This document shows positions 1-64,000 of a stretch of 64,000 nt of DNA, in pieces; position 1 is the stretch's first letter, and each line of letters begins with the position of its first letter. Below the pieces are notes generated by a model. The model was given only the letters and a program-made list of their open reading frames with translations, did not search any database and was not told the DNA's origin. Origin of the DNA: Bacteroidales bacterium. GTDB lineage: Bacteria; Bacteroidota; Bacteroidia; Bacteroidales; UBA932. The translations under genes and the position numbers were made by a program. The stretch is taken from the NCBI GenBank assembly GCA_017519185.1, contig JAFWSX010000013.1, positions 24,884 through 88,883 on the forward strand, read 5' to 3'.

Positions 1-1070
1 TCTGTGATCACGTCGGCCGTCTTGAACTCCGGGTTGGCACGGAATGTGTCCGCAACGGTCCTGACGACTTTCTGGTCCTTGGGAGTGTATGCCCTAAGGG
101 CGTGCTGTATCCTGTTACCAAGCTGTCCCAGGACGTTGTCCGGGAGGTCGGTGGGAGCCTGCGTCACGAAATATATGCCGACGCCCTTGGAGCGGATGAG
201 TCGGATGACCTGCTCGATCTTGTCGGTGAGGGCCTTGGATGTGCCTTCGAAGAGGGTGTGGGCCTCGTCGAAGAAGAACACCAGCTTGGGAAGGGCCATA
301 TCGCCCACTTCAGGCATCTTGGAGTACAGTTCGGTGATGAGCCACAGCAGGAAGGTGGAATAGAGCTTGGGCTGGAGCATCAGCTTGTCGGCTACGAGCA
401 CGTTCATCACGCCGCGGCCGTTCTCGGTGTCGAGGAGGTCTTCCACGTCGAAGGCCGGCTCGCCGAAGAACTGCTGTCCGCCCTGGTTTTCGAGGGTGAG
501 GATGGCGCGCTGGATGGCTCCTACGCTGGCCGGGGAGATGTTGCCGTACTGGGTTGTGAAGCTGGCTGCGTTCTTGCCCACGAAATCGAGCATCATACGC
601 AGGTCCTTGAGGTCCAGGAGCAGCAGGTTGGCTTCGTCTGCTATCCTGAAGAGGATGTTCAGCACTCCTTCCTGGGTGTCGTTGAGCTCAAGTATCCTTG
701 ACAGCAGCTGGGGACCCATAGCAGACACGGTGGTGCGCATAGGGAAACCCTGCTCTCCGAATACGTCATAGAAACGGGTGGGGTTGCCGGCGAACTTGGG
801 GTCTTCGATGCCGAACTCGGCGCAGCGCTTCTCGATGAAGCCGGACATCTTGCCGGTCTGGCTGATGCCGGACAGGTCGCCTTTCATATCGGCCATGAAG
901 CAGGGAACTCCTGCCTGCGAGAAGGTTTCAGCGACTACCTGCAGGGAGACGGTCTTACCTGTACCGGTCGCTCCGGCAATGAGGCCGTGCCTGTTGGCCA
1001 TTTCACCATTGATGTATATGGGGCCGTTCGCGCTGTGGGCCACGTAGAGTTTGTTGTCAGGAGATAACAT
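1..1070 (-). CDS. HerA-like/DUF853 helicase ATPase (3' end cut by window)
   Basis: P-loop ATPase of the HerA/DUF853 family; such proteins are thought to be DNA-translocating ATPases, but the physiological role of the DUF853 branch is unclear. The visible 356 residues start at the ATG at 1068-1070 and carry a Walker A motif (GATGTGKT, about residue 33) and a Walker B motif (LVFFFDEAHTLF) near residue 290, followed by a sensor-like TQAPTDLP stretch. The C-terminus lies left of position 1. A TAAATTTG element on the minus strand (1104-1111) is a likely promoter; it lies back to back with the promoter of the next gene. Family assignment is confident, function is not. Confidence 0.85.
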   Translation of the reverse strand, partial: MLSPDNKLYVAHSANGPIYINGEMANRHGLIAGATGTGKTVSLQVVAETFSQAGVPCFMADMKGDLSGISQTGKMSGFIEKRCAEFGIEDPKFAGNPTRFYDVFGEQGFPMRTTVSAMGPQLLSRILELNDTQEGVLNILFRIADEANLLLLDLKDLRMMLDFVGKNAASFTTQYGNISPASVGAIQRAILTLENQGGQQFFGEPAFDVEDLLDTENGRGVMNVLVADKLMLQPKLYSTFLLWLITELYSKMPEVGDMALPKLVFFFDEAHTLFEGTSKALTDKIEQVIRLIRSKGVGIYFVTQAPTDLPDNVLGQLGNRIQHALRAYTPKDQKVVRTVADTFRANPEFKTADVIT

Positions 1071-1103
1071 AAGCTGTATTGTTTCGCATTGTTGAGATGA
1101 AGA

Positions 1104-1129
1104 CAAATTTAACAAATTCCATATATTTG
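1104..1129. promoter_or_regulatory. Divergent promoter elements (HerA-like / esterase)
   Basis: Two Bacteroidetes -7 type boxes (TAnnTTTG) face apart in an AT-rich 78-bp gap: TAAATTTG on the minus strand (1104-1111) and TATATTTG on the plus strand (1122-1129). No well-spaced -33 TTTG is visible for either, so these are assigned on the -7 box and position alone. Confidence 0.5.
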
Positions 1130-1148
1130 TAAGACACAATTCTGCATT

Positions 1149-1970
1149 ATGAAGAAAATCCTCTTATCATTCGTGGCCGTGATGGTGGCTTTTTCAGCCT
1201 TCGCACAGCGGCAGCAGCAGCGCAGCACGGTAGAATATCTTACCGACGAAAACATTTTCTATTCGCGCAACACCGATGCGTATTCCCTTGAGAGATGCGT
1301 GCTTGACGTGTATTTTCCCAAAGGCGTTCAGGACTGCCCGGTGATAGTGTGGTTCCACGGCGGCGGACTGACATCCGGCAACAAGTTCATCCCGGAACAG
1401 CTCAAGAACCGCGGATATGTGGTGGTAGCAGCCAACTACCGTCTTATGCCCAAGGTTGAGGTGACGGAATGCATAGACGATGCCGCGGCGGCCGTGGCCT
1501 GGGTATTCGACAACGCCAGGAAATACGGCGGTGACCCCGACAACATCTATGTCAGCGGCCACTCCGCAGGAGGATATCTCACCAGTATGATAGGTCTCGA
1601 CAAGAAATGGCTTGAGAAATACGGCAAGGATGCCGACCGCCTGGCTGCCCTGATCCCTTTCAGCGGCCAGGTGATGACACACTATGAGTACCGCAAGCGC
1701 CACGGCGGCCAGGAACTCCTGCCGACCATCGACGACACGGCTCCCATCGCGCACATCCGTGCCGACGGTCCGCCCTACGTCATCGTCTCAGGCGACCGCG
1801 AGCAGGAACTCTACGGCCGCTATGAGGAGAATGCCTATATGTGGCGTATGATGAAGCTCATAGGCCACGAGCAGACTTTCATCTACGAACTTGACGGATA
1901 CAGCCACGGAGCTATGGCTGAGCCTGCCTTCCACATCCTGAGGCAGTATGTGAAGAGAAGAGTAGACTAG
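1149..1970 (+). CDS. Secreted alpha/beta hydrolase (esterase/lipase-like)
   Basis: A 273-residue alpha/beta hydrolase of the BD-FAE/acetylesterase type. The N-terminus is a signal peptide ending near AFAQ, so the enzyme is exported. The oxyanion motif HGGG (WFHGGGLTSG) precedes the nucleophile elbow GHSAGG; Asp in VSGDREQ and His in GYSHGA complete a plausible triad. Such enzymes typically remove acetyl or feruloyl groups from glycans, but the substrate cannot be read from sequence. It ends in a 4-bp tail-to-tail overlap with murB. Confidence 0.85.
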   Translation: MKKILLSFVAVMVAFSAFAQRQQQRSTVEYLTDENIFYSRNTDAYSLERCVLDVYFPKGVQDCPVIVWFHGGGLTSGNKFIPEQLKNRGYVVVAANYRLMPKVEVTECIDDAAAAVAWVFDNARKYGGDPDNIYVSGHSAGGYLTSMIGLDKKWLEKYGKDADRLAALIPFSGQVMTHYEYRKRHGGQELLPTIDDTAPIAHIRADGPPYVIVSGDREQELYGRYEENAYMWRMMKLIGHEQTFIYELDGYSHGAMAEPAFHILRQYVKRRVD

Positions 1971-2944
1971 ACAGTCTCGACCTCGGGCTTGAGGGTTACT
2001 CCGAAGGTTTCTTCCACCTTTTTGATGATATTGTCGGCGAGCCGGATGATGTCTGCTGCGCAGGCGTGTCCGCGGTTCACCAGGATCAGCGCGTGCTTTT
2101 CGTATACCGCTGCATCACCTGCTGACATATCCTTGCATCCGCTTCGGTCGATGAGCCAGCCTGCGGACAGTTTCACGCCTCGTCCGGTGGCAGTAGGATA
2201 GTGGGGCATATCGGGATATTTCTTTTGAAGTGCGGTGAATACCTTCTTGCTGACAACGGGGTTCATAAAGAAACTGCCTGCGCTTCCGATGACTTCCGGG
2301 TCAGGCAGCTTCGACTGCCTGGTAGCGATGACGGCCTCCCTCACTTTCTGGAGGGTCGGCTCGCCTTCGATCCTGGCGGCCAGGTTGCCGTATTCCAGCG
2401 AGAAAGACGGGACGAGCGAAAGCTTGAACACCACCTTAAGCACGAAATACCGCTTGCCGCTCTTCTTGAAAACGCTGGAGCGGTAGCCATATTCACATTC
2501 GTCGGGAAAGAACACCCTGGGATGCCCTGCAACCGTGTCATAGACCTCCACCGAACTCACCAGGCTGCCGGCCTCGGCGCCGTAGGCTCCGATATTCTGC
2601 ACGGCAGCGGCACCCACGTCACCGGGAATCAGGGATAGATTCTCGGCCCCATACCAACCATTCTCCACACAGAGCGCCACAAAGTCATCCCAGCGCATAC
2701 CTGCGCCGACCCGCACGCGTACATATCCGTTGCCTCGGGAAACTTCCCAGCTTGTGTCGGTGCAGCGGAACACGCTGCCTTCAAATACGGGCTTCGAGAA
2801 AAGCAGGTTGCTGCCTGCACCCACGGGAAGCCAGGGCTTGGGAGCCTTGGCCAGGCAGGCCTCGAGCTGCTCCGAATCCGTATATTCGAACCAGTTGTCG
2901 GTGCAGGCCTCGAGGCCCAGCGTGTTCGGAATCCTGACTGCCAT
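1967..2944 (-). CDS. murB: UDP-N-acetylenolpyruvoylglucosamine reductase
   Basis: MurB, 325 residues, reduces UDP-GlcNAc-enolpyruvate to UDP-MurNAc with NADPH and FAD in cytoplasmic peptidoglycan precursor synthesis. FAD-binding motifs VGAGSNLLFS and QNIGAYGAE are present, as is the catalytic Ser in SAGSFFMNP and the C-terminal AGWLIDRSGCK block, which mark a type I MurB. It lies 7 bp downstream of the peptidase gene on the same strand and may be cotranscribed with it. The partner step, MurA, is about 10 kb away in this window. Confidence 0.96.
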   Translation of the reverse strand: MAVRIPNTLGLEACTDNWFEYTDSEQLEACLAKAPKPWLPVGAGSNLLFSKPVFEGSVFRCTDTSWEVSRGNGYVRVRVGAGMRWDDFVALCVENGWYGAENLSLIPGDVGAAAVQNIGAYGAEAGSLVSSVEVYDTVAGHPRVFFPDECEYGYRSSVFKKSGKRYFVLKVVFKLSLVPSFSLEYGNLAARIEGEPTLQKVREAVIATRQSKLPDPEVIGSAGSFFMNPVVSKKVFTALQKKYPDMPHYPTATGRGVKLSAGWLIDRSGCKDMSAGDAAVYEKHALILVNRGHACAADIIRLADNIIKKVEETFGVTLKPEVETV

Positions 2945-2951
2945 AGCCAGT

Positions 2952-4328
2952 TTAGAACATATAGTCCCAGCAGGGGAGCATCACGTGCTCGCCGCTGAGG
3001 GCATTGATGGATTTGCTGTCAAGATACTTGCGGTTGATGACGATGCGGAAGAGATATTCGTCGAACCAGCGGTCGGTGAATGTGAGGTAGCCGTGGTCGC
3101 CCGATGCGGCGCCCCAGCTGTTCTCGAACTGCCATTTGACGGGCACGTCATTGTCGTCGGTGTCGCAGGCCACTATCAGCATTGCGTGAGACGAACCGCT
3201 CTGGCGGGTGAGGATGCGGGCTTTCTTGTCCATAGCCAGCTTCACTCCCATAAGGCTCTCGTAATCGTAGGTACCGGGGTCGAGGATGCCGGCGCCTGCG
3301 GCGGTGTTGCTCTGCTTGCCCACGTCGCACGATGCGTACATCGGCTCGTCAGCCTTGATGGACTTCAGTGCTGCGACCTTGATCACGTCATTGGGCAGGT
3401 TGAGGTAATACCAGTTGATGCCTTCCACGCTGTTGCGGTAGTTCTCTATCTCGTAGACCTTGTAGTAGGGCCTGGTGGGGTCGTTCATTATCATCACGTA
3501 GGTGTCCGGATTGTAGTTGGCCGGAATCACGCTCTTGTAGAACTCGGCGGGGGTGGTCTTCACGGTCTGCACCTTGCCGTCCTTGTCCTTGTAGCGCCAG
3601 GTGAACTCTGCCGGGGGCTCGCCGAGGCAGAGGGCCAGCACGCGGTAAACATCCTTGAGGATCTCGACCTTCTGGTCGCGCACAGCAGCGATAGACTTGC
3701 CGGCAGCGCACATCTCGCGGAGCTCATATCCGCCTGCGCGCAGCCTTTCGTTGAGGATGCTCAGCATCTGGCTGGTGTTGTTGGAATGCTCGGTCTCGGG
3801 CATAATCTCGGCAGGTACCACGCCGTATTTCTCGCCGATGTTCCAGAACAGGTTCCATACGCCTCCGTCGCTCACCGGGCTCTTGAAATAAGTCACTACC
3901 TCGCGGTCGTCGAACGAGCGGTCGGCAGTGGCTATGATGTCCTCCAGGAAGAGGTTGGCCTTCTCGAACATATCCCAGAAATAGCTGAAGTTGTGCGAGA
4001 AGTCGAAGCTGCTGACATTGTAGCGCTTCATCGCGATGGGACGAAGCTGGTTCATCGAAGTGAACATCCAGCAGCGGCCGGAGCTCTGCTGGTCGGTGAT
4101 GCCCTTGACGGAGGTGGTATACTTGAAGAAGTGGTCCACGGGCTCGGCCGAATGGTTCAGGGCAAGGGCCTTGATGCTCTTGTTGTTGACGAGTATGTTC
4201 TGGATGGCGGCAGTGGAGCCGTCCTTGACGAAGCTCGACTGAATCTTGCTCAGCTCTGAAGGAGAGATGGTCTGGGCGCAGACCGTTGCGCAGATAAGCA
4301 GCGCAGGCAATGACAATATCTTTTTCAT
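2952..4328 (-). CDS. Secreted aminopeptidase C (peptidase C1B, bleomycin-hydrolase type)
   Basis: A papain-fold C1B peptidase of 458 residues, close to the usual length of PepC/bleomycin hydrolase. The active-site Cys is in SSGRCWMF, the His in GSSHAMLI and the Asn in ENSWG. Unlike cytosolic PepC it begins with a signal peptide (cleavage near VCAQ), so it probably acts in the periplasm or outside. This is common in Bacteroidales, where exported peptidases supply amino acids. It is divergent from the M24 peptidase gene, with a 49-bp gap between start codons. Confidence 0.92.
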   Translation of the reverse strand: MKKILSLPALLICATVCAQTISPSELSKIQSSFVKDGSTAAIQNILVNNKSIKALALNHSAEPVDHFFKYTTSVKGITDQQSSGRCWMFTSMNQLRPIAMKRYNVSSFDFSHNFSYFWDMFEKANLFLEDIIATADRSFDDREVVTYFKSPVSDGGVWNLFWNIGEKYGVVPAEIMPETEHSNNTSQMLSILNERLRAGGYELREMCAAGKSIAAVRDQKVEILKDVYRVLALCLGEPPAEFTWRYKDKDGKVQTVKTTPAEFYKSVIPANYNPDTYVMIMNDPTRPYYKVYEIENYRNSVEGINWYYLNLPNDVIKVAALKSIKADEPMYASCDVGKQSNTAAGAGILDPGTYDYESLMGVKLAMDKKARILTRQSGSSHAMLIVACDTDDNDVPVKWQFENSWGAASGDHGYLTFTDRWFDEYLFRIVINRKYLDSKSINALSGEHVMLPCWDYMF

Positions 4329-4377
4329 AATGGTACAAAGTTAATTAACTTTACACGTTACATAAAAACTTAAATCT

Positions 4378-5772
4378 ATGTTCAGCAGAAATATTTACGT
4401 CTCACGCAGACAGAAACTCATAAAGAGCGTCAAGGAAGGCCTGCTCCTTTTCCTTGGCAACGGCGAAGCTCCCCTAAACTACAGCGACAACCAGTACACC
4501 TTCCGTCAGGACAGCACCTGGCTGTACTATTTCGGCATAGACAAGCCCGATATGGCAGCCATCATCGATGTCGAGAGCGGTGAGGAGAAAATCTTCGGTG
4601 ACGACGTCGACATCGACGACATCATCTGGATGGGTCCCCAGCCCTCTGTCGCAAGCCAGGCGGAAGAAGTGGGAGTGTCCAGGACAGCGCCTCTGGCAGA
4701 CCTTGACAGGGTGGTGAAGGCAGCATTGGCCAAGGGCCGCAAGGTTCATTTCCTGCCTCCCTACCGTTTCCGCAATATGATATGGCTGAACTCCCTGCTG
4801 GGCGTGGGCTTCGACAGGATGAAGGAAGAGGCCAGCGTGGAGTTCATCAAGGCAGTCGTCGAGATGCGCCTTGTCAAGGAGCCCTGCGAGATACAGCAGA
4901 TAGACCTGGCCTGCAACCTGGGATACGCGATGCATATGGCCGCAACCAAGCTGATGAAGCCCGGGATGCTTGAGCAGGACCTCGTGGGTGTGATGGAAGG
5001 CGTGGTGATCAGCGGTGGCTATATTCCTTCGTTCCCCACTATCCTGTCGCAGAACGGTGAGACGCTGCACAACCATTCGCATCACCAGGTGCTGACCGAA
5101 GGCCGCCTGACCGTGATCGACGCCGGAGCGGAGATAGCCAGCCACTACTGCTCCGACTTTACCCGCACGCTGCCCTGCAGCGGTCGTTTCACTGAACAAC
5201 AGAAGGACATCTACACCATAGTTTCGGAAGGCAACAACCTGGCGCTGGGTCTTGCCCGTCCCGGCATCAGCTACCGCGAGGTACATCTGTCAGTGTGCCG
5301 CCTTATGCTTCAGGGCCTGAAGAACCTCGGTCTGGTGAAGGGTGACGTGGACGAAGCCCTCGCCGCAGGCGCCGCCGGACTGTTCATGCCTCACGGCCTC
5401 GGTCACAATATGGGCCTCGACGTGCACGATATGGAGAACCTCGGAGAGAACTATGTGGGTTACGACGAGACAGTCACCCGCTCTACCCAGCTCGGCCTCG
5501 GCTCGCTGCGTATGGCCAGGGTGCTGAAGCCCGGTAACGTGGTGACCGACGAGCCCGGCATATATTTCATCCCCGCCCTCATCGACAAATGGAAAGCAGA
5601 AGGCACCTGCCGTGACTTCATTGCGTTCGACAAGCTGGACGCATACCGCAGTTTCGGCGGCATCCGCATCGAGGACGACCTGCTCATCACCGAGAGCGGC
5701 GCACGCCTGCTCGGCTCGAAACGCCTCCCGAGGACGGTAGAAGAAGTTGAAAACGCAATGGCACAGGAATAA
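4378..5772 (+). CDS. pepP: Xaa-Pro aminopeptidase (M24B)
   Basis: A 464-residue M24 metallopeptidase that removes an N-terminal residue next to proline. The five metal ligands of the pita-bread fold are visible: Asp in VIDAGAE and in SDFTRT, His in MPHGLGHNMG, Glu in DEPGIY and in GIRIEDD. An N-terminal creatinase-like domain covers about residues 1-150. There is no signal peptide, so it should be cytoplasmic. Two bases separate it from the S9 peptidase gene, indicating one operon in which oligopeptides are released and proline-containing peptides trimmed. Confidence 0.93.
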   Translation: MFSRNIYVSRRQKLIKSVKEGLLLFLGNGEAPLNYSDNQYTFRQDSTWLYYFGIDKPDMAAIIDVESGEEKIFGDDVDIDDIIWMGPQPSVASQAEEVGVSRTAPLADLDRVVKAALAKGRKVHFLPPYRFRNMIWLNSLLGVGFDRMKEEASVEFIKAVVEMRLVKEPCEIQQIDLACNLGYAMHMAATKLMKPGMLEQDLVGVMEGVVISGGYIPSFPTILSQNGETLHNHSHHQVLTEGRLTVIDAGAEIASHYCSDFTRTLPCSGRFTEQQKDIYTIVSEGNNLALGLARPGISYREVHLSVCRLMLQGLKNLGLVKGDVDEALAAGAAGLFMPHGLGHNMGLDVHDMENLGENYVGYDETVTRSTQLGLGSLRMARVLKPGNVVTDEPGIYFIPALIDKWKAEGTCRDFIAFDKLDAYRSFGGIRIEDDLLITESGARLLGSKRLPRTVEEVENAMAQE

Positions 5773-5774
5773 TT

Positions 5775-7868
5775 ATGAAAAAAGCACTCATCATAGCCTT
5801 GATTATGGCAATCTTATCTATGACGGCCTGCAAGACGCAGCAGGCAGACAGCGGCGAGATCGCAAAACCCGAAAACCTTGCAGCAGGAGGCCATTTCACA
5901 GCCGAAATAATGCACCAACTCGGCAAGGTGTCCGACCCTCAGGTGAGCCCTGACGGCAGCCGCATCCTCTTTGGAGTGACTTATACCAGCATAGAGCAGA
6001 ACAAAGGCGTCCGCCAGCTGTTCGTGATGGACATAGACGGAAGCGGCCGCACCCAGATCACACATTCTGGCAAAAGCTGCTCGAATGCACGCTGGCTTGA
6101 CGACAAGACAATCGTATACCTTTGCGGAGGACAGATGTACAAGATTCCCGCAGCCGGAGGCGCTGCAGTGCAGGTAAGCAATGTTGAAGGAGGTATGTCC
6201 GAGTTCAAGCTGTCCGACGACTTCAGCAAGGTGATGTATGCCGGTACGGTGAAGAACTACACCGCCCCGACCGACGTATATCCCGACCTGGACAAGGCTA
6301 CGGTCCGCACAATCGACGGCCTTATGTACCGTCACTGGGACCATTTCGTGGAGGATATACCCCATACTTTCGTTGCCTCTTTCGACGGCAGCAAGGTCGG
6401 CGAGGGTAAGGACATCCTCGAAGGCCAGCCTTTCGAACTCCCCACCGAGCCTTTCGGAGGCCTGGAGCAGCTCAGCTGGAGCCCTGACGGCAGCAAGATT
6501 GCCTACTCCTGCCGCAAGCTGACAGGAATCGACTATGCTTTCTCCACAAATACCGACATCTATCTCTATGACGTAGCTACCGGAGCCTGCGAGAACCTCA
6601 CCGAAGGCATGCCGGGCTACGACACCGAGCCCGTGTTCAGCCCCAAAGGCGATATGATAGCCTGGTGCAGTATGGAAAGGGCCCGCTACGAGGCCGACAA
6701 GGTGCGCATCTTCGTGATGGACCTTGCTACCCGCAGCAAGAGAGAGCTGACTGCCGATTTCAAATACAACGGCTCGATACCGGTGTGGAGCGCAGACCAG
6801 CGCTACATCTATTTCGCATCGCTCGTGGAAGGCGTCCAGGAAATCTGGCGCTGCGACCTTGCCTCTTCTAAGATGGAGCGTGTCACCCCCCAGCACGAAT
6901 GGTATGACTTCGACACTCCGGCAGTGCTTGCCGACAGGATGATAACCACCAACCAGTCGATGATGCGTCCTTCGGAGATCGTTTCCGTGTCGCTTGCCGA
7001 CGGCAGCTGGAAGCAGCTCACCCACGAGAACGACGACATCCTGGCTAAGCTGGAACAGCCCAAAGTTGAGGAGCGCTGGATCACCACCACCGACGGCAAG
7101 AAGATGCTCACCTGGGTGCTCTATCCCGACGGCTTCGACGCTTCGAAGACCTATCCTGCCATTCTGGTATGCCTCGGAGGCCCCCAGGGCACGCTGAGCC
7201 AGAGCTGGTCGACCCGCTGGAACTACCGTCTGATGTGCTCGCAGGGCTATATAATGGTGCTTCCCAACCGTCGCGGAACTACAGCCTTCGGACAGGAATG
7301 GACAGAGCAGATATCCGGTGACTACATCGGCCAGAACATGCAGGACTACCTGCGTGCCGCAGACGTTATGCTTGCGGAGCCGTATGTGGGCAAGATGGCC
7401 GCAGTGGGAGCAAGCTATGGCGGATATTCGGTATACTATCTGGCCGGCATCCACAGAGGCCGCTTCAGCGCTTTTATAGCGCACGCAGGCATCTTCAATG
7501 AAGAGCATATGTATGAGATGACCGAAGAAATGTGGTTCCCCGACTGGGACAACGGCGGAATAGCCCGTCCCGACGAGGTTATGGCCGGAGCTCCCTGGAG
7601 CGACAATCCGGTTGCCCGCCGCCACTACGCCAACTCTCCGCACACTCTCATCAAGAACTGGGACACTCCCATAATGGTCATCCACGGAGAGCTTGACTAC
7701 CGCGTGCCCGTGGACCAGGGCATGGCGGCATTCAACGCAGCCCAGATGATGGGCGTGCCTTCGAAGATGCTGCTCTTCCCCGACGAGAACCACTGGGTGC
7801 TCAAGCCCCAGAACTCGGTGTACTGGCACCGCCAGTTCTTCGAGTGGCTTGACCGCTGGTGCAAGTAG
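5775..7868 (+). CDS. S9 family prolyl-oligopeptidase-type lipoprotein
   Basis: A 697-residue S9 serine peptidase. The start is a lipoprotein signal with the lipobox MTAC (Cys19). Residues about 45-430 form a TolB/WD40-like beta-propeller (repeated SPDGS-type blocks), and the C-terminal third is the alpha/beta hydrolase domain with nucleophile Ser in GASYGGY, Asp in GELDYRVP and His in DENHWV. Such enzymes cleave acyl- or dipeptidyl groups from short peptides. It follows the M24 peptidase by 2 bp and is followed by a hairpin terminator at 7882-7912. Confidence 0.92.
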   Translation: MKKALIIALIMAILSMTACKTQQADSGEIAKPENLAAGGHFTAEIMHQLGKVSDPQVSPDGSRILFGVTYTSIEQNKGVRQLFVMDIDGSGRTQITHSGKSCSNARWLDDKTIVYLCGGQMYKIPAAGGAAVQVSNVEGGMSEFKLSDDFSKVMYAGTVKNYTAPTDVYPDLDKATVRTIDGLMYRHWDHFVEDIPHTFVASFDGSKVGEGKDILEGQPFELPTEPFGGLEQLSWSPDGSKIAYSCRKLTGIDYAFSTNTDIYLYDVATGACENLTEGMPGYDTEPVFSPKGDMIAWCSMERARYEADKVRIFVMDLATRSKRELTADFKYNGSIPVWSADQRYIYFASLVEGVQEIWRCDLASSKMERVTPQHEWYDFDTPAVLADRMITTNQSMMRPSEIVSVSLADGSWKQLTHENDDILAKLEQPKVEERWITTTDGKKMLTWVLYPDGFDASKTYPAILVCLGGPQGTLSQSWSTRWNYRLMCSQGYIMVLPNRRGTTAFGQEWTEQISGDYIGQNMQDYLRAADVMLAEPYVGKMAAVGASYGGYSVYYLAGIHRGRFSAFIAHAGIFNEEHMYEMTEEMWFPDWDNGGIARPDEVMAGAPWSDNPVARRHYANSPHTLIKNWDTPIMVIHGELDYRVPVDQGMAAFNAAQMMGVPSKMLLFPDENHWVLKPQNSVYWHRQFFEWLDRWCK

Positions 7869-7881
7869 GACTTCCTGAGTG

Positions 7882-7912
7882 ATGCCACCCCAATCCGGGT
7901 GGCATGCTTTTA
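7882..7912 (+). terminator. Rho-independent terminator after the peptidase operon
   Basis: Perfect 9-bp stem ATGCCACCC / GGGTGGCAT (7882-7890 with 7897-7905) with a 6-nt loop, followed by a short T run (gctttta). It lies 14 bp after the S9 peptidase stop. Confidence 0.8.
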
Positions 7913-7946
7913 GCTAATATGACTGTCAAATCAATATTGACTAGTT

Positions 7947-10900
7947 ATGGTAACTCTTTATTTACTCCTCGGACTAGTGTACAATACCCAAAACCCCCAA
8001 TGGAACACGGCGCAGTATGCGCAATTGTGGAATCAGGTAGAGAAGGCTCTCAATGACGGAAAGCCGCAGACTGCCGCAAAATATCTCGGAGAACTCGAAG
8101 AGATGACCCGCAACGCCGGGGACGAACTCGAGCGCCTCGAGGTGATGCGCCAGAGGTACGACTGTATGTCGCGCTACAACTGGAAGGAAGCGCGGGATTA
8201 CTATGACAATTATACCTCGTTCAGGGACTCTGTATTCAGTGACCTCGATTCCAACATAGAAAAATATAACAGGCACCCACGGGTCATAATGCTCATCACA
8301 GAGAAGATCTCGCGTCTCTACAATGCCGAGAATTCCAAGGATGAGAAGAACCAGAGCGAGGATGTATTCAAGAACATCCGCAAGATGTGCCAGGAAGCCA
8401 TCAAGGCCTTCCCGAAGTCAGACCATACGGACCGGCTTCGCAGCATCATAGCCAATATGGATTCAGCCTGGCTGAACTTCAGCGGGCCCGACAGGGGCTA
8501 TCCCGGTTCAGAGTTCACATATGAGGTGAACACAAAGAACATCGCTTCCGCCGACTTCAAGGTCTACAGGCTCACCGGCCGCTACAGCATCGGCGACGGG
8601 GAGAAGTTTGCGAAATATGACAGCGGTTCTTCACGCTGCGTGCTGGTCGGCTCCAGGAAGCTCGACTCTTTCAAGAACAAGTACAATATCAGCGAAGAGC
8701 TGAAGACCAGCTGGAAATTCGAGCAGGAAGGTCTATATGTCGTCAAGATTGTCTCAGGAGACAAGTATTCATACGAAGAAGTCTACATCAGCCGTGTGGC
8801 AGTCGCCCAACGCGATGCTGACGGCAAGCACGAAGTCTATGCGGTAGACGCGATGAGCGGCAAGCCCTACGACAAGATGTCCGTCACCACTTACCGTGAA
8901 GGCCGCGGCAGCGGCATTTTCCTTTCGCCGGTGATTTTCTCGACGAAAGAATATGCCCAAGACGGCTTCGTCACGCTGAACCAGAAGCTCTATGAGTCTC
9001 CCCAGAATTACGCAATGCTCGCAGTGGAGGCCGAAGGTGACTCTTTCTCAGGCCCGCTGGGCATCAGCAAGCCCTACATTAGGAACTACCGCGAAGAAAG
9101 GATTGATGAAGGCGTCTATGTATACACCGACCGCAGGCTCTACAAGCCTACCGACGAGATCCATTTCAAGCTTATCGCCTACCGCTCCGACGGCAAGAAG
9201 GGCAAGGTGATAGAAGGCAAGAACCTGGAGGTCGCGCTCTATGCTCCTGCCGAGAGCAAGCCCGTGGCCAGGGTGAATGTCGTGACCAATGCCTACGGCT
9301 CGGCCAGCGGCTCGTTTAAGATTCCCGAGGGAAGCCGCAACGGCAGTTACTCTATCCGTACGGACTGGGGCGGTACGAGCGTGCACGTCGAGGAATATGT
9401 CACTCCCGATTTCTATCTGGAGATGCCGGCTCTCGAAGGCCTCTACACCTTTGATGACATCATCACCCAGACGGGTGTGGTGAAAGGCTATGCAGGAGTC
9501 GCAATGGCAGGCGCGAAGGTGGAATATACGGTGCACCGCCAGCCCCGCTGGAGAATCTGGCGCCCCGGCCAGAGCTATGAGTGGAAGCTGATCGACGAAG
9601 GCAGCGTCACCGCCGATGCCGAAGGCCGCTTCTCCATTTCGTTCAAGGCCGAAAGGCCCGAAACCGCAGAGGAAGACGACGATTTCAGCGCATCTTTCAT
9701 CGTTGAGGTGAAGGTCACCGACCGTCAGGGAGAGACTCACGAAGCGTCTCAGAGCGTGATGGTGGCTGACATCCCGCTGGAACTCAGTACTGCTTTCGCC
9801 AGCGAAGTGACGGTCAACGACACTGTCATCGCTGTCAACCGTGATGCAGAGAAATATATCCTCATCAAGGGCAACAACCGCAACGGCATACCCCAGACCA
9901 TCGACGGGACCTTCAGGCTGCTGCGCGACGGCAAGCTCGTGACAGAGGGTGATTTCACAACAGGCAAAACCCGCGACCTCGATTTCAGCACTCTGCCTTC
10001 AGGCAGCTACAAGCTGGAATACCAAGTCATCTGGCGCGGCCGCACCATTTCCGGCAGCAGGGAAGTGGCCCTGTTCTCGCCTTCCGACACCAAGGTGCCC
10101 GTGGAAAGCAAGCTGTTCTTCTATCCGCTTGAAACCGAAGGCGGCATAGAGTTCTTCGTCGGAACCACTGAGGATGACCTCTACGTCGAGGTCGAGCTTT
10201 TCGACCGCGAGAAGAAACTTTACAGAATGCCTCTGCACCTGACAAACAACGCCCGCAAGATAAGCCTGCCCTATCTCGACAAGTATAACGACTGCGTCGA
10301 GTTGTCGCTGTTCACTATAAGAGGATGCAAGAGCTATAGCGAAACCCATACTTTCAACCGTCCCGTCAGCCCTACCAGGTTCGACCTGACCATAGAGTCG
10401 TTCCGTGATCGCACCGCTCCTGAAACAGAAGAGAGTTTCATCGTGAAGGGCCCTGCCAGCGAACTGACCGTGTCGATCTTCGACGTCACCACCGACCGCT
10501 ACGGCGCCAACAATTTCTGGTTCTCTCCTTTCCGTGCCTATTATACCTACAGCCCTTCGATTTCAACCAACCTTCCCGACGGAAGGGGCAGGCTGTACCA
10601 CGAGGTTATGGGTTATGGTGCCACCGGAGGAAGGATGCTGAGCCGCAGCGTTTCGATGAACACTATGGCCAAGAACGGAATGGAAGAAGAAATGGTGATG
10701 ATGGACGATATGATGGTGGTCGAGGAAGCAGCGATGGCGCCCGCTTCAGCCGATATGCAGAGTATGGATGAAGGTGAGCAGCAGGCGGATGTCCGCAGCG
10801 ACTTCGGCGAGACGATAGCCTTCTATCCTCATCTTACAATAGGCGAAGACGGCAGGGCCGAAGTGAAATATACCACCCGCCAGGCCTTCGGCACCTTCAG

Positions 10901-12701
10901 GGTGCTGATCCTTGCACACGACAAGAACCTGCACAACGGCAGTGCGGAGCAGAAGTTCATTGTGCAGAAAGAACTTATGGTGATGCCTTCGCTCCCTCTG
11001 TTCGCCACCGAAGGTGACAAGATCACCCTCAAGACTGTGGTCGCCAACGTTGGTGGCCGCGAGCTGAAAGGCACCGCGCATATCGCCTTCGAGGATGCCG
11101 TAACAGGCAAAAAGATAGACCTCGGCACCAAGGACAAGAAAGTGACGCTTGCCGCCGGAGCCCAGAGCGAGCTCGAGTGGACGGTAACCGTACCTGCAGT
11201 TCAAAGGATGAACGTGACCATCGATGTCACTGCCGACGGCATTTCCGACGGCGAGAAGAACGTCATCGAGATAGTACCCGGCATCAGGGAGATTACCGAG
11301 ACCGCATCGTTCGTGCTTGGAGGTCCTCACGGCCGCAGCTATTACGAGCGCCAGCTTCAGGACCGCATAGGCGCGAAGGATGCAAAGATCAGATATGAGG
11401 AATACAGCACACTCGACGCAGTGCGTGCCGCCCTCGTCGCCCCGAAACGTCCGACCAACGACAATATGATCAGCTGGCTCAACGTGCTTTATGTGTCAAA
11501 GGTAAGGCAGAAGATAGGCGAGGTGGTCGACAAGGACCTCACCGATGCCGCAGTAGCCAAGCTGCTCTCGTTGCAACGCACGGACGGCAGCTTCAGCTGG
11601 TTCCCCTGCATGTACGGCTCTGACGTGCTCACGCTGCTCTTCCTCGAGAAGATGAGCCAGCTCGACCGGATGGGAGTCCGTCCCGCAGGCATCGATGCAA
11701 GCGTGCGGAAGGCTCTTCGTTACATAGACGGCCGCATCGTTTCGATAGCTTCCGTGAAGAACTGGAGCTACACCTCTCTGATCGATTACTTCGAAGTCAG
11801 GAGCCATTATCTTGACATCTCTATGTCAGACAAGGTGAAAGATATTTTCAATCAGTTCCTGACAGCATCCGAGAAAGACTGGCAGACTCTGTCGATACAG
11901 GCCAAGGCCCAGCTCAGCAACACGCTGCTGCGCACCAAGGGCACCGGCTTCTGGCGCAGCGCTTTCTCCGGCAGAGTGGACAAGCTCATCGCATCGCTCG
12001 TCGACCACGCTGTGAAGAACAGGACGGTCGGCTGCTATTTCCCCAATGCCGTGATACCTTTCCGCGGCCTGATGAGCAATGAAATCTATGCACACGCAGA
12101 ACTTCAGGAGCTGTTCTGGCTCGTCGGTGAGAAAGAGACCGTAAAGGGCCTGCAGCAGTGGCTGCTTCTGCAGAAGCACAACCAGGCCTGGGAGAGCGAT
12201 ATGGCCACGGCCGACGCCGTGTTCGCACTGCTCACCCACGAAGCCGAGGACCTGCGTCTTGGCGCTGTCTACTATACCTACAAGGCTCCGATGAAGGAAG
12301 TCAAGGAGTTCGGCAACGATATGACGGTCAAGCGTACGTTCTGGCGCGACGGCAAGGAGCTTGCCGATGGAGAAGTGCTGCACGTGGGCGACCGCATAGA
12401 AGTGCGCTATGACCTGTGGAACGGCGAGAACCGCTCGTTCGTGCAGATCCACGCTATGCGTCCTGCCTGCTTCTATCCCGTGGACGAACGCTCGTACGGA
12501 TCTTCATATTTCTACAAGGAGCAGACAGCTTCCGGCACGGAGTACTACTACCAGTTGCTGCCGGAGGAAGACACACACCTCGTGGAGTCATTCTACGTGA
12601 CTCAGGAGGGAGTGTTCGACAAGGGTCTTGTGGAAATGGAGTCGCTCTACGCCCCCGAATACAGGGCTCATACCGCAGGTGGAATGGTAATCAGTGAGTA
12701 G
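7947..12701 (+). CDS. Alpha-2-macroglobulin-like protein without thioester
   Basis: A 1584-residue bacterial alpha-2-macroglobulin family protein. An MG2-type block (YVYTDRRLYKPTDE, about residue 390) and the alpha-2-macroglobulin block (FYPHLTIGEDG, TTRQAFGTFRVLIL, about 955-990) are clear; a C-terminal helical toroid follows. The thioester motif (C-x-E-Q) expected near residue 1170 is absent; the aligned stretch reads KRPTNDNM. At the bait-like position (about 890-945) there is a Met- and acid-rich linker (MEEEMVMMDDMMVVEE). The N-terminus is hydrophobic but short (MVTLYLLLGLV), so the exact start and anchoring are uncertain. A role as envelope protease trap is family knowledge. Confidence 0.85.
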   Translation: MVTLYLLLGLVYNTQNPQWNTAQYAQLWNQVEKALNDGKPQTAAKYLGELEEMTRNAGDELERLEVMRQRYDCMSRYNWKEARDYYDNYTSFRDSVFSDLDSNIEKYNRHPRVIMLITEKISRLYNAENSKDEKNQSEDVFKNIRKMCQEAIKAFPKSDHTDRLRSIIANMDSAWLNFSGPDRGYPGSEFTYEVNTKNIASADFKVYRLTGRYSIGDGEKFAKYDSGSSRCVLVGSRKLDSFKNKYNISEELKTSWKFEQEGLYVVKIVSGDKYSYEEVYISRVAVAQRDADGKHEVYAVDAMSGKPYDKMSVTTYREGRGSGIFLSPVIFSTKEYAQDGFVTLNQKLYESPQNYAMLAVEAEGDSFSGPLGISKPYIRNYREERIDEGVYVYTDRRLYKPTDEIHFKLIAYRSDGKKGKVIEGKNLEVALYAPAESKPVARVNVVTNAYGSASGSFKIPEGSRNGSYSIRTDWGGTSVHVEEYVTPDFYLEMPALEGLYTFDDIITQTGVVKGYAGVAMAGAKVEYTVHRQPRWRIWRPGQSYEWKLIDEGSVTADAEGRFSISFKAERPETAEEDDDFSASFIVEVKVTDRQGETHEASQSVMVADIPLELSTAFASEVTVNDTVIAVNRDAEKYILIKGNNRNGIPQTIDGTFRLLRDGKLVTEGDFTTGKTRDLDFSTLPSGSYKLEYQVIWRGRTISGSREVALFSPSDTKVPVESKLFFYPLETEGGIEFFVGTTEDDLYVEVELFDREKKLYRMPLHLTNNARKISLPYLDKYNDCVELSLFTIRGCKSYSETHTFNRPVSPTRFDLTIESFRDRTAPETEESFIVKGPASELTVSIFDVTTDRYGANNFWFSPFRAYYTYSPSISTNLPDGRGRLYHEVMGYGATGGRMLSRSVSMNTMAKNGMEEEMVMMDDMMVVEEAAMAPASADMQSMDEGEQQADVRSDFGETIAFYPHLTIGEDGRAEVKYTTRQAFGTFRVLILAHDKNLHNGSAEQKFIVQKELMVMPSLPLFATEGDKITLKTVVANVGGRELKGTAHIAFEDAVTGKKIDLGTKDKKVTLAAGAQSELEWTVTVPAVQRMNVTIDVTADGISDGEKNVIEIVPGIREITETASFVLGGPHGRSYYERQLQDRIGAKDAKIRYEEYSTLDAVRAALVAPKRPTNDNMISWLNVLYVSKVRQKIGEVVDKDLTDAAVAKLLSLQRTDGSFSWFPCMYGSDVLTLLFLEKMSQLDRMGVRPAGIDASVRKALRYIDGRIVSIASVKNWSYTSLIDYFEVRSHYLDISMSDKVKDIFNQFLTASEKDWQTLSIQAKAQLSNTLLRTKGTGFWRSAFSGRVDKLIASLVDHAVKNRTVGCYFPNAVIPFRGLMSNEIYAHAELQELFWLVGEKETVKGLQQWLLLQKHNQAWESDMATADAVFALLTHEAEDLRLGAVYYTYKAPMKEVKEFGNDMTVKRTFWRDGKELADGEVLHVGDRIEVRYDLWNGENRSFVQIHAMRPACFYPVDERSYGSSYFYKEQTASGTEYYYQLLPEEDTHLVESFYVTQEGVFDKGLVEMESLYAPEYRAHTAGGMVISE

Positions 12702-14013
12702 GTGCGTCGTTGATGCGGCGTATCTTCGCACCGAGGGCCGATAGCCTTTCCTCGATGTTTTCATAACCGCGGTCGATCTGTTCGACGTTGTGGATGACGC
12801 TCCTGCCTTCTGCGCCCAGCGCTGCGATCAGCAGTGCGATGCCGGCGCGGATGTCGGGAGACGTCATCTCGCGGCCTTTCAGCTGGCGGGTGTGGTTGTG
12901 TCCGATGACTACGGCCCTGTGAGGGTCGCAGAGGATTATCTGGGCTCCCATATCGATCAGCTTGTCGACGAAGAACAGGCGGCTCTCAAACATTTTCTGG
13001 TGGATCAGCACGCTGCCCTTCGACTGGGTGGCGACCACCAGCATAACGCTCAGCAGGTCGGGAGTAAGTCCGGGCCAGGGAGCGTCGGCAATCTTGAGTA
13101 TCGAGCCGTCGATGTAGGTTTCCACCGCGTTCTGCTTTTGTGCGGGGATGTATATGTCGTCGTCCTTCTGGATGATCTTGATGCCGAGACGGCGGAAACT
13201 GTCGGGGATGATGCCGAGATTTTTGTATGATACGTTCTTGATGGTGAGCTCGCTGCAGGTCATCGCAGCCATTCCGATGAAGCTGCCGACCTCGATCATA
13301 TCGGGCAGTATGGTGTGCTGCGCTCCGTGGAGCGACTCTACGCCGTCTATGGTGAGCAGGTTGGAGCCGATGCCTTCTATGCGGGCACCCATACCGACCA
13401 ACAGGCGGCACAGCTGCTGAACATAGGGCTCGCAGGCTGCATTGTAGATCACGGTGCGGCCTTTGGCCATCACGGCGGCCATTATGACATTGGCCGTGCC
13501 TGTGACGGAAGCTTCCGAAAGCAGGATGTCAGCGCCTTTAAGTTTCTTCGCAGTGATAATGTAGGAAGCCTTGTCCGTGTCGTAGACGGCCTTGGCCCCC
13601 AGCTTGGCAAATCCGTCGAAATGGGTGTCGAGATGCCGGCGGCCTATCTTGTCTCCTCCCGGTTTTGATGCGATGGCATAGCCGATGCGCGAGAGAAGCG
13701 GACCGATCAGCATCACGGAACCACGGAGGGCGGCGTTGTCGTGGCGGAATTTCTCGCTGCGCAGGAAATCCAGGTCGATCTCTTCTGCACGGAAAGACCA
13801 TTTCTTGTCGCCGACCTTCTCCACCTTGCTGCCCATCTCCTGCAGAAGGCCGATGAGATTGCGCACGTCGGAAATGTCCGGAACGTTGTCGATGGTGACT
13901 TCTTCTCTGGTGAGCAGGGTGGCGCAGAGCACCTGCAGAGCCTCGTTTTTCGCACCCTGGGGAGTGATTTCACCGTGCAGCTGGTGTCCGCCTTCTATTT
14001 CAAAAGATGCCAT
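12691..14013 (-). CDS. murA: UDP-N-acetylglucosamine 1-carboxyvinyltransferase, Asp-type active site
   Basis: MurA, 440 residues, transfers enolpyruvate from PEP to UDP-GlcNAc, the first committed step of peptidoglycan synthesis. The N-terminal GAKNEAL motif carries the substrate-binding Lys/Asn. The loop that in E. coli holds Cys115 (GGCTIGARPVD) here reads GGDKIGRRHLD, with Asp at residue 121 (codon 13651-13653). Asp-type MurA enzymes are known to be insensitive to fosfomycin. The 3' end overlaps the convergent alpha-2-macroglobulin gene by 11 bp. A minus-strand TATCTTTG (14040-14047) is the likely promoter, giving a leader of about 20 nt. Confidence 0.96.
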   Translation of the reverse strand: MASFEIEGGHQLHGEITPQGAKNEALQVLCATLLTREEVTIDNVPDISDVRNLIGLLQEMGSKVEKVGDKKWSFRAEEIDLDFLRSEKFRHDNAALRGSVMLIGPLLSRIGYAIASKPGGDKIGRRHLDTHFDGFAKLGAKAVYDTDKASYIITAKKLKGADILLSEASVTGTANVIMAAVMAKGRTVIYNAACEPYVQQLCRLLVGMGARIEGIGSNLLTIDGVESLHGAQHTILPDMIEVGSFIGMAAMTCSELTIKNVSYKNLGIIPDSFRRLGIKIIQKDDDIYIPAQKQNAVETYIDGSILKIADAPWPGLTPDLLSVMLVVATQSKGSVLIHQKMFESRLFFVDKLIDMGAQIILCDPHRAVVIGHNHTRQLKGREMTSPDIRAGIALLIAALGAEGRSVIHNVEQIDRGYENIEERLSALGAKIRRINDAPTH

Positions 14014-14039
14014 TGTTAATACTGTTGATAAAGATTATC

Positions 14040-14062
14040 CAAAGATAATTATTTTTGCTCTT
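14040..14062. promoter_or_regulatory. Overlapping divergent promoters murA / dusB
   Basis: TATCTTTG on the minus strand (14040-14047) serves murA, and TATTTTTG on the plus strand (14050-14057) serves dusB. The dusB ATG follows its -7 box by only five bases, so the dusB transcript is predicted to be leaderless. Confidence 0.6.
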
Positions 14063-15037
14063 ATGAAAATCGGAGATGTCGATTTAGGGGAGAAACCACT
14101 TCTTCTTGCACCTATGGAGGACGTGACGGATGTGTCGTTCAGATATGTCTGCAAGAAGTTCGGCGCCAATATGATGTACACCGAGTTCATCTCGTCAGAC
14201 GGTCTTATCCGCGATGCGGCGGGCTGCCTCGACAAGATGGTGGTCTACGATTACGAGCGCCCTATAGGGATGCAGGTCTATGGCAACATCCCCGATGCGA
14301 TGGTGGAGTCGGCGAAGAAGATGGATGCGGCAGGGGCGGATGTAATAGACATCAATTTCGGCTGCCCGGTGAGCAAGATAGCCCGCCGTGGGGCCGGGAG
14401 CGGAATGATGAAAGAACCGGACAAGATGGTCGACATCACCCGCAGGATAGTGGAGGCAGTGTCGAGGCCGGTGACCGTCAAGACACGCCTGGGATGGGAC
14501 GAGAATTCGAAGATAATCGTGGAGCTGGCGGAGCGCTTGCAGGACACAGGCATAGCCGCCCTCACCATCCACGGGCGCACACGCTGCCAGATGTACAAGG
14601 GCGAGGCGGACTGGACACTCATCGGGGAGGTGAAGAACAACCCGAGGATGCACATCCCCATCATCGGCAACGGAGACATAAAGACGCCGCAGGACGCAGC
14701 CAATGCCTTTGACCGCTATGGCGTGGATGGTGTGATGATAGGCCGCGCGAGCTTCGGACATCCCTGGATTTTCAAGGAGATCAGGCACTACCTCGATACA
14801 GGCGAAGAGCTGCCTCCGATGTCGGTGGCCGACCGCGTGGCCCTGGCAAAGGACCATCTTGCGAAGTCCATCGAGGTGAAGGGCCCGCGCACCGGCATAC
14901 TCGAGATGCGGCGACACCTGAGCTGCTATTTCAAGTCGCTGGACAATTTCAAGGAGACGAGACTTAAACTGGTGACGTCGATGGACGTCGATGAGATAAA
15001 CAACATATTGGACTACATACAAGAACGCTGGGGGTAA
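14063..15037 (+). CDS. dusB: tRNA-dihydrouridine synthase
   Basis: A 324-residue FMN-dependent tRNA-dihydrouridine synthase, which reduces uridines in tRNA D loops. The N-terminal PLLLAPMEDVTD block, the catalytic Cys in NFGCPVSKIARRGAG, the FMN contacts in TVKTRLGWD and LTIHGRTR, and the C-terminal GDGI-like stretch (IGNGDIKT, MIGRASFGHPW) are all present. The ATG at 14063 was chosen over an upstream in-frame start because the conserved sequence begins here and a promoter box sits immediately upstream. It is 8 bp upstream of lpxK, so the two are probably cotranscribed. Confidence 0.93.
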   Translation: MKIGDVDLGEKPLLLAPMEDVTDVSFRYVCKKFGANMMYTEFISSDGLIRDAAGCLDKMVVYDYERPIGMQVYGNIPDAMVESAKKMDAAGADVIDINFGCPVSKIARRGAGSGMMKEPDKMVDITRRIVEAVSRPVTVKTRLGWDENSKIIVELAERLQDTGIAALTIHGRTRCQMYKGEADWTLIGEVKNNPRMHIPIIGNGDIKTPQDAANAFDRYGVDGVMIGRASFGHPWIFKEIRHYLDTGEELPPMSVADRVALAKDHLAKSIEVKGPRTGILEMRRHLSCYFKSLDNFKETRLKLVTSMDVDEINNILDYIQERWG

Positions 15038-15045
15038 AATTTTCC

Positions 15046-16086
15046 ATGTCAAATTTTGTAAACAAAGTTCTTCTTTTCCCGTACTACGTGGCTCTGGCTG
15101 CCCGCAACCGGGCATACGACAAAGGCCGCCGCAAGGTGATGGACTACCGCAGTTTCGGAGACCGCGTCATTTCGATCGGCAACATTGCGATGGGAGGCAC
15201 TGGCAAGACTCCCCACGTGGAGATGTTCATCAGGCATTTCCTCAATGAAGGGAAGACCGTGGCAGTGGTGTCGAGAGGCTACAAGAGGAAGACGAAAGAG
15301 TGCATCGAGGTGAGCGTGGATTCCTCAGCCCTGGAAGTGGGAGACGAACCGCTGCAGATCAAGCGCAAGTTCCCCCAGGTCCGCGTGTTCGTCGACAGGC
15401 ACAGGGAAGTTCCCACGGAGCAGGTGATCAATCCGCCCCTCGGAATTCCTGTCGACGTGGTCCTTCTCGACGATGCCCACCAGTACCGCAAGCTCGTGCC
15501 CGGCCGTTCGATTGTCCTCATCGATTATAACCATCCGGTTTTCAAGGACAACCTTTTCCCGTTCGGCAAGCTGCGTGACCTGCCGACTCAGATCAAGCGT
15601 GCCGACACCATCATCATCACCCGAAGCCCTGCCTGGCTCGACGAGTGGCAGAAGGAGAAGATAATTGCGGCCAACCGCATCAACCAGAACCAGAAGGTGT
15701 TTTTCACCACGGTCGATTATCTGAAGCCCGTGAAGGTGTTCGACGATGCCGACGGCAGGTTTATCTACAGCCAGGAGTGCATCCTCTTCACAGGCATAGC
15801 CGACCCGATAGAGCTGCATAACTACCTCACCACACGCTACGCCGAAATCTACGAGGTGAAATACCCCGACCATCATCTATATACGAAGAAAGATATCAAG
15901 GATCTGGCCCGTCTGGCCAAAAAATACCCGGCCGCCGTGCTCCTCACTACTGAGAAGGATGCACAGCGGCTGAGACTTGTTGAAGATGCCTGCAAGGCTG
16001 TCAGCACACGTCTCTTCTATGTTCCGATAGAGACGAGGCTGATAGAGGGTGAAAGTGACTTACTTCTCTACAAAAGTCACAATTGA
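15046..16086 (+). CDS. lpxK: Tetraacyldisaccharide 4'-kinase
   Basis: LpxK, 346 residues, phosphorylates the 4' position of the lipid A disaccharide at the inner membrane. The Walker A motif [11 protein letters not shown] is near residue 50, as usual for this family, and a hydrophobic N-terminal helix ([13 protein letters not shown]) gives membrane association. Further family blocks are VSRGYKRK and LLDDAHQYR. It confirms a lipid A-producing Gram-negative host. The end overlaps the convergent GH51 gene by 27 bp, leaving no room for a separate terminator. Confidence 0.95.
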
Positions 16087-17625
16087 GTGGGCCGGAATCT
16101 TGAAGGTCAGTGATGCGCCGTCGACGCTGAATGCGCTGAAGGCCTTTGTCCCTACCTTGTCAGGTGCGTCGAAGGAGTTGTAGTCCTTGATGTCGGGGCT
16201 TGTCAGGATTTCTGCCGTGAAAGCCTTGCCGCTTGCTCCGAGGTTTACTGTCACGTCCACATCGTTGTCAAGGTTGACGTTGGTGACGGAGATGCTGAGC
16301 TTGCCGGCATCGGAGATGGATGTGGTGGAGCTGATGGCGTGAACGTCCGCCAGCTTGCCGTCGGCGCTCTGCAGCAGGTCTGACTTGACTTCAGCCGGGA
16401 CATATCTGTTCCTGCGGTGGGTGTTGTACATCTTATATACAAAGAAGGTAGGGGTCTTCACCATCTTGTCGTCCCGGGTGAGGAGCATTGCCTGCAGCAC
16501 GTTCACCATCTGCGCGATGTTGGTCATATTGATGCGCTCGGTATATTTGTGGAAGATGTCGAAGGTGGTTGCGGCAACTACGGCGTCGCGCATCGTGTTC
16601 TGCTGGAAGAGGTGGCCGGGGTTGGTGCCGGGCTCCACGTCCCACCAGGTGCCCCACTCGTCGATGAGCAGCTTGACGTGGTTCTCGGGGTCATATTTGT
16701 CCATAATGGCGATGTGCTTCTGGATGACGGGTTCGATGCCCATTGACTTGGCGACGGTCCAGTAGTAGAAGTCGGAGTCGAAATCTGTGGCCGAGCCGTG
16801 GCTGGGCTTGCTGAAGTCGGTGGAATAATAGTGTACGCCGACGCCGTCCATCTGCTGGCCGATGCCTGACATCAAGACCTCGGTCCAGTTGTAGTCATAG
16901 TCCGAAGCGCCGCTGGCGATCTTGAACAGGTGGTTTCCGCCGTAGTCGCGGCAATACTCCGCATAGCGGCGGTATTCGCCGGCATAGTATTCGGGAGTCA
17001 TCTGTCCGCCGCAGCCCCAGCTTTCGTTGCCTACTCCCAGATATTTCACTTTCCAGGGCTCCTTGCGGCCGTTCTTTGCCCTGAGGTCAGCCCATTTGCC
17101 GCCGTCGGCAGTCATATAGAGCACCCAGTTGGCAAGTTCCTGGACGCTGCCGCTGCCCACGTTGCCGCTGATGTAAGGTTCGCATCCAAGCATCTCGCAG
17201 AGGTTGAGGAATTCGTGGGTTCCGAAGCTGTTGTTCTCCACGGTGCCTCCCCAGGACGAATTGACCATCGTGGGGCGGTTGTCGCCGATGCCGTCTTCCC
17301 AGTGGTAGTAGTCGGCGAAGCATCCTCCGGGCCAGCGGATCACCGGGACTTTCAGTTCGCGCAGGGCTTCCAGCACATCATTGCGGTAACCGTCCGTGTT
17401 GGGAATGGGTGAATTCTTTCCTACCCAGATGCCACCGTAGATGCCGGAGCCAAGGTGCTCGGCGAACTGGCCGTAGAGTTCGTCGGGGATGACGTTGGCG
17501 GCCTGGTCGGGGTGGATAGTGATGGTGGCCTTGTTGGTTCCGGTGGTTTCGGAAGTGTCGTTGCCGCAAGAACCTGCCAGAACCACGGACAGGGCGGCGA
17601 GAGATGCCAGAATGAGTTTTTTCAT
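16060..17625 (-). CDS. GH51 alpha-L-arabinofuranosidase lipoprotein
   Basis: A 521-residue GH51 enzyme that removes terminal arabinofuranose from arabinan or arabinoxylan. A lipoprotein signal with lipobox LAGSC (Cys20) indicates envelope anchoring. The TIM-barrel domain runs from about residue 35 to 400, with the acid/base Glu in GVGNESWG and the nucleophile Glu in [10 protein letters not shown]; a beta-sandwich follows. The GH51 block [15 protein letters not shown] is present. It stands alone here, but GH43 and esterase genes for the same kind of substrate lie at 47-56 kb. Confidence 0.94.
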
Positions 17626-17695
17626 AGTCAGTTGCGATTATCAGAATGTAAAAATATGAAAAAACCTGCAGAACGTTATAAACAAGGTTTAATAA

Positions 17696-17726
17696 TTTGC
17701 TTGTTACTAAAAAATGGCTATCTTTG
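17696..17726 (+). promoter_or_regulatory. Promoter of the rplM ribosomal operon
   Basis: TTTG (17696-17699), a 19-bp spacer and TATCTTTG (17719-17726) match the Bacteroidetes sigma-A consensus TTTG-N19/21-TAnnTTTG exactly. This leaves a leader of roughly 55 nt before the rplM GTG start, with a small CCC/GGG hairpin just after the start site. Confidence 0.85.
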
Positions 17727-17786
17727 CAGCCCCCAAAAAGTGGGAAATCGCAACATTTAAGTATTAACTAATTAACAATCAAGACT

Positions 17787-18239
17787 GTGGACACACTTAG
17801 CTACAAAACACTGTCGGTCAACAAAGAGAACTCCTCTAAAGAGTGGGTTGTCATCGATGCTACCGATCTGGTCCTCGGCCGTCTTGCTAGCAGGGTTGCA
17901 ATTTTGCTCCGTGGCAAAAACAAACCCAACTTCACTCCGAACGCTGACTGTGGTGACAACGTCATCATCCTCAACGCAGACAAAGTACGTCTGACCGGAA
18001 AGAAGCTTACCCAGAAGCAGTACGTCCGCCACACCGGTTATCCGGGAGGTCAGCGTTTCTCAACGCCCAAGGATCTGTTCGAGCGCAAGCCGCTGGCCGT
18101 CCTCGAGCACGCCGTCAAAGGCATGCTTCCCAAAACACGTCTGGGTGAGAAACAGTTCCACAACCTGTACCTTTACACAGGCAACGAACATCCTCACGCA
18201 GCTCAAAACCCTAGAACTATTACATTAAACGAAATCTAA
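17787..18239 (+). CDS. rplM: 50S ribosomal protein L13 (GTG start)
   Basis: L13, 150 residues, an early-assembling 50S protein. The conserved core is plain ([52 protein letters not shown]). The start is GTG at 17787: the encoded MDTLSYKT matches the conserved beginning of Bacteroidetes L13 and no closer ATG fits. It is the first gene of the rplM-rpsI-rpsB-tsf cluster, with a consensus promoter about 60 bp upstream. Confidence 0.97.
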
Positions 18240-18246
18240 ACAGAGC

Positions 18247-18636
18247 ATGGAAGTAATCAACGCCCTTGGAAGACGTAAATCAGCTGTTGCTCGCGTTTAT
18301 GTAAACACTGGAAAAGGCAACATCACGATCAACGGTCGTCCCCTCGAAGAGTACTTCAGGGAGGACACTCTCCGCTATATCGTGCAGCAGCCTCTGGAAC
18401 TCACAGGTACCCTTTCTTCATTCGACATCAAGGTCACCCTTGACGGCGGTGGAATCAAAGGTCAGGCAGAAGCTCTCCGCCTTGCAATCGCCCGCGCGCT
18501 TTGCGAGATCGACAAGGAAGCTTACCGCCCCATTCTCAAGTCTAACGGCTTCCTCACACGCGACAGCCGCGAAGTCGAGAGAAAGAAACCTGGTCAGCCC
18601 GGTGCACGCAGACGCTTCCAATTCAGCAAACGTTAA
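18247..18636 (+). CDS. rpsI: 30S ribosomal protein S9
   Basis: S9, 129 residues, with the N-terminal [14 protein letters not shown] block and the C-terminal basic tail [11 protein letters not shown] that reaches the P-site tRNA. It starts 7 bp after rplM, the usual rplM-rpsI pair. The next gene, rpsB, is separated by a 191-bp structured gap without a T-tract terminator, so read-through is likely. Confidence 0.97.
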
Positions 18637-18644
18637 CATTTATT

Positions 18645-18827
18645 TACGCTTTACCACAATTGCACAGATGGTTTACGGTAAAATGACCGGACCTGCCTAT
18701 CAATAGCTACCAGTCGTTTGGCCATCTGCGGAAAATCTGCGGGACCGCAGCGAGCGCTACCTGCAGGATTGACAAAAAGAGAACCCTCCCCGGAGAGGGT
18801 CAGAAACACAAACAAAAACAAACCAAA
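18645..18827 (+). ncRNA. Structured leader upstream of rpsB (candidate S2 autoregulatory element)
   Basis: The 191-bp rpsI-rpsB gap holds several hairpins: CAGATGG (18665-18671) with CCATCTG (18722-18728) closing an internal structured loop; CTGCGG/CCGCAG just downstream; and ACCCTC (18783-18788) with GAGGGT (18795-18800) close to the rpsB start. No T tract follows, so these are not plain terminators. In gammaproteobacteria rpsB leaders bind S2; an equivalent here is inference from position and structure only. Confidence 0.5.
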
Positions 18828-19682
18828 ATGTCTAGAACAAATTTCCAAGACTTACTCGATGCAGGTGTTCACTTCGGTCACCAGAAGAGAAAATGGAATC
18901 CTAAGATGGCTCCCTATATCTATATGGAGAAGAACGGGATTCACATCATTGACCTGCATAAGACTGTTGTCAAAATAGATGAAGCTGCAGCAGTTATGAA
19001 ACAGCTTGCCCTCGCAGGCCGCAAGATACTGTTCGTAGCCACCAAGAAACAAGCCAAAGAGATCGTCGCCGCACAGGCACAGTCAGTGAACATGCCGTTC
19101 GTGACCGAGCGCTGGGCCGGTGGAATGCTCACCAACTTCCCGACCATCCGCAAGGCTGTCAAGAAGATGAACACCATCGACAAGATGATCAGCGACGGTA
19201 CATTCGAGACTCTTGCCAAGAGAGAACGTCTCCAGATCACCCGTCAGAGGGCCAAACTCGAGAAGAACCTCGGTTCTATCGCCGACCTCAACCGCCTCCC
19301 TTCAGCACTCTTCGTAGTTGACGTACAGAAAGAGATCAACGCCGTGAAGGAAGCCAACCGCCTCAACATTCCCGTAATCGCAATGGTTGATACTTGTTGC
19401 GACCCTACCAACATTGATTATGTGATTCCGGCAAATGATGATGCTGCAAAATCTATCGCCCTCGTTACAGAAGTGCTTTGCAAAGCTATAGCAGAAGGTC
19501 TGGAAGAGCGCAAGCTTGAGAAGGACAAAGCTCAGGACGATAACGATGAGGCCGCCGAGGCAGCTCCCGCTCCTGCAAGAAGGGTTCGCGCCCGCAGGGC
19601 TCCGAAAGCTGAGGCTAAGCCCGAAGAAGTTAAACAGGAAGAGAGCGCTCCCGCCGCTGAAGCTGCTCCTGCCAATGAATAA
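18828..19682 (+). CDS. rpsB: 30S ribosomal protein S2
   Basis: S2, 284 residues. The core starts at MSRTNFQDLLDAGVHFGHQKRKWNPKM with the usual family blocks (FVATKKQAKE, ERWAGGMLTNF, IPVIAMVDTCCDP). Beyond residue about 225 there is a low-complexity tail rich in Ala, Pro, Glu and Arg (RRVRARRAPKAEAKPEE), longer than in E. coli S2 but typical of Bacteroidetes. tsf follows after 18 bp. Confidence 0.97.
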   Translation: MSRTNFQDLLDAGVHFGHQKRKWNPKMAPYIYMEKNGIHIIDLHKTVVKIDEAAAVMKQLALAGRKILFVATKKQAKEIVAAQAQSVNMPFVTERWAGGMLTNFPTIRKAVKKMNTIDKMISDGTFETLAKRERLQITRQRAKLEKNLGSIADLNRLPSALFVVDVQKEINAVKEANRLNIPVIAMVDTCCDPTNIDYVIPANDDAAKSIALVTEVLCKAIAEGLEERKLEKDKAQDDNDEAAEAAPAPARRVRARRAPKAEAKPEEVKQEESAPAAEAAPANE

Positions 19683-19700
19683 CATTTAAAACTTATTGAC

Positions 19701-20690
19701 ATGGAAATCAAAGCAGCAGATGTCGCTAAATTGCGCAAAATGACAGGTGCGGGAATGATGGACTGCAAGAACGCACTTGTAGAGGCTGAAGGAGACTTCA
19801 ACCGTGCCCAGGAAATCATCCGTGAGAAAGGCAAGCTCGTAGCCGCCAAACGCGCTGACCGCGAGACTACCGAGGGTGCAGTCGTTGCCCGTATCAACGG
19901 CAGCAAAGCTATCCTTGTAAGCCTTGGTTGCGAGACTGACTTCGTTGCCGCCAACGCTGAGTTCAAGGCTCTGGCAGAGGCTATCGCAGACGCTGCCATC
20001 GCAGCTTTCCCTGCTGACAAGGAAGGTCTGATGGCCGCCAAGATGGCTGATGGCCGTACTGTTGAGTCGGCTATCACCGAGCAGACCGGTAAGAGCGGCG
20101 AGAAGCACGTGATTGCTTACTACGCTACTCTCGAAGCTCCCTGCATCGGTTCATATATCCACTTCACTCACAAGGACGGTGCTATCGTCGGCTTCAACAA
20201 GGAAGTTCCCGCAGAGCTCGGCAAGCACATCGCAATGCAGGTTACCTCTATGAAACCCGTTGCTGTCAATGCTGAAAGCGTTCCCGCTGAAATCGTTAAG
20301 CAGGAACTCGAGGTTGCTACCGAGAAGACCAAAGAGGAGCAGATCCAGAAGGCCGTCGATGCAGCTCTCAAAAAAGCTGGCATCAACCCGGCTCACTGCG
20401 ACAGCGAGGACCACATCGAGTCCAACACTGCTAAAGGCTGGCTCACTCCCGAGCAGGCAGCACAGGCTCGCGAGATCATCAAGACCGTCTCAGCAGAGAA
20501 GGCCGCCAATCTTCCCGCAGCTATGATCGAGAACATTGCGAAAGGCCGTCTGGCCAAGTTCTTCAAGGAGCAGACTCTTGAGGAGCAGGAGTTCGTGATG
20601 GAAGGCAAGATCGCCGTGAAGGATTATATCGCAGGCATCGACAAGGACGCCAAGGTTGTGGCTTTCCGCCGCTTCTCACTCAGCGACTAA
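19701..20690 (+). CDS. tsf: Elongation factor Ts
   Basis: EF-Ts, 329 residues, the nucleotide-exchange factor that regenerates EF-Tu-GTP. The N-terminal UBA-like domain (VAKLRKMTGAGMMDCKNAL) and the TDFVAAN motif that contacts EF-Tu are present; two core subdomains follow. The length is above the E. coli protein, as is usual in Bacteroidetes. It is the last gene of the operon and is followed 23 bp later by a strong terminator. Confidence 0.97.
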   Translation: MEIKAADVAKLRKMTGAGMMDCKNALVEAEGDFNRAQEIIREKGKLVAAKRADRETTEGAVVARINGSKAILVSLGCETDFVAANAEFKALAEAIADAAIAAFPADKEGLMAAKMADGRTVESAITEQTGKSGEKHVIAYYATLEAPCIGSYIHFTHKDGAIVGFNKEVPAELGKHIAMQVTSMKPVAVNAESVPAEIVKQELEVATEKTKEEQIQKAVDAALKKAGINPAHCDSEDHIESNTAKGWLTPEQAAQAREIIKTVSAEKAANLPAAMIENIAKGRLAKFFKEQTLEEQEFVMEGKIAVKDYIAGIDKDAKVVAFRRFSLSD

Positions 20691-20713
20691 GTCGTCAAGC
20701 ATAAAATAGAAAG

Positions 20714-20741
20714 AAGGTGTCCCCAAAGGGCACCTTTTTTT
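20714..20741 (+). terminator. Terminator of the ribosomal-protein operon
   Basis: Stem AAGGTGTCC / GGGCACCTT with a short loop (20714-20736), followed by a run of seven T. It lies 23 bp after the tsf stop and just before the inverted-repeat element. Confidence 0.85.
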
Positions 20742-20753
20742 GTGCTCCCTTGC

Positions 20754-20903
20754 ACAGACTTGTTTTGCGGCGACCTCCGTTCGCTAGCGCTCACTCCGAC
20801 CCTCCCATTGTCTACTTCGTCATCGCTGCGCGATAACTCGTATCCAACGGGCCCCTCCCTCTTTACTACCGAGGGCGGTAGTGTCGCCTTCAAAACAGTC
20901 TGT
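20754..20903. repeat. Intergenic element with terminal inverted repeats, copy 1 (150 bp)
   Basis: Left end 20754-20774 and right end 20883-20903 are near-perfect 20-bp inverted repeats (ACAGACTTGTTTTGCGGCGA against ACAGACTGTTTTGAAGGCGA in the same orientation). A second copy lies at 56560-56768. The right 45-50 bp are almost identical between copies and contain a small hairpin, ACTACC/GGTAGT around GAGGGC; the centre differs. It has no credible coding capacity, so a MITE-like or REP-like non-autonomous element is the best guess. Confidence 0.7.
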
Positions 20904-20985
20904 TACGGAGGCAACGATAGTTTTATAAATCGCATCTATATAGAGACGTATTTACAATGTTTGTGTGTTTCTATTATAGCACATT

Positions 20986-22850
<1,865 letters not shown>

Positions 22851-22875
22851 CGGCTGCAGACTGAAAACAAAGCAG

Positions 22876-22914
22876 AGAGGATGGATCGAAATGCTTGATT
22901 CATCCTCTTTTTTT
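22876..22914 (+). terminator. Terminator after the CE1 esterase
   Basis: Stem AGAGGATG (22876-22883) with CATCCTCT (22901-22908), then seven T. The next gene's -7 promoter box starts 4 bp later. Confidence 0.85.
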
Positions 22915-22917
22915 AGC

Positions 22918-22925
22918 TAAATTTG
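22918..22925 (+). promoter_or_regulatory. -7 box of the TPR/HTH regulator; leaderless start
   Basis: TAAATTTG matches TAnnTTTG and ends only three bases before the ATG at 22929, so transcription should start at or very near the start codon. The -33 region lies inside the preceding terminator and no TTTG is evident there. Confidence 0.5.
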
Positions 22926-22928
22926 TTT

Positions 22929-24599
22929 ATGAAGCAACGGCTTATACTCCTTCTCCTTCTTTGCCTGACTGCGTGCGGTACTACAGGGATCCAGAGCCGG
23001 CTGGATGAAATCGACGGCTATGTGGACAGTGACCCGCAGGCAGCGCTTGCCGCCCTCACGGGTCTGGATATGGGTGATGTCAGATCGCGTTCGGACAAAG
23101 CACACTATTCCCTGCTCTACAGCAAAGCTCTTGATAAATGCTACATCGACACAACCGATGTCTCTGTCGTGGCAGACGCCGTAGACTGGTATTCACGACA
23201 CGGCAGCCCGGATGAGAAAATGCAGACCTATTATTATCTCGGGCGCATCTATGGCAATGCCGGCAGATATACCGAGTCCATCATCGCCCTTACGCAGGCA
23301 CTTGAAGAGGGGGAGCAGTCTTCTGACGTCAAGTACAAAGGCAGGGTCTACATAGCGATGGCAGATGCCTACAACAATAATTACAATGTGATTGAAGAGG
23401 GGCGTTGCGTGGACAAGGCGTTGGAGTATTTCAAGGAATCTGGTGATTCCACACAGATAAGAGCCGCACTTTTCCGCAAAGCAATCAGTTGTATGAATCT
23501 TGATGATTACGATGAGTCTGACTCCCTATTTTGTTATTTATTGTCCATTCCAGACTTAAAACCACATCTGAGAGCCAATTGCCTTTATCATTATGCCTAT
23601 CTGCTTGCCTTACGTGATGGTGATCCGCAAAGGGCGAAAGCATTGTTCGAAGAAGCAGCCGGAGCCGGAGCGGGTTTTACCCAAGAGGCTGTGGCTGCAT
23701 ATTCATATATTCTGTGGTGCACAGGAGACAAAAAAGGGTCCGATGAGATGTTTGGCGCTTTGGAGCAAAGTGATTCTACCGCCGTCGGTCTCATAGCATT
23801 TTGGAAAAGCAGGATAAAGGCGGAAGAAGGTTCCTATCATGAAGCGTATAATTATCTTGATAATGCTCTGACTTATTCTGCCAAGGCGGAGTCCGAGGCT
23901 CTCCGACAGTCTCTTTCAATAGCCCAACGGGATTATTATTCGGCTGTAGCTGAGCAGCAGAGAGTCAATGCGGACAACCACAAGACGGTTTCTGTACTTA
24001 TTGGAGTAGCGTCAATAGCTGTTGTCTTTCTGCTTTTTGGGATTGGAATAAATGTCATCAGGAGGATTAAGGAGCGCAGTGACCAAGCCATATCGAATCT
24101 TGAGTATATAAGAGAAAGGATGATGGCTGCGCAGAAGTCGGCAGACGATAAGGAAATAAAGATACAATCCCTCCAGGCAAAGTTCAGGGAGGTATTCCGG
24201 GAACATTTACAGATCGTAGCCAATCTCTATGAAAGCTACGATTTAAACCTTCGTCGAGGTGCTAATGGCGTCTCTACCTATAAGCAAGTCCAGGATGTTT
24301 TCAAGGCAATCAGGGGGGAAGAAGAATCCGGCCACTTGTTCGAACAAATCATAGACCGTGATATGGATGGGCTTATCTCTGCTTTCCGGAGAGACTTCCC
24401 AAAGCTCAAGGAACTCGACTATCAGTTGTTCTGCTATTATGTGGCCGGTTACGATACAAAAACCATTTCAATAATCCTTTCGGAGAGGAGTGCTGATTCC
24501 TTGTATATGAGGAAGAGCAGGCTGAAAAAAAAGATTGAAGACTCGTCAGCAAAAGATAAAGAAAAGTATCTCGAATACTTCAGATGCAAAGATTCCTGA
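22929..24599 (+). CDS. Membrane-bound TPR transcriptional regulator with C-terminal HTH
   Basis: A 556-residue regulator of a type common in Bacteroidales. A lipoprotein-like signal (LTAC, Cys16) leads into TPR-type helical repeats (about 25-340), then a single transmembrane helix (about 355-378, VLIGVASIAVVFLLFGIGI), a coiled coil (about 380-430) and a C-terminal helix-turn-helix around residues 493-540 (YYVAGYDTKTISIILSE), similar to LuxR/sigma-4 type helices. It probably senses an envelope signal and acts on DNA from the membrane. The adjacent protease cassette, with GTTAGACT repeats at its promoter, is the obvious target. Confidence 0.8.
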   Translation: MKQRLILLLLLCLTACGTTGIQSRLDEIDGYVDSDPQAALAALTGLDMGDVRSRSDKAHYSLLYSKALDKCYIDTTDVSVVADAVDWYSRHGSPDEKMQTYYYLGRIYGNAGRYTESIIALTQALEEGEQSSDVKYKGRVYIAMADAYNNNYNVIEEGRCVDKALEYFKESGDSTQIRAALFRKAISCMNLDDYDESDSLFCYLLSIPDLKPHLRANCLYHYAYLLALRDGDPQRAKALFEEAAGAGAGFTQEAVAAYSYILWCTGDKKGSDEMFGALEQSDSTAVGLIAFWKSRIKAEEGSYHEAYNYLDNALTYSAKAESEALRQSLSIAQRDYYSAVAEQQRVNADNHKTVSVLIGVASIAVVFLLFGIGINVIRRIKERSDQAISNLEYIRERMMAAQKSADDKEIKIQSLQAKFREVFREHLQIVANLYESYDLNLRRGANGVSTYKQVQDVFKAIRGEEESGHLFEQIIDRDMDGLISAFRRDFPKLKELDYQLFCYYVAGYDTKTISIILSERSADSLYMRKSRLKKKIEDSSAKDKEKYLEYFRCKDS

Positions 24600-24607
24600 T
24601 GTTGCGT

Positions 24608-24702
24608 GTTAGACTTTTATTTGCGGCCCTTGTTGTAAATATTAGAAAATAAGATACTTGCGCATATCTCTATTGTTGGTTTTGTTAGACTGCAGTTAGA
24701 CT
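24608..24702 (+). promoter_or_regulatory. GTTAGACT direct repeats, candidate activator sites
   Basis: GTTAGACT occurs at 24608-24615, 24684-24691 and 24695-24702. The last two start 11 bp apart, one helical turn, and lie 20-38 bp upstream of a TAACTTTG -7 box. This is the classic place for an activator dimer. The HTH regulator encoded just upstream is the natural candidate to bind. Confidence 0.5.
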
Positions 24703-24721
24703 TCCACCATGCTTTTCAGGC

Positions 24722-24729
24722 TAACTTTG
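24722..24729 (+). promoter_or_regulatory. -7 box of the DUF3244/C10 protease cassette
   Basis: TAACTTTG matches TAnnTTTG and leaves a leader of about 20 nt before the ATG at 24753. No -33 TTTG is at the right distance, which fits an activator-dependent promoter. Confidence 0.6.
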
Positions 24730-24752
24730 TGTATGCCTAATAACCAACGCTT

Positions 24753-25124
24753 ATGAAAACAACACTTTCACTTTTACTGACAGCATCTTTTGCTGTGCTT
24801 ATGTCTCTTGGACTCTCTGCTAAAACAGACGGGGATTTGCCAATACCTATAAAGATATCCCGTCCTGGTGCAAATGAAAACCGTTCTCCTGAACAAGTCC
24901 CTTTCTATGCCCAGATTGAGGATTATTACGTAACCCTTGGCTGTGCCTCCTCAATAGGAAGTGCGTACATAACACTCATTTCTACTGCAGGAGATGATTA
25001 TCAAACTGTGTTTGACACATCTGCAGGTGAAATAAACATTCCCATCAGTGGCGCTTCTGGACAATACAGACTTGATATTGTTCTCTTCTCTGGCGAATCC
25101 TATTACGGAGAGTTCATCCTTTGA
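24753..25124 (+). CDS. Secreted DUF3244 protein
   Basis: A 123-residue exported protein with a signal peptide ending near GLSAK. The remaining 100 residues resemble the DUF3244 family, a small Ig-like beta-sandwich of unknown role found in Bacteroides and relatives, often next to peptidases. Features are the PIPIKISRPG strand and a C-terminal GQYRLDIVL...YYGEFIL pair of strands. It is the first gene after the repeat-bearing promoter and precedes the C10 peptidase by 84 bp. It could be an inhibitor or chaperone for that protease, but nothing in the sequence proves it. Confidence 0.7.
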   Translation: MKTTLSLLLTASFAVLMSLGLSAKTDGDLPIPIKISRPGANENRSPEQVPFYAQIEDYYVTLGCASSIGSAYITLISTAGDDYQTVFDTSAGEINIPISGASGQYRLDIVLFSGESYYGEFIL

Positions 25125-25208
25125 GTATGCAACGTTTGAGGGGAATAAAGCATCTTTTAAGAGAATTATCTCTAAAGAAAAGTCAACACACCTAAACACA
25201 ATGCTTTT

Positions 25209-26699
25209 ATGAAGAGATTATCATTATCAGCAGCATTGCTGAGCGCAGCTATGCTGTTTGTTGCCTGCAACGGGATTGAAAAGGCTGCTTCTGATGTGGC
25301 GCCTGCCTCTGCCGTGCGTACTGCGGATGCGGCACGAAGCGTCAATGTCAGCCAGGGCGAAGCTGCCGGAATCGCAGATATGTTCCTGCAGACCGAAGCC
25401 GGCAGCAATAGGATACCTACAAAGAGTTCGGACTCACAGTCAAAACGTGTCAGCACGACAGCTACCGTCCGTGATGACGGGCAGGACCTGATGTACGTAT
25501 TCAACTATGAAGGAGGTGGCTTTGTCATCGTGGGATCTACGAGAAACTACTATCCTATTCTTGCCTATTCAGACAAAGGCTCGTTTGAGCTGCAGGATGA
25601 CATGGGCCCGGTGGACGTATGGCTTGACGAGACAAAAGTGTGCATCAAGAACAGTTCATCGCAGAGTGCTGAAACTAAGGCACAGATGCAGCAACTGTGG
25701 GCACGATACGACGGAACTTATGTGGACCCGACGCAGGAAATTCTTGCTGCCCGCCGGCCACAGACCCGTAGTGTGGGAGAAGATTCATGCTGGGCGCGCA
25801 TCGAATATTTGCAATCTCTGTATGGCAGTGAAGGCTGGACGTTCAACTCCCTCTCCAACGCTGAGTACTATTTCGATGAATGGGGATTCGGAGACTTATA
25901 CGACCAACTTTGCAACTCCGCTATACAGAATCATTCTGATCCCAGTGAGACAGTGATTGGTTATAAATATGGTCATGAAATAACAACACAGGTGGGCCCT
26001 TTGGTCGGTACTGAATGGTATCAAGAAGCTCCATTTGGTAATTTATGTCCTAATGGTACTGCTGGCTGCGGGCCAGTGGCTGCTGCCCAAGTTATGTTCT
26101 TTCACCAATATCCAGATACTCTTTCTTGGGATGGCATTCCCTTTACATGGCAAGATGTTCCAGCACATTATGTTAGTCTCTTCCAGACTTTAAGGCACCC
26201 TGAATTGATGAGAATGCTTGGAGAGAAATTCAATGTAATCTATTATACTGATAGTACAACATCTTCAACAGTATATAAAGTAGTTCACGGGCTACAATCA
26301 TTAGGGTATACTGCTTATAGTCAAAACTATAATGTTACCTCAACGCACAATGAATTATTTAACAACCACAGACCAATCATAATGCGAGGAGTTAATACAG
26401 CTACAAATAAGGGACATTTATGGGTATGCGAAGGCGATAAACAAACTCTCGTTAACCAATTGGTTTTTTATACGGAGAATCAGCCATATGGCTCAGGAAC
26501 ATTCTATCCAGGTATGTATTCTTACAATAATCCAGGCGTTGAAGGAGGAGTAATGTATTTATATTTCTATATGAACTGGGGCTGGGGTAGTACAAACAAT
26601 TATCACCCTAACGGATGGTTTTTATCAAACAACGTCAGCGTTAATGGTAATAATTATCAAAACTACAGAAAGAACATTTATGTATCAGTGCAAAATTAA
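25209..26699 (+). CDS. C10 family cysteine peptidase (streptopain-like) lipoprotein
   Basis: A 496-residue C10 peptidase of the streptopain/interpain family. The start is a lipoprotein signal (FVAC, Cys19); a propeptide of the Spi type spans about residues 25-180 (SQGEAAGIADMFL, FVIVGSTRNYYPILAYSDKG). The catalytic domain has Cys287 in TAGCGPVAAAQ and His403 in KGHLWVCEG, then the MNWGWG block. It should be secreted as a zymogen and cleave host or environmental proteins. From about 25910 to the end, base composition shifts to roughly 40% GC, unlike the 5' part, suggesting recombination or transfer. A lipoprotein gene starts 10 bp later. Confidence 0.92.
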   Translation: MKRLSLSAALLSAAMLFVACNGIEKAASDVAPASAVRTADAARSVNVSQGEAAGIADMFLQTEAGSNRIPTKSSDSQSKRVSTTATVRDDGQDLMYVFNYEGGGFVIVGSTRNYYPILAYSDKGSFELQDDMGPVDVWLDETKVCIKNSSSQSAETKAQMQQLWARYDGTYVDPTQEILAARRPQTRSVGEDSCWARIEYLQSLYGSEGWTFNSLSNAEYYFDEWGFGDLYDQLCNSAIQNHSDPSETVIGYKYGHEITTQVGPLVGTEWYQEAPFGNLCPNGTAGCGPVAAAQVMFFHQYPDTLSWDGIPFTWQDVPAHYVSLFQTLRHPELMRMLGEKFNVIYYTDSTTSSTVYKVVHGLQSLGYTAYSQNYNVTSTHNELFNNHRPIIMRGVNTATNKGHLWVCEGDKQTLVNQLVFYTENQPYGSGTFYPGMYSYNNPGVEGGVMYLYFYMNWGWGSTNNYHPNGWFLSNNVSVNGNNYQNYRKNIYVSVQN

Positions 26700-26709
26700 A
26701 CCTAAGAAG

Positions 26710-27357
26710 ATGAAATCATTTCAATCAATCGTTTTATTGGGATTGCTGGCTTCATTGCTTGCAGGGTGTGACAAGCTAGACACTCCGCCTGTACATTCAT
26801 GTTTTCATTTTGTTGGAATCAGCATCGAAGATACTTCAGGCAAAGATTTAGTCGCTTCTTTGGGAGACGAACAATGGATACCTCCAACAGAACACACTAC
26901 AGAATGGTATGGAACCATAAATCCCGAGCGGTATGCGTTGAGAATCATAAAGGCAGATAATACTGTCTGGGCAGCGCGGACAATGGAAGAGAGGAAAGCG
27001 CTGGAAGGACCATATTTTGTGCTTGGAAATGAACAATCATTAAAGGCAGATAATGGGACGACATATTCAGGATATTGGTTGTGTAATGTGTATAGAAAGG
27101 CCGATCCGAAAGGAGAAGTGGAGCCGGAAAAACAATTGACATACCGGTTGACTTGTCCTGAGATATTCGGTGACAATGAGGAACACGACATCGAAACGTA
27201 TTGGGAAGAGAAAAGCAGAACAGGATTTGAAACCTATCCCGAATGTTCAAAAGCAGTGTTCGAAGGTAAAGAACTTGCTATATACAAACTACAACTCAGT
27301 ACCGCGGGCTACAAAGATCATTATGTGTATTGCATAAGGATCGTCCTGGATCAGTAA
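26710..27357 (+). CDS. Lipoprotein of unknown function, paralogue of the one at 20986
   Basis: A 215-residue lipoprotein with lipobox LAGC (Cys20), 10 bp downstream of the C10 peptidase and thus very probably cotranscribed. It shares the DTSGKDLVA, IFGDNEEHDIETYWEEK and CSKAVFEGKE blocks with the lipoprotein at 20986. The first ATG with a signal peptide (26710) was chosen; an upstream in-frame start would lie inside the peptidase gene. Its place right after a C10 peptidase parallels the staphopain-staphostatin and Spe-Spi arrangements, so an inhibitor or immunity role is a testable idea, not a finding. Confidence 0.75.
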   Translation: MKSFQSIVLLGLLASLLAGCDKLDTPPVHSCFHFVGISIEDTSGKDLVASLGDEQWIPPTEHTTEWYGTINPERYALRIIKADNTVWAARTMEERKALEGPYFVLGNEQSLKADNGTTYSGYWLCNVYRKADPKGEVEPEKQLTYRLTCPEIFGDNEEHDIETYWEEKSRTGFETYPECSKAVFEGKELAIYKLQLSTAGYKDHYVYCIRIVLDQ

Positions 27358-27505
27358 TCTGAAGAGGCATTTCGTCTCCTTGCTATGAGAGTTATAGGTC
27401 TTATTCCCATACCGCGGAAGGCCATTTAATGGACTGCAGTATTCATCCAATTGCCGCGTTATATATAGTGAACGATAGAATAACAACACTTCGTTGCATG
27501 TCTGC

Positions 27506-28051
27506 ATGTCCAAGAAGAACAGTCTGGATTCTCTCATAGAAGGGTGCAGGCATTCTGATCCGAAAGCCCAGCGGGAGGTCTATGAAATGCTGGCCCCGCG
27601 TATGTTTGCAGTATGCAGGCAATATATGAAAGACAAGGATCAGGCAGAAGATGTGTTGCAGGACGGCTTTGTGACATTGTTCGAAAAAATTTCGACCTTC
27701 AAGGGAGACGGCTCCTTCGAAGGCTGGGCGCGGAAGATATTCGTGAATACAGCCCTGATGCAGCTCCGCCGCAACGATGCCCTGAAGTTTTCAGACAGCA
27801 TCGAGGATTCCCAGGCAGTGCAGATGATGCCGAGTGAAACTTTGGAACAGATAGGTGCTGAAGAGATAACAGATCTTATCAAAACGATGCCCGACGGATT
27901 CCGCGCAGTCTTTAACCTGTACGTAATAGAAGGTTATACGCATGAAGAGATAGCAGATATGCTGTCAATAACTGAAGGTGGTTCCCGTTCACAGCTCAGC
28001 CGGGCCAGGGCATGGCTCAGGAATAAGCTCACTCCACACAGGCAAGGGTAG
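27506..28051 (+). CDS. ECF-type RNA polymerase sigma factor
   Basis: A 181-residue extracytoplasmic-function sigma factor. Region 2 (about 25-90) includes YMKDKDQAEDVLQDGFV and FEGWARKIFVN; region 4 (about 125-175) includes YVIEGYTHEEIADML and SRARAWLRNKL. The ATG at 27506 was preferred to an upstream TTG. No anti-sigma (FecR-like) gene follows; the convergent comF gene overlaps its 3' end by 23 bp. The 148-bp gap before it shows no clear promoter. It is an orphan sigma factor, possibly for the preceding envelope genes. Confidence 0.92.
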   Translation: MSKKNSLDSLIEGCRHSDPKAQREVYEMLAPRMFAVCRQYMKDKDQAEDVLQDGFVTLFEKISTFKGDGSFEGWARKIFVNTALMQLRRNDALKFSDSIEDSQAVQMMPSETLEQIGAEEITDLIKTMPDGFRAVFNLYVIEGYTHEEIADMLSITEGGSRSQLSRARAWLRNKLTPHRQG

Positions 28052-28775
28052 CAGCTGCAAGGCGGAAGTCCGGCGGAAGGACAGACGCGGCTGCGGCGAT
28101 GGTGCTGCCGGTGGTGAGCACGTCGTCCACCAGAAGGATATGTCTGGCCCCTGCGCTTCGCAAACGGCGCAGGGCTTTTTCGTTCAGGACAAAGGCTCCT
28201 GCCATATTGCTGCGGCGGTCCGCTGCACGGGTCTGCGTGCGGGTGAAGCGGCGCCGGCGGATGAGTTTCGGCTCGAAAGAGGCTCCCAGCGCCGAGGCCA
28301 GCTCCCGTGCGATGACATCGCTCTGGTTGAAGCCGCGGCGGAACTTCTTCAGGGGATGCAGGGGAATTGGAACCACGACGTCTACGTCGGCGAACCTCGC
28401 TTTTGTGCCCGGCTTGCGTTCTGCCGCCCGGCAGGCCTCCGCCATCTTTCCAGCCAGCATCCCTGCCAGCCGTCGGCCGAGCCGGATGTCGCCTTCATAT
28501 TTGAACCGGTGGATGAGTTTGCCGTAGCCGCCGTCACGGCGGTAGAAGAACAGGCTGCAGGCCTGCTCCACGTGAGCCTCGGCCAGCCGCTGCTCCGCAG
28601 GGTTGCCGTCCCAGCTCCAGAAGTAAGTCAGCGGAATGTCGTCGGCGCAGCTGGGGCACAGGTGCCGCACGCCTATATCCAGCTTCGCCCCGCAGACGAG
28701 GCAGAAACGTGGGAAAAAAAGGTCGCCCAGGGAGGCGACGCACAGTCTGAAGATATGTCCTGCCCCGCTGCCCAT
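28029..28775 (-). CDS. comF: ComF family phosphoribosyltransferase-like protein
   Basis: A 248-residue ComF-type protein. The N-terminal zinc ribbon (CLVCG...CPSC) precedes a PRTase fold with the PRPP loop HILLVDDVLTTGSTI near the C-terminus and the VVPIPLHPLK...GFNQSDVIA block typical of ComF. ComF homologues aid natural transformation or DNA processing. The start at 28775 was chosen because the longer in-frame start at 28826 lies inside the terminator hairpin of the gene upstream. It overlaps the convergent sigma-factor gene by 23 bp. Confidence 0.88.
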   Translation of the reverse strand: MGSGAGHIFRLCVASLGDLFFPRFCLVCGAKLDIGVRHLCPSCADDIPLTYFWSWDGNPAEQRLAEAHVEQACSLFFYRRDGGYGKLIHRFKYEGDIRLGRRLAGMLAGKMAEACRAAERKPGTKARFADVDVVVPIPLHPLKKFRRGFNQSDVIARELASALGASFEPKLIRRRRFTRTQTRAADRRSNMAGAFVLNEKALRRLRSAGARHILLVDDVLTTGSTIAAAASVLPPDFRLAAATLACVE

Positions 28776-28799
28776 CACTTTCGTTTTGTCAAAGATAAT

Positions 28800-28833
28800 A
28801 AAAAACATGGAGTCACAAGACTCCATGTTTTTT
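28800..28833 (-). terminator. Terminator of the repeat lipoprotein
   Basis: A perfect 15-bp inverted repeat, AAAAAACATGGAGTC / GACTCCATGTTTTTT, with a 4-nt loop (28800-28833). It begins inside the stop codon of the lipoprotein gene at 28832 and can work on both strands. Confidence 0.85.
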
Positions 28834-30736
28834 AACCCTGGGTAATGGTTAATATCAGCTCGACTTGGAACTGTAATTGGACAGGTCTGAAACTCGGATC
28901 AGTTACGCTTGGTTGGACGGAGACACTAAACGTTCCTAACACACCGAAATTATCACCCGGAGCGTAATCATCAATGAACCTCACCTCAATCGAACTACTC
29001 TCCGGCCTGAACAAAGCAGCTACAAATTTATATGATCGAATTTTCGTATACGCTTCATTGATTTGGTATCGGCAATCCTGCAAATTCGCATAATCGAATC
29101 CTAGGGCATATGATAATTCATGCAGTACCACAGTCACAGTTTCATCATCATCAATCGTTTGGATTGGTATAGACCTTCTAATAGTTAAACTATGGGTATT
29201 GAACCAGCTCATCTGGAAATATTGTTTTCCAGACTGGTCCGTCATGTTGAAAAGCGTGTCTTTGGCTCCCCAACGGTCTTTCACGATCAGCAGGCCTTTC
29301 ACATCCTCTCGCTTGACAGTGGTAGAATCCTTGAAATTTCTCCATACAAGGCTTCCGGTCGTATCGGGAATGAAACTGATGTAATGCCTGTCCTTTTCAA
29401 AATTGACCTTGACCGGTGCGATATCGTCAGCCAGGGGCTGAAACTCCACAGTCTCGATGTCTTCGGCAGTGTAGGAGCCGTCCTGAGACGGGTCGAGGGC
29501 ATAATAGATTTCGCCGAGTTCCACAATTTTTGAAAGATCAATGTCAAAAGAAGCATTGGGATAACACCAGGTCGTAAGATCCTTCGGGGTGCCGTGTGAA
29601 GGCTCAGTCTCAATCAATGCAATGATTTCCCTGATGGCATTGAGGATGTTGTCGTAGGAGGTCAGGCCTTTGATGGCATTGAAGATGTCCGTCAGGGCAG
29701 ATGTGATATCGGCACCTGGAAGAGCAGACTCGATATTAGAGATGGCCGTGATAATGTCGTTGATCTTGCCTCCGAGGTCTGTGCCGAGGTTCGTAATCGT
29801 CGACGGAATCGATGCTACGGCATCCTTGATGAGATCCAGGGCTTTCTTTTCGTCCGTCAAGCCTTGCTTCAACGCCGACTCGATGGCAGCCAACTTGGTT
29901 GCCAGACCGCTGGTAGAACTGCTGACAGCCGATGCGATGGCCGACAGTTTAGCCGTCGCGGAACCGGAGAGCGACGTGATGGCCTTCTGGATAAGCTCAA
30001 GGCTTGCCTCGCTGTCTGCCTGGCTTTCCTTGACAGCCGCTTCGATCAATGCGAGTTTCGTTTCAAGGCTGGTTGTCTGGGATTTTACAGCATCTTCGAT
30101 AGCCGCCAGTTTATCTTCCATCGTACCCCCCAGCGATTCAATGGCGTCTTTGATCAGGCCCTGCGCTTCCTGACCGTCAGTGAGACCTGCTTTCACGGTT
30201 TCCTCAATCAGACCGAGTTTCGTTTCCAGGCTCGTCGTCTGGGCCTTTACTGCAGCTTCGACAGCCGCCAGTTTCTCGGCCACGGTGCCACCGAGCGACT
30301 CAATGGCTTGCTTCAGCAGAGCCTGCTGTGTCTTGCTGTCGGCGAAGCCGGCTTTAACGGCGGCTTCAATCAGTGCAAGTTTCGTTTCGAAGCCAGTGGT
30401 CTGGTCCTTGATGGCTGCTTCGATGGCCGCGAGCTTTTCAGCCACCGTACCGTCAAGCGAAGCTACTGCTTTCTGGACCAATGACATTGCATCCTGGCTG
30501 TCGTCAAAACCGCTGTTGAGTGCCGATTCGATCAGCGCCAGCTTGGCTGTCAGGGTTTCGTTTGCATCGTTGAGCGCCTGGACGAGCTTGCTGTAGTCCG
30601 ATTTCATTGTGATATTGATTTCGGATTGCTGACTCTCACAGGCTATGAACGTCAGCGGTGCAGCCATTCCCAACAAGAGGAACAAGCCAAGCAGACCACC
30701 TGCCAGGGGTCTTCTGTTGTTCTTATTCTGTTTCAT
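28832..30736 (-). CDS. Lipoprotein with four exact-length 54-residue coiled-coil repeats
   Basis: A 634-residue lipoprotein (FIAC, Cys33) of no recognised family. Residues 86-139, 140-193, 194-247 and 248-301 are four 54-residue repeats without a gap, preceded by a half repeat and followed by a degenerate fifth. Each has two halves: I-x-SLGGTVAEKLAAIEAAVK and QTTSLETKLALIEAAVKAG, rich in Ala, Leu, Glu and Lys, so a long alpha-helical stalk is likely. A C-terminal beta-rich domain (about 400-634) follows and may be the functional head. It could be a surface stalk or adhesin. Its promoter is at 30757-30788. Confidence 0.75.
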   Translation of the reverse strand: MKQNKNNRRPLAGGLLGLFLLLGMAAPLTFIACESQQSEINITMKSDYSKLVQALNDANETLTAKLALIESALNSGFDDSQDAMSLVQKAVASLDGTVAEKLAAIEAAIKDQTTGFETKLALIEAAVKAGFADSKTQQALLKQAIESLGGTVAEKLAAVEAAVKAQTTSLETKLGLIEETVKAGLTDGQEAQGLIKDAIESLGGTMEDKLAAIEDAVKSQTTSLETKLALIEAAVKESQADSEASLELIQKAITSLSGSATAKLSAIASAVSSSTSGLATKLAAIESALKQGLTDEKKALDLIKDAVASIPSTITNLGTDLGGKINDIITAISNIESALPGADITSALTDIFNAIKGLTSYDNILNAIREIIALIETEPSHGTPKDLTTWCYPNASFDIDLSKIVELGEIYYALDPSQDGSYTAEDIETVEFQPLADDIAPVKVNFEKDRHYISFIPDTTGSLVWRNFKDSTTVKREDVKGLLIVKDRWGAKDTLFNMTDQSGKQYFQMSWFNTHSLTIRRSIPIQTIDDDETVTVVLHELSYALGFDYANLQDCRYQINEAYTKIRSYKFVAALFRPESSSIEVRFIDDYAPGDNFGVLGTFSVSVQPSVTDPSFRPVQLQFQVELILTITQG

Positions 30737-30756
30737 ATAAAAAAGTGTATCCCATT

Positions 30757-30788
30757 CAAATATAATAATTTGCCGGAAGAAATACAAA
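30757..30788 (-). promoter_or_regulatory. Promoter of the repeat lipoprotein
   Basis: On the minus strand TTTG (30788-30785), a 20-bp spacer and TATATTTG (30764-30757) fit the Bacteroidetes consensus exactly; the ATG is 20 bp further on. Confidence 0.8.
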
Positions 30789-30845
30789 ACGAAAAAATAG
30801 AATTGCGGGTGGGTCGGTCACTTTCTTTTTGTCAAAGATAATAGT

Positions 30846-30853
30846 TACCTTTG
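30846..30853 (+). promoter_or_regulatory. -7 box of dacA-mutS2
   Basis: TACCTTTG, 20 bp before the dacA ATG. The nearest TTTG (30828-30831) is only 14 bp away, so the -33 element is uncertain. Confidence 0.5.
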
Positions 30854-30873
30854 AAGATTATCAATGTCAGCAT

Positions 30874-31659
30874 ATGATAGATTTTGTCAACATAACATTC
30901 ATCGACGTCCTCGACATCCTGCTCGTGGCTCTGCTCATATATGAGTTCTACAGACTCATCAGGGGCACTTCGGCGATGTCCATTTTCATCGGCATCCTGC
31001 TGCTCTATGTGCTGTGGATCGTGGTGAGGGCTTTGGATATGAAGCTGCTGTCTACGATACTCGGGCAGGTGCTGGGAGTGGGAGTGATAGCGATGATTGT
31101 GATATTCCAGCAGGAGATTCGCCAGTTCCTGCTGCATTTCGGCAACCGCTACATCCTCGGCCGCAAGAAGCTGACCAAGCGCCGCCGTGCCTGGTTCAAG
31201 AATGAGATAGCCATAAGCCAGGAGGTCCTTGAGGAAATCACCGCAGCCTGCCAGTATATGTCCGAGACCCACACAGGGGCGCTCATCGTTTTCAAGCACG
31301 AGTCTTCCCTGGACAGTTTCATCGACACTGGCGACCGCATTGACGCAGCCGTCCACCGCCGCCTCATCGAGAACCTCTTCTTCAAGAATTCCCCGCTGCA
31401 CGACGGTGCCATCATTATGACGCAGAACAGGATAGTGGCAGCACGTTGCATCCTGCCCCTCACAGACCGTGCGGACATCAACCCTCAGTATGGAATGCGC
31501 CACCGCGCAGCCATCGGCATTTCGGAGATAACCGATGCGGAGGTTGTCGTCGTGTCTGAAGAGACTGGCAACATATCTTACGTGGCCGACGGCCAGATAA
31601 CTACAATGCAGAGCATAGCCGAGCTCAGACTGAGGCTCGAGAATTCATACAGCAAATGA
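30874..31659 (+). CDS. dacA: Diadenylate cyclase (c-di-AMP synthase), CdaA type
   Basis: A 261-residue membrane diadenylate cyclase that makes c-di-AMP from two ATP. Three N-terminal transmembrane helices (about 8-90) are followed by the DAC domain with the DGA motif (SPLHDGAIIM) and the RHR motif (GMRHRAAIG), both needed for catalysis. The ATG at 30874 was chosen as it opens the first hydrophobic segment; an upstream in-frame start would lie before the promoter box. The last 4 bp overlap the mutS2 start (ATGA), so the genes are translationally coupled. The usual partners ybbR and glmM are not here. Confidence 0.95.
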   Translation: MIDFVNITFIDVLDILLVALLIYEFYRLIRGTSAMSIFIGILLLYVLWIVVRALDMKLLSTILGQVLGVGVIAMIVIFQQEIRQFLLHFGNRYILGRKKLTKRRRAWFKNEIAISQEVLEEITAACQYMSETHTGALIVFKHESSLDSFIDTGDRIDAAVHRRLIENLFFKNSPLHDGAIIMTQNRIVAARCILPLTDRADINPQYGMRHRAAIGISEITDAEVVVVSEETGNISYVADGQITTMQSIAELRLRLENSYSK

Positions 31660-34184
31660 TAGAACAGAAGATAGGCTTCGACAAGGTCCGCTCCCAGGTC
31701 CGCTCCAAGTGTATGTCAAAATACGCTGTGGCCAGGGTTGACGGCGAGCAGTATTGCACCGACAGGCAGCAGATACTGCACCGTCTTCAGCTCACCGACG
31801 AGATGAGGCTTATCTGTATGTTCGAGGACACTTTTCCCTCAGAAGGCTTCACCGATTCGCGCGAACTGCTGCTGCCGCTGACCTCGGAGAGCACGTCCAT
31901 TTCGCTGCCTGCCCTCGTGACGCTGCGCACCACCCTCGACACAGTGCGCAAGGTGGTGACTTTCTTTGACCGCAGCAAGGACGGAGTCTATCCCAACCTC
32001 AAGGAAATGTCCCGGCCGGTGGCTTATTTCCCGGAAGTCAGCCGCCGCATCGACTCCATCATCGACCGTTACGGCAATGTCCGTGACAACGCATCCGACG
32101 CCCTGGCCGGCATAAGAAAGCTGATAAGGGAAAAGGAGAAGTCTGTTTCCAAAGTCATTGCCGCCATTCTGAAGAAGGCGCAGGGCGAAGGTTATGTGGA
32201 TGAGGACGCCGGGGTTGCGATGAGGGACGGAAAGACCCTCATACCGGTGGCCGCAGCCAACAAGCACCGCATCGCCGGCATCGTATATGACCAGAGTGCC
32301 AGCGGCAAGACTGTCTTCATCGAGCCGATAGAGATCGTGGAGATGAACAACCGTCTCTACGAACTCCACCAGGACGAGCAGGCTGAGATAGCCCGTATCC
32401 TGGCTCAGTTCACCGAGTTCCTGCGTCCCTACCTTCCGGAACTCCTGCAGGCCGCGGAGTTCCTCGGAGAGATAGATTTCATACGTGCCAAGGCCCTTGT
32501 GGCTCTCGATATGATTGCCGGAATGCCAGTCATTTCCGAAGACGGGGAACTGTGGCTGCGCAAGGCACGTCACCCCATACTTGAGAAGGCTCTTTCCCGC
32601 GAAGGCAAGAAAATCGTGCCGCTGAACCTGCACTTGGACAGAAACAAGCGCATCCTAGTCATCTCAGGCCCGAATGCAGGCGGAAAGTCAGTCTGCCTCA
32701 AGACTGTGGGCCTGTTGCAGTATATGTTCCAGTGGGGTATGCTCATTCCAACCTCTGAGGTGTCGGAATTCGTGATATTCGACGACATTTTCATAGATAT
32801 CGGCGACGACCAGTCGCTGGAGAACGACCTCTCCACATACAGTTCGCATCTGCAGAACCTCAAGGAGATAGTGATACGCTCAGGCAAGAAGTCGCTGGTG
32901 CTCATCGACGAGTTCGGCAGCGGCACCGAGCCTGCAGCCGGAGGAGCCATCGCCGAGGCTGTGCTTGCCCAGATAGAGGAGAACGGAGCCTACGGAGTGA
33001 TAACCACCCACTATACGAACCTCAAGCTATATGCAGAAAACAGCAAGGGCTGCGCCAACGGAGCAATGATGTTCGACGTGGAGAACATACAGCCGCTCTT
33101 CCAGCTCGAGCAGGGCCTGCCGGGCAACTCCTTCGCATTTGAACTGGCACGCAAGATCGGTTTCCCCGAGTTCATAGTGAAGAGCGCCCAGGAAAAGGCT
33201 GGAAACGACTTCGTGGATATGGAGCGCCAGCTGCGCAAGATAGCCCGCAACCGCAAGGCCCTTGACGAAAAGCTTACCAAAGTGCGTTCTGCCGACAAGA
33301 CTCTCGAAGGCCTGACAGACCGCTACCAGAAAGAGTTGGCCGAGATAAAGGCACTCAAGAAGAGCATACTCGATGAAGCCCGAGCCGAGGCCAAGGCCAT
33401 TGTCAAGGAGGCCAACAAGCAGGTAGAGCGCACTGTGAGGGAGATCCGCGAGAGCCAGGCCGAGAAAGAAAAGACCAAGGCAGCACGCGCGGAACTGTCG
33501 GAATATGCAGCCAAGCTTGAGGAAGAGAACGTTTCGAAGAGCGACCGGGACATCGAGAAGAAGATGGAGCAGATAGCCGCACGCAAGGAACGTGAACGCC
33601 AGCGTAAGGAAGCCCGCGCCCGCAAGCAGGGCATCCAGGCCGCAACTGAGGCCGAGAAACAGGCCAAGGCTTCCGAGGAGGAGGCAAAGCGCCCGCTGCA
33701 GGTCGGCGACAAAGTGAAAGTCATCGGCAGCGACCTCATCGGCGAAGTGTCCAAGCTCACCGCCCGCAAGGTGTCGGTTTCCATCGGTTCCATTACCTCT
33801 ACGATGGCCCGCGAGCGTGTTCAGAGAATCTCGGCGACAGAATACAAGAACGCCATGAAGACCAATGCAGCGGCTTCCGGACACGTGACTTATTCGTCAG
33901 ATGTCTACAGCAACGACTCTGTGAATGAGCGCAGGCTGCGCTTCACGCCTTCCATCGACGTGCGCGGTGAGCGCGTGAACGATGCCATCGACAAAGTTCT
34001 GCATTTTATGGACGATGCCCTGATGGTAGGCGTGGGACAGGTGACTATCCTCCACGGCAAGGGCAACGGCGTGCTGCGGGAGGAGATCCGCAAGTATCTC
34101 AGGACCATCGGCGGCGTGGAGTCCTTCAGCGACGCACCACTGGACCAGGGCGGTGCCGGCATCACGGTCGTGAAACTCCAATAA
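31656..34184 (+). CDS. mutS2: MutS2 ATPase/nuclease
   Basis: MutS2, 842 residues. The ATPase domain has Walker A GPNAGGKS and Walker B LVLIDEFGSGTEP, a long coiled-coil/clamp region rich in Glu, Lys and Arg spans about 510-680, and the C-terminal Smr domain (about 760-842) has the DVRGER and LHGKGNG motifs. MutS2 proteins lack the mismatch-recognition domain; family roles are suppression of recombination and rescue of collided ribosomes. The 4-bp overlap with dacA shows an operon with a c-di-AMP synthase. Confidence 0.96.
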   Translation: MIEQKIGFDKVRSQVRSKCMSKYAVARVDGEQYCTDRQQILHRLQLTDEMRLICMFEDTFPSEGFTDSRELLLPLTSESTSISLPALVTLRTTLDTVRKVVTFFDRSKDGVYPNLKEMSRPVAYFPEVSRRIDSIIDRYGNVRDNASDALAGIRKLIREKEKSVSKVIAAILKKAQGEGYVDEDAGVAMRDGKTLIPVAAANKHRIAGIVYDQSASGKTVFIEPIEIVEMNNRLYELHQDEQAEIARILAQFTEFLRPYLPELLQAAEFLGEIDFIRAKALVALDMIAGMPVISEDGELWLRKARHPILEKALSREGKKIVPLNLHLDRNKRILVISGPNAGGKSVCLKTVGLLQYMFQWGMLIPTSEVSEFVIFDDIFIDIGDDQSLENDLSTYSSHLQNLKEIVIRSGKKSLVLIDEFGSGTEPAAGGAIAEAVLAQIEENGAYGVITTHYTNLKLYAENSKGCANGAMMFDVENIQPLFQLEQGLPGNSFAFELARKIGFPEFIVKSAQEKAGNDFVDMERQLRKIARNRKALDEKLTKVRSADKTLEGLTDRYQKELAEIKALKKSILDEARAEAKAIVKEANKQVERTVREIRESQAEKEKTKAARAELSEYAAKLEEENVSKSDRDIEKKMEQIAARKERERQRKEARARKQGIQAATEAEKQAKASEEEAKRPLQVGDKVKVIGSDLIGEVSKLTARKVSVSIGSITSTMARERVQRISATEYKNAMKTNAAASGHVTYSSDVYSNDSVNERRLRFTPSIDVRGERVNDAIDKVLHFMDDALMVGVGQVTILHGKGNGVLREEIRKYLRTIGGVESFSDAPLDQGGAGITVVKLQ

Positions 34185-34203
34185 CAAGTATCAAAAATAT
34201 TTC

Positions 34204-34211
34204 TATCTTTG
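34204..34211 (+). promoter_or_regulatory. -7 box of metK
   Basis: TATCTTTG, leaving a leader of about 60 nt that holds the SAM-II-like fold. No TTTG is visible at -33. Confidence 0.6.
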
Positions 34212-34225
34212 CGCCACTAACATCC

Positions 34226-34276
34226 GAGGAGGACAGATTTGACTGCTTGCAACCTCCACCTAAAAAAATGCTAAAA
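34226..34276 (+). ncRNA. SAM-II-type riboswitch in the metK leader
   Basis: The layout follows the SAM-II (metA motif) fold block by block. P1 is GGAGG (34228-34232) with CCTCC (34253-34257). Loop 1 begins ACAGATTTGA (SAM-II: UGAUUUAA) and ends in the conserved TTGCAA (34247-34252) directly before the P1 3' strand. An A-rich stretch of 12 nt follows, then GCTAAAA (34270-34276), matching the conserved GCUAAA of the pseudoknot tail. Segment lengths differ by one base from the reference. The last A of GCTAAAA is the first base of the metK ATG, so SAM binding should block initiation. I did not verify every pseudoknot pair. Confidence 0.75.
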
Positions 34277-35532
34277 TGAAAAAGAACTATCTTTTTACAT
34301 CCGAGTCCGTTTCAGAAGGACATCCCGACAAAGTCGCCGACCAGATTTCAGACGCCATCCTTGACGATTTCCTGCGTCAGGACCCAGCAAGCCACGTAGC
34401 CTGCGAAACATTCGTCAGCACCGGCCTGGTGGTCCTGGGCGGTGAAGTGTCCTCAGCCGACGCATATGTAGACATCCAGCAGGTGGCCCGCGACGTCATC
34501 CGCCGCATCGGCTACACCAAGAGCGAGTACAAGTTCGATTCAGAGAGTTGCGCCGTGATTTCGGCCATCCACGAGCAGAGTTCCGACATAGCGCAGGGCG
34601 TGAACAAAGCCGATGCCCTCGAGCAGGGTGCCGGAGACCAGGGCATAATGTTCGGCTATGCCTGCAATGAGACTGACGACTATATGCCGCTGCCGATAAC
34701 CCTCGCCCACAAGGCACTGATGATACTGGCAGACATACGCCGCGAGGAACCGAGCCCGATGCCCTACCTGAGGCCTGATGCGAAGAGCCAGTTCACCATC
34801 GAGTACGACCCTGACGGCAACGCTGTGCGCGTGCATACATTCGTTCTTTCCACCCAGCACGATGAGTTCGACGAGGAAAAGGCGATGCAGCACCGCATTA
34901 CCGAAGACGTTCGCAACATCCTCATCCCGCGCATCAAGAACTGTATGGGCGAGAAGATCGCCGCCCTCTTCGACGACGACCTGATACTCCACGTCAATCC
35001 CACGGGTAAATTTGTGATCGGCGGTCCTCACGGCGACACAGGACTGACAGGCCGCAAGATCGTGGTGGACACATATGGCGGACGCAGTGCGCACGGCGGC
35101 GGAGCCTTCAGCGGCAAAGATGCCAGCAAGGTAGACCGAAGCGCCGCCTATGCAGCAAGGTACATCGCAAAGAATATGGTAGCCGCCGGCGTCAGCGACG
35201 AGATAATGGTGCAGATATCATACGCCATCGGCATCGCGGAGCCCGTGAGCATCTTCGTCAACACCTTCGGCAAGAGCCATTCCAGTCTTGACGACAGCGA
35301 GCTTGCGGAGCGTATCGGCGAAATGTTCGACCTGAGGCCCGCGGCAATCATCGAGAAATTCGGCATGCGCAATCCTATCTTCCTCCCGACTGCGGCATAC
35401 GGCCATTTTGGACGAACTCCCTTCAAGGCACAGGTGGAGATGGTCCGCGACGGCAAAAAAATAACCGAAGAAGTTCAGTTCTTCGGCTGGGAACTGCTCG
35501 ACAGCGTCGATCTCTGCAAGACCCTTCTCTAA
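34276..35532 (+). CDS. metK: S-adenosylmethionine synthetase
   Basis: MetK, 418 residues, makes SAM from methionine and ATP. Family blocks are [19 protein letters not shown], the [12 protein letters not shown] motif (Ala-rich ATP site), [17 protein letters not shown] and GGGAFSGKD. It is slightly longer than E. coli MetK, as usual in Bacteroidetes. A SAM-II-like riboswitch directly abuts its start codon, implying feedback by its own product. It is convergent with a BACON lipoprotein, 3 bp away. Confidence 0.98.
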
Positions 35533-35535
35533 GAT

Positions 35536-35895
35536 TTACCTTGCCGGGTGCTGGGTGATGGTAAAGTACCTGATGGACCCGTCGCTGCCATATTTTGCAT
35601 AGAGTTTCACCTTCCAGGTCTTCTCTACGTCGAGTGTTGAAGGCGGCACTGTGACTGTGACTGTCCAGGTGCCTGCGATGCCCGATTCTGGAGTGAACGT
35701 GATACCCTCTTGTTCACTGGAGGCAGTCCATTTGGCATTCGAAACGAAAGTGGTCGTAACCTGCCCTCCTTCAGGACCTATTTCGACAAGGGAAGGGTAG
35801 ATGTTCGTGCTTGTGTCATAGTCCGCGCAGGAGGTGAGCAACAAAGCTGCAGCTGCGAAGACGAGGACGAAAAGACGTTTGAATGTCACGGTCAT
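35536..35895 (-). CDS. Small BACON-type lipoprotein
   Basis: A 119-residue lipoprotein: signal peptide with lipobox LTSC (Cys23), then one BACON-like beta-sandwich (IGPEGGQVTTTFVSNAKWTAS...ITFTPESG...YFTITQHP). BACON domains often tether or present glycan- or mucin-binding proteins, but here the domain stands alone. A consensus promoter lies at 35915-35947. It is divergent from a second small lipoprotein of the same type, suggesting an old duplication. Confidence 0.78.
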   Translation of the reverse strand: MTVTFKRLFVLVFAAAALLLTSCADYDTSTNIYPSLVEIGPEGGQVTTTFVSNAKWTASSEQEGITFTPESGIAGTWTVTVTVPPSTLDVEKTWKVKLYAKYGSDGSIRYFTITQHPAR

Positions 35896-35914
35896 AATGT
35901 TTGATACAACAAGG

Positions 35915-35947
35915 CAAAGTTAAGATATTAAATGATATCTTTGCAAA
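35915..35947. promoter_or_regulatory. Overlapping divergent promoters between two BACON lipoproteins
   Basis: Minus strand: TTTG (35947-35944), a 21-bp spacer and TAACTTTG (35922-35915), full consensus. Plus strand: TATCTTTG (35936-35943) for the gene starting at 35961. The plus -7 box abuts the minus -33 box, so polymerase can occupy only one promoter at a time. Confidence 0.7.
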
Positions 35948-35960
35948 AATTCTGCCGCGT

Positions 35961-36341
35961 ATGGGAAGTACGAAAAAAGTATTGGTTGCATTTCTGGCTG
36001 CAGTGGCTGTCATAGCCGCGGCATCCTGCGTCACATCGTGCGAAAAATACTTCCTTCCTTCCCTCGAACTGAGCCAGGAAACAATCCTTGTGAACAAAGC
36101 CTCACAGGAACTGTCACTGGTGGTTAACAGCAACGTCATCTGGTCTTTCGACATCGACAAGCAGATCCAGTGGGTGACTGTCACTCCTGCCAAAGGCGAG
36201 TCGACGGCCACCGTCAAAATCCATATAGAGGCTAACGACAGCGGGGCGGCACGGAGTGTGACCTTGCCGCTGAAATCTGAAACTCTCCAGAGGGATCTGC
36301 GTATCGTCCAATCTGCGGACGACGGACTTACTGAGAACTAA
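35961..36341 (+). CDS. Small BACON-like lipoprotein
   Basis: A 126-residue lipoprotein with a signal peptide (lipobox near AASC; a second Cys follows in TSC) and one BACON-like domain (LELSQETILVNKASQELSLVVNSNVIWSFDI...WVTVTPAKGES...LRIVQSA). The ATG at 35961 was chosen because the promoter box lies just before it; a longer in-frame start would precede the promoter. It mirrors the divergent lipoprotein in size and fold. Function unknown. It overlaps the convergent metallo-hydrolase gene by 4 bp. Confidence 0.75.
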   Translation: MGSTKKVLVAFLAAVAVIAAASCVTSCEKYFLPSLELSQETILVNKASQELSLVVNSNVIWSFDIDKQIQWVTVTPAKGESTATVKIHIEANDSGAARSVTLPLKSETLQRDLRIVQSADDGLTEN

Positions 36342-37036
36342 GGCATCTCTCTCAGGCGTACTTCAATGCCTGAACCTTCGAGATCTGCGCACAACTGCTG
36401 CAGGTCGGTCACTTCTTCGACCTGTCCGTAATGGTACGGATAGAAAATCTTCGGTTTTATGATCTTGGCGGCATTGACGGCCTGCCTTACTGTCATCGTG
36501 AACGGCTGGTTCACGGGCAGGAACGCTATGTCTATGTTCTTCTCGGGAAGATTGTGGATGGCCGGAACGTCCTCCAGGTCGCCGGCGACATAGACTTTCA
36601 GCCCGTCGAAACTCAGGATGTAGCCGTTGTCGCGTCCGGCAGGATGGAAATGCTCCCTTGAAACATAGTTGTAGGCCGGAACGGCTTCCACTGAGAATCC
36701 CTTTCGGAAATTGAGCGAATCCCCGTTCTTCATCACCTCGATGTCCCTGTCGTCCCTGTCCGGGATTTCCTCAGCCACGGCCTTGGTGCAGACGATGGTG
36801 GTGTCTTCTGTGGCAAGGTCTTCCAGCGCCTTCAGGTCGAAGTGGTCACTGTGGTGGTGGGTGAAGAAGATGAAGTCGGCTTTCTCGCTGTCGCTGTAGT
36901 CGGCAAGGCTTGAAGCCGGGTCGACATAGATGACTCTGTCTCCAAACCGGAATTTCAGGCTGGCGTGGACTATGAAGGTGATTTCAAGCTTCTTGCCGGA
37001 AGCCGTTTCGAAGGTATCTGTGACGAGGTTTTTCAT
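36338..37036 (-). CDS. Metallo-beta-lactamase-fold hydrolase (UlaG-like)
   Basis: A 232-residue metallo-hydrolase. The metal-binding motif THHHSDHFD is near residue 60, with further ligands in HFHPAGRDNG, VYVAGDLEDV and FYPYHYGQV. This pattern matches the L-ascorbate-6-P lactonase/UlaG-like branch, often annotated as MBL-fold metal-dependent hydrolase; the substrate is unknown. The start at 37036 was chosen; a longer in-frame version adds a non-conserved AT-rich 24 residues. Confidence 0.82.
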   Translation of the reverse strand: MKNLVTDTFETASGKKLEITFIVHASLKFRFGDRVIYVDPASSLADYSDSEKADFIFFTHHHSDHFDLKALEDLATEDTTIVCTKAVAEEIPDRDDRDIEVMKNGDSLNFRKGFSVEAVPAYNYVSREHFHPAGRDNGYILSFDGLKVYVAGDLEDVPAIHNLPEKNIDIAFLPVNQPFTMTVRQAVNAAKIIKPKIFYPYHYGQVEEVTDLQQLCADLEGSGIEVRLREMP

Positions 37037-37128
37037 ATTTTCGGGGTTTTCTTCCACAATATTACTAAATAATGGAGGAATGTTGATAATAAGTTTCTTG
37101 ATGTTCAACCAAAGATGAAAAATATTTA

Positions 37129-37136
37129 TATTTTTG
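37129..37136 (+). promoter_or_regulatory. -7 box of the TonB receptor operon
   Basis: TATTTTTG, 38 bp before the receptor ATG, in an AT-rich gap. The -33 element is unclear. Confidence 0.45.
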
Positions 37137-37174
37137 GGCCGGAAAAATTTTAAATTTCAACTAAATAACTATCT

Positions 37175-40100
37175 ATGAAAAAAGCTATTAAATGCTTGCT
37201 TGCATCATTGGCAGCCATCTTCGTGACGGCATCCGCCTTTGCGCAGGTAACCAATTCGTCTCTCGGCGGTTCCATCGTTGACGAGAACGGCGAGCCGGTC
37301 ATCGGTGCAGCCGTCATCGCGACCCACGAACCTTCGGGAACTGTCTATGGGGCAGCTACCAACGCCCAGGGTCGTTTTACGATCAACGGTATGCGTCCGG
37401 GCGGCCCTTACAACGTTGAGGTTTCCAGCCTCGGCTACCAGACCGCTACATACACAGGCATCACCCTTCAGCTCGCTGAGACTTATGCCCTCAACGCAAC
37501 CCTGAAAGAAGAGTCTCTCACACTCGGAGAGTCTGTCGTGATTGCGACTGCTTCTTCAAAATTCGCAACTGAAAAGACAGGTGCAGCCACCAACGTCAAC
37601 AACGATCAGCTCGTTGCCCTGCCTAACGTTACCCGCAGCATCACTGCAGTCACCAAGGTTTCTCCTTACGGCGGCAGCGGAATGCAGATAGCAGGTAGCG
37701 ACGGCCGTACATCAAGCTTTACCGTCGACGGTGCCAGCTTCAACAACAACTTCGGTCTTTCAGACGCTCTCCCGGGCGGCGGCAACCCTATCTCAATCGA
37801 TGCTATCGAAGAGATGCAGATCGTCGTTTCTCCCTTTGACGTACGTCAGACCAACTTCGTAGGAGGTGCCGTAAATGCCATCACCAAGTCAGGTACCAAC
37901 ACTTTCAAGGGAACAGCCTACATTTATCACCGCAACGAGAATATGCGCGGTAACGTTGCTGCAGGCCAGGAGATCGCTACTGCCCGCGACACAGACCGCA
38001 ACACCACTTACGGTTTCACCCTCGGCGGCCCGATCGTGAAGAACAAACTTTTCTTCTTTGTCAACTTCGAGAAGGCTACCGTTCCGACCCAGGTTACCAG
38101 CTGGCGTCCTTCAACCAACGGCGTAGCTGATCCGGATGCGCAGATTTCACGCACCACCATCGCCGACATGCAGAAAGTCCAGAAATATGTGATGGACAAA
38201 TATGGATATGACACAGGTGCATATGACGATTTCGGAGCCACCAGGGGCGATACCAAGGCTCTTGCCCGTCTCGACTGGAACATCAATTCGAAACATCACC
38301 TTGCAGTCCGCTACAACTACACTCTGAACCAGGCCTGGACTCCTACCAATGCATCTTCTTCAAATGCAGGCCAGCGTGCAGTACAGAGCCGTATCGGACA
38401 GTACTCGATGTCTTTCTTCAACTCAGTGTATTCATCTGACAACGTAGCCAACACCTTCTCGTTCGACTTGAACAGCCGTTTCAACAACAACCTGTCAAAC
38501 CAGTTCCTGGCTACCTATTCAATCCTCGACACAAGGCGCGGCTCTCCTTCACAGCCGTTCCCGTTCGTGGACATCCTCGACGGCTCAGGCACTGTCACTC
38601 CCTATATGGCACTTGGTTACGAGCTCTTCACCTGGCACAACGGTTACCACAACCGCAGCATCACCGCCAAGGATGATATCACCTACTATTTCGGATATCA
38701 CAAACTGATGGCAGGTATCAGCTACGACTACCAGATGGTGGACAACGTGTATATGCGTAACGGTACCGGTTACTACCGCTACAACTCTCTCGACGACTTC
38801 CTGAATATGGCAGCTCCCGAGACTGTGGCTTTGACCTATGGTTATGACGGCACTGAAGCTCCTGGCGCCCGCGTACGTTATCACAGGGCAGCCATCTATG
38901 CACAGGATGAATGGAACCCCACCGCAAAACTCAAACTCACCGCAGGTCTCCGTCTTGAAACCATAATCTATGACAATCAGGACGTCATCCGCAACAATGC
39001 CATCTACAACATCGACTATAACGGTTATCACGTAGATACAGGCACCTGGCCCACTACCAAACTCCAGGCTTCTCCCCGTATCGGTTTCACATACGACGTG
39101 CTCGGCAACGGTGACCTCAAGTTCCGCGGCGGTACCGGTCTCTTCACCGGTCGTCTCCCGCTCGTGTTCTTCACCAACATGCCTTCAAACTCATCAATGT
39201 ACCAGAACGTGACTTCAGCCACTACCAGGTACAAAGACGGCGCTGTCAATCCTTCAGCATCTGACCTGAACATCCTCAATGCGTTCGAGGGCAAGTTCAT
39301 CACCGACAAGGGCGAACTCCTCAAATATCTGAACAGCCTCGATCCTAACAAGTACCCTCTTACCATCACTCCTGACAAGGGTACCGTAGGTTCAAGCTTC
39401 GCTGCAGTGGATCCCAAGTTCAAGATGCCGCAGGTATGGAAGACCACCCTCGCAATCGACTACAACCTTCCGTTCTCATTCCCGTTCAGCGTAACTGCCG
39501 AAGGTATCTTCAACAAGAACGTGAATGCAGCCTACATCCAGGATCTCAATATGAAGCCGGTTGAAGGTTTCGCCCGTCTCAACGGTGCTGACAACCGTCC
39601 GATCTTCCCGACTGACTATATGTATACCAAGACTTCAGCTTATCTGCTTCAGAACACCAGCCGCGGTTACGGTATCATCGGAAGCTTCCAGATCAACACC
39701 ACTCCGGTTGAAGGTGTCAACCTCTCAGCTGCATATACTCACACAGTATCGAAGGAACTTACCGGTATGCCCGGCAGCGACGCTGCATCAGCATTCACTT
39801 ACATTCCTTCAATCTACGGTCCCAACAATCCTGTCCTCCACAACTCAGAGTACGTGACTCTGGACCGCTACTATGTGAACCTCACCATCAACGACAAGAG
39901 CAACAACCACTACAGCATGTTCTATGAAGCTTGGCGCGGCGGTTACAACTACTCTTATATGTACACCAATGACCTCAACGGTGACAACTACAACTACGAT
40001 GCTATCTACATCCCTACCGAGTCTGACCTCAAGGAAGGCAAAGTAAGGTTTGCTTCTTCCGACGACGCCAGCCGCTTCTTCGCTTATGCAAAGAAAGACG

Positions 40101-40471
40101 CTTACCTGTCCAAGCATATGGGCGAGTATGCAGAGGCATACAGCGTATACTCACCCTGGGTACACCGCGTAAGCCTGCATTACGCACACGACTTCGTCAT
40201 CCGCGTGGGCAACACCAAGAACACCCTGCAGCTCAATCTGGATGTAAACAACCTGCTCAACCTCTTCAACAGCAACTGGGGCGTAAGCAAGTATATGAAT
40301 CCTGATCTCAACTCAGGCCGTATCCTCAAGGTTGAAGGAGTCGGCAATGACGGTATTCCTGTAATGTCTACTCCTGCCGCCGTTTCCGGCAATACCGAAA
40401 TCTGGAAATACAACATCAACATCGGCCAGGTTTGGTCAGCCCAGATCGGTCTCAAATATTTGTTCAACTAA
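37175..40471 (+). CDS. Oar-like TonB-dependent receptor
   Basis: A 1098-residue outer-membrane receptor. After the signal peptide (ASAFAQ) comes a carboxypeptidase-regulatory-like domain (about 28-112, GSIVDENGEPVIGAAV...GRFTINGMRPGG), then the plug domain (about 135-240, TSSFTVDGASFNNNFG, EEMQIVVSPFDVRQ) and a large beta-barrel ending in GLKYLFN, a typical C-terminal aromatic. The plug and lack of a SusD partner mark it as an Oar-like receptor, not SusC. It is followed after 15 bp by a lipoprotein with OB-fold domains, and nearby by a surface nuclease, suggesting uptake of nucleic acid or phosphate compounds. Confidence 0.9.
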   Translation: MKKAIKCLLASLAAIFVTASAFAQVTNSSLGGSIVDENGEPVIGAAVIATHEPSGTVYGAATNAQGRFTINGMRPGGPYNVEVSSLGYQTATYTGITLQLAETYALNATLKEESLTLGESVVIATASSKFATEKTGAATNVNNDQLVALPNVTRSITAVTKVSPYGGSGMQIAGSDGRTSSFTVDGASFNNNFGLSDALPGGGNPISIDAIEEMQIVVSPFDVRQTNFVGGAVNAITKSGTNTFKGTAYIYHRNENMRGNVAAGQEIATARDTDRNTTYGFTLGGPIVKNKLFFFVNFEKATVPTQVTSWRPSTNGVADPDAQISRTTIADMQKVQKYVMDKYGYDTGAYDDFGATRGDTKALARLDWNINSKHHLAVRYNYTLNQAWTPTNASSSNAGQRAVQSRIGQYSMSFFNSVYSSDNVANTFSFDLNSRFNNNLSNQFLATYSILDTRRGSPSQPFPFVDILDGSGTVTPYMALGYELFTWHNGYHNRSITAKDDITYYFGYHKLMAGISYDYQMVDNVYMRNGTGYYRYNSLDDFLNMAAPETVALTYGYDGTEAPGARVRYHRAAIYAQDEWNPTAKLKLTAGLRLETIIYDNQDVIRNNAIYNIDYNGYHVDTGTWPTTKLQASPRIGFTYDVLGNGDLKFRGGTGLFTGRLPLVFFTNMPSNSSMYQNVTSATTRYKDGAVNPSASDLNILNAFEGKFITDKGELLKYLNSLDPNKYPLTITPDKGTVGSSFAAVDPKFKMPQVWKTTLAIDYNLPFSFPFSVTAEGIFNKNVNAAYIQDLNMKPVEGFARLNGADNRPIFPTDYMYTKTSAYLLQNTSRGYGIIGSFQINTTPVEGVNLSAAYTHTVSKELTGMPGSDAASAFTYIPSIYGPNNPVLHNSEYVTLDRYYVNLTINDKSNNHYSMFYEAWRGGYNYSYMYTNDLNGDNYNYDAIYIPTESDLKEGKVRFASSDDASRFFAYAKKDAYLSKHMGEYAEAYSVYSPWVHRVSLHYAHDFVIRVGNTKNTLQLNLDVNNLLNLFNSNWGVSKYMNPDLNSGRILKVEGVGNDGIPVMSTPAAVSGNTEIWKYNINIGQVWSAQIGLKYLFN

Positions 40472-40486
40472 TAATGCTCAACTAAG

Positions 40487-42706
40487 ATGAAAACAAGATA
40501 TTTCTTACTCTCGGCGGCATTAGTCATTGCAACTCTCTTCACGGGATGTACTACAGATGAGCTTATGAAGCTCAACGGCATAGAGGTTTCCAAATCGTTC
40601 GTAGGACTCGATATGAACGGCGGCAGCCAGAGCATTGAACTAAATGCGAATGGCGCGTGGGCATTCGAGGCCTTCGACGCTGACTGGCTCACTGTCAGCC
40701 CTACCAGCGGCTCTGCCGGCAAAACTACCATTACATTCACAGCAGGTCCTTCTGCTAACGACCATTCTTTGGAGCTTAAGCTCACCAGCGGCAACGAAAC
40801 CCAGTATATCAGTGTATTCCAGCCCGGCGACCCTTCGCTGAAACCCAAGTATGACGAGTTCAAGGAAGGTGATTACTGGATTATGTTCAACAACGAAGGC
40901 AAGTGGATTACAGCTACTCCTGTTCCTGATGGAAGCACCTACGGCTACCTGTATGCAGTCGATGCTATCGTCAGCGGCAGCGAACTTTCAAGCTCTGCAG
41001 CCAATGCCTTCACCTTCAAGAAGGTTGACGGCGGCTTCACCATCCAGGATGCTTCAGGCCGTTACTATTATCTGTCAGGTACCTATACCAGCTGCAACGT
41101 TGCCGCAGAAATGCCTGCTTCTGGTGCTGTCTGGACTGTAGAGCAGACCGGTGACTATGAATTCTATGTAACTAACGCCAACGGCAAGTGGATGCAGTTC
41201 AGCACAGGTTACTCTTCAATGGGTGTATATGATGCTCCCCAGGCCGGTGGTCTGTTGCCTTACCTCGTAGAGATGGGCGAACCCCCGGTAGAACCTCTCG
41301 TTCTCCAGACCGAAGATGAAGTCGAGATGCCTCAGGAAGGCGGTTCATTCGAAACCGGCATCCTCTGCCTCGGCGACGGCATTGCATTCTCTGTTCCTGC
41401 AGAGGCACAGAGCTGGCTCGGTCTCGTAGTTTCAAAGGTTGACGGTGACGTTACCACATATACAGTGAACGTTGCTGAGAACCCGGCAAGCAACCGCAGC
41501 GCAGACATCCTCTTCAAGACCAACTACAACGGCAACGAGTATACAGCTACCGTAACAGTAAGCCAGCTCGGAGCCATCACTCCCGCAACTGTAGGTGAAG
41601 TAGATGCTGCTTCAGACGATCCCAACGTTCTTTACCGTGTTCAGGGTTATGTTTCAAGCGTAAACAACCTTGCAAAAGGCCGCTTCAACATCAAGGACTT
41701 CTCAGGCGAGATCTACGCATACAACATCGCTGCTGAACCGGGCGGATCTACCGACCTTTCAGCAATCATCAGCGAAGGTGACGTGGTTACCATCGTAGGT
41801 TACAAGACCTCTTACAACGGAACCAACGAGATCGTGGGTTACCTCGAGGATTTCTATGAGGTGAAAGAAGCCACTATCGCTGAATTCAATGCAGCAGAAG
41901 ACGCAGCTGACGTATGGTACCGCATCAGTGGTGTCGTAACCAACGGCGAGGGCAAGACCGAAGGTGGCGTAACCAAGAAGTTCGACCTTGCAACCTATGG
42001 AAACTTCGACCTCGTGGATGAGACCGGCAGCGTATACGTATACGGTGTGCTGACAGGACTCAACGGTGAGAAAGGCAAGTTCGGCACTCTCGGTGTACAG
42101 GAAGGCGACGAACTCACCATCGTGGCAGCCAAGAAGACCTACAAGGACCTTATCGAGGCTGATCCTACCTGGTATGTATCACACGTTCCCGCTGAAGAGC
42201 CCGAACCGGAACCCGAGCTTACAGTGTATCTCGACGAGCCCTTCGCAGAGGGCCCGGGTGCTTTCTCAGTAGAAAATGCCCTGATTCCCGATGAGCTGGA
42301 ATTCATATGGTCTTTTGACAGCAAATATGGAATGAAAGCATCAGCATTCGTAAACCCGACCGCATATGAGTCTGAGAGCTGGCTCATATCTCAGTCAATA
42401 GACCTTTCTGAAGCTACTGCAGTCACTCTGACCTTCGACCAGGCAGCCAACAAGTTTGCTGAGAATGCCTATAAGGATCAGTGCAAAGTTGTTGCAGTCT
42501 GCGGAGAAGAGACTGTTGAGATAACTATCCCGGAAGACAAGCTTCTTCCTGGCAATAGCTGGAACTTCGTGACTACTACACTTGACCTTTCAAGCGTAGC
42601 CGGCAAGAGTGATGTGAGAATAGCTTTTGTATACAAGAGCTCTGCAGAATCTTGCGGTACTTGGGAAATCAAGAATGTCAAAGTGGAAGATACACCTAAA
42701 GAATAG
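40487..42706 (+). CDS. Multidomain lipoprotein (BACON, DUF5689 OB-folds, choice-of-anchor J-like)
   Basis: A 739-residue lipoprotein (lipobox FTGC, Cys22). Domains in order: BACON (about 28-120, WLTVSPTSGSAGKTTIT); a beta-rich block (130-265, IQDASGRYYYLSG); a second BACON-like domain (268-365); two OB-fold units like DUF5689 (366-575, YRVQGYVSSVNN and WYRISGVVTNGEG); an EPEPEPE linker; and a jelly-roll like choice-of-anchor J/DUF5017 (585-737). It starts 15 bp after the TonB receptor, so it likely forms a surface complex with it. The terminator at 42734-42768 ends this operon. Ligand unknown. Confidence 0.82.
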   Translation: MKTRYFLLSAALVIATLFTGCTTDELMKLNGIEVSKSFVGLDMNGGSQSIELNANGAWAFEAFDADWLTVSPTSGSAGKTTITFTAGPSANDHSLELKLTSGNETQYISVFQPGDPSLKPKYDEFKEGDYWIMFNNEGKWITATPVPDGSTYGYLYAVDAIVSGSELSSSAANAFTFKKVDGGFTIQDASGRYYYLSGTYTSCNVAAEMPASGAVWTVEQTGDYEFYVTNANGKWMQFSTGYSSMGVYDAPQAGGLLPYLVEMGEPPVEPLVLQTEDEVEMPQEGGSFETGILCLGDGIAFSVPAEAQSWLGLVVSKVDGDVTTYTVNVAENPASNRSADILFKTNYNGNEYTATVTVSQLGAITPATVGEVDAASDDPNVLYRVQGYVSSVNNLAKGRFNIKDFSGEIYAYNIAAEPGGSTDLSAIISEGDVVTIVGYKTSYNGTNEIVGYLEDFYEVKEATIAEFNAAEDAADVWYRISGVVTNGEGKTEGGVTKKFDLATYGNFDLVDETGSVYVYGVLTGLNGEKGKFGTLGVQEGDELTIVAAKKTYKDLIEADPTWYVSHVPAEEPEPEPELTVYLDEPFAEGPGAFSVENALIPDELEFIWSFDSKYGMKASAFVNPTAYESESWLISQSIDLSEATAVTLTFDQAANKFAENAYKDQCKVVAVCGEETVEITIPEDKLLPGNSWNFVTTTLDLSSVAGKSDVRIAFVYKSSAESCGTWEIKNVKVEDTPKE

Positions 42707-42733
42707 ATACAGGTATAATATTTGATTATTGGA

Positions 42734-42768
42734 GGGCGCGGACTTCTTTGAGGTCTGCGCCCTTTTTT
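42734..42768 (+). terminator. Terminator after the TonB receptor operon
   Basis: Stem GGGCGCGGACTTC with its near-complement AGGTCTGCGCCC around a TTTG loop, then six T. Confidence 0.85.
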
Positions 42769-42818
42769 GTATATTTGTTAGAATCTGTACAGAGACGATT
42801 CTTTAAAAAGCCATCGAT

Positions 42819-44891
42819 ATGAAAAAAGTTCTGGGCTTGTTTGCCGCACTGCTTTCACTGCTGGCTGCTTCTTCCTGCAAGGAGCCTGAACCCAGCCCCT
42901 ATCTGAGCATCAGTTTCCCTTCCGTATCGGTAGAAGCTGCCGGCAAGACCATCGACATATCAGTGTCTTCGAACACAAGCTGGACCGCTGCCTCAGATGT
43001 GCCTTGGATTACCGTTTCTCCCACATCAGGACTTGAGAACGGCTCAGTGAAAATAACGGTGGCTGAAAACAAGGACGATGTCCGCACCGGTATTGTCACT
43101 TTCTCGTGGAGCGGCACGCCTGCAAGCCTCACGGTGAAGCAGGATTCCGGCAAGCCGGCCGTGCAGCCCACTCCCACTGACGGAACCATCACTATCTCGC
43201 AGCTGCGCAAGCTCTATGACGACGGCCAGAAGAACGACAAGTACAACACCACTGAAAGATACATCATCCAGGGCAGCGTGATAAGCGACTACCGTCAGGA
43301 CGGCATTGACAACTATACGACCGTCAAGGCTATGGTCATAAGTGACGGCACTGCAGGAATAATGCTGTACTGCGACAACAACAACACCAGTTTCAAACTT
43401 GGTGACGAGGTGAAGGTCGTGGTGCCCAAAGGGCAGGAGCTGAGCCGTTACAACAAAGGTCCCGTCCAGCTGAACGGCATCAAGATGGCAGGCATCTCGA
43501 AGGTTGGCGAAAAAGCTCTGGATCCTATAGAGATTACTGCGGCGGAATTCCTTACCAACAAATACGAATCGATGTACGTGGCCGTGAAGGATGTCCAGGT
43601 GCAGAGTTCGGAGATAGGCAAGACCTTCGTTATGAACGACGCTCACACTTCGATCTTAATGGAGGGAAAGAACGGTGAAGTGTTCGACATTTTCACCAGC
43701 AAATACGCCACGTTCGGCAAGGAGAAGGTTCCCACTGGCAGCGGCACCCTGAAAGGCATAGGGAGCGTCTACGGCGAGCGTATGCAGCTCTGCATAGCCA
43801 AAGCCACCGACTATGCCGGCCTCACGGGAGAACGCTTTGCAGGAGCCGGGTCATTCTCTCTGTTCTATTCTGAGTATACCCACAACGGCGACAAGGGCAG
43901 CTACACCATCCAGGTTCTCGGAGATGTTGACTGGACTGCCAGCTGCGACAACAAGGACTTCACACTCTCCAAGACCTCAGGGAAGGGTGCATCCGAGGTT
44001 GTCCTCTCATTTGGAGACAACCCCAGCACCACAGACAGGAGGGTTGCGAAGGTGACCTTCAAGACGACTGCCCCCGTAGCGCAGAAAGAACTTGTGTTCA
44101 CCCTCACACAGCTTCCGTTCCAGCCGCTGGTTTCCGACAAGGTGCCCGTACGTCTGGAGCTCCCTGCCGTCAAGGCTCAGGACAGTGTGGTGTTCATCAC
44201 TCACGAATACGATCTGGACGGCAAGAAGGTGCACAACTACAGTGCATATTACGATGCCCGCTACAAAGTGGCTTACTGGGTGGCATATCCTCTCTATGAA
44301 AGCGTGCTCAGCGGAGTCTCCCGCACCGATGCCTGGGCTTATGACCCGAAGGTTCCCGAGCGCGACCAGGCCCGCCTGTTCAAGGCTTGGCCCGTATACA
44401 GCCGCGGCCACCAGCTGCCTTCCGCCGACCGTCTCGTGAATAAGGAGGCCAACGGGCAGACGTTCTATGCCACCAACATAACTCCTCAGGACGAGGGGAT
44501 GAACTCTGGTGTTTGGGAAACTCTGGAGACCGACCTGCGTGTCGTGGCCCGCAACTGCGACACCGTCTATGTGGTGACCGGCTGCGTGGTGAAGACAGCC
44601 GAAGACCAGACAGTCGAATATATCCAGGACAACATCGGCGCTCCCGTAGCGGTGCCTAAAGCCTACTACAAGGTCTGCCTGAAATACAAGGCTTCCGGCA
44701 GCACCAATGGCGGCTACAGCGCCATCGGCTTCTGGATGGAGAACAAGAACGTCAGCGGCAAGGTCAGCAGCTACGTGAAATCCGTAGACGAGATAGAGGC
44801 TCTCACCGGCTTCGACTTCTTCCATAACCTCGACGACACCATAGAGACGGTGGTGGAGAAGAACAAGAATACGGACGGCTGGAATTTGTAA
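42819..44891 (+). CDS. Surface lipoprotein with non-specific DNA/RNA endonuclease domain
   Basis: A 690-residue lipoprotein (lipobox near ASSC, Cys20). It has an N-terminal BACON domain (28-110, WITVSPTSGLENGS), OB-fold units of the DUF5689 type (about 120-330), a second BACON-like domain (340-435) and a C-terminal NUC1-type nuclease (about 445-690). The nuclease signature is YSRGHQLPSADR with His531 as the predicted general base, followed by ATNITPQDEGMNSGVW, which supplies the metal-binding Asn. Such a nuclease on the cell surface would degrade environmental DNA and RNA. It shares domain types with the lipoprotein upstream, from which it is separated by a terminator. Confidence 0.88.
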   Translation: MKKVLGLFAALLSLLAASSCKEPEPSPYLSISFPSVSVEAAGKTIDISVSSNTSWTAASDVPWITVSPTSGLENGSVKITVAENKDDVRTGIVTFSWSGTPASLTVKQDSGKPAVQPTPTDGTITISQLRKLYDDGQKNDKYNTTERYIIQGSVISDYRQDGIDNYTTVKAMVISDGTAGIMLYCDNNNTSFKLGDEVKVVVPKGQELSRYNKGPVQLNGIKMAGISKVGEKALDPIEITAAEFLTNKYESMYVAVKDVQVQSSEIGKTFVMNDAHTSILMEGKNGEVFDIFTSKYATFGKEKVPTGSGTLKGIGSVYGERMQLCIAKATDYAGLTGERFAGAGSFSLFYSEYTHNGDKGSYTIQVLGDVDWTASCDNKDFTLSKTSGKGASEVVLSFGDNPSTTDRRVAKVTFKTTAPVAQKELVFTLTQLPFQPLVSDKVPVRLELPAVKAQDSVVFITHEYDLDGKKVHNYSAYYDARYKVAYWVAYPLYESVLSGVSRTDAWAYDPKVPERDQARLFKAWPVYSRGHQLPSADRLVNKEANGQTFYATNITPQDEGMNSGVWETLETDLRVVARNCDTVYVVTGCVVKTAEDQTVEYIQDNIGAPVAVPKAYYKVCLKYKASGSTNGGYSAIGFWMENKNVSGKVSSYVKSVDEIEALTGFDFFHNLDDTIETVVEKNKNTDGWNL

Positions 44892-44918
44892 GACAAGAAA
44901 CGATTCAAACAGAATAAT

Positions 44919-46016
44919 ATGAACGATAAATATTATGCCGTAATTATGGCCGGAGGCGTCGGAAGCCGTTTCTGGCCTGTAAGCAGGAATGAGATGCCCA
45001 AGCAGTTCCTTGACATCCTGGGGGTGGGTAAGACCTTCCTTCAGATGACAGTGGACCGCTTTGCCAAGATCGTTCCCAGAAAAAACATACTGATAGTCAC
45101 CGCAGCGAAATACAAGGAGCTGATAGAGGAGCAGCTTCCGGACATTGCCCCTGAGAACGTGCTCTATGAGCCGTATAAGCGCAACACCGCTCCCTGCATA
45201 GCCTATGCGACCTATAAGCTTATCAGCCGCCATCCCGATGCCACAGTCGTGGTGAGCCCTTCCGACCACTACATAGCCGACGAAGGACTGTTCGTGGACA
45301 CGGTGTCTTCGGTGATGAAATATGCTTCGTCCAACAATGAGCTCTTCACCATCGGCATCAAGCCGACCAGCCCGAATGTCAACTACGGCTATATCCAGGC
45401 AAACAAGAAGAAAGGCTTCGAATATGAAGGACACAAGGCCTATGCAGTGAAGACTTTCACAGAGAAGCCCGATGCAGAGCTGGCCAAGGTGTTCCTCGAC
45501 TCTGGCGAGTTCCTGTGGAATTCCGGCATATTCATCTGGAACCTCAAGACCATCAAGAGCGAACTGGAAAAATGCCTGCCGAACGTGGCAAGTATGTTTG
45601 CAGCAGGGGAAGGTGTCTATTATACCGATGCCGAGCCTGCCTTCATCAAGAAGGTCTATGAGGACAGCACCACCATCTCCATCGACTACGGAGTGATGGA
45701 GAAGACCAGGAAGGCACACGTCTTCGAAGGTTTGTTCGGCTGGTCTGACCTTGGTACCTGGCAGTCGCTTTACGAGCAGGTTCCCAAGAGGGATGCCGAC
45801 GACAATGCCGTGCAGGCGGCGAATGCCATTCTGACCAAAGTCGGCGGCAGCATCGTATTCGAGGCTGACAACGGCAAGCTGGTTGTCGTGAAGGGTTTGA
45901 AGGACTATCTGGTGGTTGACACGAAAGATGCACTGATGATCTGTCCGCGCGATGACGCTGCCGTCAAGGAAATCCTCGTCGACCTTGCCGTCAAGGATAA
46001 AGAAAGCTATCTGTAA
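44919..46016 (+). CDS. manC: Mannose-1-phosphate guanylyltransferase
   Basis: A 365-residue nucleotidyltransferase that makes GDP-mannose from mannose-1-P and GTP. The N-terminal signature IMAGGVGSRFWPVSR with PKQFLDI, the VSPSDHYI block and the F-EKP motif (FTEKPDAE) are present. It lacks the C-terminal phosphomannose isomerase domain found in bifunctional ManC/AlgA, as in many Bacteroidetes. GDP-mannose feeds capsule, LPS and GDP-fucose. It starts 27 bp after the nuclease gene. Confidence 0.93.
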   Translation: MNDKYYAVIMAGGVGSRFWPVSRNEMPKQFLDILGVGKTFLQMTVDRFAKIVPRKNILIVTAAKYKELIEEQLPDIAPENVLYEPYKRNTAPCIAYATYKLISRHPDATVVVSPSDHYIADEGLFVDTVSSVMKYASSNNELFTIGIKPTSPNVNYGYIQANKKKGFEYEGHKAYAVKTFTEKPDAELAKVFLDSGEFLWNSGIFIWNLKTIKSELEKCLPNVASMFAAGEGVYYTDAEPAFIKKVYEDSTTISIDYGVMEKTRKAHVFEGLFGWSDLGTWQSLYEQVPKRDADDNAVQAANAILTKVGGSIVFEADNGKLVVVKGLKDYLVVDTKDALMICPRDDAAVKEILVDLAVKDKESYL

Positions 46017-46036
46017 CGATTTCCGCGGAATATTGT

Positions 46037-46044
46037 TACATTTG
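46037..46044 (+). promoter_or_regulatory. -7 box of pheS
   Basis: TACATTTG, 21 bp before the pheS ATG; -33 element not clear. Confidence 0.5.
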
Positions 46045-46065
46045 CAGCTCAAATAACTTTTGGAA

Positions 46066-47100
46066 ATGATTGACGACAAGATTATCGAGGAACTTCAGAA
46101 GCAGATAGACGAGCTGAAGGCAGCCTCACAGCAGCAGGTAGAAGAGATAAGGGTTAAAATGCTCGGCAAGAAAGGCGAGATCACCAGGCTTTTCGAAGAG
46201 TTCCGTACCGTCCAGGCAGATCAGAAGAGGCTTTACGGCCAGAAGCTGAACACCCTCAAGAACAATATGCTCGCCAAGATGGAAGCCCTCAGGGCATCCC
46301 TTGAGAGCCAGGAGGGTCCGCAGGGCAGTTCCGATGACCTCACTATGCCGGGCGACCGTATGCCCCTCGGAGCCCGTCATCCCATTTCCATAGTACGCGA
46401 GGAAATCCTCTCGATATTCAAGAAGTTCGGCTATTCAGTGGCCGAGGGTCCCGAGATCGAAGACGACTGGCACGTGTTCAGCGCGCTCAACTTCCCTCCC
46501 GAGCACCCCGCCCGCGATATGCAGGACACATTCTTCATCAACAACCAGACTGCCAACAACATCCTTCTGCGTACCCACACTTCTTCAGTGCAGGTCCGCA
46601 CAATGGAGAACCAGTCTCTTCCCATCCGTGTGGTCTGCCCCGGCCGCGTGTTCCGCAACGAAGCCATCAGCGCCCGTGCACACTGCATCTTCCATCAGGT
46701 TGAAGGTCTCTACATCGACAAGAACGTGTCTTTCGCCGACCTCAAGCAGTCAATCCTGCTCTTTGCGCAGGAAATGTTCGGTGCGGACACAAAGATCCGT
46801 ATGCGTCCGAGCTATTTCCCCTTCACCGAGCCCAGCGCCGAGGTGGACGTGAGCTGCAACATCTGCAAGGGTAAAGGCTGCAGCATCTGCAAAGGCACAG
46901 GCTGGCTGGAAATCCTCGGCTGCGGCATGGTCGACCCGAACGTGCTTGTGGCTAACGGCATTGACCCTGAGGTCTACAGCGGCTTCGCTTTCGGAATGGG
47001 TATCGAGCGCATCGCAATGCTCAAGTGGCAGGTCAACGACCTTCGCCATTACTTCGAGAATGACGTGCGTTTCCTGAGGGAATTCGAAACAGTTCTCTAA
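46066..47100 (+). CDS. pheS: Phenylalanine-tRNA ligase alpha subunit
   Basis: PheS, 344 residues, the catalytic subunit of the alpha2-beta2 enzyme. An N-terminal coiled coil (about 1-85) binds tRNA; the class II core has the RTHTSSVQ and GRVFRNEAIS blocks and the GFAFGMGIERIAM motif 3. The Cys-rich insert (CNICKGKGCSICKGTGW) is a common variant in this family. The ATG at 46066 was preferred to an upstream TTG. pheT is not in the window. An esterase gene begins 11 bp later, an unusual neighbour. Confidence 0.97.
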   Translation: MIDDKIIEELQKQIDELKAASQQQVEEIRVKMLGKKGEITRLFEEFRTVQADQKRLYGQKLNTLKNNMLAKMEALRASLESQEGPQGSSDDLTMPGDRMPLGARHPISIVREEILSIFKKFGYSVAEGPEIEDDWHVFSALNFPPEHPARDMQDTFFINNQTANNILLRTHTSSVQVRTMENQSLPIRVVCPGRVFRNEAISARAHCIFHQVEGLYIDKNVSFADLKQSILLFAQEMFGADTKIRMRPSYFPFTEPSAEVDVSCNICKGKGCSICKGTGWLEILGCGMVDPNVLVANGIDPEVYSGFAFGMGIERIAMLKWQVNDLRHYFENDVRFLREFETVL

Positions 47101-47111
47101 AACATTATAAA

Positions 47112-48803
47112 ATGAAAATATCAAGTTTCTTCAAACTCGCCGTCGTGGTGGGGTTGGCATTTTTTGCCACATCCTGCAACAACGGCAGCAAGTCATCTTT
47201 TGACTATGACCCTGACGCCCAGCTGGTTTACATCGGCGAGGACATCGCCGTTGCCCAGACCCAGTACGGCAAGGTGAAAGGTTACATTATGAGGGATGTC
47301 TACACGTTCCTCGGCATTCCTTACGGTGCAAGCACAGAGGGCAAGAACCGCTTTATGCCCCCTCAGCCTCCTCAGCCCTGGGACGGCGTTCTTCCTACAG
47401 TCTATTTCGGCGCCTGCGCTCCCCAGGCACCCGGCAACTGGCAGTCTACATCCTACAAGACTTTCCAGGATGAATGGAATTATGCCTATATGAGCGAGGA
47501 CTGCCTCAAGCTCAACGTATGGACTCCTGCCATCGACAAGGCAAAACGCCCCGTGATAGTATGGATCCACGGCGGTGGATACAGCTTCGGCTGCTCATAT
47601 GAACAGAAAGGCTACCTCGGAGAGAACTTCGCCCGCAGGGAAAACTCAGTCTTCGTTTCCATCAACCATCGTCTGAACTGCTTCGGTTTTACCGATTTCG
47701 CTGCAGTGGGCGGCGAGAAATACAAACATTCCGGCAATGTCGGAATGCTCGACTGCGTGGCCGCACTCCAGTGGGTGAAGGACAACATCGCCAATTTCGG
47801 AGGCGATCCTGACAACGTGACCATCATCGGCCAGTCAGGCGGCGGCGGAAAGGTCTGCATCCTCGCCTCTATGCCTTCTGCAAAAGGCCTCATCAGCAAA
47901 GTCGTTCCTCTCAGCGGAAGCGCCACCAGCGCAGGAGACCAGGCCTATGCTGAGGCTCTCGGTGCAGAGATACTGAAAGCAGCAGGCCTCAAACCCGGCG
48001 AAATCGACAAGCTTCAGGAAATGCCTTGGGAGGAATACTACGAGCTTGCATATTCAGTTTCCCGCAACTTCAGGCCTGAGGGTATGAATGCCAGAGGTGC
48101 TTTCAGCCCCGTGGCTGACGACATCGACATTCCTAAGGGTACCTTCTTCACTCTCGACCGTGACGACCTTCCCGACGTTGCGATGCTGCTCTGCACCACC
48201 ACCAACGAATTCACTTCAGACCGTGACGATCCTTCAAAGGAGCTTTTGACCAGGGCAGAAATCATCGACCAGCTCAAAGCCAACTTCGGCGACAATGCAG
48301 AAGCTGTATATGACGAGTATGACAAACTCTTCCCCGGCAACAGCCCCTACGGCATCTACACCATCGTGAATACCCCGAGGACCAGTGTCCTGAACACTGC
48401 CAACGCCAAGCTGCACCAGAAGTCTCCGGTCTATCTGGCCTGGTACAACTGGTATCCGCCTATGTTCGACGGCCGCTACCGTTCATTCCACAACATTGAC
48501 ATCAGTTTCTGGTTCTACAATACCGACGTGATGCTGTCGCACTCAGGCGGCGGAAAGGTGCCGCGCGCCCTTTCAGCCAAGATGGCCGATGCACTGCACG
48601 CCTTTATGCTGACCGGCAACCCCAATACTGGAAAGAAGGACGGCCTGCCGCAATGGCCGCAGTATACACAGGAAGGTTGCGAGACTATGATTCTCAACAA
48701 CACCTGCGTTGTTAAGAACAACCCTGACACCCGCGCACGCGAGCTGATGGGTAGCAATGTGCCTTCTCTGCTTCCTGCACCGACTCCCGCTCCTGCGAAG
48801 TAG
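47112..48803 (+). CDS. Carboxylesterase type B lipoprotein
   Basis: A 563-residue carboxylesterase/para-nitrobenzyl-esterase family protein with a lipoprotein signal (ATSC, Cys22). Family marks are SEDCLKLNVWTP, the oxyanion motif WIHGGGYSFG and the elbow GQSGGGGK, in which Gln replaces the usual Glu of GESAG. FHNIDISFWF near residue 460 probably supplies the His. The C-terminus is a Pro/Ala tail (LLPAPTPAPAK). The substrate is unknown. It follows pheS by 11 bp and ends at a bidirectional terminator. Confidence 0.88.
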   Translation: MKISSFFKLAVVVGLAFFATSCNNGSKSSFDYDPDAQLVYIGEDIAVAQTQYGKVKGYIMRDVYTFLGIPYGASTEGKNRFMPPQPPQPWDGVLPTVYFGACAPQAPGNWQSTSYKTFQDEWNYAYMSEDCLKLNVWTPAIDKAKRPVIVWIHGGGYSFGCSYEQKGYLGENFARRENSVFVSINHRLNCFGFTDFAAVGGEKYKHSGNVGMLDCVAALQWVKDNIANFGGDPDNVTIIGQSGGGGKVCILASMPSAKGLISKVVPLSGSATSAGDQAYAEALGAEILKAAGLKPGEIDKLQEMPWEEYYELAYSVSRNFRPEGMNARGAFSPVADDIDIPKGTFFTLDRDDLPDVAMLLCTTTNEFTSDRDDPSKELLTRAEIIDQLKANFGDNAEAVYDEYDKLFPGNSPYGIYTIVNTPRTSVLNTANAKLHQKSPVYLAWYNWYPPMFDGRYRSFHNIDISFWFYNTDVMLSHSGGGKVPRALSAKMADALHAFMLTGNPNTGKKDGLPQWPQYTQEGCETMILNNTCVVKNNPDTRARELMGSNVPSLLPAPTPAPAK

Positions 48804-48820
48804 GTGTTTGGCTAAGATAT

Positions 48821-48854
48821 AATAAGGGCCGGGGAAATGTCTCCGGCCCTTATT
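48821..48854. terminator. Bidirectional terminator between convergent esterase genes
   Basis: Perfect 12-bp stem AATAAGGGCCGG (48821-48832) / CCGGCCCTTATT (48843-48854) with a 10-nt loop; stops for both convergent genes lie within 20 bp. Confidence 0.75.
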
Positions 48855-48861
48855 GCATATA

Positions 48862-50322
48862 CTATTTGTCCTGTGGAGCAGGTTCCACTTTTGCCCTGAA
48901 AGGAATGACAGGCAGCCCGTTCCCGGAGATCAGCGTGCCGACTTCGAAGTCCTTGAAGCAGTAGCGTACCTCCACCGGGTTGGGAACCAGGTCGCACCAG
49001 ACAGCCACAACGCCGCCCGGCATCACCTCTGCCTTCGCAGCGTGGAAGGTCCCGCCTCCTCCAGCCACTTCGAATCCTTTGATCTCATCGGTTCCCATAA
49101 AGCCCAGGTTAGCATTGTTGAAGCGTATCAGCACGCGTCCGTCGCGGACTTCGGCAGAACGGAAACTGGGGTTGAGAGCCGGCAGCTGTTCGAAGCCGTA
49201 GGTCGTGCGCATAGCCATATAGCAGAGCCGCTCTCCGATCTGCCTTTTCTGCGAAGCGTGCACCTGCTTTTGCTCATAGGGGTAGGCAAGGTCGTTGGTG
49301 CCTATGATGGCGGCGTTTGGAATGCGCTGCGATGCAATGAACTGCTGCTCCCTCACGATGGGCCCGTGCTCGTCCTGGAAGCCATAGGGACCGTCATAGT
49401 AGTCGTAGGGGGTGAGCTCCACGATGAAGAAAGGGATGTCGCCACGGCCTATGTCTTTCCTCCACAACTCGGCCATAGCAGTAAGACGGTCGGCATATTC
49501 GAGATAGGAGATGCTGATGTTCGATTCACCCTGGAACCAAATTATGCCTGCGGTTGAATACTGGCTGGCAGGGCGGAACATCGCGTTGTACATAATCATA
49601 GGCTTGTACATAGCGTTGACCTTGCTGTCCGATGCGTTGGCCAGGTTGACGTCGGGATAGTCCTTCAGCAGCCCTTCGCTCATCCAGGCTTCTATCACCG
49701 AGCCGCCCCAGCTGGCATTGATGATGCCGACCGGAACGCCCAGAATGTCGGAGAGCCTCGTTGCGAAGAAATATCCTACGGCAGTAAACGCAGGAGAATT
49801 GTTGGGGTTGCATTCCTTCCATTCGCCTTCAGCATCGGTTTCGGGCACGAGAGCCTGCTTCTTCCTGACTTCAAACAGCCGGACTCCCTTGTATTTTCCT
49901 GACTGTGCGATTTCCTGCAGCGACCCTTCGACAGGCGTGCCGTTGCCTCCGGAGAGCCGCATCTCCATATTGCTCTGTCCTGAACATAGCCATACCTCAC
50001 CGATGAGGACGTTGTTTGCCGTGACGGTCTGGCCGCCGCTGCGTGCCCTCACAGTCTGCGGAGTGAAAGTGGCTGACGGAGTGCGGAGCATAACTTCCCA
50101 GCGGCCGTCGGCACCCGCCTTGCCGGAAACGGACGATGAGAGCCACGAGGCCGACACGGAAACGCTGGAGCCAGGGTCTGCAAAGCCCCAGATACGCACC
50201 TGGGTGGATTGCTGGAGCACCATATTGTCGCCGATGAAAGATGAGAACCTGAGGTTGCCCGCAAAACTGGCAGTTGCCGCCAGCAAAAGCAGGCAAAGAG
50301 TTGCTGCAAGATGTTTTTTCAT
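48862..50322 (-). CDS. Sialate O-acetylesterase-type SGNH hydrolase
   Basis: A 486-residue exported enzyme (signal peptide ending near TASFAG) of the sialate O-acetylesterase family. An Ig-like N-terminal domain (about 25-105, NMVLQQSTQVRIWGFADPG) precedes the SGNH core with nucleophile Ser in CSGQSNMEM, the oxyanion Gly in INASWGGS and FQGESN, and the catalytic Asp/His region NDLAYPYEQKQVHASQK. In gut Bacteroidales such enzymes deacetylate sialic acids or plant xylans and pectins. A paralogue is at 51918. Confidence 0.9.
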   Translation of the reverse strand: MKKHLAATLCLLLLAATASFAGNLRFSSFIGDNMVLQQSTQVRIWGFADPGSSVSVSASWLSSSVSGKAGADGRWEVMLRTPSATFTPQTVRARSGGQTVTANNVLIGEVWLCSGQSNMEMRLSGGNGTPVEGSLQEIAQSGKYKGVRLFEVRKKQALVPETDAEGEWKECNPNNSPAFTAVGYFFATRLSDILGVPVGIINASWGGSVIEAWMSEGLLKDYPDVNLANASDSKVNAMYKPMIMYNAMFRPASQYSTAGIIWFQGESNISISYLEYADRLTAMAELWRKDIGRGDIPFFIVELTPYDYYDGPYGFQDEHGPIVREQQFIASQRIPNAAIIGTNDLAYPYEQKQVHASQKRQIGERLCYMAMRTTYGFEQLPALNPSFRSAEVRDGRVLIRFNNANLGFMGTDEIKGFEVAGGGGTFHAAKAEVMPGGVVAVWCDLVPNPVEVRYCFKDFEVGTLISGNGLPVIPFRAKVEPAPQDK

Positions 50323-50363
50323 AGTTGTCGAATATTGAATCGATAATTAAAGGTAGTGATTAT

Positions 50364-50371
50364 TATCTTTG
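50364..50371 (+). promoter_or_regulatory. -7 box of the DUF1593 gene
   Basis: TATCTTTG, 24 bp upstream of the ATG at 50396. No TTTG at -33. Confidence 0.5.
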
Positions 50372-50395
50372 CGTAAAACCTCCAGCAATTCTGTT

Positions 50396-51916
50396 ATGAA
50401 AAAATATCTTCCTTTGTTACTGATTGCGGTCCTCGCGGCCTGCACTCCCAAGACAGTTGTTTCCGAGTACCTGGCAGCCCCTGTGGACAAGAGTCAGCAA
50501 ACCCGTGTGCTGATTACCACGGACCTGGAAGTCGACGATATGAACGGCCTTATCCTGAGCCTTATGTTTGCCGACCAGTACGATATCGCCGGTATTGTAT
50601 GGACTGCCGGAATGTACCATTTCAACGGTGACGGCGGCCTGCACACGCTCGGCCAGATCACCCCGAACTTCCGTTGCAACGCCCAGCACTGCGAGCACCG
50701 CGTGAAGACTGCCGCCGACCTGACGGAATACCGACCTGTCGATCCTACCTGGCTGCCGCGCATCCTGGACTGCTATGAGGCCGACTATGCCCTTATGAGC
50801 AAGAACAACCCTAACTATCCGACTCCTGATTATATCCGCAGCATCACCAAGGTGGGCAACATCGAGTTCGAGGGCGACTACCGTTTCGAGACCGAAGGTT
50901 CGAACTTCATAATGAAACTTATCCTGGACGACGACCCGCGCCCGCTGATCATCCAGCACTGGGGCGGCATCAACACTACCGTCCGTGCGCTCTACAGCAT
51001 ATACCAGCGCTACTACGGCACTCCCGAGTGGGACGCAGTCCTGAAGAAAGTGACTGACAAGGTCCGCATCGGAGGCAGCGGAGAGGACAACTGCCGCGCC
51101 GACAGCAAGATTGACGAGATGTTCCCTGGCCTGCAGAACGGGGGCTACGGACTCGGAGGCTTCTTCAGCTACGGCACCTTCTTCTCTGCAAGCGATTCTC
51201 CGCGCCGCGCAGCAGAAGAACTTCAGCCTTATATGCACGCTCCCTGGAATCTTGAGGCGTACAAGCAGAATCACGGCAAGCTGCCCGAGCAGATATGGCT
51301 TATGGCAGAAGGTCGCGCCATCTACGGCGAACCGCTCATCTACAACTACGGCTTGATCGACTATATGGACTGGGGGCTTTCAGCCAAGATGGGATGGGGC
51401 CCCGAGAGTCTGGTCAACTACCCTCGCGCCAACTATGAACCATATTCGTGGGCATTCTGCCAGTTCGGCTGCGCCAGCTTCATCGACATCGGGCTGCGCA
51501 GCGATGTCAACAACCGTGGCAACAACCACTACACGATCGTGATGTGGGAAGAACTTGCCGCACGTGCCGACTGGGCTATCTGCGAGCCGAAAGACTGCAA
51601 CCACGCTCCGATAATTGAAGGCGGGCAGCTCGACTTCACCGCAGCGCCCGGTGAGACAGTGCAACTCAGTGCATCGGCTTCCGACCCCGAGGGAGACCGC
51701 TTGGATGTGCAGTGGTATGTCCCTGCAGCATCCTGCACCTACAAGCAGGGTAAGGCCGAAGGACTCAGCGTTGCTGTCGGCAGGACCTGGAATGCATCGT
51801 TCACCGTGCCTGAAGATGCCAAGAGCGGCGACAAACTGGTCGTGAACCTCGAAGTGCGCGACGAAGCAGAGCGCCCGATGACCCGGTTCGCCCAGTACGT
51901 CATTACAGTGAAATAG
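50396..51916 (+). CDS. DUF1593 lipoprotein (nucleoside-hydrolase-like fold)
   Basis: A 506-residue lipoprotein (LAAC, Cys16). The N-terminal domain (about 35-360) resembles nucleoside hydrolases, with LITTDLEVDDMNGL in place of the calcium-binding DTDxGxDD motif; it matches the DUF1593 family of Bacteroidetes and Planctomycetes, sometimes linked to plant-glycan degradation. The C-terminal Ig-like domain (about 410-506) begins LDFTAAPGETVQLSASASDPEGD. The enzymatic activity is not established. It sits between two acetylesterase genes, which suggests the same substrate. Confidence 0.85.
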   Translation: MKKYLPLLLIAVLAACTPKTVVSEYLAAPVDKSQQTRVLITTDLEVDDMNGLILSLMFADQYDIAGIVWTAGMYHFNGDGGLHTLGQITPNFRCNAQHCEHRVKTAADLTEYRPVDPTWLPRILDCYEADYALMSKNNPNYPTPDYIRSITKVGNIEFEGDYRFETEGSNFIMKLILDDDPRPLIIQHWGGINTTVRALYSIYQRYYGTPEWDAVLKKVTDKVRIGGSGEDNCRADSKIDEMFPGLQNGGYGLGGFFSYGTFFSASDSPRRAAEELQPYMHAPWNLEAYKQNHGKLPEQIWLMAEGRAIYGEPLIYNYGLIDYMDWGLSAKMGWGPESLVNYPRANYEPYSWAFCQFGCASFIDIGLRSDVNNRGNNHYTIVMWEELAARADWAICEPKDCNHAPIIEGGQLDFTAAPGETVQLSASASDPEGDRLDVQWYVPAASCTYKQGKAEGLSVAVGRTWNASFTVPEDAKSGDKLVVNLEVRDEAERPMTRFAQYVITVK

Positions 51917-51917
51917 A

Positions 51918-53393
51918 TTATTCTTCCACTTTCAGCCAGAAAGGAACGAGAGGAAGGCCTTCCACGCTGTGGATGTTGCCGGGCATAAAGTCTGCCCAGC
52001 CGTAGCGGACTTCCCTGATGTCCGTCACTTCCTGTGACATCGGAATCATGCTTCCGCGGAAGTACATCACGCGGTCGACCTTGTGCCATACGCCGTCGGG
52101 GCCGCAGGCCTCAAGGCCTTCGATTTCCTGGGTGCGGTCGATGCCGTGAGGGCAGTTGGCTATCTGGATCATAGTCATCGGAGCAGCCGGGGCAGCACCG
52201 GGTCTTGCACCGGGACGGCCGCCGAAGCCCTGCATCTTGCCGAGCGATACGGCCTCGGGAGCGTCACAGGCGATGCGGGTGAATCCGTAGTCCCTGTTCA
52301 GTGCCAGATATGCCAGACGGTTGCCCACAGACTCCTTGTCGCAGGGGTGGATGTTGGCTGCCTCATAGGGAGCCACCAGGTCGTTTGTGCATATGATGCC
52401 GCAGTTGGGCACTTGCTTCGCCACGTCGTGCTGAGCTTTGCGAAGGGCTGCACCCGTGCCGTTGTGACCGCTGTAAGGAGTGATTTCAACCATATAGAAA
52501 GGCATCTTGTTGCCGAAGTCTTTCCAGTCGCTGCGCCACTGGCGGACAAGCTCTATCATCCTCGGTACGAACTCGTCTTCGTGGCCTACGTTTGAGCAGC
52601 CCTGATACCAGATGAATCCGCGCGCGGTGTAGCCCTGCAGGGGAACCTGCATTCCGTTGTACATCTCGTAGGGGCGGAGCATATCCATCCTCTGTTTGAC
52701 GGCTTCGGTAGAAACATCCTCACCGAAGGCTGCAACTGTTTCCTTCGGCAGCCAGCCCTCCACGCGGGCTCCGCCGCGGGCGAAAGCAACTACGCCGACA
52801 GGGATGTCAAGCACTTCGTTCAGTTTGCGAGCGAAAAAATAGCCTACGGCACTCATCTCAGGAATGCTGTTGGGGTCGGCGCCGGCCCAGCCGTCGGTGG
52901 CGGCGGCAGTTACTTCTTCCTGCGGCTCGTCAGCCTGGACTGTGCGGACGTATAGCATACGGATACGGTCTCTTGCGGGAGCCTGGGTGATTATCTCATT
53001 GTATCCCTTGACAGGGCAGTTGTCAAACCCCTTGATAGGCATTTCCATATTGGACTGTCCTGATGCCAGCCATACTTCTCCGACAAGCACGTCCTGTATT
53101 GTAATCGAGCCGCCGTCACCTTTCACTGCGATGGTATAGACGTTGTAGCTGGCGGCAGGGGTGGGGACATAAGCCGTCCAGCGGCCCTTGGCATCGGCTT
53201 TTGCGGTGTAGGTCTCGCGGTCCCAGGAAGGTGTAACGGATATCGTGGCGCCGGGAGAGGCGAAACCGGAAACCGCAGCCTGCGACATCTGCTGCAGTAC
53301 CATATGGTCACCGGTGGGATATTTGAGCCGGAGCTCTGCGTTCATAGTCAGACATAAGAACAGAAAAGATGCAATCAACAATAGCTTTTTCAT
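51918..53393 (-). CDS. Second sialate O-acetylesterase-type SGNH hydrolase
   Basis: A 491-residue exported paralogue of the enzyme at 48862, with signal peptide (TMNAEL), Ig-like domain (HMVLQQMSQAAVSGFASPG), nucleophile Ser in ASGQSNMEM, WYQGCSN and the NDLVAPYEAANIHPCDK region. A short Gly/Pro/Ala insert (FGGRPGARPGAAPAAP, about residue 405) is absent from the paralogue. The ATG at 53393 was chosen since it opens the signal peptide. Convergent with the DUF1593 gene (1-bp gap); divergent from the GH43 gene. Confidence 0.9.
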   Translation of the reverse strand: MKKLLLIASFLFLCLTMNAELRLKYPTGDHMVLQQMSQAAVSGFASPGATISVTPSWDRETYTAKADAKGRWTAYVPTPAASYNVYTIAVKGDGGSITIQDVLVGEVWLASGQSNMEMPIKGFDNCPVKGYNEIITQAPARDRIRMLYVRTVQADEPQEEVTAAATDGWAGADPNSIPEMSAVGYFFARKLNEVLDIPVGVVAFARGGARVEGWLPKETVAAFGEDVSTEAVKQRMDMLRPYEMYNGMQVPLQGYTARGFIWYQGCSNVGHEDEFVPRMIELVRQWRSDWKDFGNKMPFYMVEITPYSGHNGTGAALRKAQHDVAKQVPNCGIICTNDLVAPYEAANIHPCDKESVGNRLAYLALNRDYGFTRIACDAPEAVSLGKMQGFGGRPGARPGAAPAAPMTMIQIANCPHGIDRTQEIEGLEACGPDGVWHKVDRVMYFRGSMIPMSQEVTDIREVRYGWADFMPGNIHSVEGLPLVPFWLKVEE

Positions 53394-53429
53394 TTCAAAC
53401 TCCGGATATCGGCACCGGTACGCCTTCTC

Positions 53430-53449
53430 CAAAGTTACCATTATTTTTG
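53430..53449. promoter_or_regulatory. Divergent -7 boxes (acetylesterase / GH43)
   Basis: TAACTTTG on the minus strand (53430-53437) and TATTTTTG on the plus strand (53442-53449), 36 and 28 bp from their start codons. Confidence 0.5.
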
Positions 53450-53477
53450 TTACCTTGTTGCGCAAAACGGACTTACA

Positions 53478-54410
53478 ATGAAAAAAGCCATCTCCATTCT
53501 CTTCTCCATCTTCTGGACCTGTTCGGTAATTACAGCCCAGAATGCGGTCAGCAGCAACATTCCTCTTGCCGATCCTTTCATCTATTGTGAGGACGGAGTA
53601 TACTATCTCTACGGCACCGGTGCTGCCGACGGTATCGCTGTCTGTACTTCCACTGACCTGATGCAGTGGCAGTGGCCCGAGGACAGACAGATGTATCTGG
53701 CCCTCTCAAAAGACGATTCTTATGGCGAGAAATGGTTCTGGGCCCCCGAAGTCTATCACATAGGCGACCTTTACTATATGTACTATTCTGCCGAAGAGCA
53801 TTTCTGCGTGGCGACATCCCGCTCGCCCCTCGGTCCTTTCGTGCAGCAGGAGAAAGTCCCGATGAGGGAGGAGAAGGGCATCGACAACTCGCTGTTCATC
53901 GATGACGACGGCACGCCCTACCTGCTGTTCGTGAATTTCGACAACGGCAATGAGATATGGATTGCCGAACTTCAGGACGACCTGATCCATCTCAAGCCCG
54001 GTACGGGACGTTTCGTGATAAGGATGAGCCAGGAGTGGGAGAAAGTGTGGCCTTCTGTCAATGAAGGACCGTTCATTGTCAAGCATAACGGCGTATATTA
54101 CCTGACCTATTCCGCCAACAGCTACGAAAGCCCTAATTACGGTGTGGGTTATGCTACCGCCACTTCACTACGCGGCCCCTGGACCAAGTACGAGGGCAAT
54201 CCGATCCTGCAGTTTGCGGGCGGCTTCGACGGCACCGGCCATCACGCTCTCTTCGTAGACAACCAGGGAAACCGCAGGATAGTCTTCCATTCCCATAACA
54301 GGCACGGGCAGATCCAGCCCCGCGTGATCCATATCGGCAGTTACAGTTTCACTCCTGACGGCCGTATGGAAGTTGACCAGATTTTCATCAATCCTTTTAT
54401 AATATTTTAA
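53478..54410 (+). CDS. GH43 family glycosidase
   Basis: A 310-residue exported GH43 five-bladed propeller, the whole mature protein being one catalytic domain. The catalytic-base Asp is in PLADPFIY, the pKa-modulating Asp in IDNSLFIDDDG and the acid Glu in SVNEGPFI; the WAPEV block is also typical. Likely activity is on arabinose or xylose side chains. The signal peptide ends near ITAQN. It is 2 bp upstream of a CE1 esterase gene, a clear operon. Confidence 0.9.
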   Translation: MKKAISILFSIFWTCSVITAQNAVSSNIPLADPFIYCEDGVYYLYGTGAADGIAVCTSTDLMQWQWPEDRQMYLALSKDDSYGEKWFWAPEVYHIGDLYYMYYSAEEHFCVATSRSPLGPFVQQEKVPMREEKGIDNSLFIDDDGTPYLLFVNFDNGNEIWIAELQDDLIHLKPGTGRFVIRMSQEWEKVWPSVNEGPFIVKHNGVYYLTYSANSYESPNYGVGYATATSLRGPWTKYEGNPILQFAGGFDGTGHHALFVDNQGNRRIVFHSHNRHGQIQPRVIHIGSYSFTPDGRMEVDQIFINPFIIF

Positions 54411-54412
54411 CA

Positions 54413-55492
54413 ATGAAAAAAGCAATACTGATTATTACGATTCTTGCGATGTCTCTGTCCCTCTCTGCCCAGAGAGGCCCGAGGACTCCCAATGACACTC
54501 TGCGTTCTGTCATCGTGCAGCCGGACGGCAGGGTCCTTTTCCAGATATATGCCCCCAAGGCTCGCACTGTTTCTCTGGGCGGAGATCTTGGATATAGCGG
54601 CCGTGTAGAATTCAAGGAAGCTCCGAACGGCGTATGGCAGGGTATGTCTGGCAAACTTGACGCAGGACTGTTCCGCTACCATTTCATCGTAGACGGTGTG
54701 AAGGTACAGGATCCTAAGAGCGCACTTGCAGGCGAGACCTCAGCAATCCTGACAGTCGGCGAAGGCTATGTGAAAGACGTTCCGCACGGAGCCGTCGCAC
54801 AGCGCTGGTACTATTCGAAGAATCTCAAGGAGATGCGCCGTATGCACGTGTGGACTCCCGCCGGATATGAGAACTCGAAGCAGAAACTCCCCGTGCTCTA
54901 CCTCATCCACGGAGGTGGAGACAATGATGCGGCGTGGCCTACTGTCGGCGCTGCAGGCTGGATTCTCGACAATCTGCTGGCAGAAGGCAAGATGGTGCCG
55001 ATGGTTGTTGTTATGCCTAACGGAACCATAAATGTCCCTGATGAGGTCCCTCCCTTCGCAGAGGATCTCTTCAGCTCCATCATCCCGTTCGTGGAGCAGA
55101 ACTACCGCGTCCTCGCCAACCAGAAGAGCCGCGCGATCGCAGGCCTTTCAATGGGAGGTATGGAGACTATGGAAGCAGTTTTCACTCATCCTGAGATGTT
55201 CAGCTACGCGTGGGTGCTGTCTTCAAGCCTGAAGCCGGGCATCGATCCGAAGCAGGAGGCAGAGCGCCTCGGCATCGCCGGCAAGATCGCCCAGATCAAC
55301 AAGGAGTACCGCCAGTTCTATTTCACACAGGGCGGACCTTCGGACATCGCTTACCAGAACTGCAAAAACACTCTCAAGGTTATGGATGAGCTCGGCCTCA
55401 ATTATAAGTATGTCGAGAACGCACAGGCTGGCCACAGCTGGCCGACCTGGCGTGCAGACCTCGAGGTCCTGGCACCGATGATTTTCAAATAG
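54413..55492 (+). CDS. Secreted CE1-type esterase with N-terminal E-set/CBM48 domain
   Basis: A 359-residue esterase of the same two-domain design as the one at 21666: signal peptide (LSLSAQ), E-set domain (about 30-110, VLFQIYAPKARTVSLGGD), then esterase-D fold with HGGGDNDAAW, Ser in GLSMGGME and His in AGHSWPTW. Probable feruloyl or acetyl esterase of arabinoxylan. It starts 2 bp after the GH43 gene and is convergent with the second GH43 gene. Confidence 0.9.
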   Translation: MKKAILIITILAMSLSLSAQRGPRTPNDTLRSVIVQPDGRVLFQIYAPKARTVSLGGDLGYSGRVEFKEAPNGVWQGMSGKLDAGLFRYHFIVDGVKVQDPKSALAGETSAILTVGEGYVKDVPHGAVAQRWYYSKNLKEMRRMHVWTPAGYENSKQKLPVLYLIHGGGDNDAAWPTVGAAGWILDNLLAEGKMVPMVVVMPNGTINVPDEVPPFAEDLFSSIIPFVEQNYRVLANQKSRAIAGLSMGGMETMEAVFTHPEMFSYAWVLSSSLKPGIDPKQEAERLGIAGKIAQINKEYRQFYFTQGGPSDIAYQNCKNTLKVMDELGLNYKYVENAQAGHSWPTWRADLEVLAPMIFK

Positions 55493-55513
55493 TGGATGTG
55501 TCTTTGACGGGAG

Positions 55514-56482
55514 TTAAAGCCTGGTGGCCGGGACTCCTTCGAAAGTGATCTTCACCGGGAGAATCTTCCCGTCCTCGTCAAAGTACAGCCTTTCAATGCA
55601 CGTCACCCTGTCGTTGCCGTCCGTGGCACCGAGAGGGTGACGGTGGTATATGATGTAGTACTCGTCCTTGCCGCGGCCCTTTATGACGGAGTGGTGCCCT
55701 GCGCCGGTGGCGACTTCAGGGTCAGACTCGAGGATGGTCCCGATGCGTTCGAAGGGGCCGAAAGGGTTGTCGGACATTGCGTAGGCTACGTGGTAGTCGG
55801 GGCCGGTCCAGCCTCCCTCGCTCCACATAAAGTAGTAAGTGCCTCCCCGCTTGAGCATAAATGGGCCTTCGACATATCCTTTCGGGGTGATTTCCTTGTA
55901 GACTTCTCCGTCCTCGAAAGGAACGATGCTCATCAGGTCGTCGCCGAGGCGTACCATATTGCAGTGGCGCCAGCCGCCGTAATACATATAGTAGGCTCCG
56001 TCATCGTCTTGGAAAACGAACTGGTCGATGGGCTGGGCTCCGTTGATCACTTCATCGATTAGAGGGTGTCCGAGGGCGTCTCTGAACGGGCCGGCGGGAT
56101 TGTCGGCAGTTGCTACGCCGATGCCGCCTTCGCCCTTTTCGTGCATGTCATTTGCTCCGAAATAAAGATAATAGGTGCCGTTTCTTTCTATGACAGACGG
56201 TGCCCACAGGGCTCTGCGCAGCCAGGAGATGTTTTCCTTGGAAATGACCTTTTCGTGTTTTGTCCAGTGGACAAGGTCTTTCGATGAGAAAGCGTCCATA
56301 AACAGCTGTTCGTCGTAGGGCTGCGACCAGGTGGGGTAGATCCAGCATTCATTTCCGAACACGATTCCTTCGGGATCGGCATACCAGCCTTCGAACAGAG
56401 GGTTTCCGCTCATTTCAGAGGGTTTTCTCGAGCAGGCGCAGACTGCCAGCGCCAGCAAGGCAATAGTGACAATTCGTTTCAT
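55514..56482 (-). CDS. GH43-like glycosidase lipoprotein
   Basis: A 322-residue lipoprotein (VCAC, Cys16) with a GH43/GH117-type five-bladed propeller: YADPEGIVFG holds the base Asp, LWAPSVIERNG the second block, PIDQFVFQDDDG the central Asp and YVEGPFMLKRG the acid Glu. Activity on arabinosides or galactosides is possible. The start at 56482 was chosen as it opens the signal peptide; the longer in-frame start runs back into the inverted-repeat element. Confidence 0.87.
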   Translation of the reverse strand: MKRIVTIALLALAVCACSRKPSEMSGNPLFEGWYADPEGIVFGNECWIYPTWSQPYDEQLFMDAFSSKDLVHWTKHEKVISKENISWLRRALWAPSVIERNGTYYLYFGANDMHEKGEGGIGVATADNPAGPFRDALGHPLIDEVINGAQPIDQFVFQDDDGAYYMYYGGWRHCNMVRLGDDLMSIVPFEDGEVYKEITPKGYVEGPFMLKRGGTYYFMWSEGGWTGPDYHVAYAMSDNPFGPFERIGTILESDPEVATGAGHHSVIKGRGKDEYYIIYHRHPLGATDGNDRVTCIERLYFDEDGKILPVKITFEGVPATRL

Positions 56483-56559
56483 ATTGCTAAGATAGCAAGA
56501 ATTCAGAATCTGCGGGGTCAATACGGAAAGCAAGGTCTTCGGGTGCGGCGCTGCCTTGG

Positions 56560-56768
56560 ACAGACGTGTTTTGCGGCGACCTCCGTTGTACATTACTGGG
56601 GCGCTGCCCCAAACCCCGCCGCTATGGCCTGCTATCAGCACATGCTTCCCTCACGGCCTCCGCTAGCGGCTGCAGCCGCCAGTACGTCCTGCTACGCAGA
56701 ACTCGCATTCAATCGGTGCCCCCCTCTTTACTTCCGAGGGCGGTAGTGTCGCCTTCAAAACAGTCTGT
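56560..56768. repeat. Intergenic element with terminal inverted repeats, copy 2 (209 bp)
   Basis: Left end 56560-56580 (ACAGACGTGTTTTGCGGCGA) and right end 56748-56768 are inverted repeats as in copy 1 at 20754-20903. The right end and the adjoining CTCTTTACTxCCGAGGGCGGTAGTGTCGCC block are near identical between copies, while the centre is longer and unrelated, with GC-rich small palindromes. It occupies most of the 424-bp gap between the GH43 gene and tRNA-Gly; the rest of the gap holds no gene, only the tRNA terminator. Confidence 0.7.
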
Positions 56769-56865
56769 TTCGGGCAGCAACGCACTGCCGCGCTCTGCGA
56801 AGCAGGTTCCGGCAGCTGCCCCAACGTGGCTGCGTGGTCGCTCGCGCGAGCCTCGTCCTCCTACA

Positions 56866-56899
56866 AAGCAAAACGACAGCCATGAAGGCTGTCGTCTGC
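56866..56899 (-). terminator. Terminator of tRNA-Gly
   Basis: Stem CGACAGCC / GGCTGTCG (about 56874-56894) with a 5-nt loop; on the minus strand it is followed by a T-rich stretch (GTTTTGCTTT), just downstream of the tRNA 3' end. Confidence 0.7.
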
Positions 56900-56905
56900 T
56901 TTGAG

Positions 56906-56978
<73 letters not shown>

Positions 56979-56991
56979 GTGATTGGGATGG

Positions 56992-57042
56992 CAAAGATAT
57001 GGATATTTTTGATATGTGCAAACAAAAAAGATGATAAATTTG
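56992..57042. promoter_or_regulatory. Divergent -7 boxes (tRNA-Gly / outer-membrane protein)
   Basis: TATCTTTG on the minus strand (56992-56999) for tRNA-Gly; TAAATTTG on the plus strand (57035-57042) for the gene at 57060, with a TTTG at 57008-57011 (23-bp spacer, slightly long). Confidence 0.55.
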
Positions 57043-57059
57043 CGGAAACAGAATCCTGC

Positions 57060-60026
57060 ATGAGAAAAATCGTATCTATCTTGTTCTGCCTGTTATGCTG
57101 CATCGCGACGGCATATGCTCAGTTGTATTATACTCCCGGCAGTGATCCGATCAGAAGATGGAGGAGTCTGCTCACAGAACATTATGAGATTATCTATCCC
57201 GAAGGAATAGATTCCCTGGCAAGAGTTTACGCGGCCAATATGGAGGCCGTCAGAAATGACGCCATCGTCCTTCCCCAGAAAGTAAGTCCGGCGCGCACTT
57301 CAGTTATACTGCATCCCTACACCTTGTCCGGTGACGATGAGAAGCGCAGCAACACTCCGCTCAGGCTTGACGTCTATACCGGCCCCGAGATGTATGACTA
57401 TATGTCAGAGCCTTGGGAATACACCACTGCAATAGCAAAAAGCCGCCAGCTGGGGCAGGAATATCTGCTTGACAGAGGATTCTTCAATGTCCTTTCATAT
57501 GTTCTGGGCGACAATATGCGCCTTCTGGGCGACAATGTATTCTTCAACGGATTCTACAGGCTGGGCGATGAGAAGGTGGCAGTTACTGACCTGTCCCACG
57601 CCGGTGTCGGCAGAGATGCAGATTACCTCAAGGTATACCGTACATCCTTCATAGAAAATGACCTTCGCAATTATGACAGGTGGAAACTCGGATCATATGA
57701 ATATATAACACCCGGCAAGGATGCATTCGGGTATATCCTCGAGTCTAATTACCGGTTTCAGCACGATGACTATCCTTTTGGCCGCGAGTGGGCGGACATA
57801 GTGGTAGCCCATCCGGTAACTGCATTGCTCAAGGGCAGAAGGGCAGATGCTGTCGGTACGTTTATGGCACCTCAGTTCAATGAGGCCAGGGATTCCCTTG
57901 CTGCACTTTTCCAAAGAGATTACAATTCCCGCCGGCCGTTCACTCCGTCCACTTCAGTATGGCCGGCCCGCAATTACACCGAATATGTGTATTTTGTGTA
58001 TATGGAGTCCCAGGATGCCATATATGCCATCAAGGAAAGCCTCCAGGAAGCGCCTCAGCTTGTAAAAATCGACCTGAGTGCAGGTACCGAAAAGTTCCTG
58101 ATGTTTTTCAATCCGAACACATCTTGCATCACGGAATGTAACGGCATCCTCTATTGGAGCGAAACCGTTCACAAAGGGCCGTGGGAACTTTTGGACTATT
58201 CAGAAATATTTTCCTACAATACTGCAAACGGTGCTGTGAAGCGGCTTACAAGGAACACCCGGTATTTCCATCCCGTACCGAACGAGAGCGGCACGGTGCT
58301 GGCAGTCAGCGAAAACACTCCGGAAGGTGATTCATACCTTACAATATTGTCTCCGTCCGGCAACAAGGAGATGAGCATAAGGGCCCCGCAAAACGGCTCG
58401 ATCAAGGAGATGGTCTGGCTGGGCGATGTCCTGTACTGCCTTATAGTTACCAAAGACGGTGTTGGCGTCTATTCGATGAGTGATGACGGATGGAACATAA
58501 GTATCGCCCCTCAGTGGCAGAACATCAGTGACTTTTCGATATACGACATGAATGTCGATGGGCGGCAGACAAAAGTCATTACGTTCGTAAGCGATGTGGA
58601 CGGTGTGTCGAACGTATATGCCTACAATCCTGCGACAGGCAGCGTACATCAGCTTGTAAATTCTCCTTACGGAGCAGCTGAGGCGCAGCCCTACAAGGAC
58701 GGAGGCCTCATATACTGCCAGTATGGCCCCACCGGCTATTCCATTGTCAGGACTTCTGCCGATTATCTGGAGATGAAGAAGGTGGATATGTCTTCTCCTT
58801 ACAAGTTTCCCCTGGCAGAAAAAGGTTCCGAGCTGGCATCCAATGCCTATCCCAAGCCCAGTGAAGACTACATAGCAGAATTTATGGACGAAGGGAGGTA
58901 TCCTTCCAAGCGCTATTTCAAGCCTGCCAATTGGTTCAATGTCCACAGCTGGCTTCCTCTGTATGTCAATATCGGGAATGGAAAGAGCAGGATGGCCAGC
59001 ATCGCATCTTTGGGCGCGATGGTAATGTCGCAGAACAAGCTGGGGACGGTTTCAGCTATGCTCGGCTATTCATACGGCCGCAGCCAGTACTCTAACGTGA
59101 GACGGCACGGATTTCACTCAAGTCTGACCTTCAATGGCACGATTCCCAGGATAGAGCTGAAAGCAGAGTTCAATACGGAAGAGAAGATGAGCTTCGCCCG
59201 CTATATGGACGAATTCGGGCAGCCGGCGCACGCATATCTGATGGCCGATGACGGCCTGCCGTACTATGACGTATCTGTCCGCCTGTATCAGCCTTTGACA
59301 TACAGCGCCCTCGGATTCAACGCTTCCCTACTACCCTCGCTGAGCTATCATCACAACAACATCAGGGCGATAGATTACATCAACAAAGTGGGCTGTACAC
59401 ATTCTGATTATATCGAAGCAGGAATCAGCGGCTCGGTGGAGACTGAACCTGCCCACGCGGCCATTTATCCTCGCTGGGGTCTTGGCTTTTCTATGGACCG
59501 CATCTCTCCTGCATTTCTTGGAGAGGCTTCCAGATGGTTCACTTCCCAGCTGAAGACGGAAGTGTCTGCATATCTGCCCGGCATATGGACAACGCACGGA
59601 GTGAGCGCTTCGATGGCATTTGTACGCCAGAACTGGAAAAACGGGGATGCTGTGTTCCCGATCACCAGCCTCATCGATCTTCCGAGAGGATATCTGATAA
59701 AGGACCTGGCGCAGTTCAACAGCAGGAAATACCTGAAACTGGCTGTGGACTATGCCGCTCCGATAAATCTTAGTGATACCAGCCTCGGAGGTGTGATGTA
59801 CCTGCGGAGGCTTCAGCTCATCCCGTTTGCTGATTATGCCGTCAGCAGCCAGCACGACGGCGGCAGGATACATTATTACAGCTTCGGTACGGACCTGCTG
59901 CTGGATTTCAATGTAGCAAGGTTCAAGGCGGACCTGTCGGCGGGAGTACGAGGCGCACTGAACAATGGCGACGCCTATATGGGGCAGAACGCCACTGTCC
60001 AGTTCCTTTTCAAGCTTGGCCTGTAA
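57060..60026 (+). CDS. Large outer-membrane protein: beta-propeller plus C-terminal barrel
   Basis: A 988-residue exported protein (signal peptide ending ATAYAQ) without a recognised family name. An N-terminal region (HYEIIYPEGIDSLARVY, about 38-260) resembles degenerate peptidase-MA-like domains; no HExxH motif is seen, so it is probably inactive. TolB-like propeller blades follow (about 330-640) and the last 300 residues alternate as in a beta-barrel, ending in VQFLFKLGL with a terminal aromatic pattern. The ATG at 57060 was chosen; a longer frame would start inside the tRNA. It ends directly against the pfkA stop. Confidence 0.75.
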   Translation: MRKIVSILFCLLCCIATAYAQLYYTPGSDPIRRWRSLLTEHYEIIYPEGIDSLARVYAANMEAVRNDAIVLPQKVSPARTSVILHPYTLSGDDEKRSNTPLRLDVYTGPEMYDYMSEPWEYTTAIAKSRQLGQEYLLDRGFFNVLSYVLGDNMRLLGDNVFFNGFYRLGDEKVAVTDLSHAGVGRDADYLKVYRTSFIENDLRNYDRWKLGSYEYITPGKDAFGYILESNYRFQHDDYPFGREWADIVVAHPVTALLKGRRADAVGTFMAPQFNEARDSLAALFQRDYNSRRPFTPSTSVWPARNYTEYVYFVYMESQDAIYAIKESLQEAPQLVKIDLSAGTEKFLMFFNPNTSCITECNGILYWSETVHKGPWELLDYSEIFSYNTANGAVKRLTRNTRYFHPVPNESGTVLAVSENTPEGDSYLTILSPSGNKEMSIRAPQNGSIKEMVWLGDVLYCLIVTKDGVGVYSMSDDGWNISIAPQWQNISDFSIYDMNVDGRQTKVITFVSDVDGVSNVYAYNPATGSVHQLVNSPYGAAEAQPYKDGGLIYCQYGPTGYSIVRTSADYLEMKKVDMSSPYKFPLAEKGSELASNAYPKPSEDYIAEFMDEGRYPSKRYFKPANWFNVHSWLPLYVNIGNGKSRMASIASLGAMVMSQNKLGTVSAMLGYSYGRSQYSNVRRHGFHSSLTFNGTIPRIELKAEFNTEEKMSFARYMDEFGQPAHAYLMADDGLPYYDVSVRLYQPLTYSALGFNASLLPSLSYHHNNIRAIDYINKVGCTHSDYIEAGISGSVETEPAHAAIYPRWGLGFSMDRISPAFLGEASRWFTSQLKTEVSAYLPGIWTTHGVSASMAFVRQNWKNGDAVFPITSLIDLPRGYLIKDLAQFNSRKYLKLAVDYAAPINLSDTSLGGVMYLRRLQLIPFADYAVSSQHDGGRIHYYSFGTDLLLDFNVARFKADLSAGVRGALNNGDAYMGQNATVQFLFKLGL

Positions 60027-61007
60027 TCAGACGCTGAGGATCTTGGTAATCTCGTAGAGGTTGCGGTTGATCTGGTTGTGACGGCTGCAGGCCTCTTCGA
60101 AAGGTGTGTAGGTCACTTCTCCCTTATGGATGCCCACCATAACCCCCTTGCGGTTGTCAAGAAGGGCTCCAACGGCTTCATAACCGAGAGTGCTGGCAAG
60201 CACACGGTCGCTGCAGGTAGGGCTGCCGCCGCGCTGTATGTGGCCGAGAGTTGTGACGCGGGTGCTGTATTCAGGGATGCGCTCCTTCACCTTAGCAGCC
60301 ACTTCTTCGGCACTTCCCATCTTGCCGCCTTCGGAAACGATGATGATGCCTGAGGTCTTGTTCTTGCGTCGTTCGATGACAAGATAGTTGCAGAGGCTTT
60401 CGATGTCAGTCATAATCTCCGGAACGAGCGTCACCTCGGCTCCGGTTGCAATACCGGTGTTGAGACCGATGAAGCCAGCATCGCGGCCCATGACTTCCAC
60501 GAAGAACACCAGGTTGTGGCTCTGCGCGGTGTCGCGGATCTTGTCGATGGCATCCATCGCCGTATTGATGGCTGTGTCGAAGCCGATGGTATAGTCAGTA
60601 CCGTATATGTCATTGTCGATTGTGGCAGGTATACCTACTATAGGTATGTCGAAATCCCCTCCGAGAGCCATCGCTCCTCTGAACGAGCCATCGCCTCCGA
60701 TAACCACCAGACCGTCGATTCCAGCTTCGACAAGGTTGTCGTACGCAATCTGCCTTGCTTCCTTCTCTTTAAACTCAGGGCAGCGTGAAGTCTGGAGGAT
60801 GGTGCCTCCACGGTTGATGATCTTAGAGACGGACTGAGACTGCATAGGGATAAATTTCTTTTTGAGGATGCCTTTGTAACCCTCCATAATCCCCACAACA
60901 TCAATCTTATAGAAAATGGCCGTACGGACTACGGCTCTGATTGCAGCATTCATTCCCGGAGAATCTCCGCCCGACGTAAGCACTCCGATTTTCTCTATTT
61001 CATGCAT
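60027..61007 (-). CDS. pfkA: ATP-dependent 6-phosphofructokinase
   Basis: PfkA, 326 residues, phosphorylates fructose-6-P in glycolysis. Blocks are LTSGGDSPGMNAAIRA, the ATP-site GGDGSFRGA with Gly after GGD (the ATP-type, not the PPi-type Asp), and the catalytic GIPATIDND with the base Asp, followed by GRDAGFIGL and GGSPTCSDR. A near-consensus TATCTTTA on the minus strand (61033-61040) is the probable promoter. Tail to tail with the outer-membrane protein gene, no gap. Confidence 0.97.
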   Translation of the reverse strand: MHEIEKIGVLTSGGDSPGMNAAIRAVVRTAIFYKIDVVGIMEGYKGILKKKFIPMQSQSVSKIINRGGTILQTSRCPEFKEKEARQIAYDNLVEAGIDGLVVIGGDGSFRGAMALGGDFDIPIVGIPATIDNDIYGTDYTIGFDTAINTAMDAIDKIRDTAQSHNLVFFVEVMGRDAGFIGLNTGIATGAEVTLVPEIMTDIESLCNYLVIERRKNKTSGIIIVSEGGKMGSAEEVAAKVKERIPEYSTRVTTLGHIQRGGSPTCSDRVLASTLGYEAVGALLDNRKGVMVGIHKGEVTYTPFEEACSRHNQINRNLYEITKILSV

Positions 61008-61080
61008 ATATTTTGATGTTAATTTTCGTCAGTAAAGATAGTGATTTTAAATTGTTTTTTATTATTAAATAAATTTTTCA

Positions 61081-61088
61081 TACCTTTG
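61081..61088 (+). promoter_or_regulatory. -7 box of the OmpA-like gene
   Basis: TACCTTTG in a very AT-rich region, about 50 bp before the ATG at 61138. Confidence 0.55.
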
Positions 61089-61137
61089 AATGTTACTATA
61101 CACCGACCGACAATTGTTATAATCAAATATTTACTCT

Positions 61138-62532
61138 ATGAAAACTTTGTTCAAAGGATTTCTTATCGCTTCGCTGATGTTTATCGGCGTGGCTGCCAAC
61201 GCTCAGACTAAGATTTACAGCAACGTTGGTACAATCGATGTTACAAAAGCCGAATATAACGGCGACCAGGTAGATCTTGCCTATACCGTTACCATCGATC
61301 CCGAGGTGCAGAACATCATCGGACTCAAAGGCAAGAAAGGCATTGTTATAACCGCCGCCCTGACTGAAGGTGATTACAAACAGGTAATTGAGTGCCTCGT
61401 CATCAGCCCTGCCAAAGGCAACGCCCGTTCAGCTTGGCTGGAAGGCAAATGCGAAGATGTTACCAACAACGTCCGCTATTTCAATGCAAATGCCACTGAA
61501 CCCCTCGTAATCAAATCTAACTACACTCTGAAGGCTAAAGACTGGACTTCTCCCAAGACTGCCCTGACTGTTACCACTCAGGAATACAAGAAGGAAGAGT
61601 GCCTTGTCCGCCTCAATCAGAAGAACGTGGCCAAACTCAAAGCTACCGACCTTACTCCTGCATGGGCTAACCTCGCAGCTAACGGCGGCGAGCCCGAGAA
61701 ACACCTCCAGACCAAACTTTACTATCCTGTAAACGTTACCAACGAGGTTGACGATTATCTCGAGAACGCACAGACCCTGTCACTTCTCAGAACCCTCGAT
61801 TCACCGAACTTCGATGTTACCGGCATCAAGATCAACGGTTGGGCATCTCCTGAGGCTACCGTAGCTTACAACCAGAAACTTTCTGAGAAACGTGCCGCTA
61901 CAATGAAGGATATCATTTCTTCAAGGTACAGCTTCCCTGAGGATGTTTATACTGTAAGCGGCAACGGTGAGTACTGGGATCTCGTTGAGGCTTATGTTGC
62001 TGCAAGTGATGATCCTGCTCTGAAGAAATGGGCCGAGAGGAAGTTCTCTAACCTTGATGCAAGAGAAGCTGCCCTGAAGCAGACAGGTGCTTACAAGGAT
62101 ATCTTCAACACCGTATATCCTCGTTCACGTTTCGCTGACTGCGATGTAACTTACAAGCTCGTCAACTTCGACGCCGCTGCAGTCCGCTCAATCTACAACA
62201 CTTATCCTGAGCAGCTCAGCGAGGCTGAGTTCGAGGCTCTTGCAACTCTCAACGACAACGTTGACAAGGCTGTTGTAGAAAAAGGTCTTTCATTCTATCC
62301 GGAGAGCCAGGCTCTTAACAACCTCGCAGCCAAGGCTGCCTGCGCTGAGGGCAACTATCGTCAGGCTATCAACTACCTCCAGAAAGCTGGCAACAGCAGG
62401 GAAGTCTTCAACAACATGGGTGTTTGCTACATGCTCCTTGGCGACAAGGCATCTGCTACTCAGTCATTCCAGAGGGCTTTCGGTCTTCCTGAGGCTACCA
62501 AGAACCTCAACGAGATCAAGAAGATGGACTAA
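61138..62532 (+). CDS. Exported OmpA-like/TPR protein
   Basis: A 464-residue exported protein (signal peptide ending AANAQ). A beta-sandwich N-terminal part (about 25-190) is followed by an OmpA-like segment (about 225-270, INGWASPEATVAYNQKLSEKRA) with the Asn/Arg pattern of peptidoglycan binding, and TPR-type helices at the C-terminus (about 375-455, YRQAINYLQKAG...NNMGVCYMLLGDKASA). The order resembles DUF3868-containing fimbria-associated proteins, but that match is tentative. The codon usage suggests high expression. A terminator follows. Confidence 0.75.
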   Translation: MKTLFKGFLIASLMFIGVAANAQTKIYSNVGTIDVTKAEYNGDQVDLAYTVTIDPEVQNIIGLKGKKGIVITAALTEGDYKQVIECLVISPAKGNARSAWLEGKCEDVTNNVRYFNANATEPLVIKSNYTLKAKDWTSPKTALTVTTQEYKKEECLVRLNQKNVAKLKATDLTPAWANLAANGGEPEKHLQTKLYYPVNVTNEVDDYLENAQTLSLLRTLDSPNFDVTGIKINGWASPEATVAYNQKLSEKRAATMKDIISSRYSFPEDVYTVSGNGEYWDLVEAYVAASDDPALKKWAERKFSNLDAREAALKQTGAYKDIFNTVYPRSRFADCDVTYKLVNFDAAAVRSIYNTYPEQLSEAEFEALATLNDNVDKAVVEKGLSFYPESQALNNLAAKAACAEGNYRQAINYLQKAGNSREVFNNMGVCYMLLGDKASATQSFQRAFGLPEATKNLNEIKKMD

Positions 62533-62554
62533 TTGATAATACACATATTATATA

Positions 62555-62590
62555 AAAGGTGACTGGCCTTCGTGCCAGTCACTTTTTTTA
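62555..62590 (+). terminator. Terminator before tRNA-Leu
   Basis: Stem GTGACTGGC / GCCAGTCAC with a CTTCGT loop, followed by seven T (62555-62590). Confidence 0.88.
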
Positions 62591-62591
62591 T

Positions 62592-62599
62592 TACCTTTG
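62592..62599 (+). promoter_or_regulatory. -7 box of the tRNA-Leu gene
   Basis: TACCTTTG ends 10 bp before the first base of the tRNA; the -33 region lies inside the preceding terminator. Confidence 0.6.
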
Positions 62600-62666
62600 T
62601 CACACTTACGCCTTGGTGGTGGAATGGTAGACACGAGGGACTTAGGCTGGTTCTTTGAAATAATTA

Positions 62667-62698
62667 TTTGTAAGACATGATGGTTGATCTTAACTTTG
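62667..62698 (+). promoter_or_regulatory. Internal promoter of the intron-encoded endonuclease
   Basis: TTTG (62667-62670), a 20-bp spacer and TAACTTTG (62691-62698), full Bacteroidetes consensus inside the intron. The ATG at 62704 follows by five bases, predicting a leaderless mRNA. Confidence 0.65.
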
Positions 62699-62703
62699 CG
62701 TGT

Positions 62704-63324
62704 ATGAGCAAAGCTAAATATTCAATTGAAGATGTCAAGCAGGCTGTTTCTGACAGCAAGTCTGTAGCGGGTGTCTTGAGGCAATTAGGGCTTAGGCCCA
62801 TTGGTGGGAACTATAGAACCATAAATAGGATAATAGCGGAAACCCAAATCGATACTTCTCATTTTACTGGGCAGGGATGGAATGTCGGATTGGCCTTTAA
62901 GCCGAACAAGGGCATCTCAGATGAAGACATATATGTAAAAGAGTCATCATATAAATGCTCTTGGCGGTTGCGCGAGCATTATAAGAAAACTACAGGCATC
63001 GCTCATTGCGAAAAATGTGGTTTGGATAGTTGGCAAGCTCACCCTATTCCGCTTGAGATTCATCATATCAATGGTAATAATACGGACAACAGATTGGAGA
63101 ATCTTCAACTGCTATGCCCGAACTGCCACGCTCTTACAAAGAATTATCGAGGAAGAGCCAAATTGAGTGCTCTGTCCGAAAGGAGAGATGTAGAATGTCG
63201 TAAATTCAAGGAAGCCTTAACGGGTAATGCCGATGGTAATCTTGAGCCAAGCCTTTTCAAAGAGGAAGGTGCAGAGACTAGACACGACACACCTAAAGAC
63301 GATCGGTCCATGGTGAAGGAATAG
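62704..63324 (+). CDS. Intron-encoded HNH endonuclease
   Basis: A 206-residue HNH protein. The N-terminal DNA-binding helix region (about 5-58, SVAGVLRQLGLRPIGGNY, IDTSHFTGQGWN) is the one found in many free-standing phage and bacterial HNH enzymes. The HNH domain (about 85-155) has a zinc ribbon, CEKCG and CPNCH, and the IHHINGNNTDNRLENL core with the general-base His. The last 50 residues are encoded by the ribozyme core, and the stop TAG at 63322-63324 is part of P7. The ATG at 62704 was preferred to the one at 62677 because of the promoter box between them. A homing role is inferred. Confidence 0.88.
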   Translation: MSKAKYSIEDVKQAVSDSKSVAGVLRQLGLRPIGGNYRTINRIIAETQIDTSHFTGQGWNVGLAFKPNKGISDEDIYVKESSYKCSWRLREHYKKTTGIAHCEKCGLDSWQAHPIPLEIHHINGNNTDNRLENLQLLCPNCHALTKNYRGRAKLSALSERRDVECRKFKEALTGNADGNLEPSLFKEEGAETRHDTPKDDRSMVKE

Positions 63325-63368
63325 TCCGGACCACAAACAGAGATGGTGGCGAAAGCCATAGTGGCAAG

Positions 63369-63419
63369 AAAATCCCTTGGGCAGTAATGTCCGTGCGGGT
63401 TCGAGTCCCGCCCGGGGCA
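63369..63419 (+). other. Probable integration (att) site in the tRNA-Leu 3' end
   Basis: The tRNA 3' end with its T arm (GCGGGTTCGAGTCCCGC) directly precedes a tyrosine-recombinase gene reading away from it, the usual layout of an element integrated into a tRNA gene. The second repeat would be right of the window, so this is unproven. Confidence 0.5.
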
Positions 63420-63463
63420 CGAAGGAATGTTTTTGAAGTTTTTCAAGCATTTCTTGCAAACGG

Positions 63464-63507
63464 AAAAGTCTAACAATTAGCGAGTTGCTGTTGTTAGACT
63501 TTTTTTA
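63464..63507 (+). terminator. Terminator after tRNA-Leu
   Basis: Stem AAAAGTCTAACAA (63464-63476) / TTGTTAGACTTTT (63491-63503), ending in a T run to 63507. Confidence 0.85.
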
Positions 63508-63537
63508 ATGTTGCTTGGTATTTCGGAAAATAGCTTG

Positions 63538-63567
63538 TATTTTTGTCTTGTAAATAGTTTTTACAAG
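63538..63567 (+). promoter_or_regulatory. Promoter and inverted-repeat operator of the integrase gene
   Basis: TATTTTTG (63538-63545) is followed at once by a perfect 8-bp inverted repeat CTTGTAAA (63547-63554) / TTTACAAG (63560-63567) with a 5-bp spacer, ending 2 bp before the ATG. The repeat covers the expected start site, as a repressor operator would, or forms an mRNA hairpin. Confidence 0.5.
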
Positions 63568-63569
63568 CT

Positions 63570-64000
63570 ATGGCTGTAACGTTCTATCTTTTCACGAGGC
63601 CGGACAAGAAAGGCGACCACCCGATTTACACATCCATCTACCTCAATGGGTGCAGGTTCTGTTCCAGTATAGGGTACAGCATCAGCCCCAATAAATGGGA
63701 TGACGAGAAAATGAAGGTGAAACACGGTGCAAGCAATGCCAGGAAGGTTCCGTTCAATACCATCAACTCCAGGATATCGGCAATCTCTTCCAAGTTCGAC
63801 ACCCTTGAGGCCAACAATGCGAAGCTGACCAAGGAACAGATCAAGAAGCAGCTTGCAGAAGTAATAGGAAGGCAAGTTAAGGGAGAAGAGACGGAGGAAA
63901 GCGGCTCGGTCGGCTTCTTCAAGCACTTTGACGAGTTCATTCTCGATGGGAAAATAAACCACAAATGGGCTTTGAATACCGTCAAGAAATGGGGAACGCT
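63570..64000 (+). CDS. Tyrosine recombinase/integrase (5' part, cut by window)
   Basis: The first 143 residues of a Bacteroidetes-type phage integrase: an arm-binding domain (about 1-100, MAVTFYLFTRPDKKGDHPIY, IGYSISPNKWD, INSRISAISSKFDTLEA) and the beginning of the SAM-like core-binding domain (GFFKHFDEFILDGKINHKWALNTVKKW). The catalytic R-H-R-Y domain lies beyond position 64000. It begins 150 bp after the tRNA-Leu 3' end and reads away from it, marking the left end of an integrative element. Confidence 0.88.
   Translation, partial: MAVTFYLFTRPDKKGDHPIYTSIYLNGCRFCSSIGYSISPNKWDDEKMKVKHGASNARKVPFNTINSRISAISSKFDTLEANNAKLTKEQIKKQLAEVIGRQVKGEETEESGSVGFFKHFDEFILDGKINHKWALNTVKKWGT

What the first reader, a model, noticed from the sequence alone, without database searches (positions are those of the whole stretch)
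62610..63419. Group I intron with HNH endonuclease in the anticodon of tRNA-Leu(UAA) of a Bacteroidales
Both tRNA halves are present and join to a perfect Leu(UAA) tRNA only if 62644-63368 is removed. The insertion after U34 is the same as in the cyanobacterial/plastid trnL-UAA intron, and the Q (AATCTTGAGCCAAGCC) and R (GTGCAGAGACTAGAC) elements closely resemble that intron as I recall it. Classic bacterial tRNA introns are in cyanobacteria (Leu) and proteobacteria (Arg, Ile); I know of no well-described Bacteroidales case with its own endonuclease.
Basis: partly seen in the sequence, partly recalled or inferred. Interest (0 to 1): 0.93.

Follow-up and report, generated by a model that had tools for sequence, protein, structure and literature searches.

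The report
Mobile ribozyme intron splitting Bacteroidales tRNA-Leu
In a Bacteroidales bacterium related to rumen and gut species, the only gene found for one leucine tRNA is split by a catalytic-RNA (group I) intron that carries a gene for a predicted DNA-cutting enzyme; the intron is predicted to splice itself out and likely spreads by copying itself into unsplit copies of that gene, and relatives of it sit in the same tRNA gene of many related bacteria and of predicted phages.

Summary
Confirmed. Exons 62610-62643 and 63369-63419 join to tRNA-Leu(UAA). The 725-nt insert is a group I intron (Rfam RF00028, 50.3 bits) between U34 and A35. None of the 37 other tRNAs found in the genome is Leu(UAA). 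The intron is not a lone curiosity: it sits at this site in 76 further Bacteroidota contigs, and its core matches in 71 of 398 genomes of the window's family. Of 77 introns, 19 have an HNH ORF starting in the P1 loop, 14 an enlarged loop without a full ORF (several with HNH remnants) and 44 neither. Five congeners carry the uninterrupted gene at the same locus. The bacterial HNH genes form one clade under purifying selection. Mobility is well supported; splicing and homing are untested. The coding start is better placed at 62704, behind a Bacteroidota-type promoter motif. The new part: the reading frame runs on through the ribozyme core and stops inside P7. In bacteria that tail is probably passive (the frame is as open in ORF-less introns). 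In five viral contigs with this tRNA-Leu(UAA) intron the frame continues into a selected zinc-ribbon/HTH-like domain coded in the P8 loop, so there the core is predicted to be both ribozyme and protein linker.

The parts
62610..62643 (+). 5' exon of tRNA-Leu(UAA), ends with U34
   Evidence: ARAGORN tRNA-Leu(taa) on joined exons
62644..63368 (+). group I intron, 725 nt, last base G
   Evidence: RF00028 50.3 bits; R1 194 bits at 63163-63327 (the window is one of R1's 36 training sequences); uninterrupted gene at the same locus in congeners
63369..63419 (+). 3' exon of tRNA-Leu(UAA), starts with A35
   Evidence: ARAGORN on joined exons
62667..62698 (+). promoter-like TTTG (62667-62670), 20 nt, TAACTTTG (62691-62698), in the P1 loop
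   Evidence: consensus TTTG / TAnnTTTG from a passage of PMC7366714; function inferred
62704..63324 (+). HNH endonuclease ORF, 206 aa from the likely start, stop TAG 63322-63324 inside P7; an earlier in-frame ATG lies at 62677
   Evidence: AlphaFold: residues 1-151 largely folded, 152-206 pLDDT under 50
63007..63132 (+). HNH domain (residues 102-143, Pfam HNH; HNH_3 at 114-137)
63163..63327 (+). P1 3' strand and ribozyme core P2 to P7 (model R1); 63163-63321 is also in the open frame
63570..63998 (+). start of an integrase-like gene (Arm-DNA-bind_5) of an element apparently integrated at the tRNA 3' end; cut by the contig end; not part of the intron

Best explanation
This is a group I intron of the bacterial tRNA-intron kind that interrupts the only tRNA-Leu(UAA) gene found in this genome, between U34 and A35; it is predicted to splice itself out to restore the tRNA, while the predicted HNH endonuclease encoded from its P1 loop likely cuts intron-less copies of the same gene so that repair would copy the intron in (homing). 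Shown from sequence: the split gene and the lack of another copy in the assembly, the covarying core, the empty site at the same locus in congeners, patchy occupancy, selection on the HNH gene, and HNH remnants in sister introns. Inferred: self-splicing, cleavage and homing, and that the HNH mRNA starts at a promoter inside the P1 loop, which would give a transcript without the 5' splice site that can be translated across the core without competing with tRNA splicing. The intron then likely follows the known cycle of invasion, endonuclease decay and loss. Phages with the same intron in their own tRNA-Leu(UAA) genes are plausible vehicles (inferred).
For: tRNA and intron. No second copy. Family: R1 matches 71 of 398 genomes, in 4 of 25 genera; an intact-site pattern matches 259 of the same 398; compared by eye, 4 of the 71 match both, one of these (G709) by a Leu(CAA)-type sequence. 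Same genus (26 genomes with own): 5 with Rfam matches, 9 with an intact site, none with both. Uninterrupted Leu(UAA) behind the same two neighbour genes in G001, G002, G004, G013 and G022. Core covariation. HNH: 19 bacterial proteins one clade, SH-aLRT 100; dN/dS 0.18 for the window against G008 and 0.07-0.15 in the 4 of 171 pairs among the 19 with dS<1. Of 77 introns 19 have the ORF, 14 an enlarged P1 loop, 44 neither; ORF-or-remnant versus none needs at least 23 changes on the core tree. Own versus G008: equal length, 31 of 725 differ, while 200-nt bins of the two genes just upstream (60000-62599) are 75-89% alike. Promoter-like motif in 14 of 20 introns over 700 nt, 0.43 expected from shuffles.
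Against: No RNA or biochemical data. Rfam score barely above cut-off. In the order-wide even sample only 2 of 393 genomes match, one of them in another tRNA. Three of 71 matching genomes (G698, G761, G780) also show an intact Leu(UAA) pattern; in MAGs this may be contamination or strain mixing. Of the 71, G009, G636 and G761 are 40-nt partial matches, and the host tRNA was not checked in each genome. In 11-12 of 26 congeners neither state was found (many are incomplete). Core-tree branches are weak (59 of 99 inner branches open), so the 23 changes are soft. The promoter motif is absent in 6 of 20 (in its strict form in 13 of 20), and related sequences make the shuffle contrast look stronger than it is.
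Confidence: 0.86

Rival explanations
1. The intron is a vertically inherited, immobile self-splicing element like the plastid tRNA-Leu intron, and the HNH gene is a passenger; patchiness is loss only.
For: Core sequences are strongly conserved (83% mean column identity) and 44 of 77 introns have neither ORF nor enlarged loop. Own and G008 share locus and intron.
Against: Occupied and empty genomes are mixed within genera and at one locus; HNH genes are under purifying selection; tree rows of L112 and L150 (ORF) and L127 (none) have identical cores.
Confidence: 0.08
2. The split gene is decaying and the cell lives without a working tRNA-Leu(UAA), the insert being a dead element.
For: UUA is rare: 36 of 1609 Leu codons in window ORFs of 250 aa or more, overlapping ORFs not removed. 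No expression data.
Against: Exons match the uninterrupted genes of G001, G002 and G004 except one acceptor-stem base (84 of the 85 bases printed); the core covaries; 67 of the 71 genomes with a core match show no match to the intact-site pattern.
Confidence: 0.03
3. The HNH protein acts mainly as a splicing helper (maturase) or cuts another site, and does not drive homing of this intron.
For: The HNH family is widespread in phages (232 of 50,697 records matched, intron context not checked for most). I did not search Bacteroidota genomes for this HNH outside introns.
Against: ORF-less introns with identical or near-identical cores argue against a needed maturase; empty sites exist at the same locus.
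Confidence: 0.06

Closest known systems
[quoted passage not shown]
   Same: Same tRNA; described as inserted in the UAA anticodon (PMC5733544, passage); small tRNA-type core.
   Different: Host phylum; HNH gene in the P1 loop. That the cyanobacterial Leu introns lack ORFs is recalled, and none was aligned here. [quoted passage not shown]
Synechocystis tRNA-fMet intron with I-Ssp6803I
   Same: Bacterial tRNA intron with an endonuclease ORF inserted in P1 that overlaps core sequence (61 nt, P1/P2; table in PMC3073962; enzyme name recalled).
   Different: Other tRNA; PD-(D/E)XK, not HNH; here the overlap is 162 nt, P1 to P7 (63163-63324).
'Core creep' endonuclease ORFs (PMC3073962, 2011)
   Same: ORF extends from a loop into core helices and stops there.
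   Different: Largest overlap in the Table 1 shown is 81 nt. In five viral contigs here the frame leaves the core again and codes a second, selected domain in L8.
phrog_10822 HNH endonucleases of phages
   Same: Window protein matches residues 2-172; the L188 protein matches 2-277, C-terminal domain included.
   Different: The bacterial intron version lacks the C-terminal zinc-ribbon/HTH-like part.

Membership tests
Group I intron (Rfam RF00028) | Score above gathering threshold with P3-P8 fold | tested here: met
   50.3 vs 50 bits; P2, P3, P5, P6 and P8 covary, P4 and P7 pair but never vary, in 36 sequences
Group I intron (Rfam RF00028) | U at the 5' exon end, G at the intron end | tested here: met
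   U at 62643, G at 63368
Group I intron (Rfam RF00028) | Self-splicing with guanosine | not testable with these tools
   needs RNA work
tRNA-Leu(UAA) intron of the cyanobacterial/plastid type (IC3) | Insertion in the UAA anticodon of tRNA-Leu | tested here: met
   between U34 and A35; anticodon placement from PMC5733544, exact 34/35 recalled, PMC4033280 words it differently
tRNA-Leu(UAA) intron of the cyanobacterial/plastid type (IC3) | Common descent with the cyanobacterial Leu introns | not tested
The 77 Bacteroidota and 6 viral Leu introns separate from 20 of 21 hand-picked other tRNA introns, SH-aLRT 83
tRNA-Leu(UAA) intron of the cyanobacterial/plastid type (IC3) | IC3 peripheral elements and tertiary contacts | not tested
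   GAAA loops in L2 and L9 are seen in the sequence; their meaning for IC3 is recalled
Mobile (homing) group I intron | Intact endonuclease ORF under selection | tested here: met
   Pfam HNH; dN/dS 0.18, 0.07-0.15 in four other pairs
Mobile (homing) group I intron | Empty allele of the same site in close relatives | tested here: met
   G001, G002, G004, G013, G022 at the same locus
Mobile (homing) group I intron | Cleavage of the empty site and intron transfer | not testable with these tools
   needs protein and a cross
'Core creep' ORF | Coding frame overlaps core helices | tested here: met
   stop TAG at 63322-63324 in P7
'Core creep' ORF | Core-coded residues matter as protein | tested here: inconclusive
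   bacteria: frame open to L6 in 44 of 44 ORF-less introns too, so no sign; viral contigs: the L8 domain beyond the core is selected, which would need reading through it

The most novel reading that the evidence does not exclude
A homing endonuclease whose gene is threaded through a working ribozyme: nuclease domain in the P1 loop, DNA-binding domain in the P8 loop, and the catalytic RNA core between them translated as the flexible protein linker, with expression from an internal promoter so that mRNA and tRNA precursor do not compete. Phages keep the full version and bacteria a shortened one, and the intron moves between phage and host tRNA-Leu(UAA) genes.
Probability: 0.5. Interest if true: 0.88.

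Novelty: new variant of a known kind. Interest (0 to 1): 0.74.

Why it matters
A 2014 review lists bacterial tRNA group I introns in cyanobacteria and alpha- and beta-proteobacteria (PMC4033280, passage), and another says phage group I introns were all in protein genes (PMC3984707, passage). Here a tRNA intron with an endonuclease is common in one Bacteroidales family and occurs in the tRNA-Leu genes of viral contigs, with ORFs from intact to remnant. That gives a natural series for testing how endonucleases invade introns and creep into ribozyme cores. [quoted passage not shown]

Tried and rejected
Rejected: that the bacterial core-coded tail is conserved as protein. The frame is open to L6 in 44 of 44 ORF-less introns and stops at the P7 TAG in 19 of 44, against 19 of 19 and 7 of 19 with ORF. 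Rejected: the integrase element as carrier of the intron; its apparent attachment core is the tRNA 3' end, downstream of the intron. Rejected: start codon 62677. ARAGORN with introns called the window gene tRNA-Ser(aga) with a shifted intron; joined exons and empty sites settle it. Corrected while checking: I had taken L243 and L248 for P1-loop ORFs; their HNH ORF ends directly at the P7 5' strand, so it lies in another loop, probably P6.

Led nowhere: PDB sequence search with A2 (best E 0.12); Foldseek on the L188 model, nothing at E<=0.001, best weak hits HNH nucleases. crAss-like phage cr111_1 has an HNH next to a tRNA-Leu but R1 found no intron there. PHROGs on 10 neighbouring viral ORFs named few functions. 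Papers: listings; passages of PMC3984707, PMC7886860, PMC3073962, PMC7366714, PMC12386605, PMC5733544, PMC8450103, PMC4033280; no paper read whole.

My exon pattern fixed GGGACTT and AAAATCCC, so equal splice sites are by construction and other stems would be missed. 'Remnant' means a P1 loop over 24 nt without full ORF. In the HNH tree 28 rows were labelled free-standing; at least L265, L243 and L248 of them are intron-borne, which does not touch the bacterial clade. L251 dropped out of the core tree because my pattern missed it; L276 was left out of the viral count because its 5' exon was not found. L188 joined exons were not recognised by ARAGORN, though the stems pair by eye.

Full report
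WHAT IS THERE. Window 62610-62643 and 63369-63419 join to a tRNA that ARAGORN reads as Leu (taa). The 725 nt between them, 62644-63368, match Rfam Intron_gpI at 50.3 bits against a gathering score of 50. The 5' exon ends in U34 and the intron in G, as a group I intron should. G000 (2.2 Mb, 37 contigs, completeness 100) has 37 other tRNA matches; the Leu ones are UAG, CAA, CAG and GAG, and the joined gene finds no intact copy. UUA is rare but used: 36 of 1609 Leu codons in window ORFs of at least 250 aa. In standard decoding only a UAA anticodon reads UUA (established knowledge), so splicing is inferred to be needed. The window is Bacteroidales by kinship: the same-genus contig G006:C34 has the length and match place of JAFXNQ010000052.1, titled Bacteroidales bacterium, sheep reticulum.

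THE RIBOZYME. From these 76 complete tRNA-Leu(UAA) introns were cut out with a pattern that fixes the exon ends; all 76 are Bacteroidota, 64 labelled Bacteroidales, many titled as rumen, omasum, reticulum or horse-faeces MAGs. On 36 cores, with P7 written as a pseudoknot, 98.6% of cells pair, 13 pairs and 108 cells show double changes, against shuffled means of 93.4%, 8.3 and 31.4; sliding the partners drops pairing to 34-43%. P2, P3, P5, P6 and P8 covary; P4 and P7 never vary, so they say nothing either way. L2 and L9 of the window are GAAA loops, which I recall as usual in tRNA introns.

OCCUPANCY. With model R1, 71 of 398 genomes of the window's family match, in 4 of 25 genera; three of these are 40-nt partial matches, and the host tRNA was not checked in each. 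A pattern for the uninterrupted gene matches 259 of the same 398. Compared by eye, 4 of the 71 match both; one (G709) is a Leu(CAA)-type sequence, leaving G698, G761 and G780. In an even sample of the order only 2 of 393 match, the window's genome and an intron in another tRNA. Within the genus 5 of 26 genomes are occupied by Rfam score (a sixth, G009, has a 40-nt partial match) and 9 have the intact site. I fetched all 9 loci: ARAGORN reads Leu (taa) in each (G012 is cut by a contig end), and in G001, G002, G004, G013 and G022 it lies behind the same two genes as in the window; for the other four these neighbours were not in the stretch. The G001, G002 and G004 genes equal the window's joined exons except for one acceptor-stem base, over the 84 of 85 bases printed. 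This is an empty-site comparison at one locus. G008 is occupied there by a 725-nt intron with 31 differences, 1 of them in the last 206 nt, while 200-nt bins of the two genes just upstream are 75-89% alike, and the next gene 57-75%.

THE ENDONUCLEASE. Of 77 introns, 19 carry a full ORF starting in the P1 loop, 14 an enlarged P1 loop without full ORF (several with recognisable HNH remnants) and 44 neither. ORF-or-remnant versus none needs at least 23 changes on the core tree, and tree rows of ORF-less L127 and of L112 and L150 are identical. Most inner branches are weak, so this is indicative. The 19 bacterial HNH proteins form one clade, SH-aLRT 100, against viral relatives, which suggests one acquisition followed by repeated loss or exchange. 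dN/dS is 0.18 for the window against G008 (17 synonymous and 13 nonsynonymous differences over 153 codons); of 171 pairs among the 19 only 4 have dS below 1, with 0.07-0.15. The HHxNG and NCH motifs and four cysteines (zinc binding inferred) are invariant in 19 aligned sequences, 14 bacterial and 5 viral. Homologues start at the position of window ATG 62704. Of 20 introns over 700 nt, 14 have TTG-N18-22-TAnnTTT[GAC] in the first 110 nt (0.43 expected) and 7 the strict form (0.045 expected); the published Bacteroides form is TTTG and TAnnTTTG (PMC7366714, passage). The window has TTTG-N20-TAACTTTG, five bases before ATG 62704. I infer a separate HNH transcript that lacks the 5' splice site.

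THE FRAME THROUGH THE CORE. The window ORF runs on through the core and stops at the TAG of the P7 3' strand, 63322-63324. Against a protein reading: the same frame is open to L6 in 44 of 44 ORF-less introns and stops at that TAG in 19 of 44, versus 19 of 19 and 7 of 19 with ORF. In bacteria the tail is best read as a by-product of RNA conservation; AlphaFold gives residues 152-206 pLDDT under 50. Viral contigs differ. Three scans gave IMG/VR contigs whose tRNA-Leu(UAA) holds the intron. In L188, L246, L254, L257 and L195/L258 the ORF continues from the core into a stretch coded in L8 that resembles a zinc ribbon and an HTH (Pfam hits all below cut-off) and ends at the same TAG. ARAGORN reads the joined exons as Leu (taa) in L246, L254, L257 and L258, not in L188. 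In the two close pairs (L188/L246, L254/L257) dN/dS is 0.21 and 0.12 for the HNH part and 0.10 and 0.34 for the L8 part; core dS is 0.13 and 0.17 against 0.32-1.10 in the other parts. That is protein selection on both sides of the core and suppressed synonymous change within it. Core dN/dS itself is 0.92 and 0.12, and in three distant pairs the L8 ratio is 0.33-0.75. The L188 model is confident for most of residues 1-149 (not 57-67) and for 206-287, with the core-coded 150-205 below 50, as a linker would be; pTM is 0.35, so domain placement is unknown. phrog_10822 covers both ends of this protein. Other states exist: L265 keeps the HNH ORF in the P1 loop, ending at the core edge; L259 (Leu taa) stops inside the core; in L243, from a 595-kb record named uncultured phage, and L248 the HNH ORF ends directly at the P7 5' strand, so it sits in another loop, probably P6. 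So endonucleases of this family have entered this kind of intron in more than one way, and viral intron HNHs fall in more than one place of the HNH tree. The direction of change is not established, and hosts of the viral contigs were not determined.

KNOWN OR NEW. Seen as passages: tRNA group I introns listed for cyanobacteria and alpha- and beta-proteobacteria (PMC4033280); tRNAscan-SE not designed to detect them (PMC8450103); phage introns all in protein genes as of 2014 (PMC3984707); core overlap up to 81 nt tabulated (PMC3073962). Searches for Bacteroidetes or Bacteroidales tRNA introns showed no report in their listings, in a library without most subscription papers. I file it as a group I tRNA-Leu(UAA) intron in a new variant: new phylum, P1-loop HNH, viral sharing, core-crossing frame. 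Descent from the cyanobacterial Leu intron was not tested.

SURROUNDINGS. An integrase-like gene begins at 63570, and the contig ends at the window end. On contig C30 a copy of the tRNA 3' end followed by a terminator-like hairpin looks like the other attachment site, and congeners show that native end. So an element has apparently integrated into the same tRNA gene from its 3' side.

Noticed in passing
window 63402-63998 and L041 / G000:C30:11897-11920: An element with an Arm-DNA-bind_5 integrase apparently uses the 3' end of the same tRNA-Leu(UAA); the displaced native 3' end with a terminator-like hairpin lies on contig C30. The swap changes one acceptor-stem base from A to G.
   Followed up: partly
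L199 (G370:C127): A more distant genome of the order has an R1 match (97.9 bits) in what ARAGORN calls a tRNA-Ile with a 212-nt intron: possibly a second kind of tRNA intron in the order.
   Followed up: no
L243, L248: Viral tRNA-Leu(UAA) introns with the HNH ORF directly before the P7 5' strand, probably in P6 rather than P1: an independent insertion of the same HNH family.
   Followed up: partly
L064, L068, L094, L103, L135, L142, L147: Clostridium/Clostridia contigs carry the core next to a sequence that looks by eye like a tRNA-fMet 5' half.
   Followed up: no
L123: A Woesearchaeota contig matches the core pattern in a tRNA-like context: an archaeal tRNA group I intron candidate.
   Followed up: no
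L113; L102, L109, L130: Aeromonas veronii and other gammaproteobacterial tRNA introns with the same core motif; host tRNAs not assigned.
   Followed up: no
L182, L185, L251, L291: Viral contigs with group I introns in other tRNA-like genes (ARAGORN: Asn, Met, Asn, Pyl-like); assignments uncertain.
   Followed up: partly
L188:106-167; L195:7994-8245; L259:2089-2461: A twister-P1-like match and an RNase P class A-like match (both below cut-off) and a tmRNA (above cut-off) in viral contigs.
   Followed up: no
G680:C60:8208-8303, G710:C33: Extra weak R1 matches in genomes that also hold a strong one, perhaps further introns or remnants.
   Followed up: no
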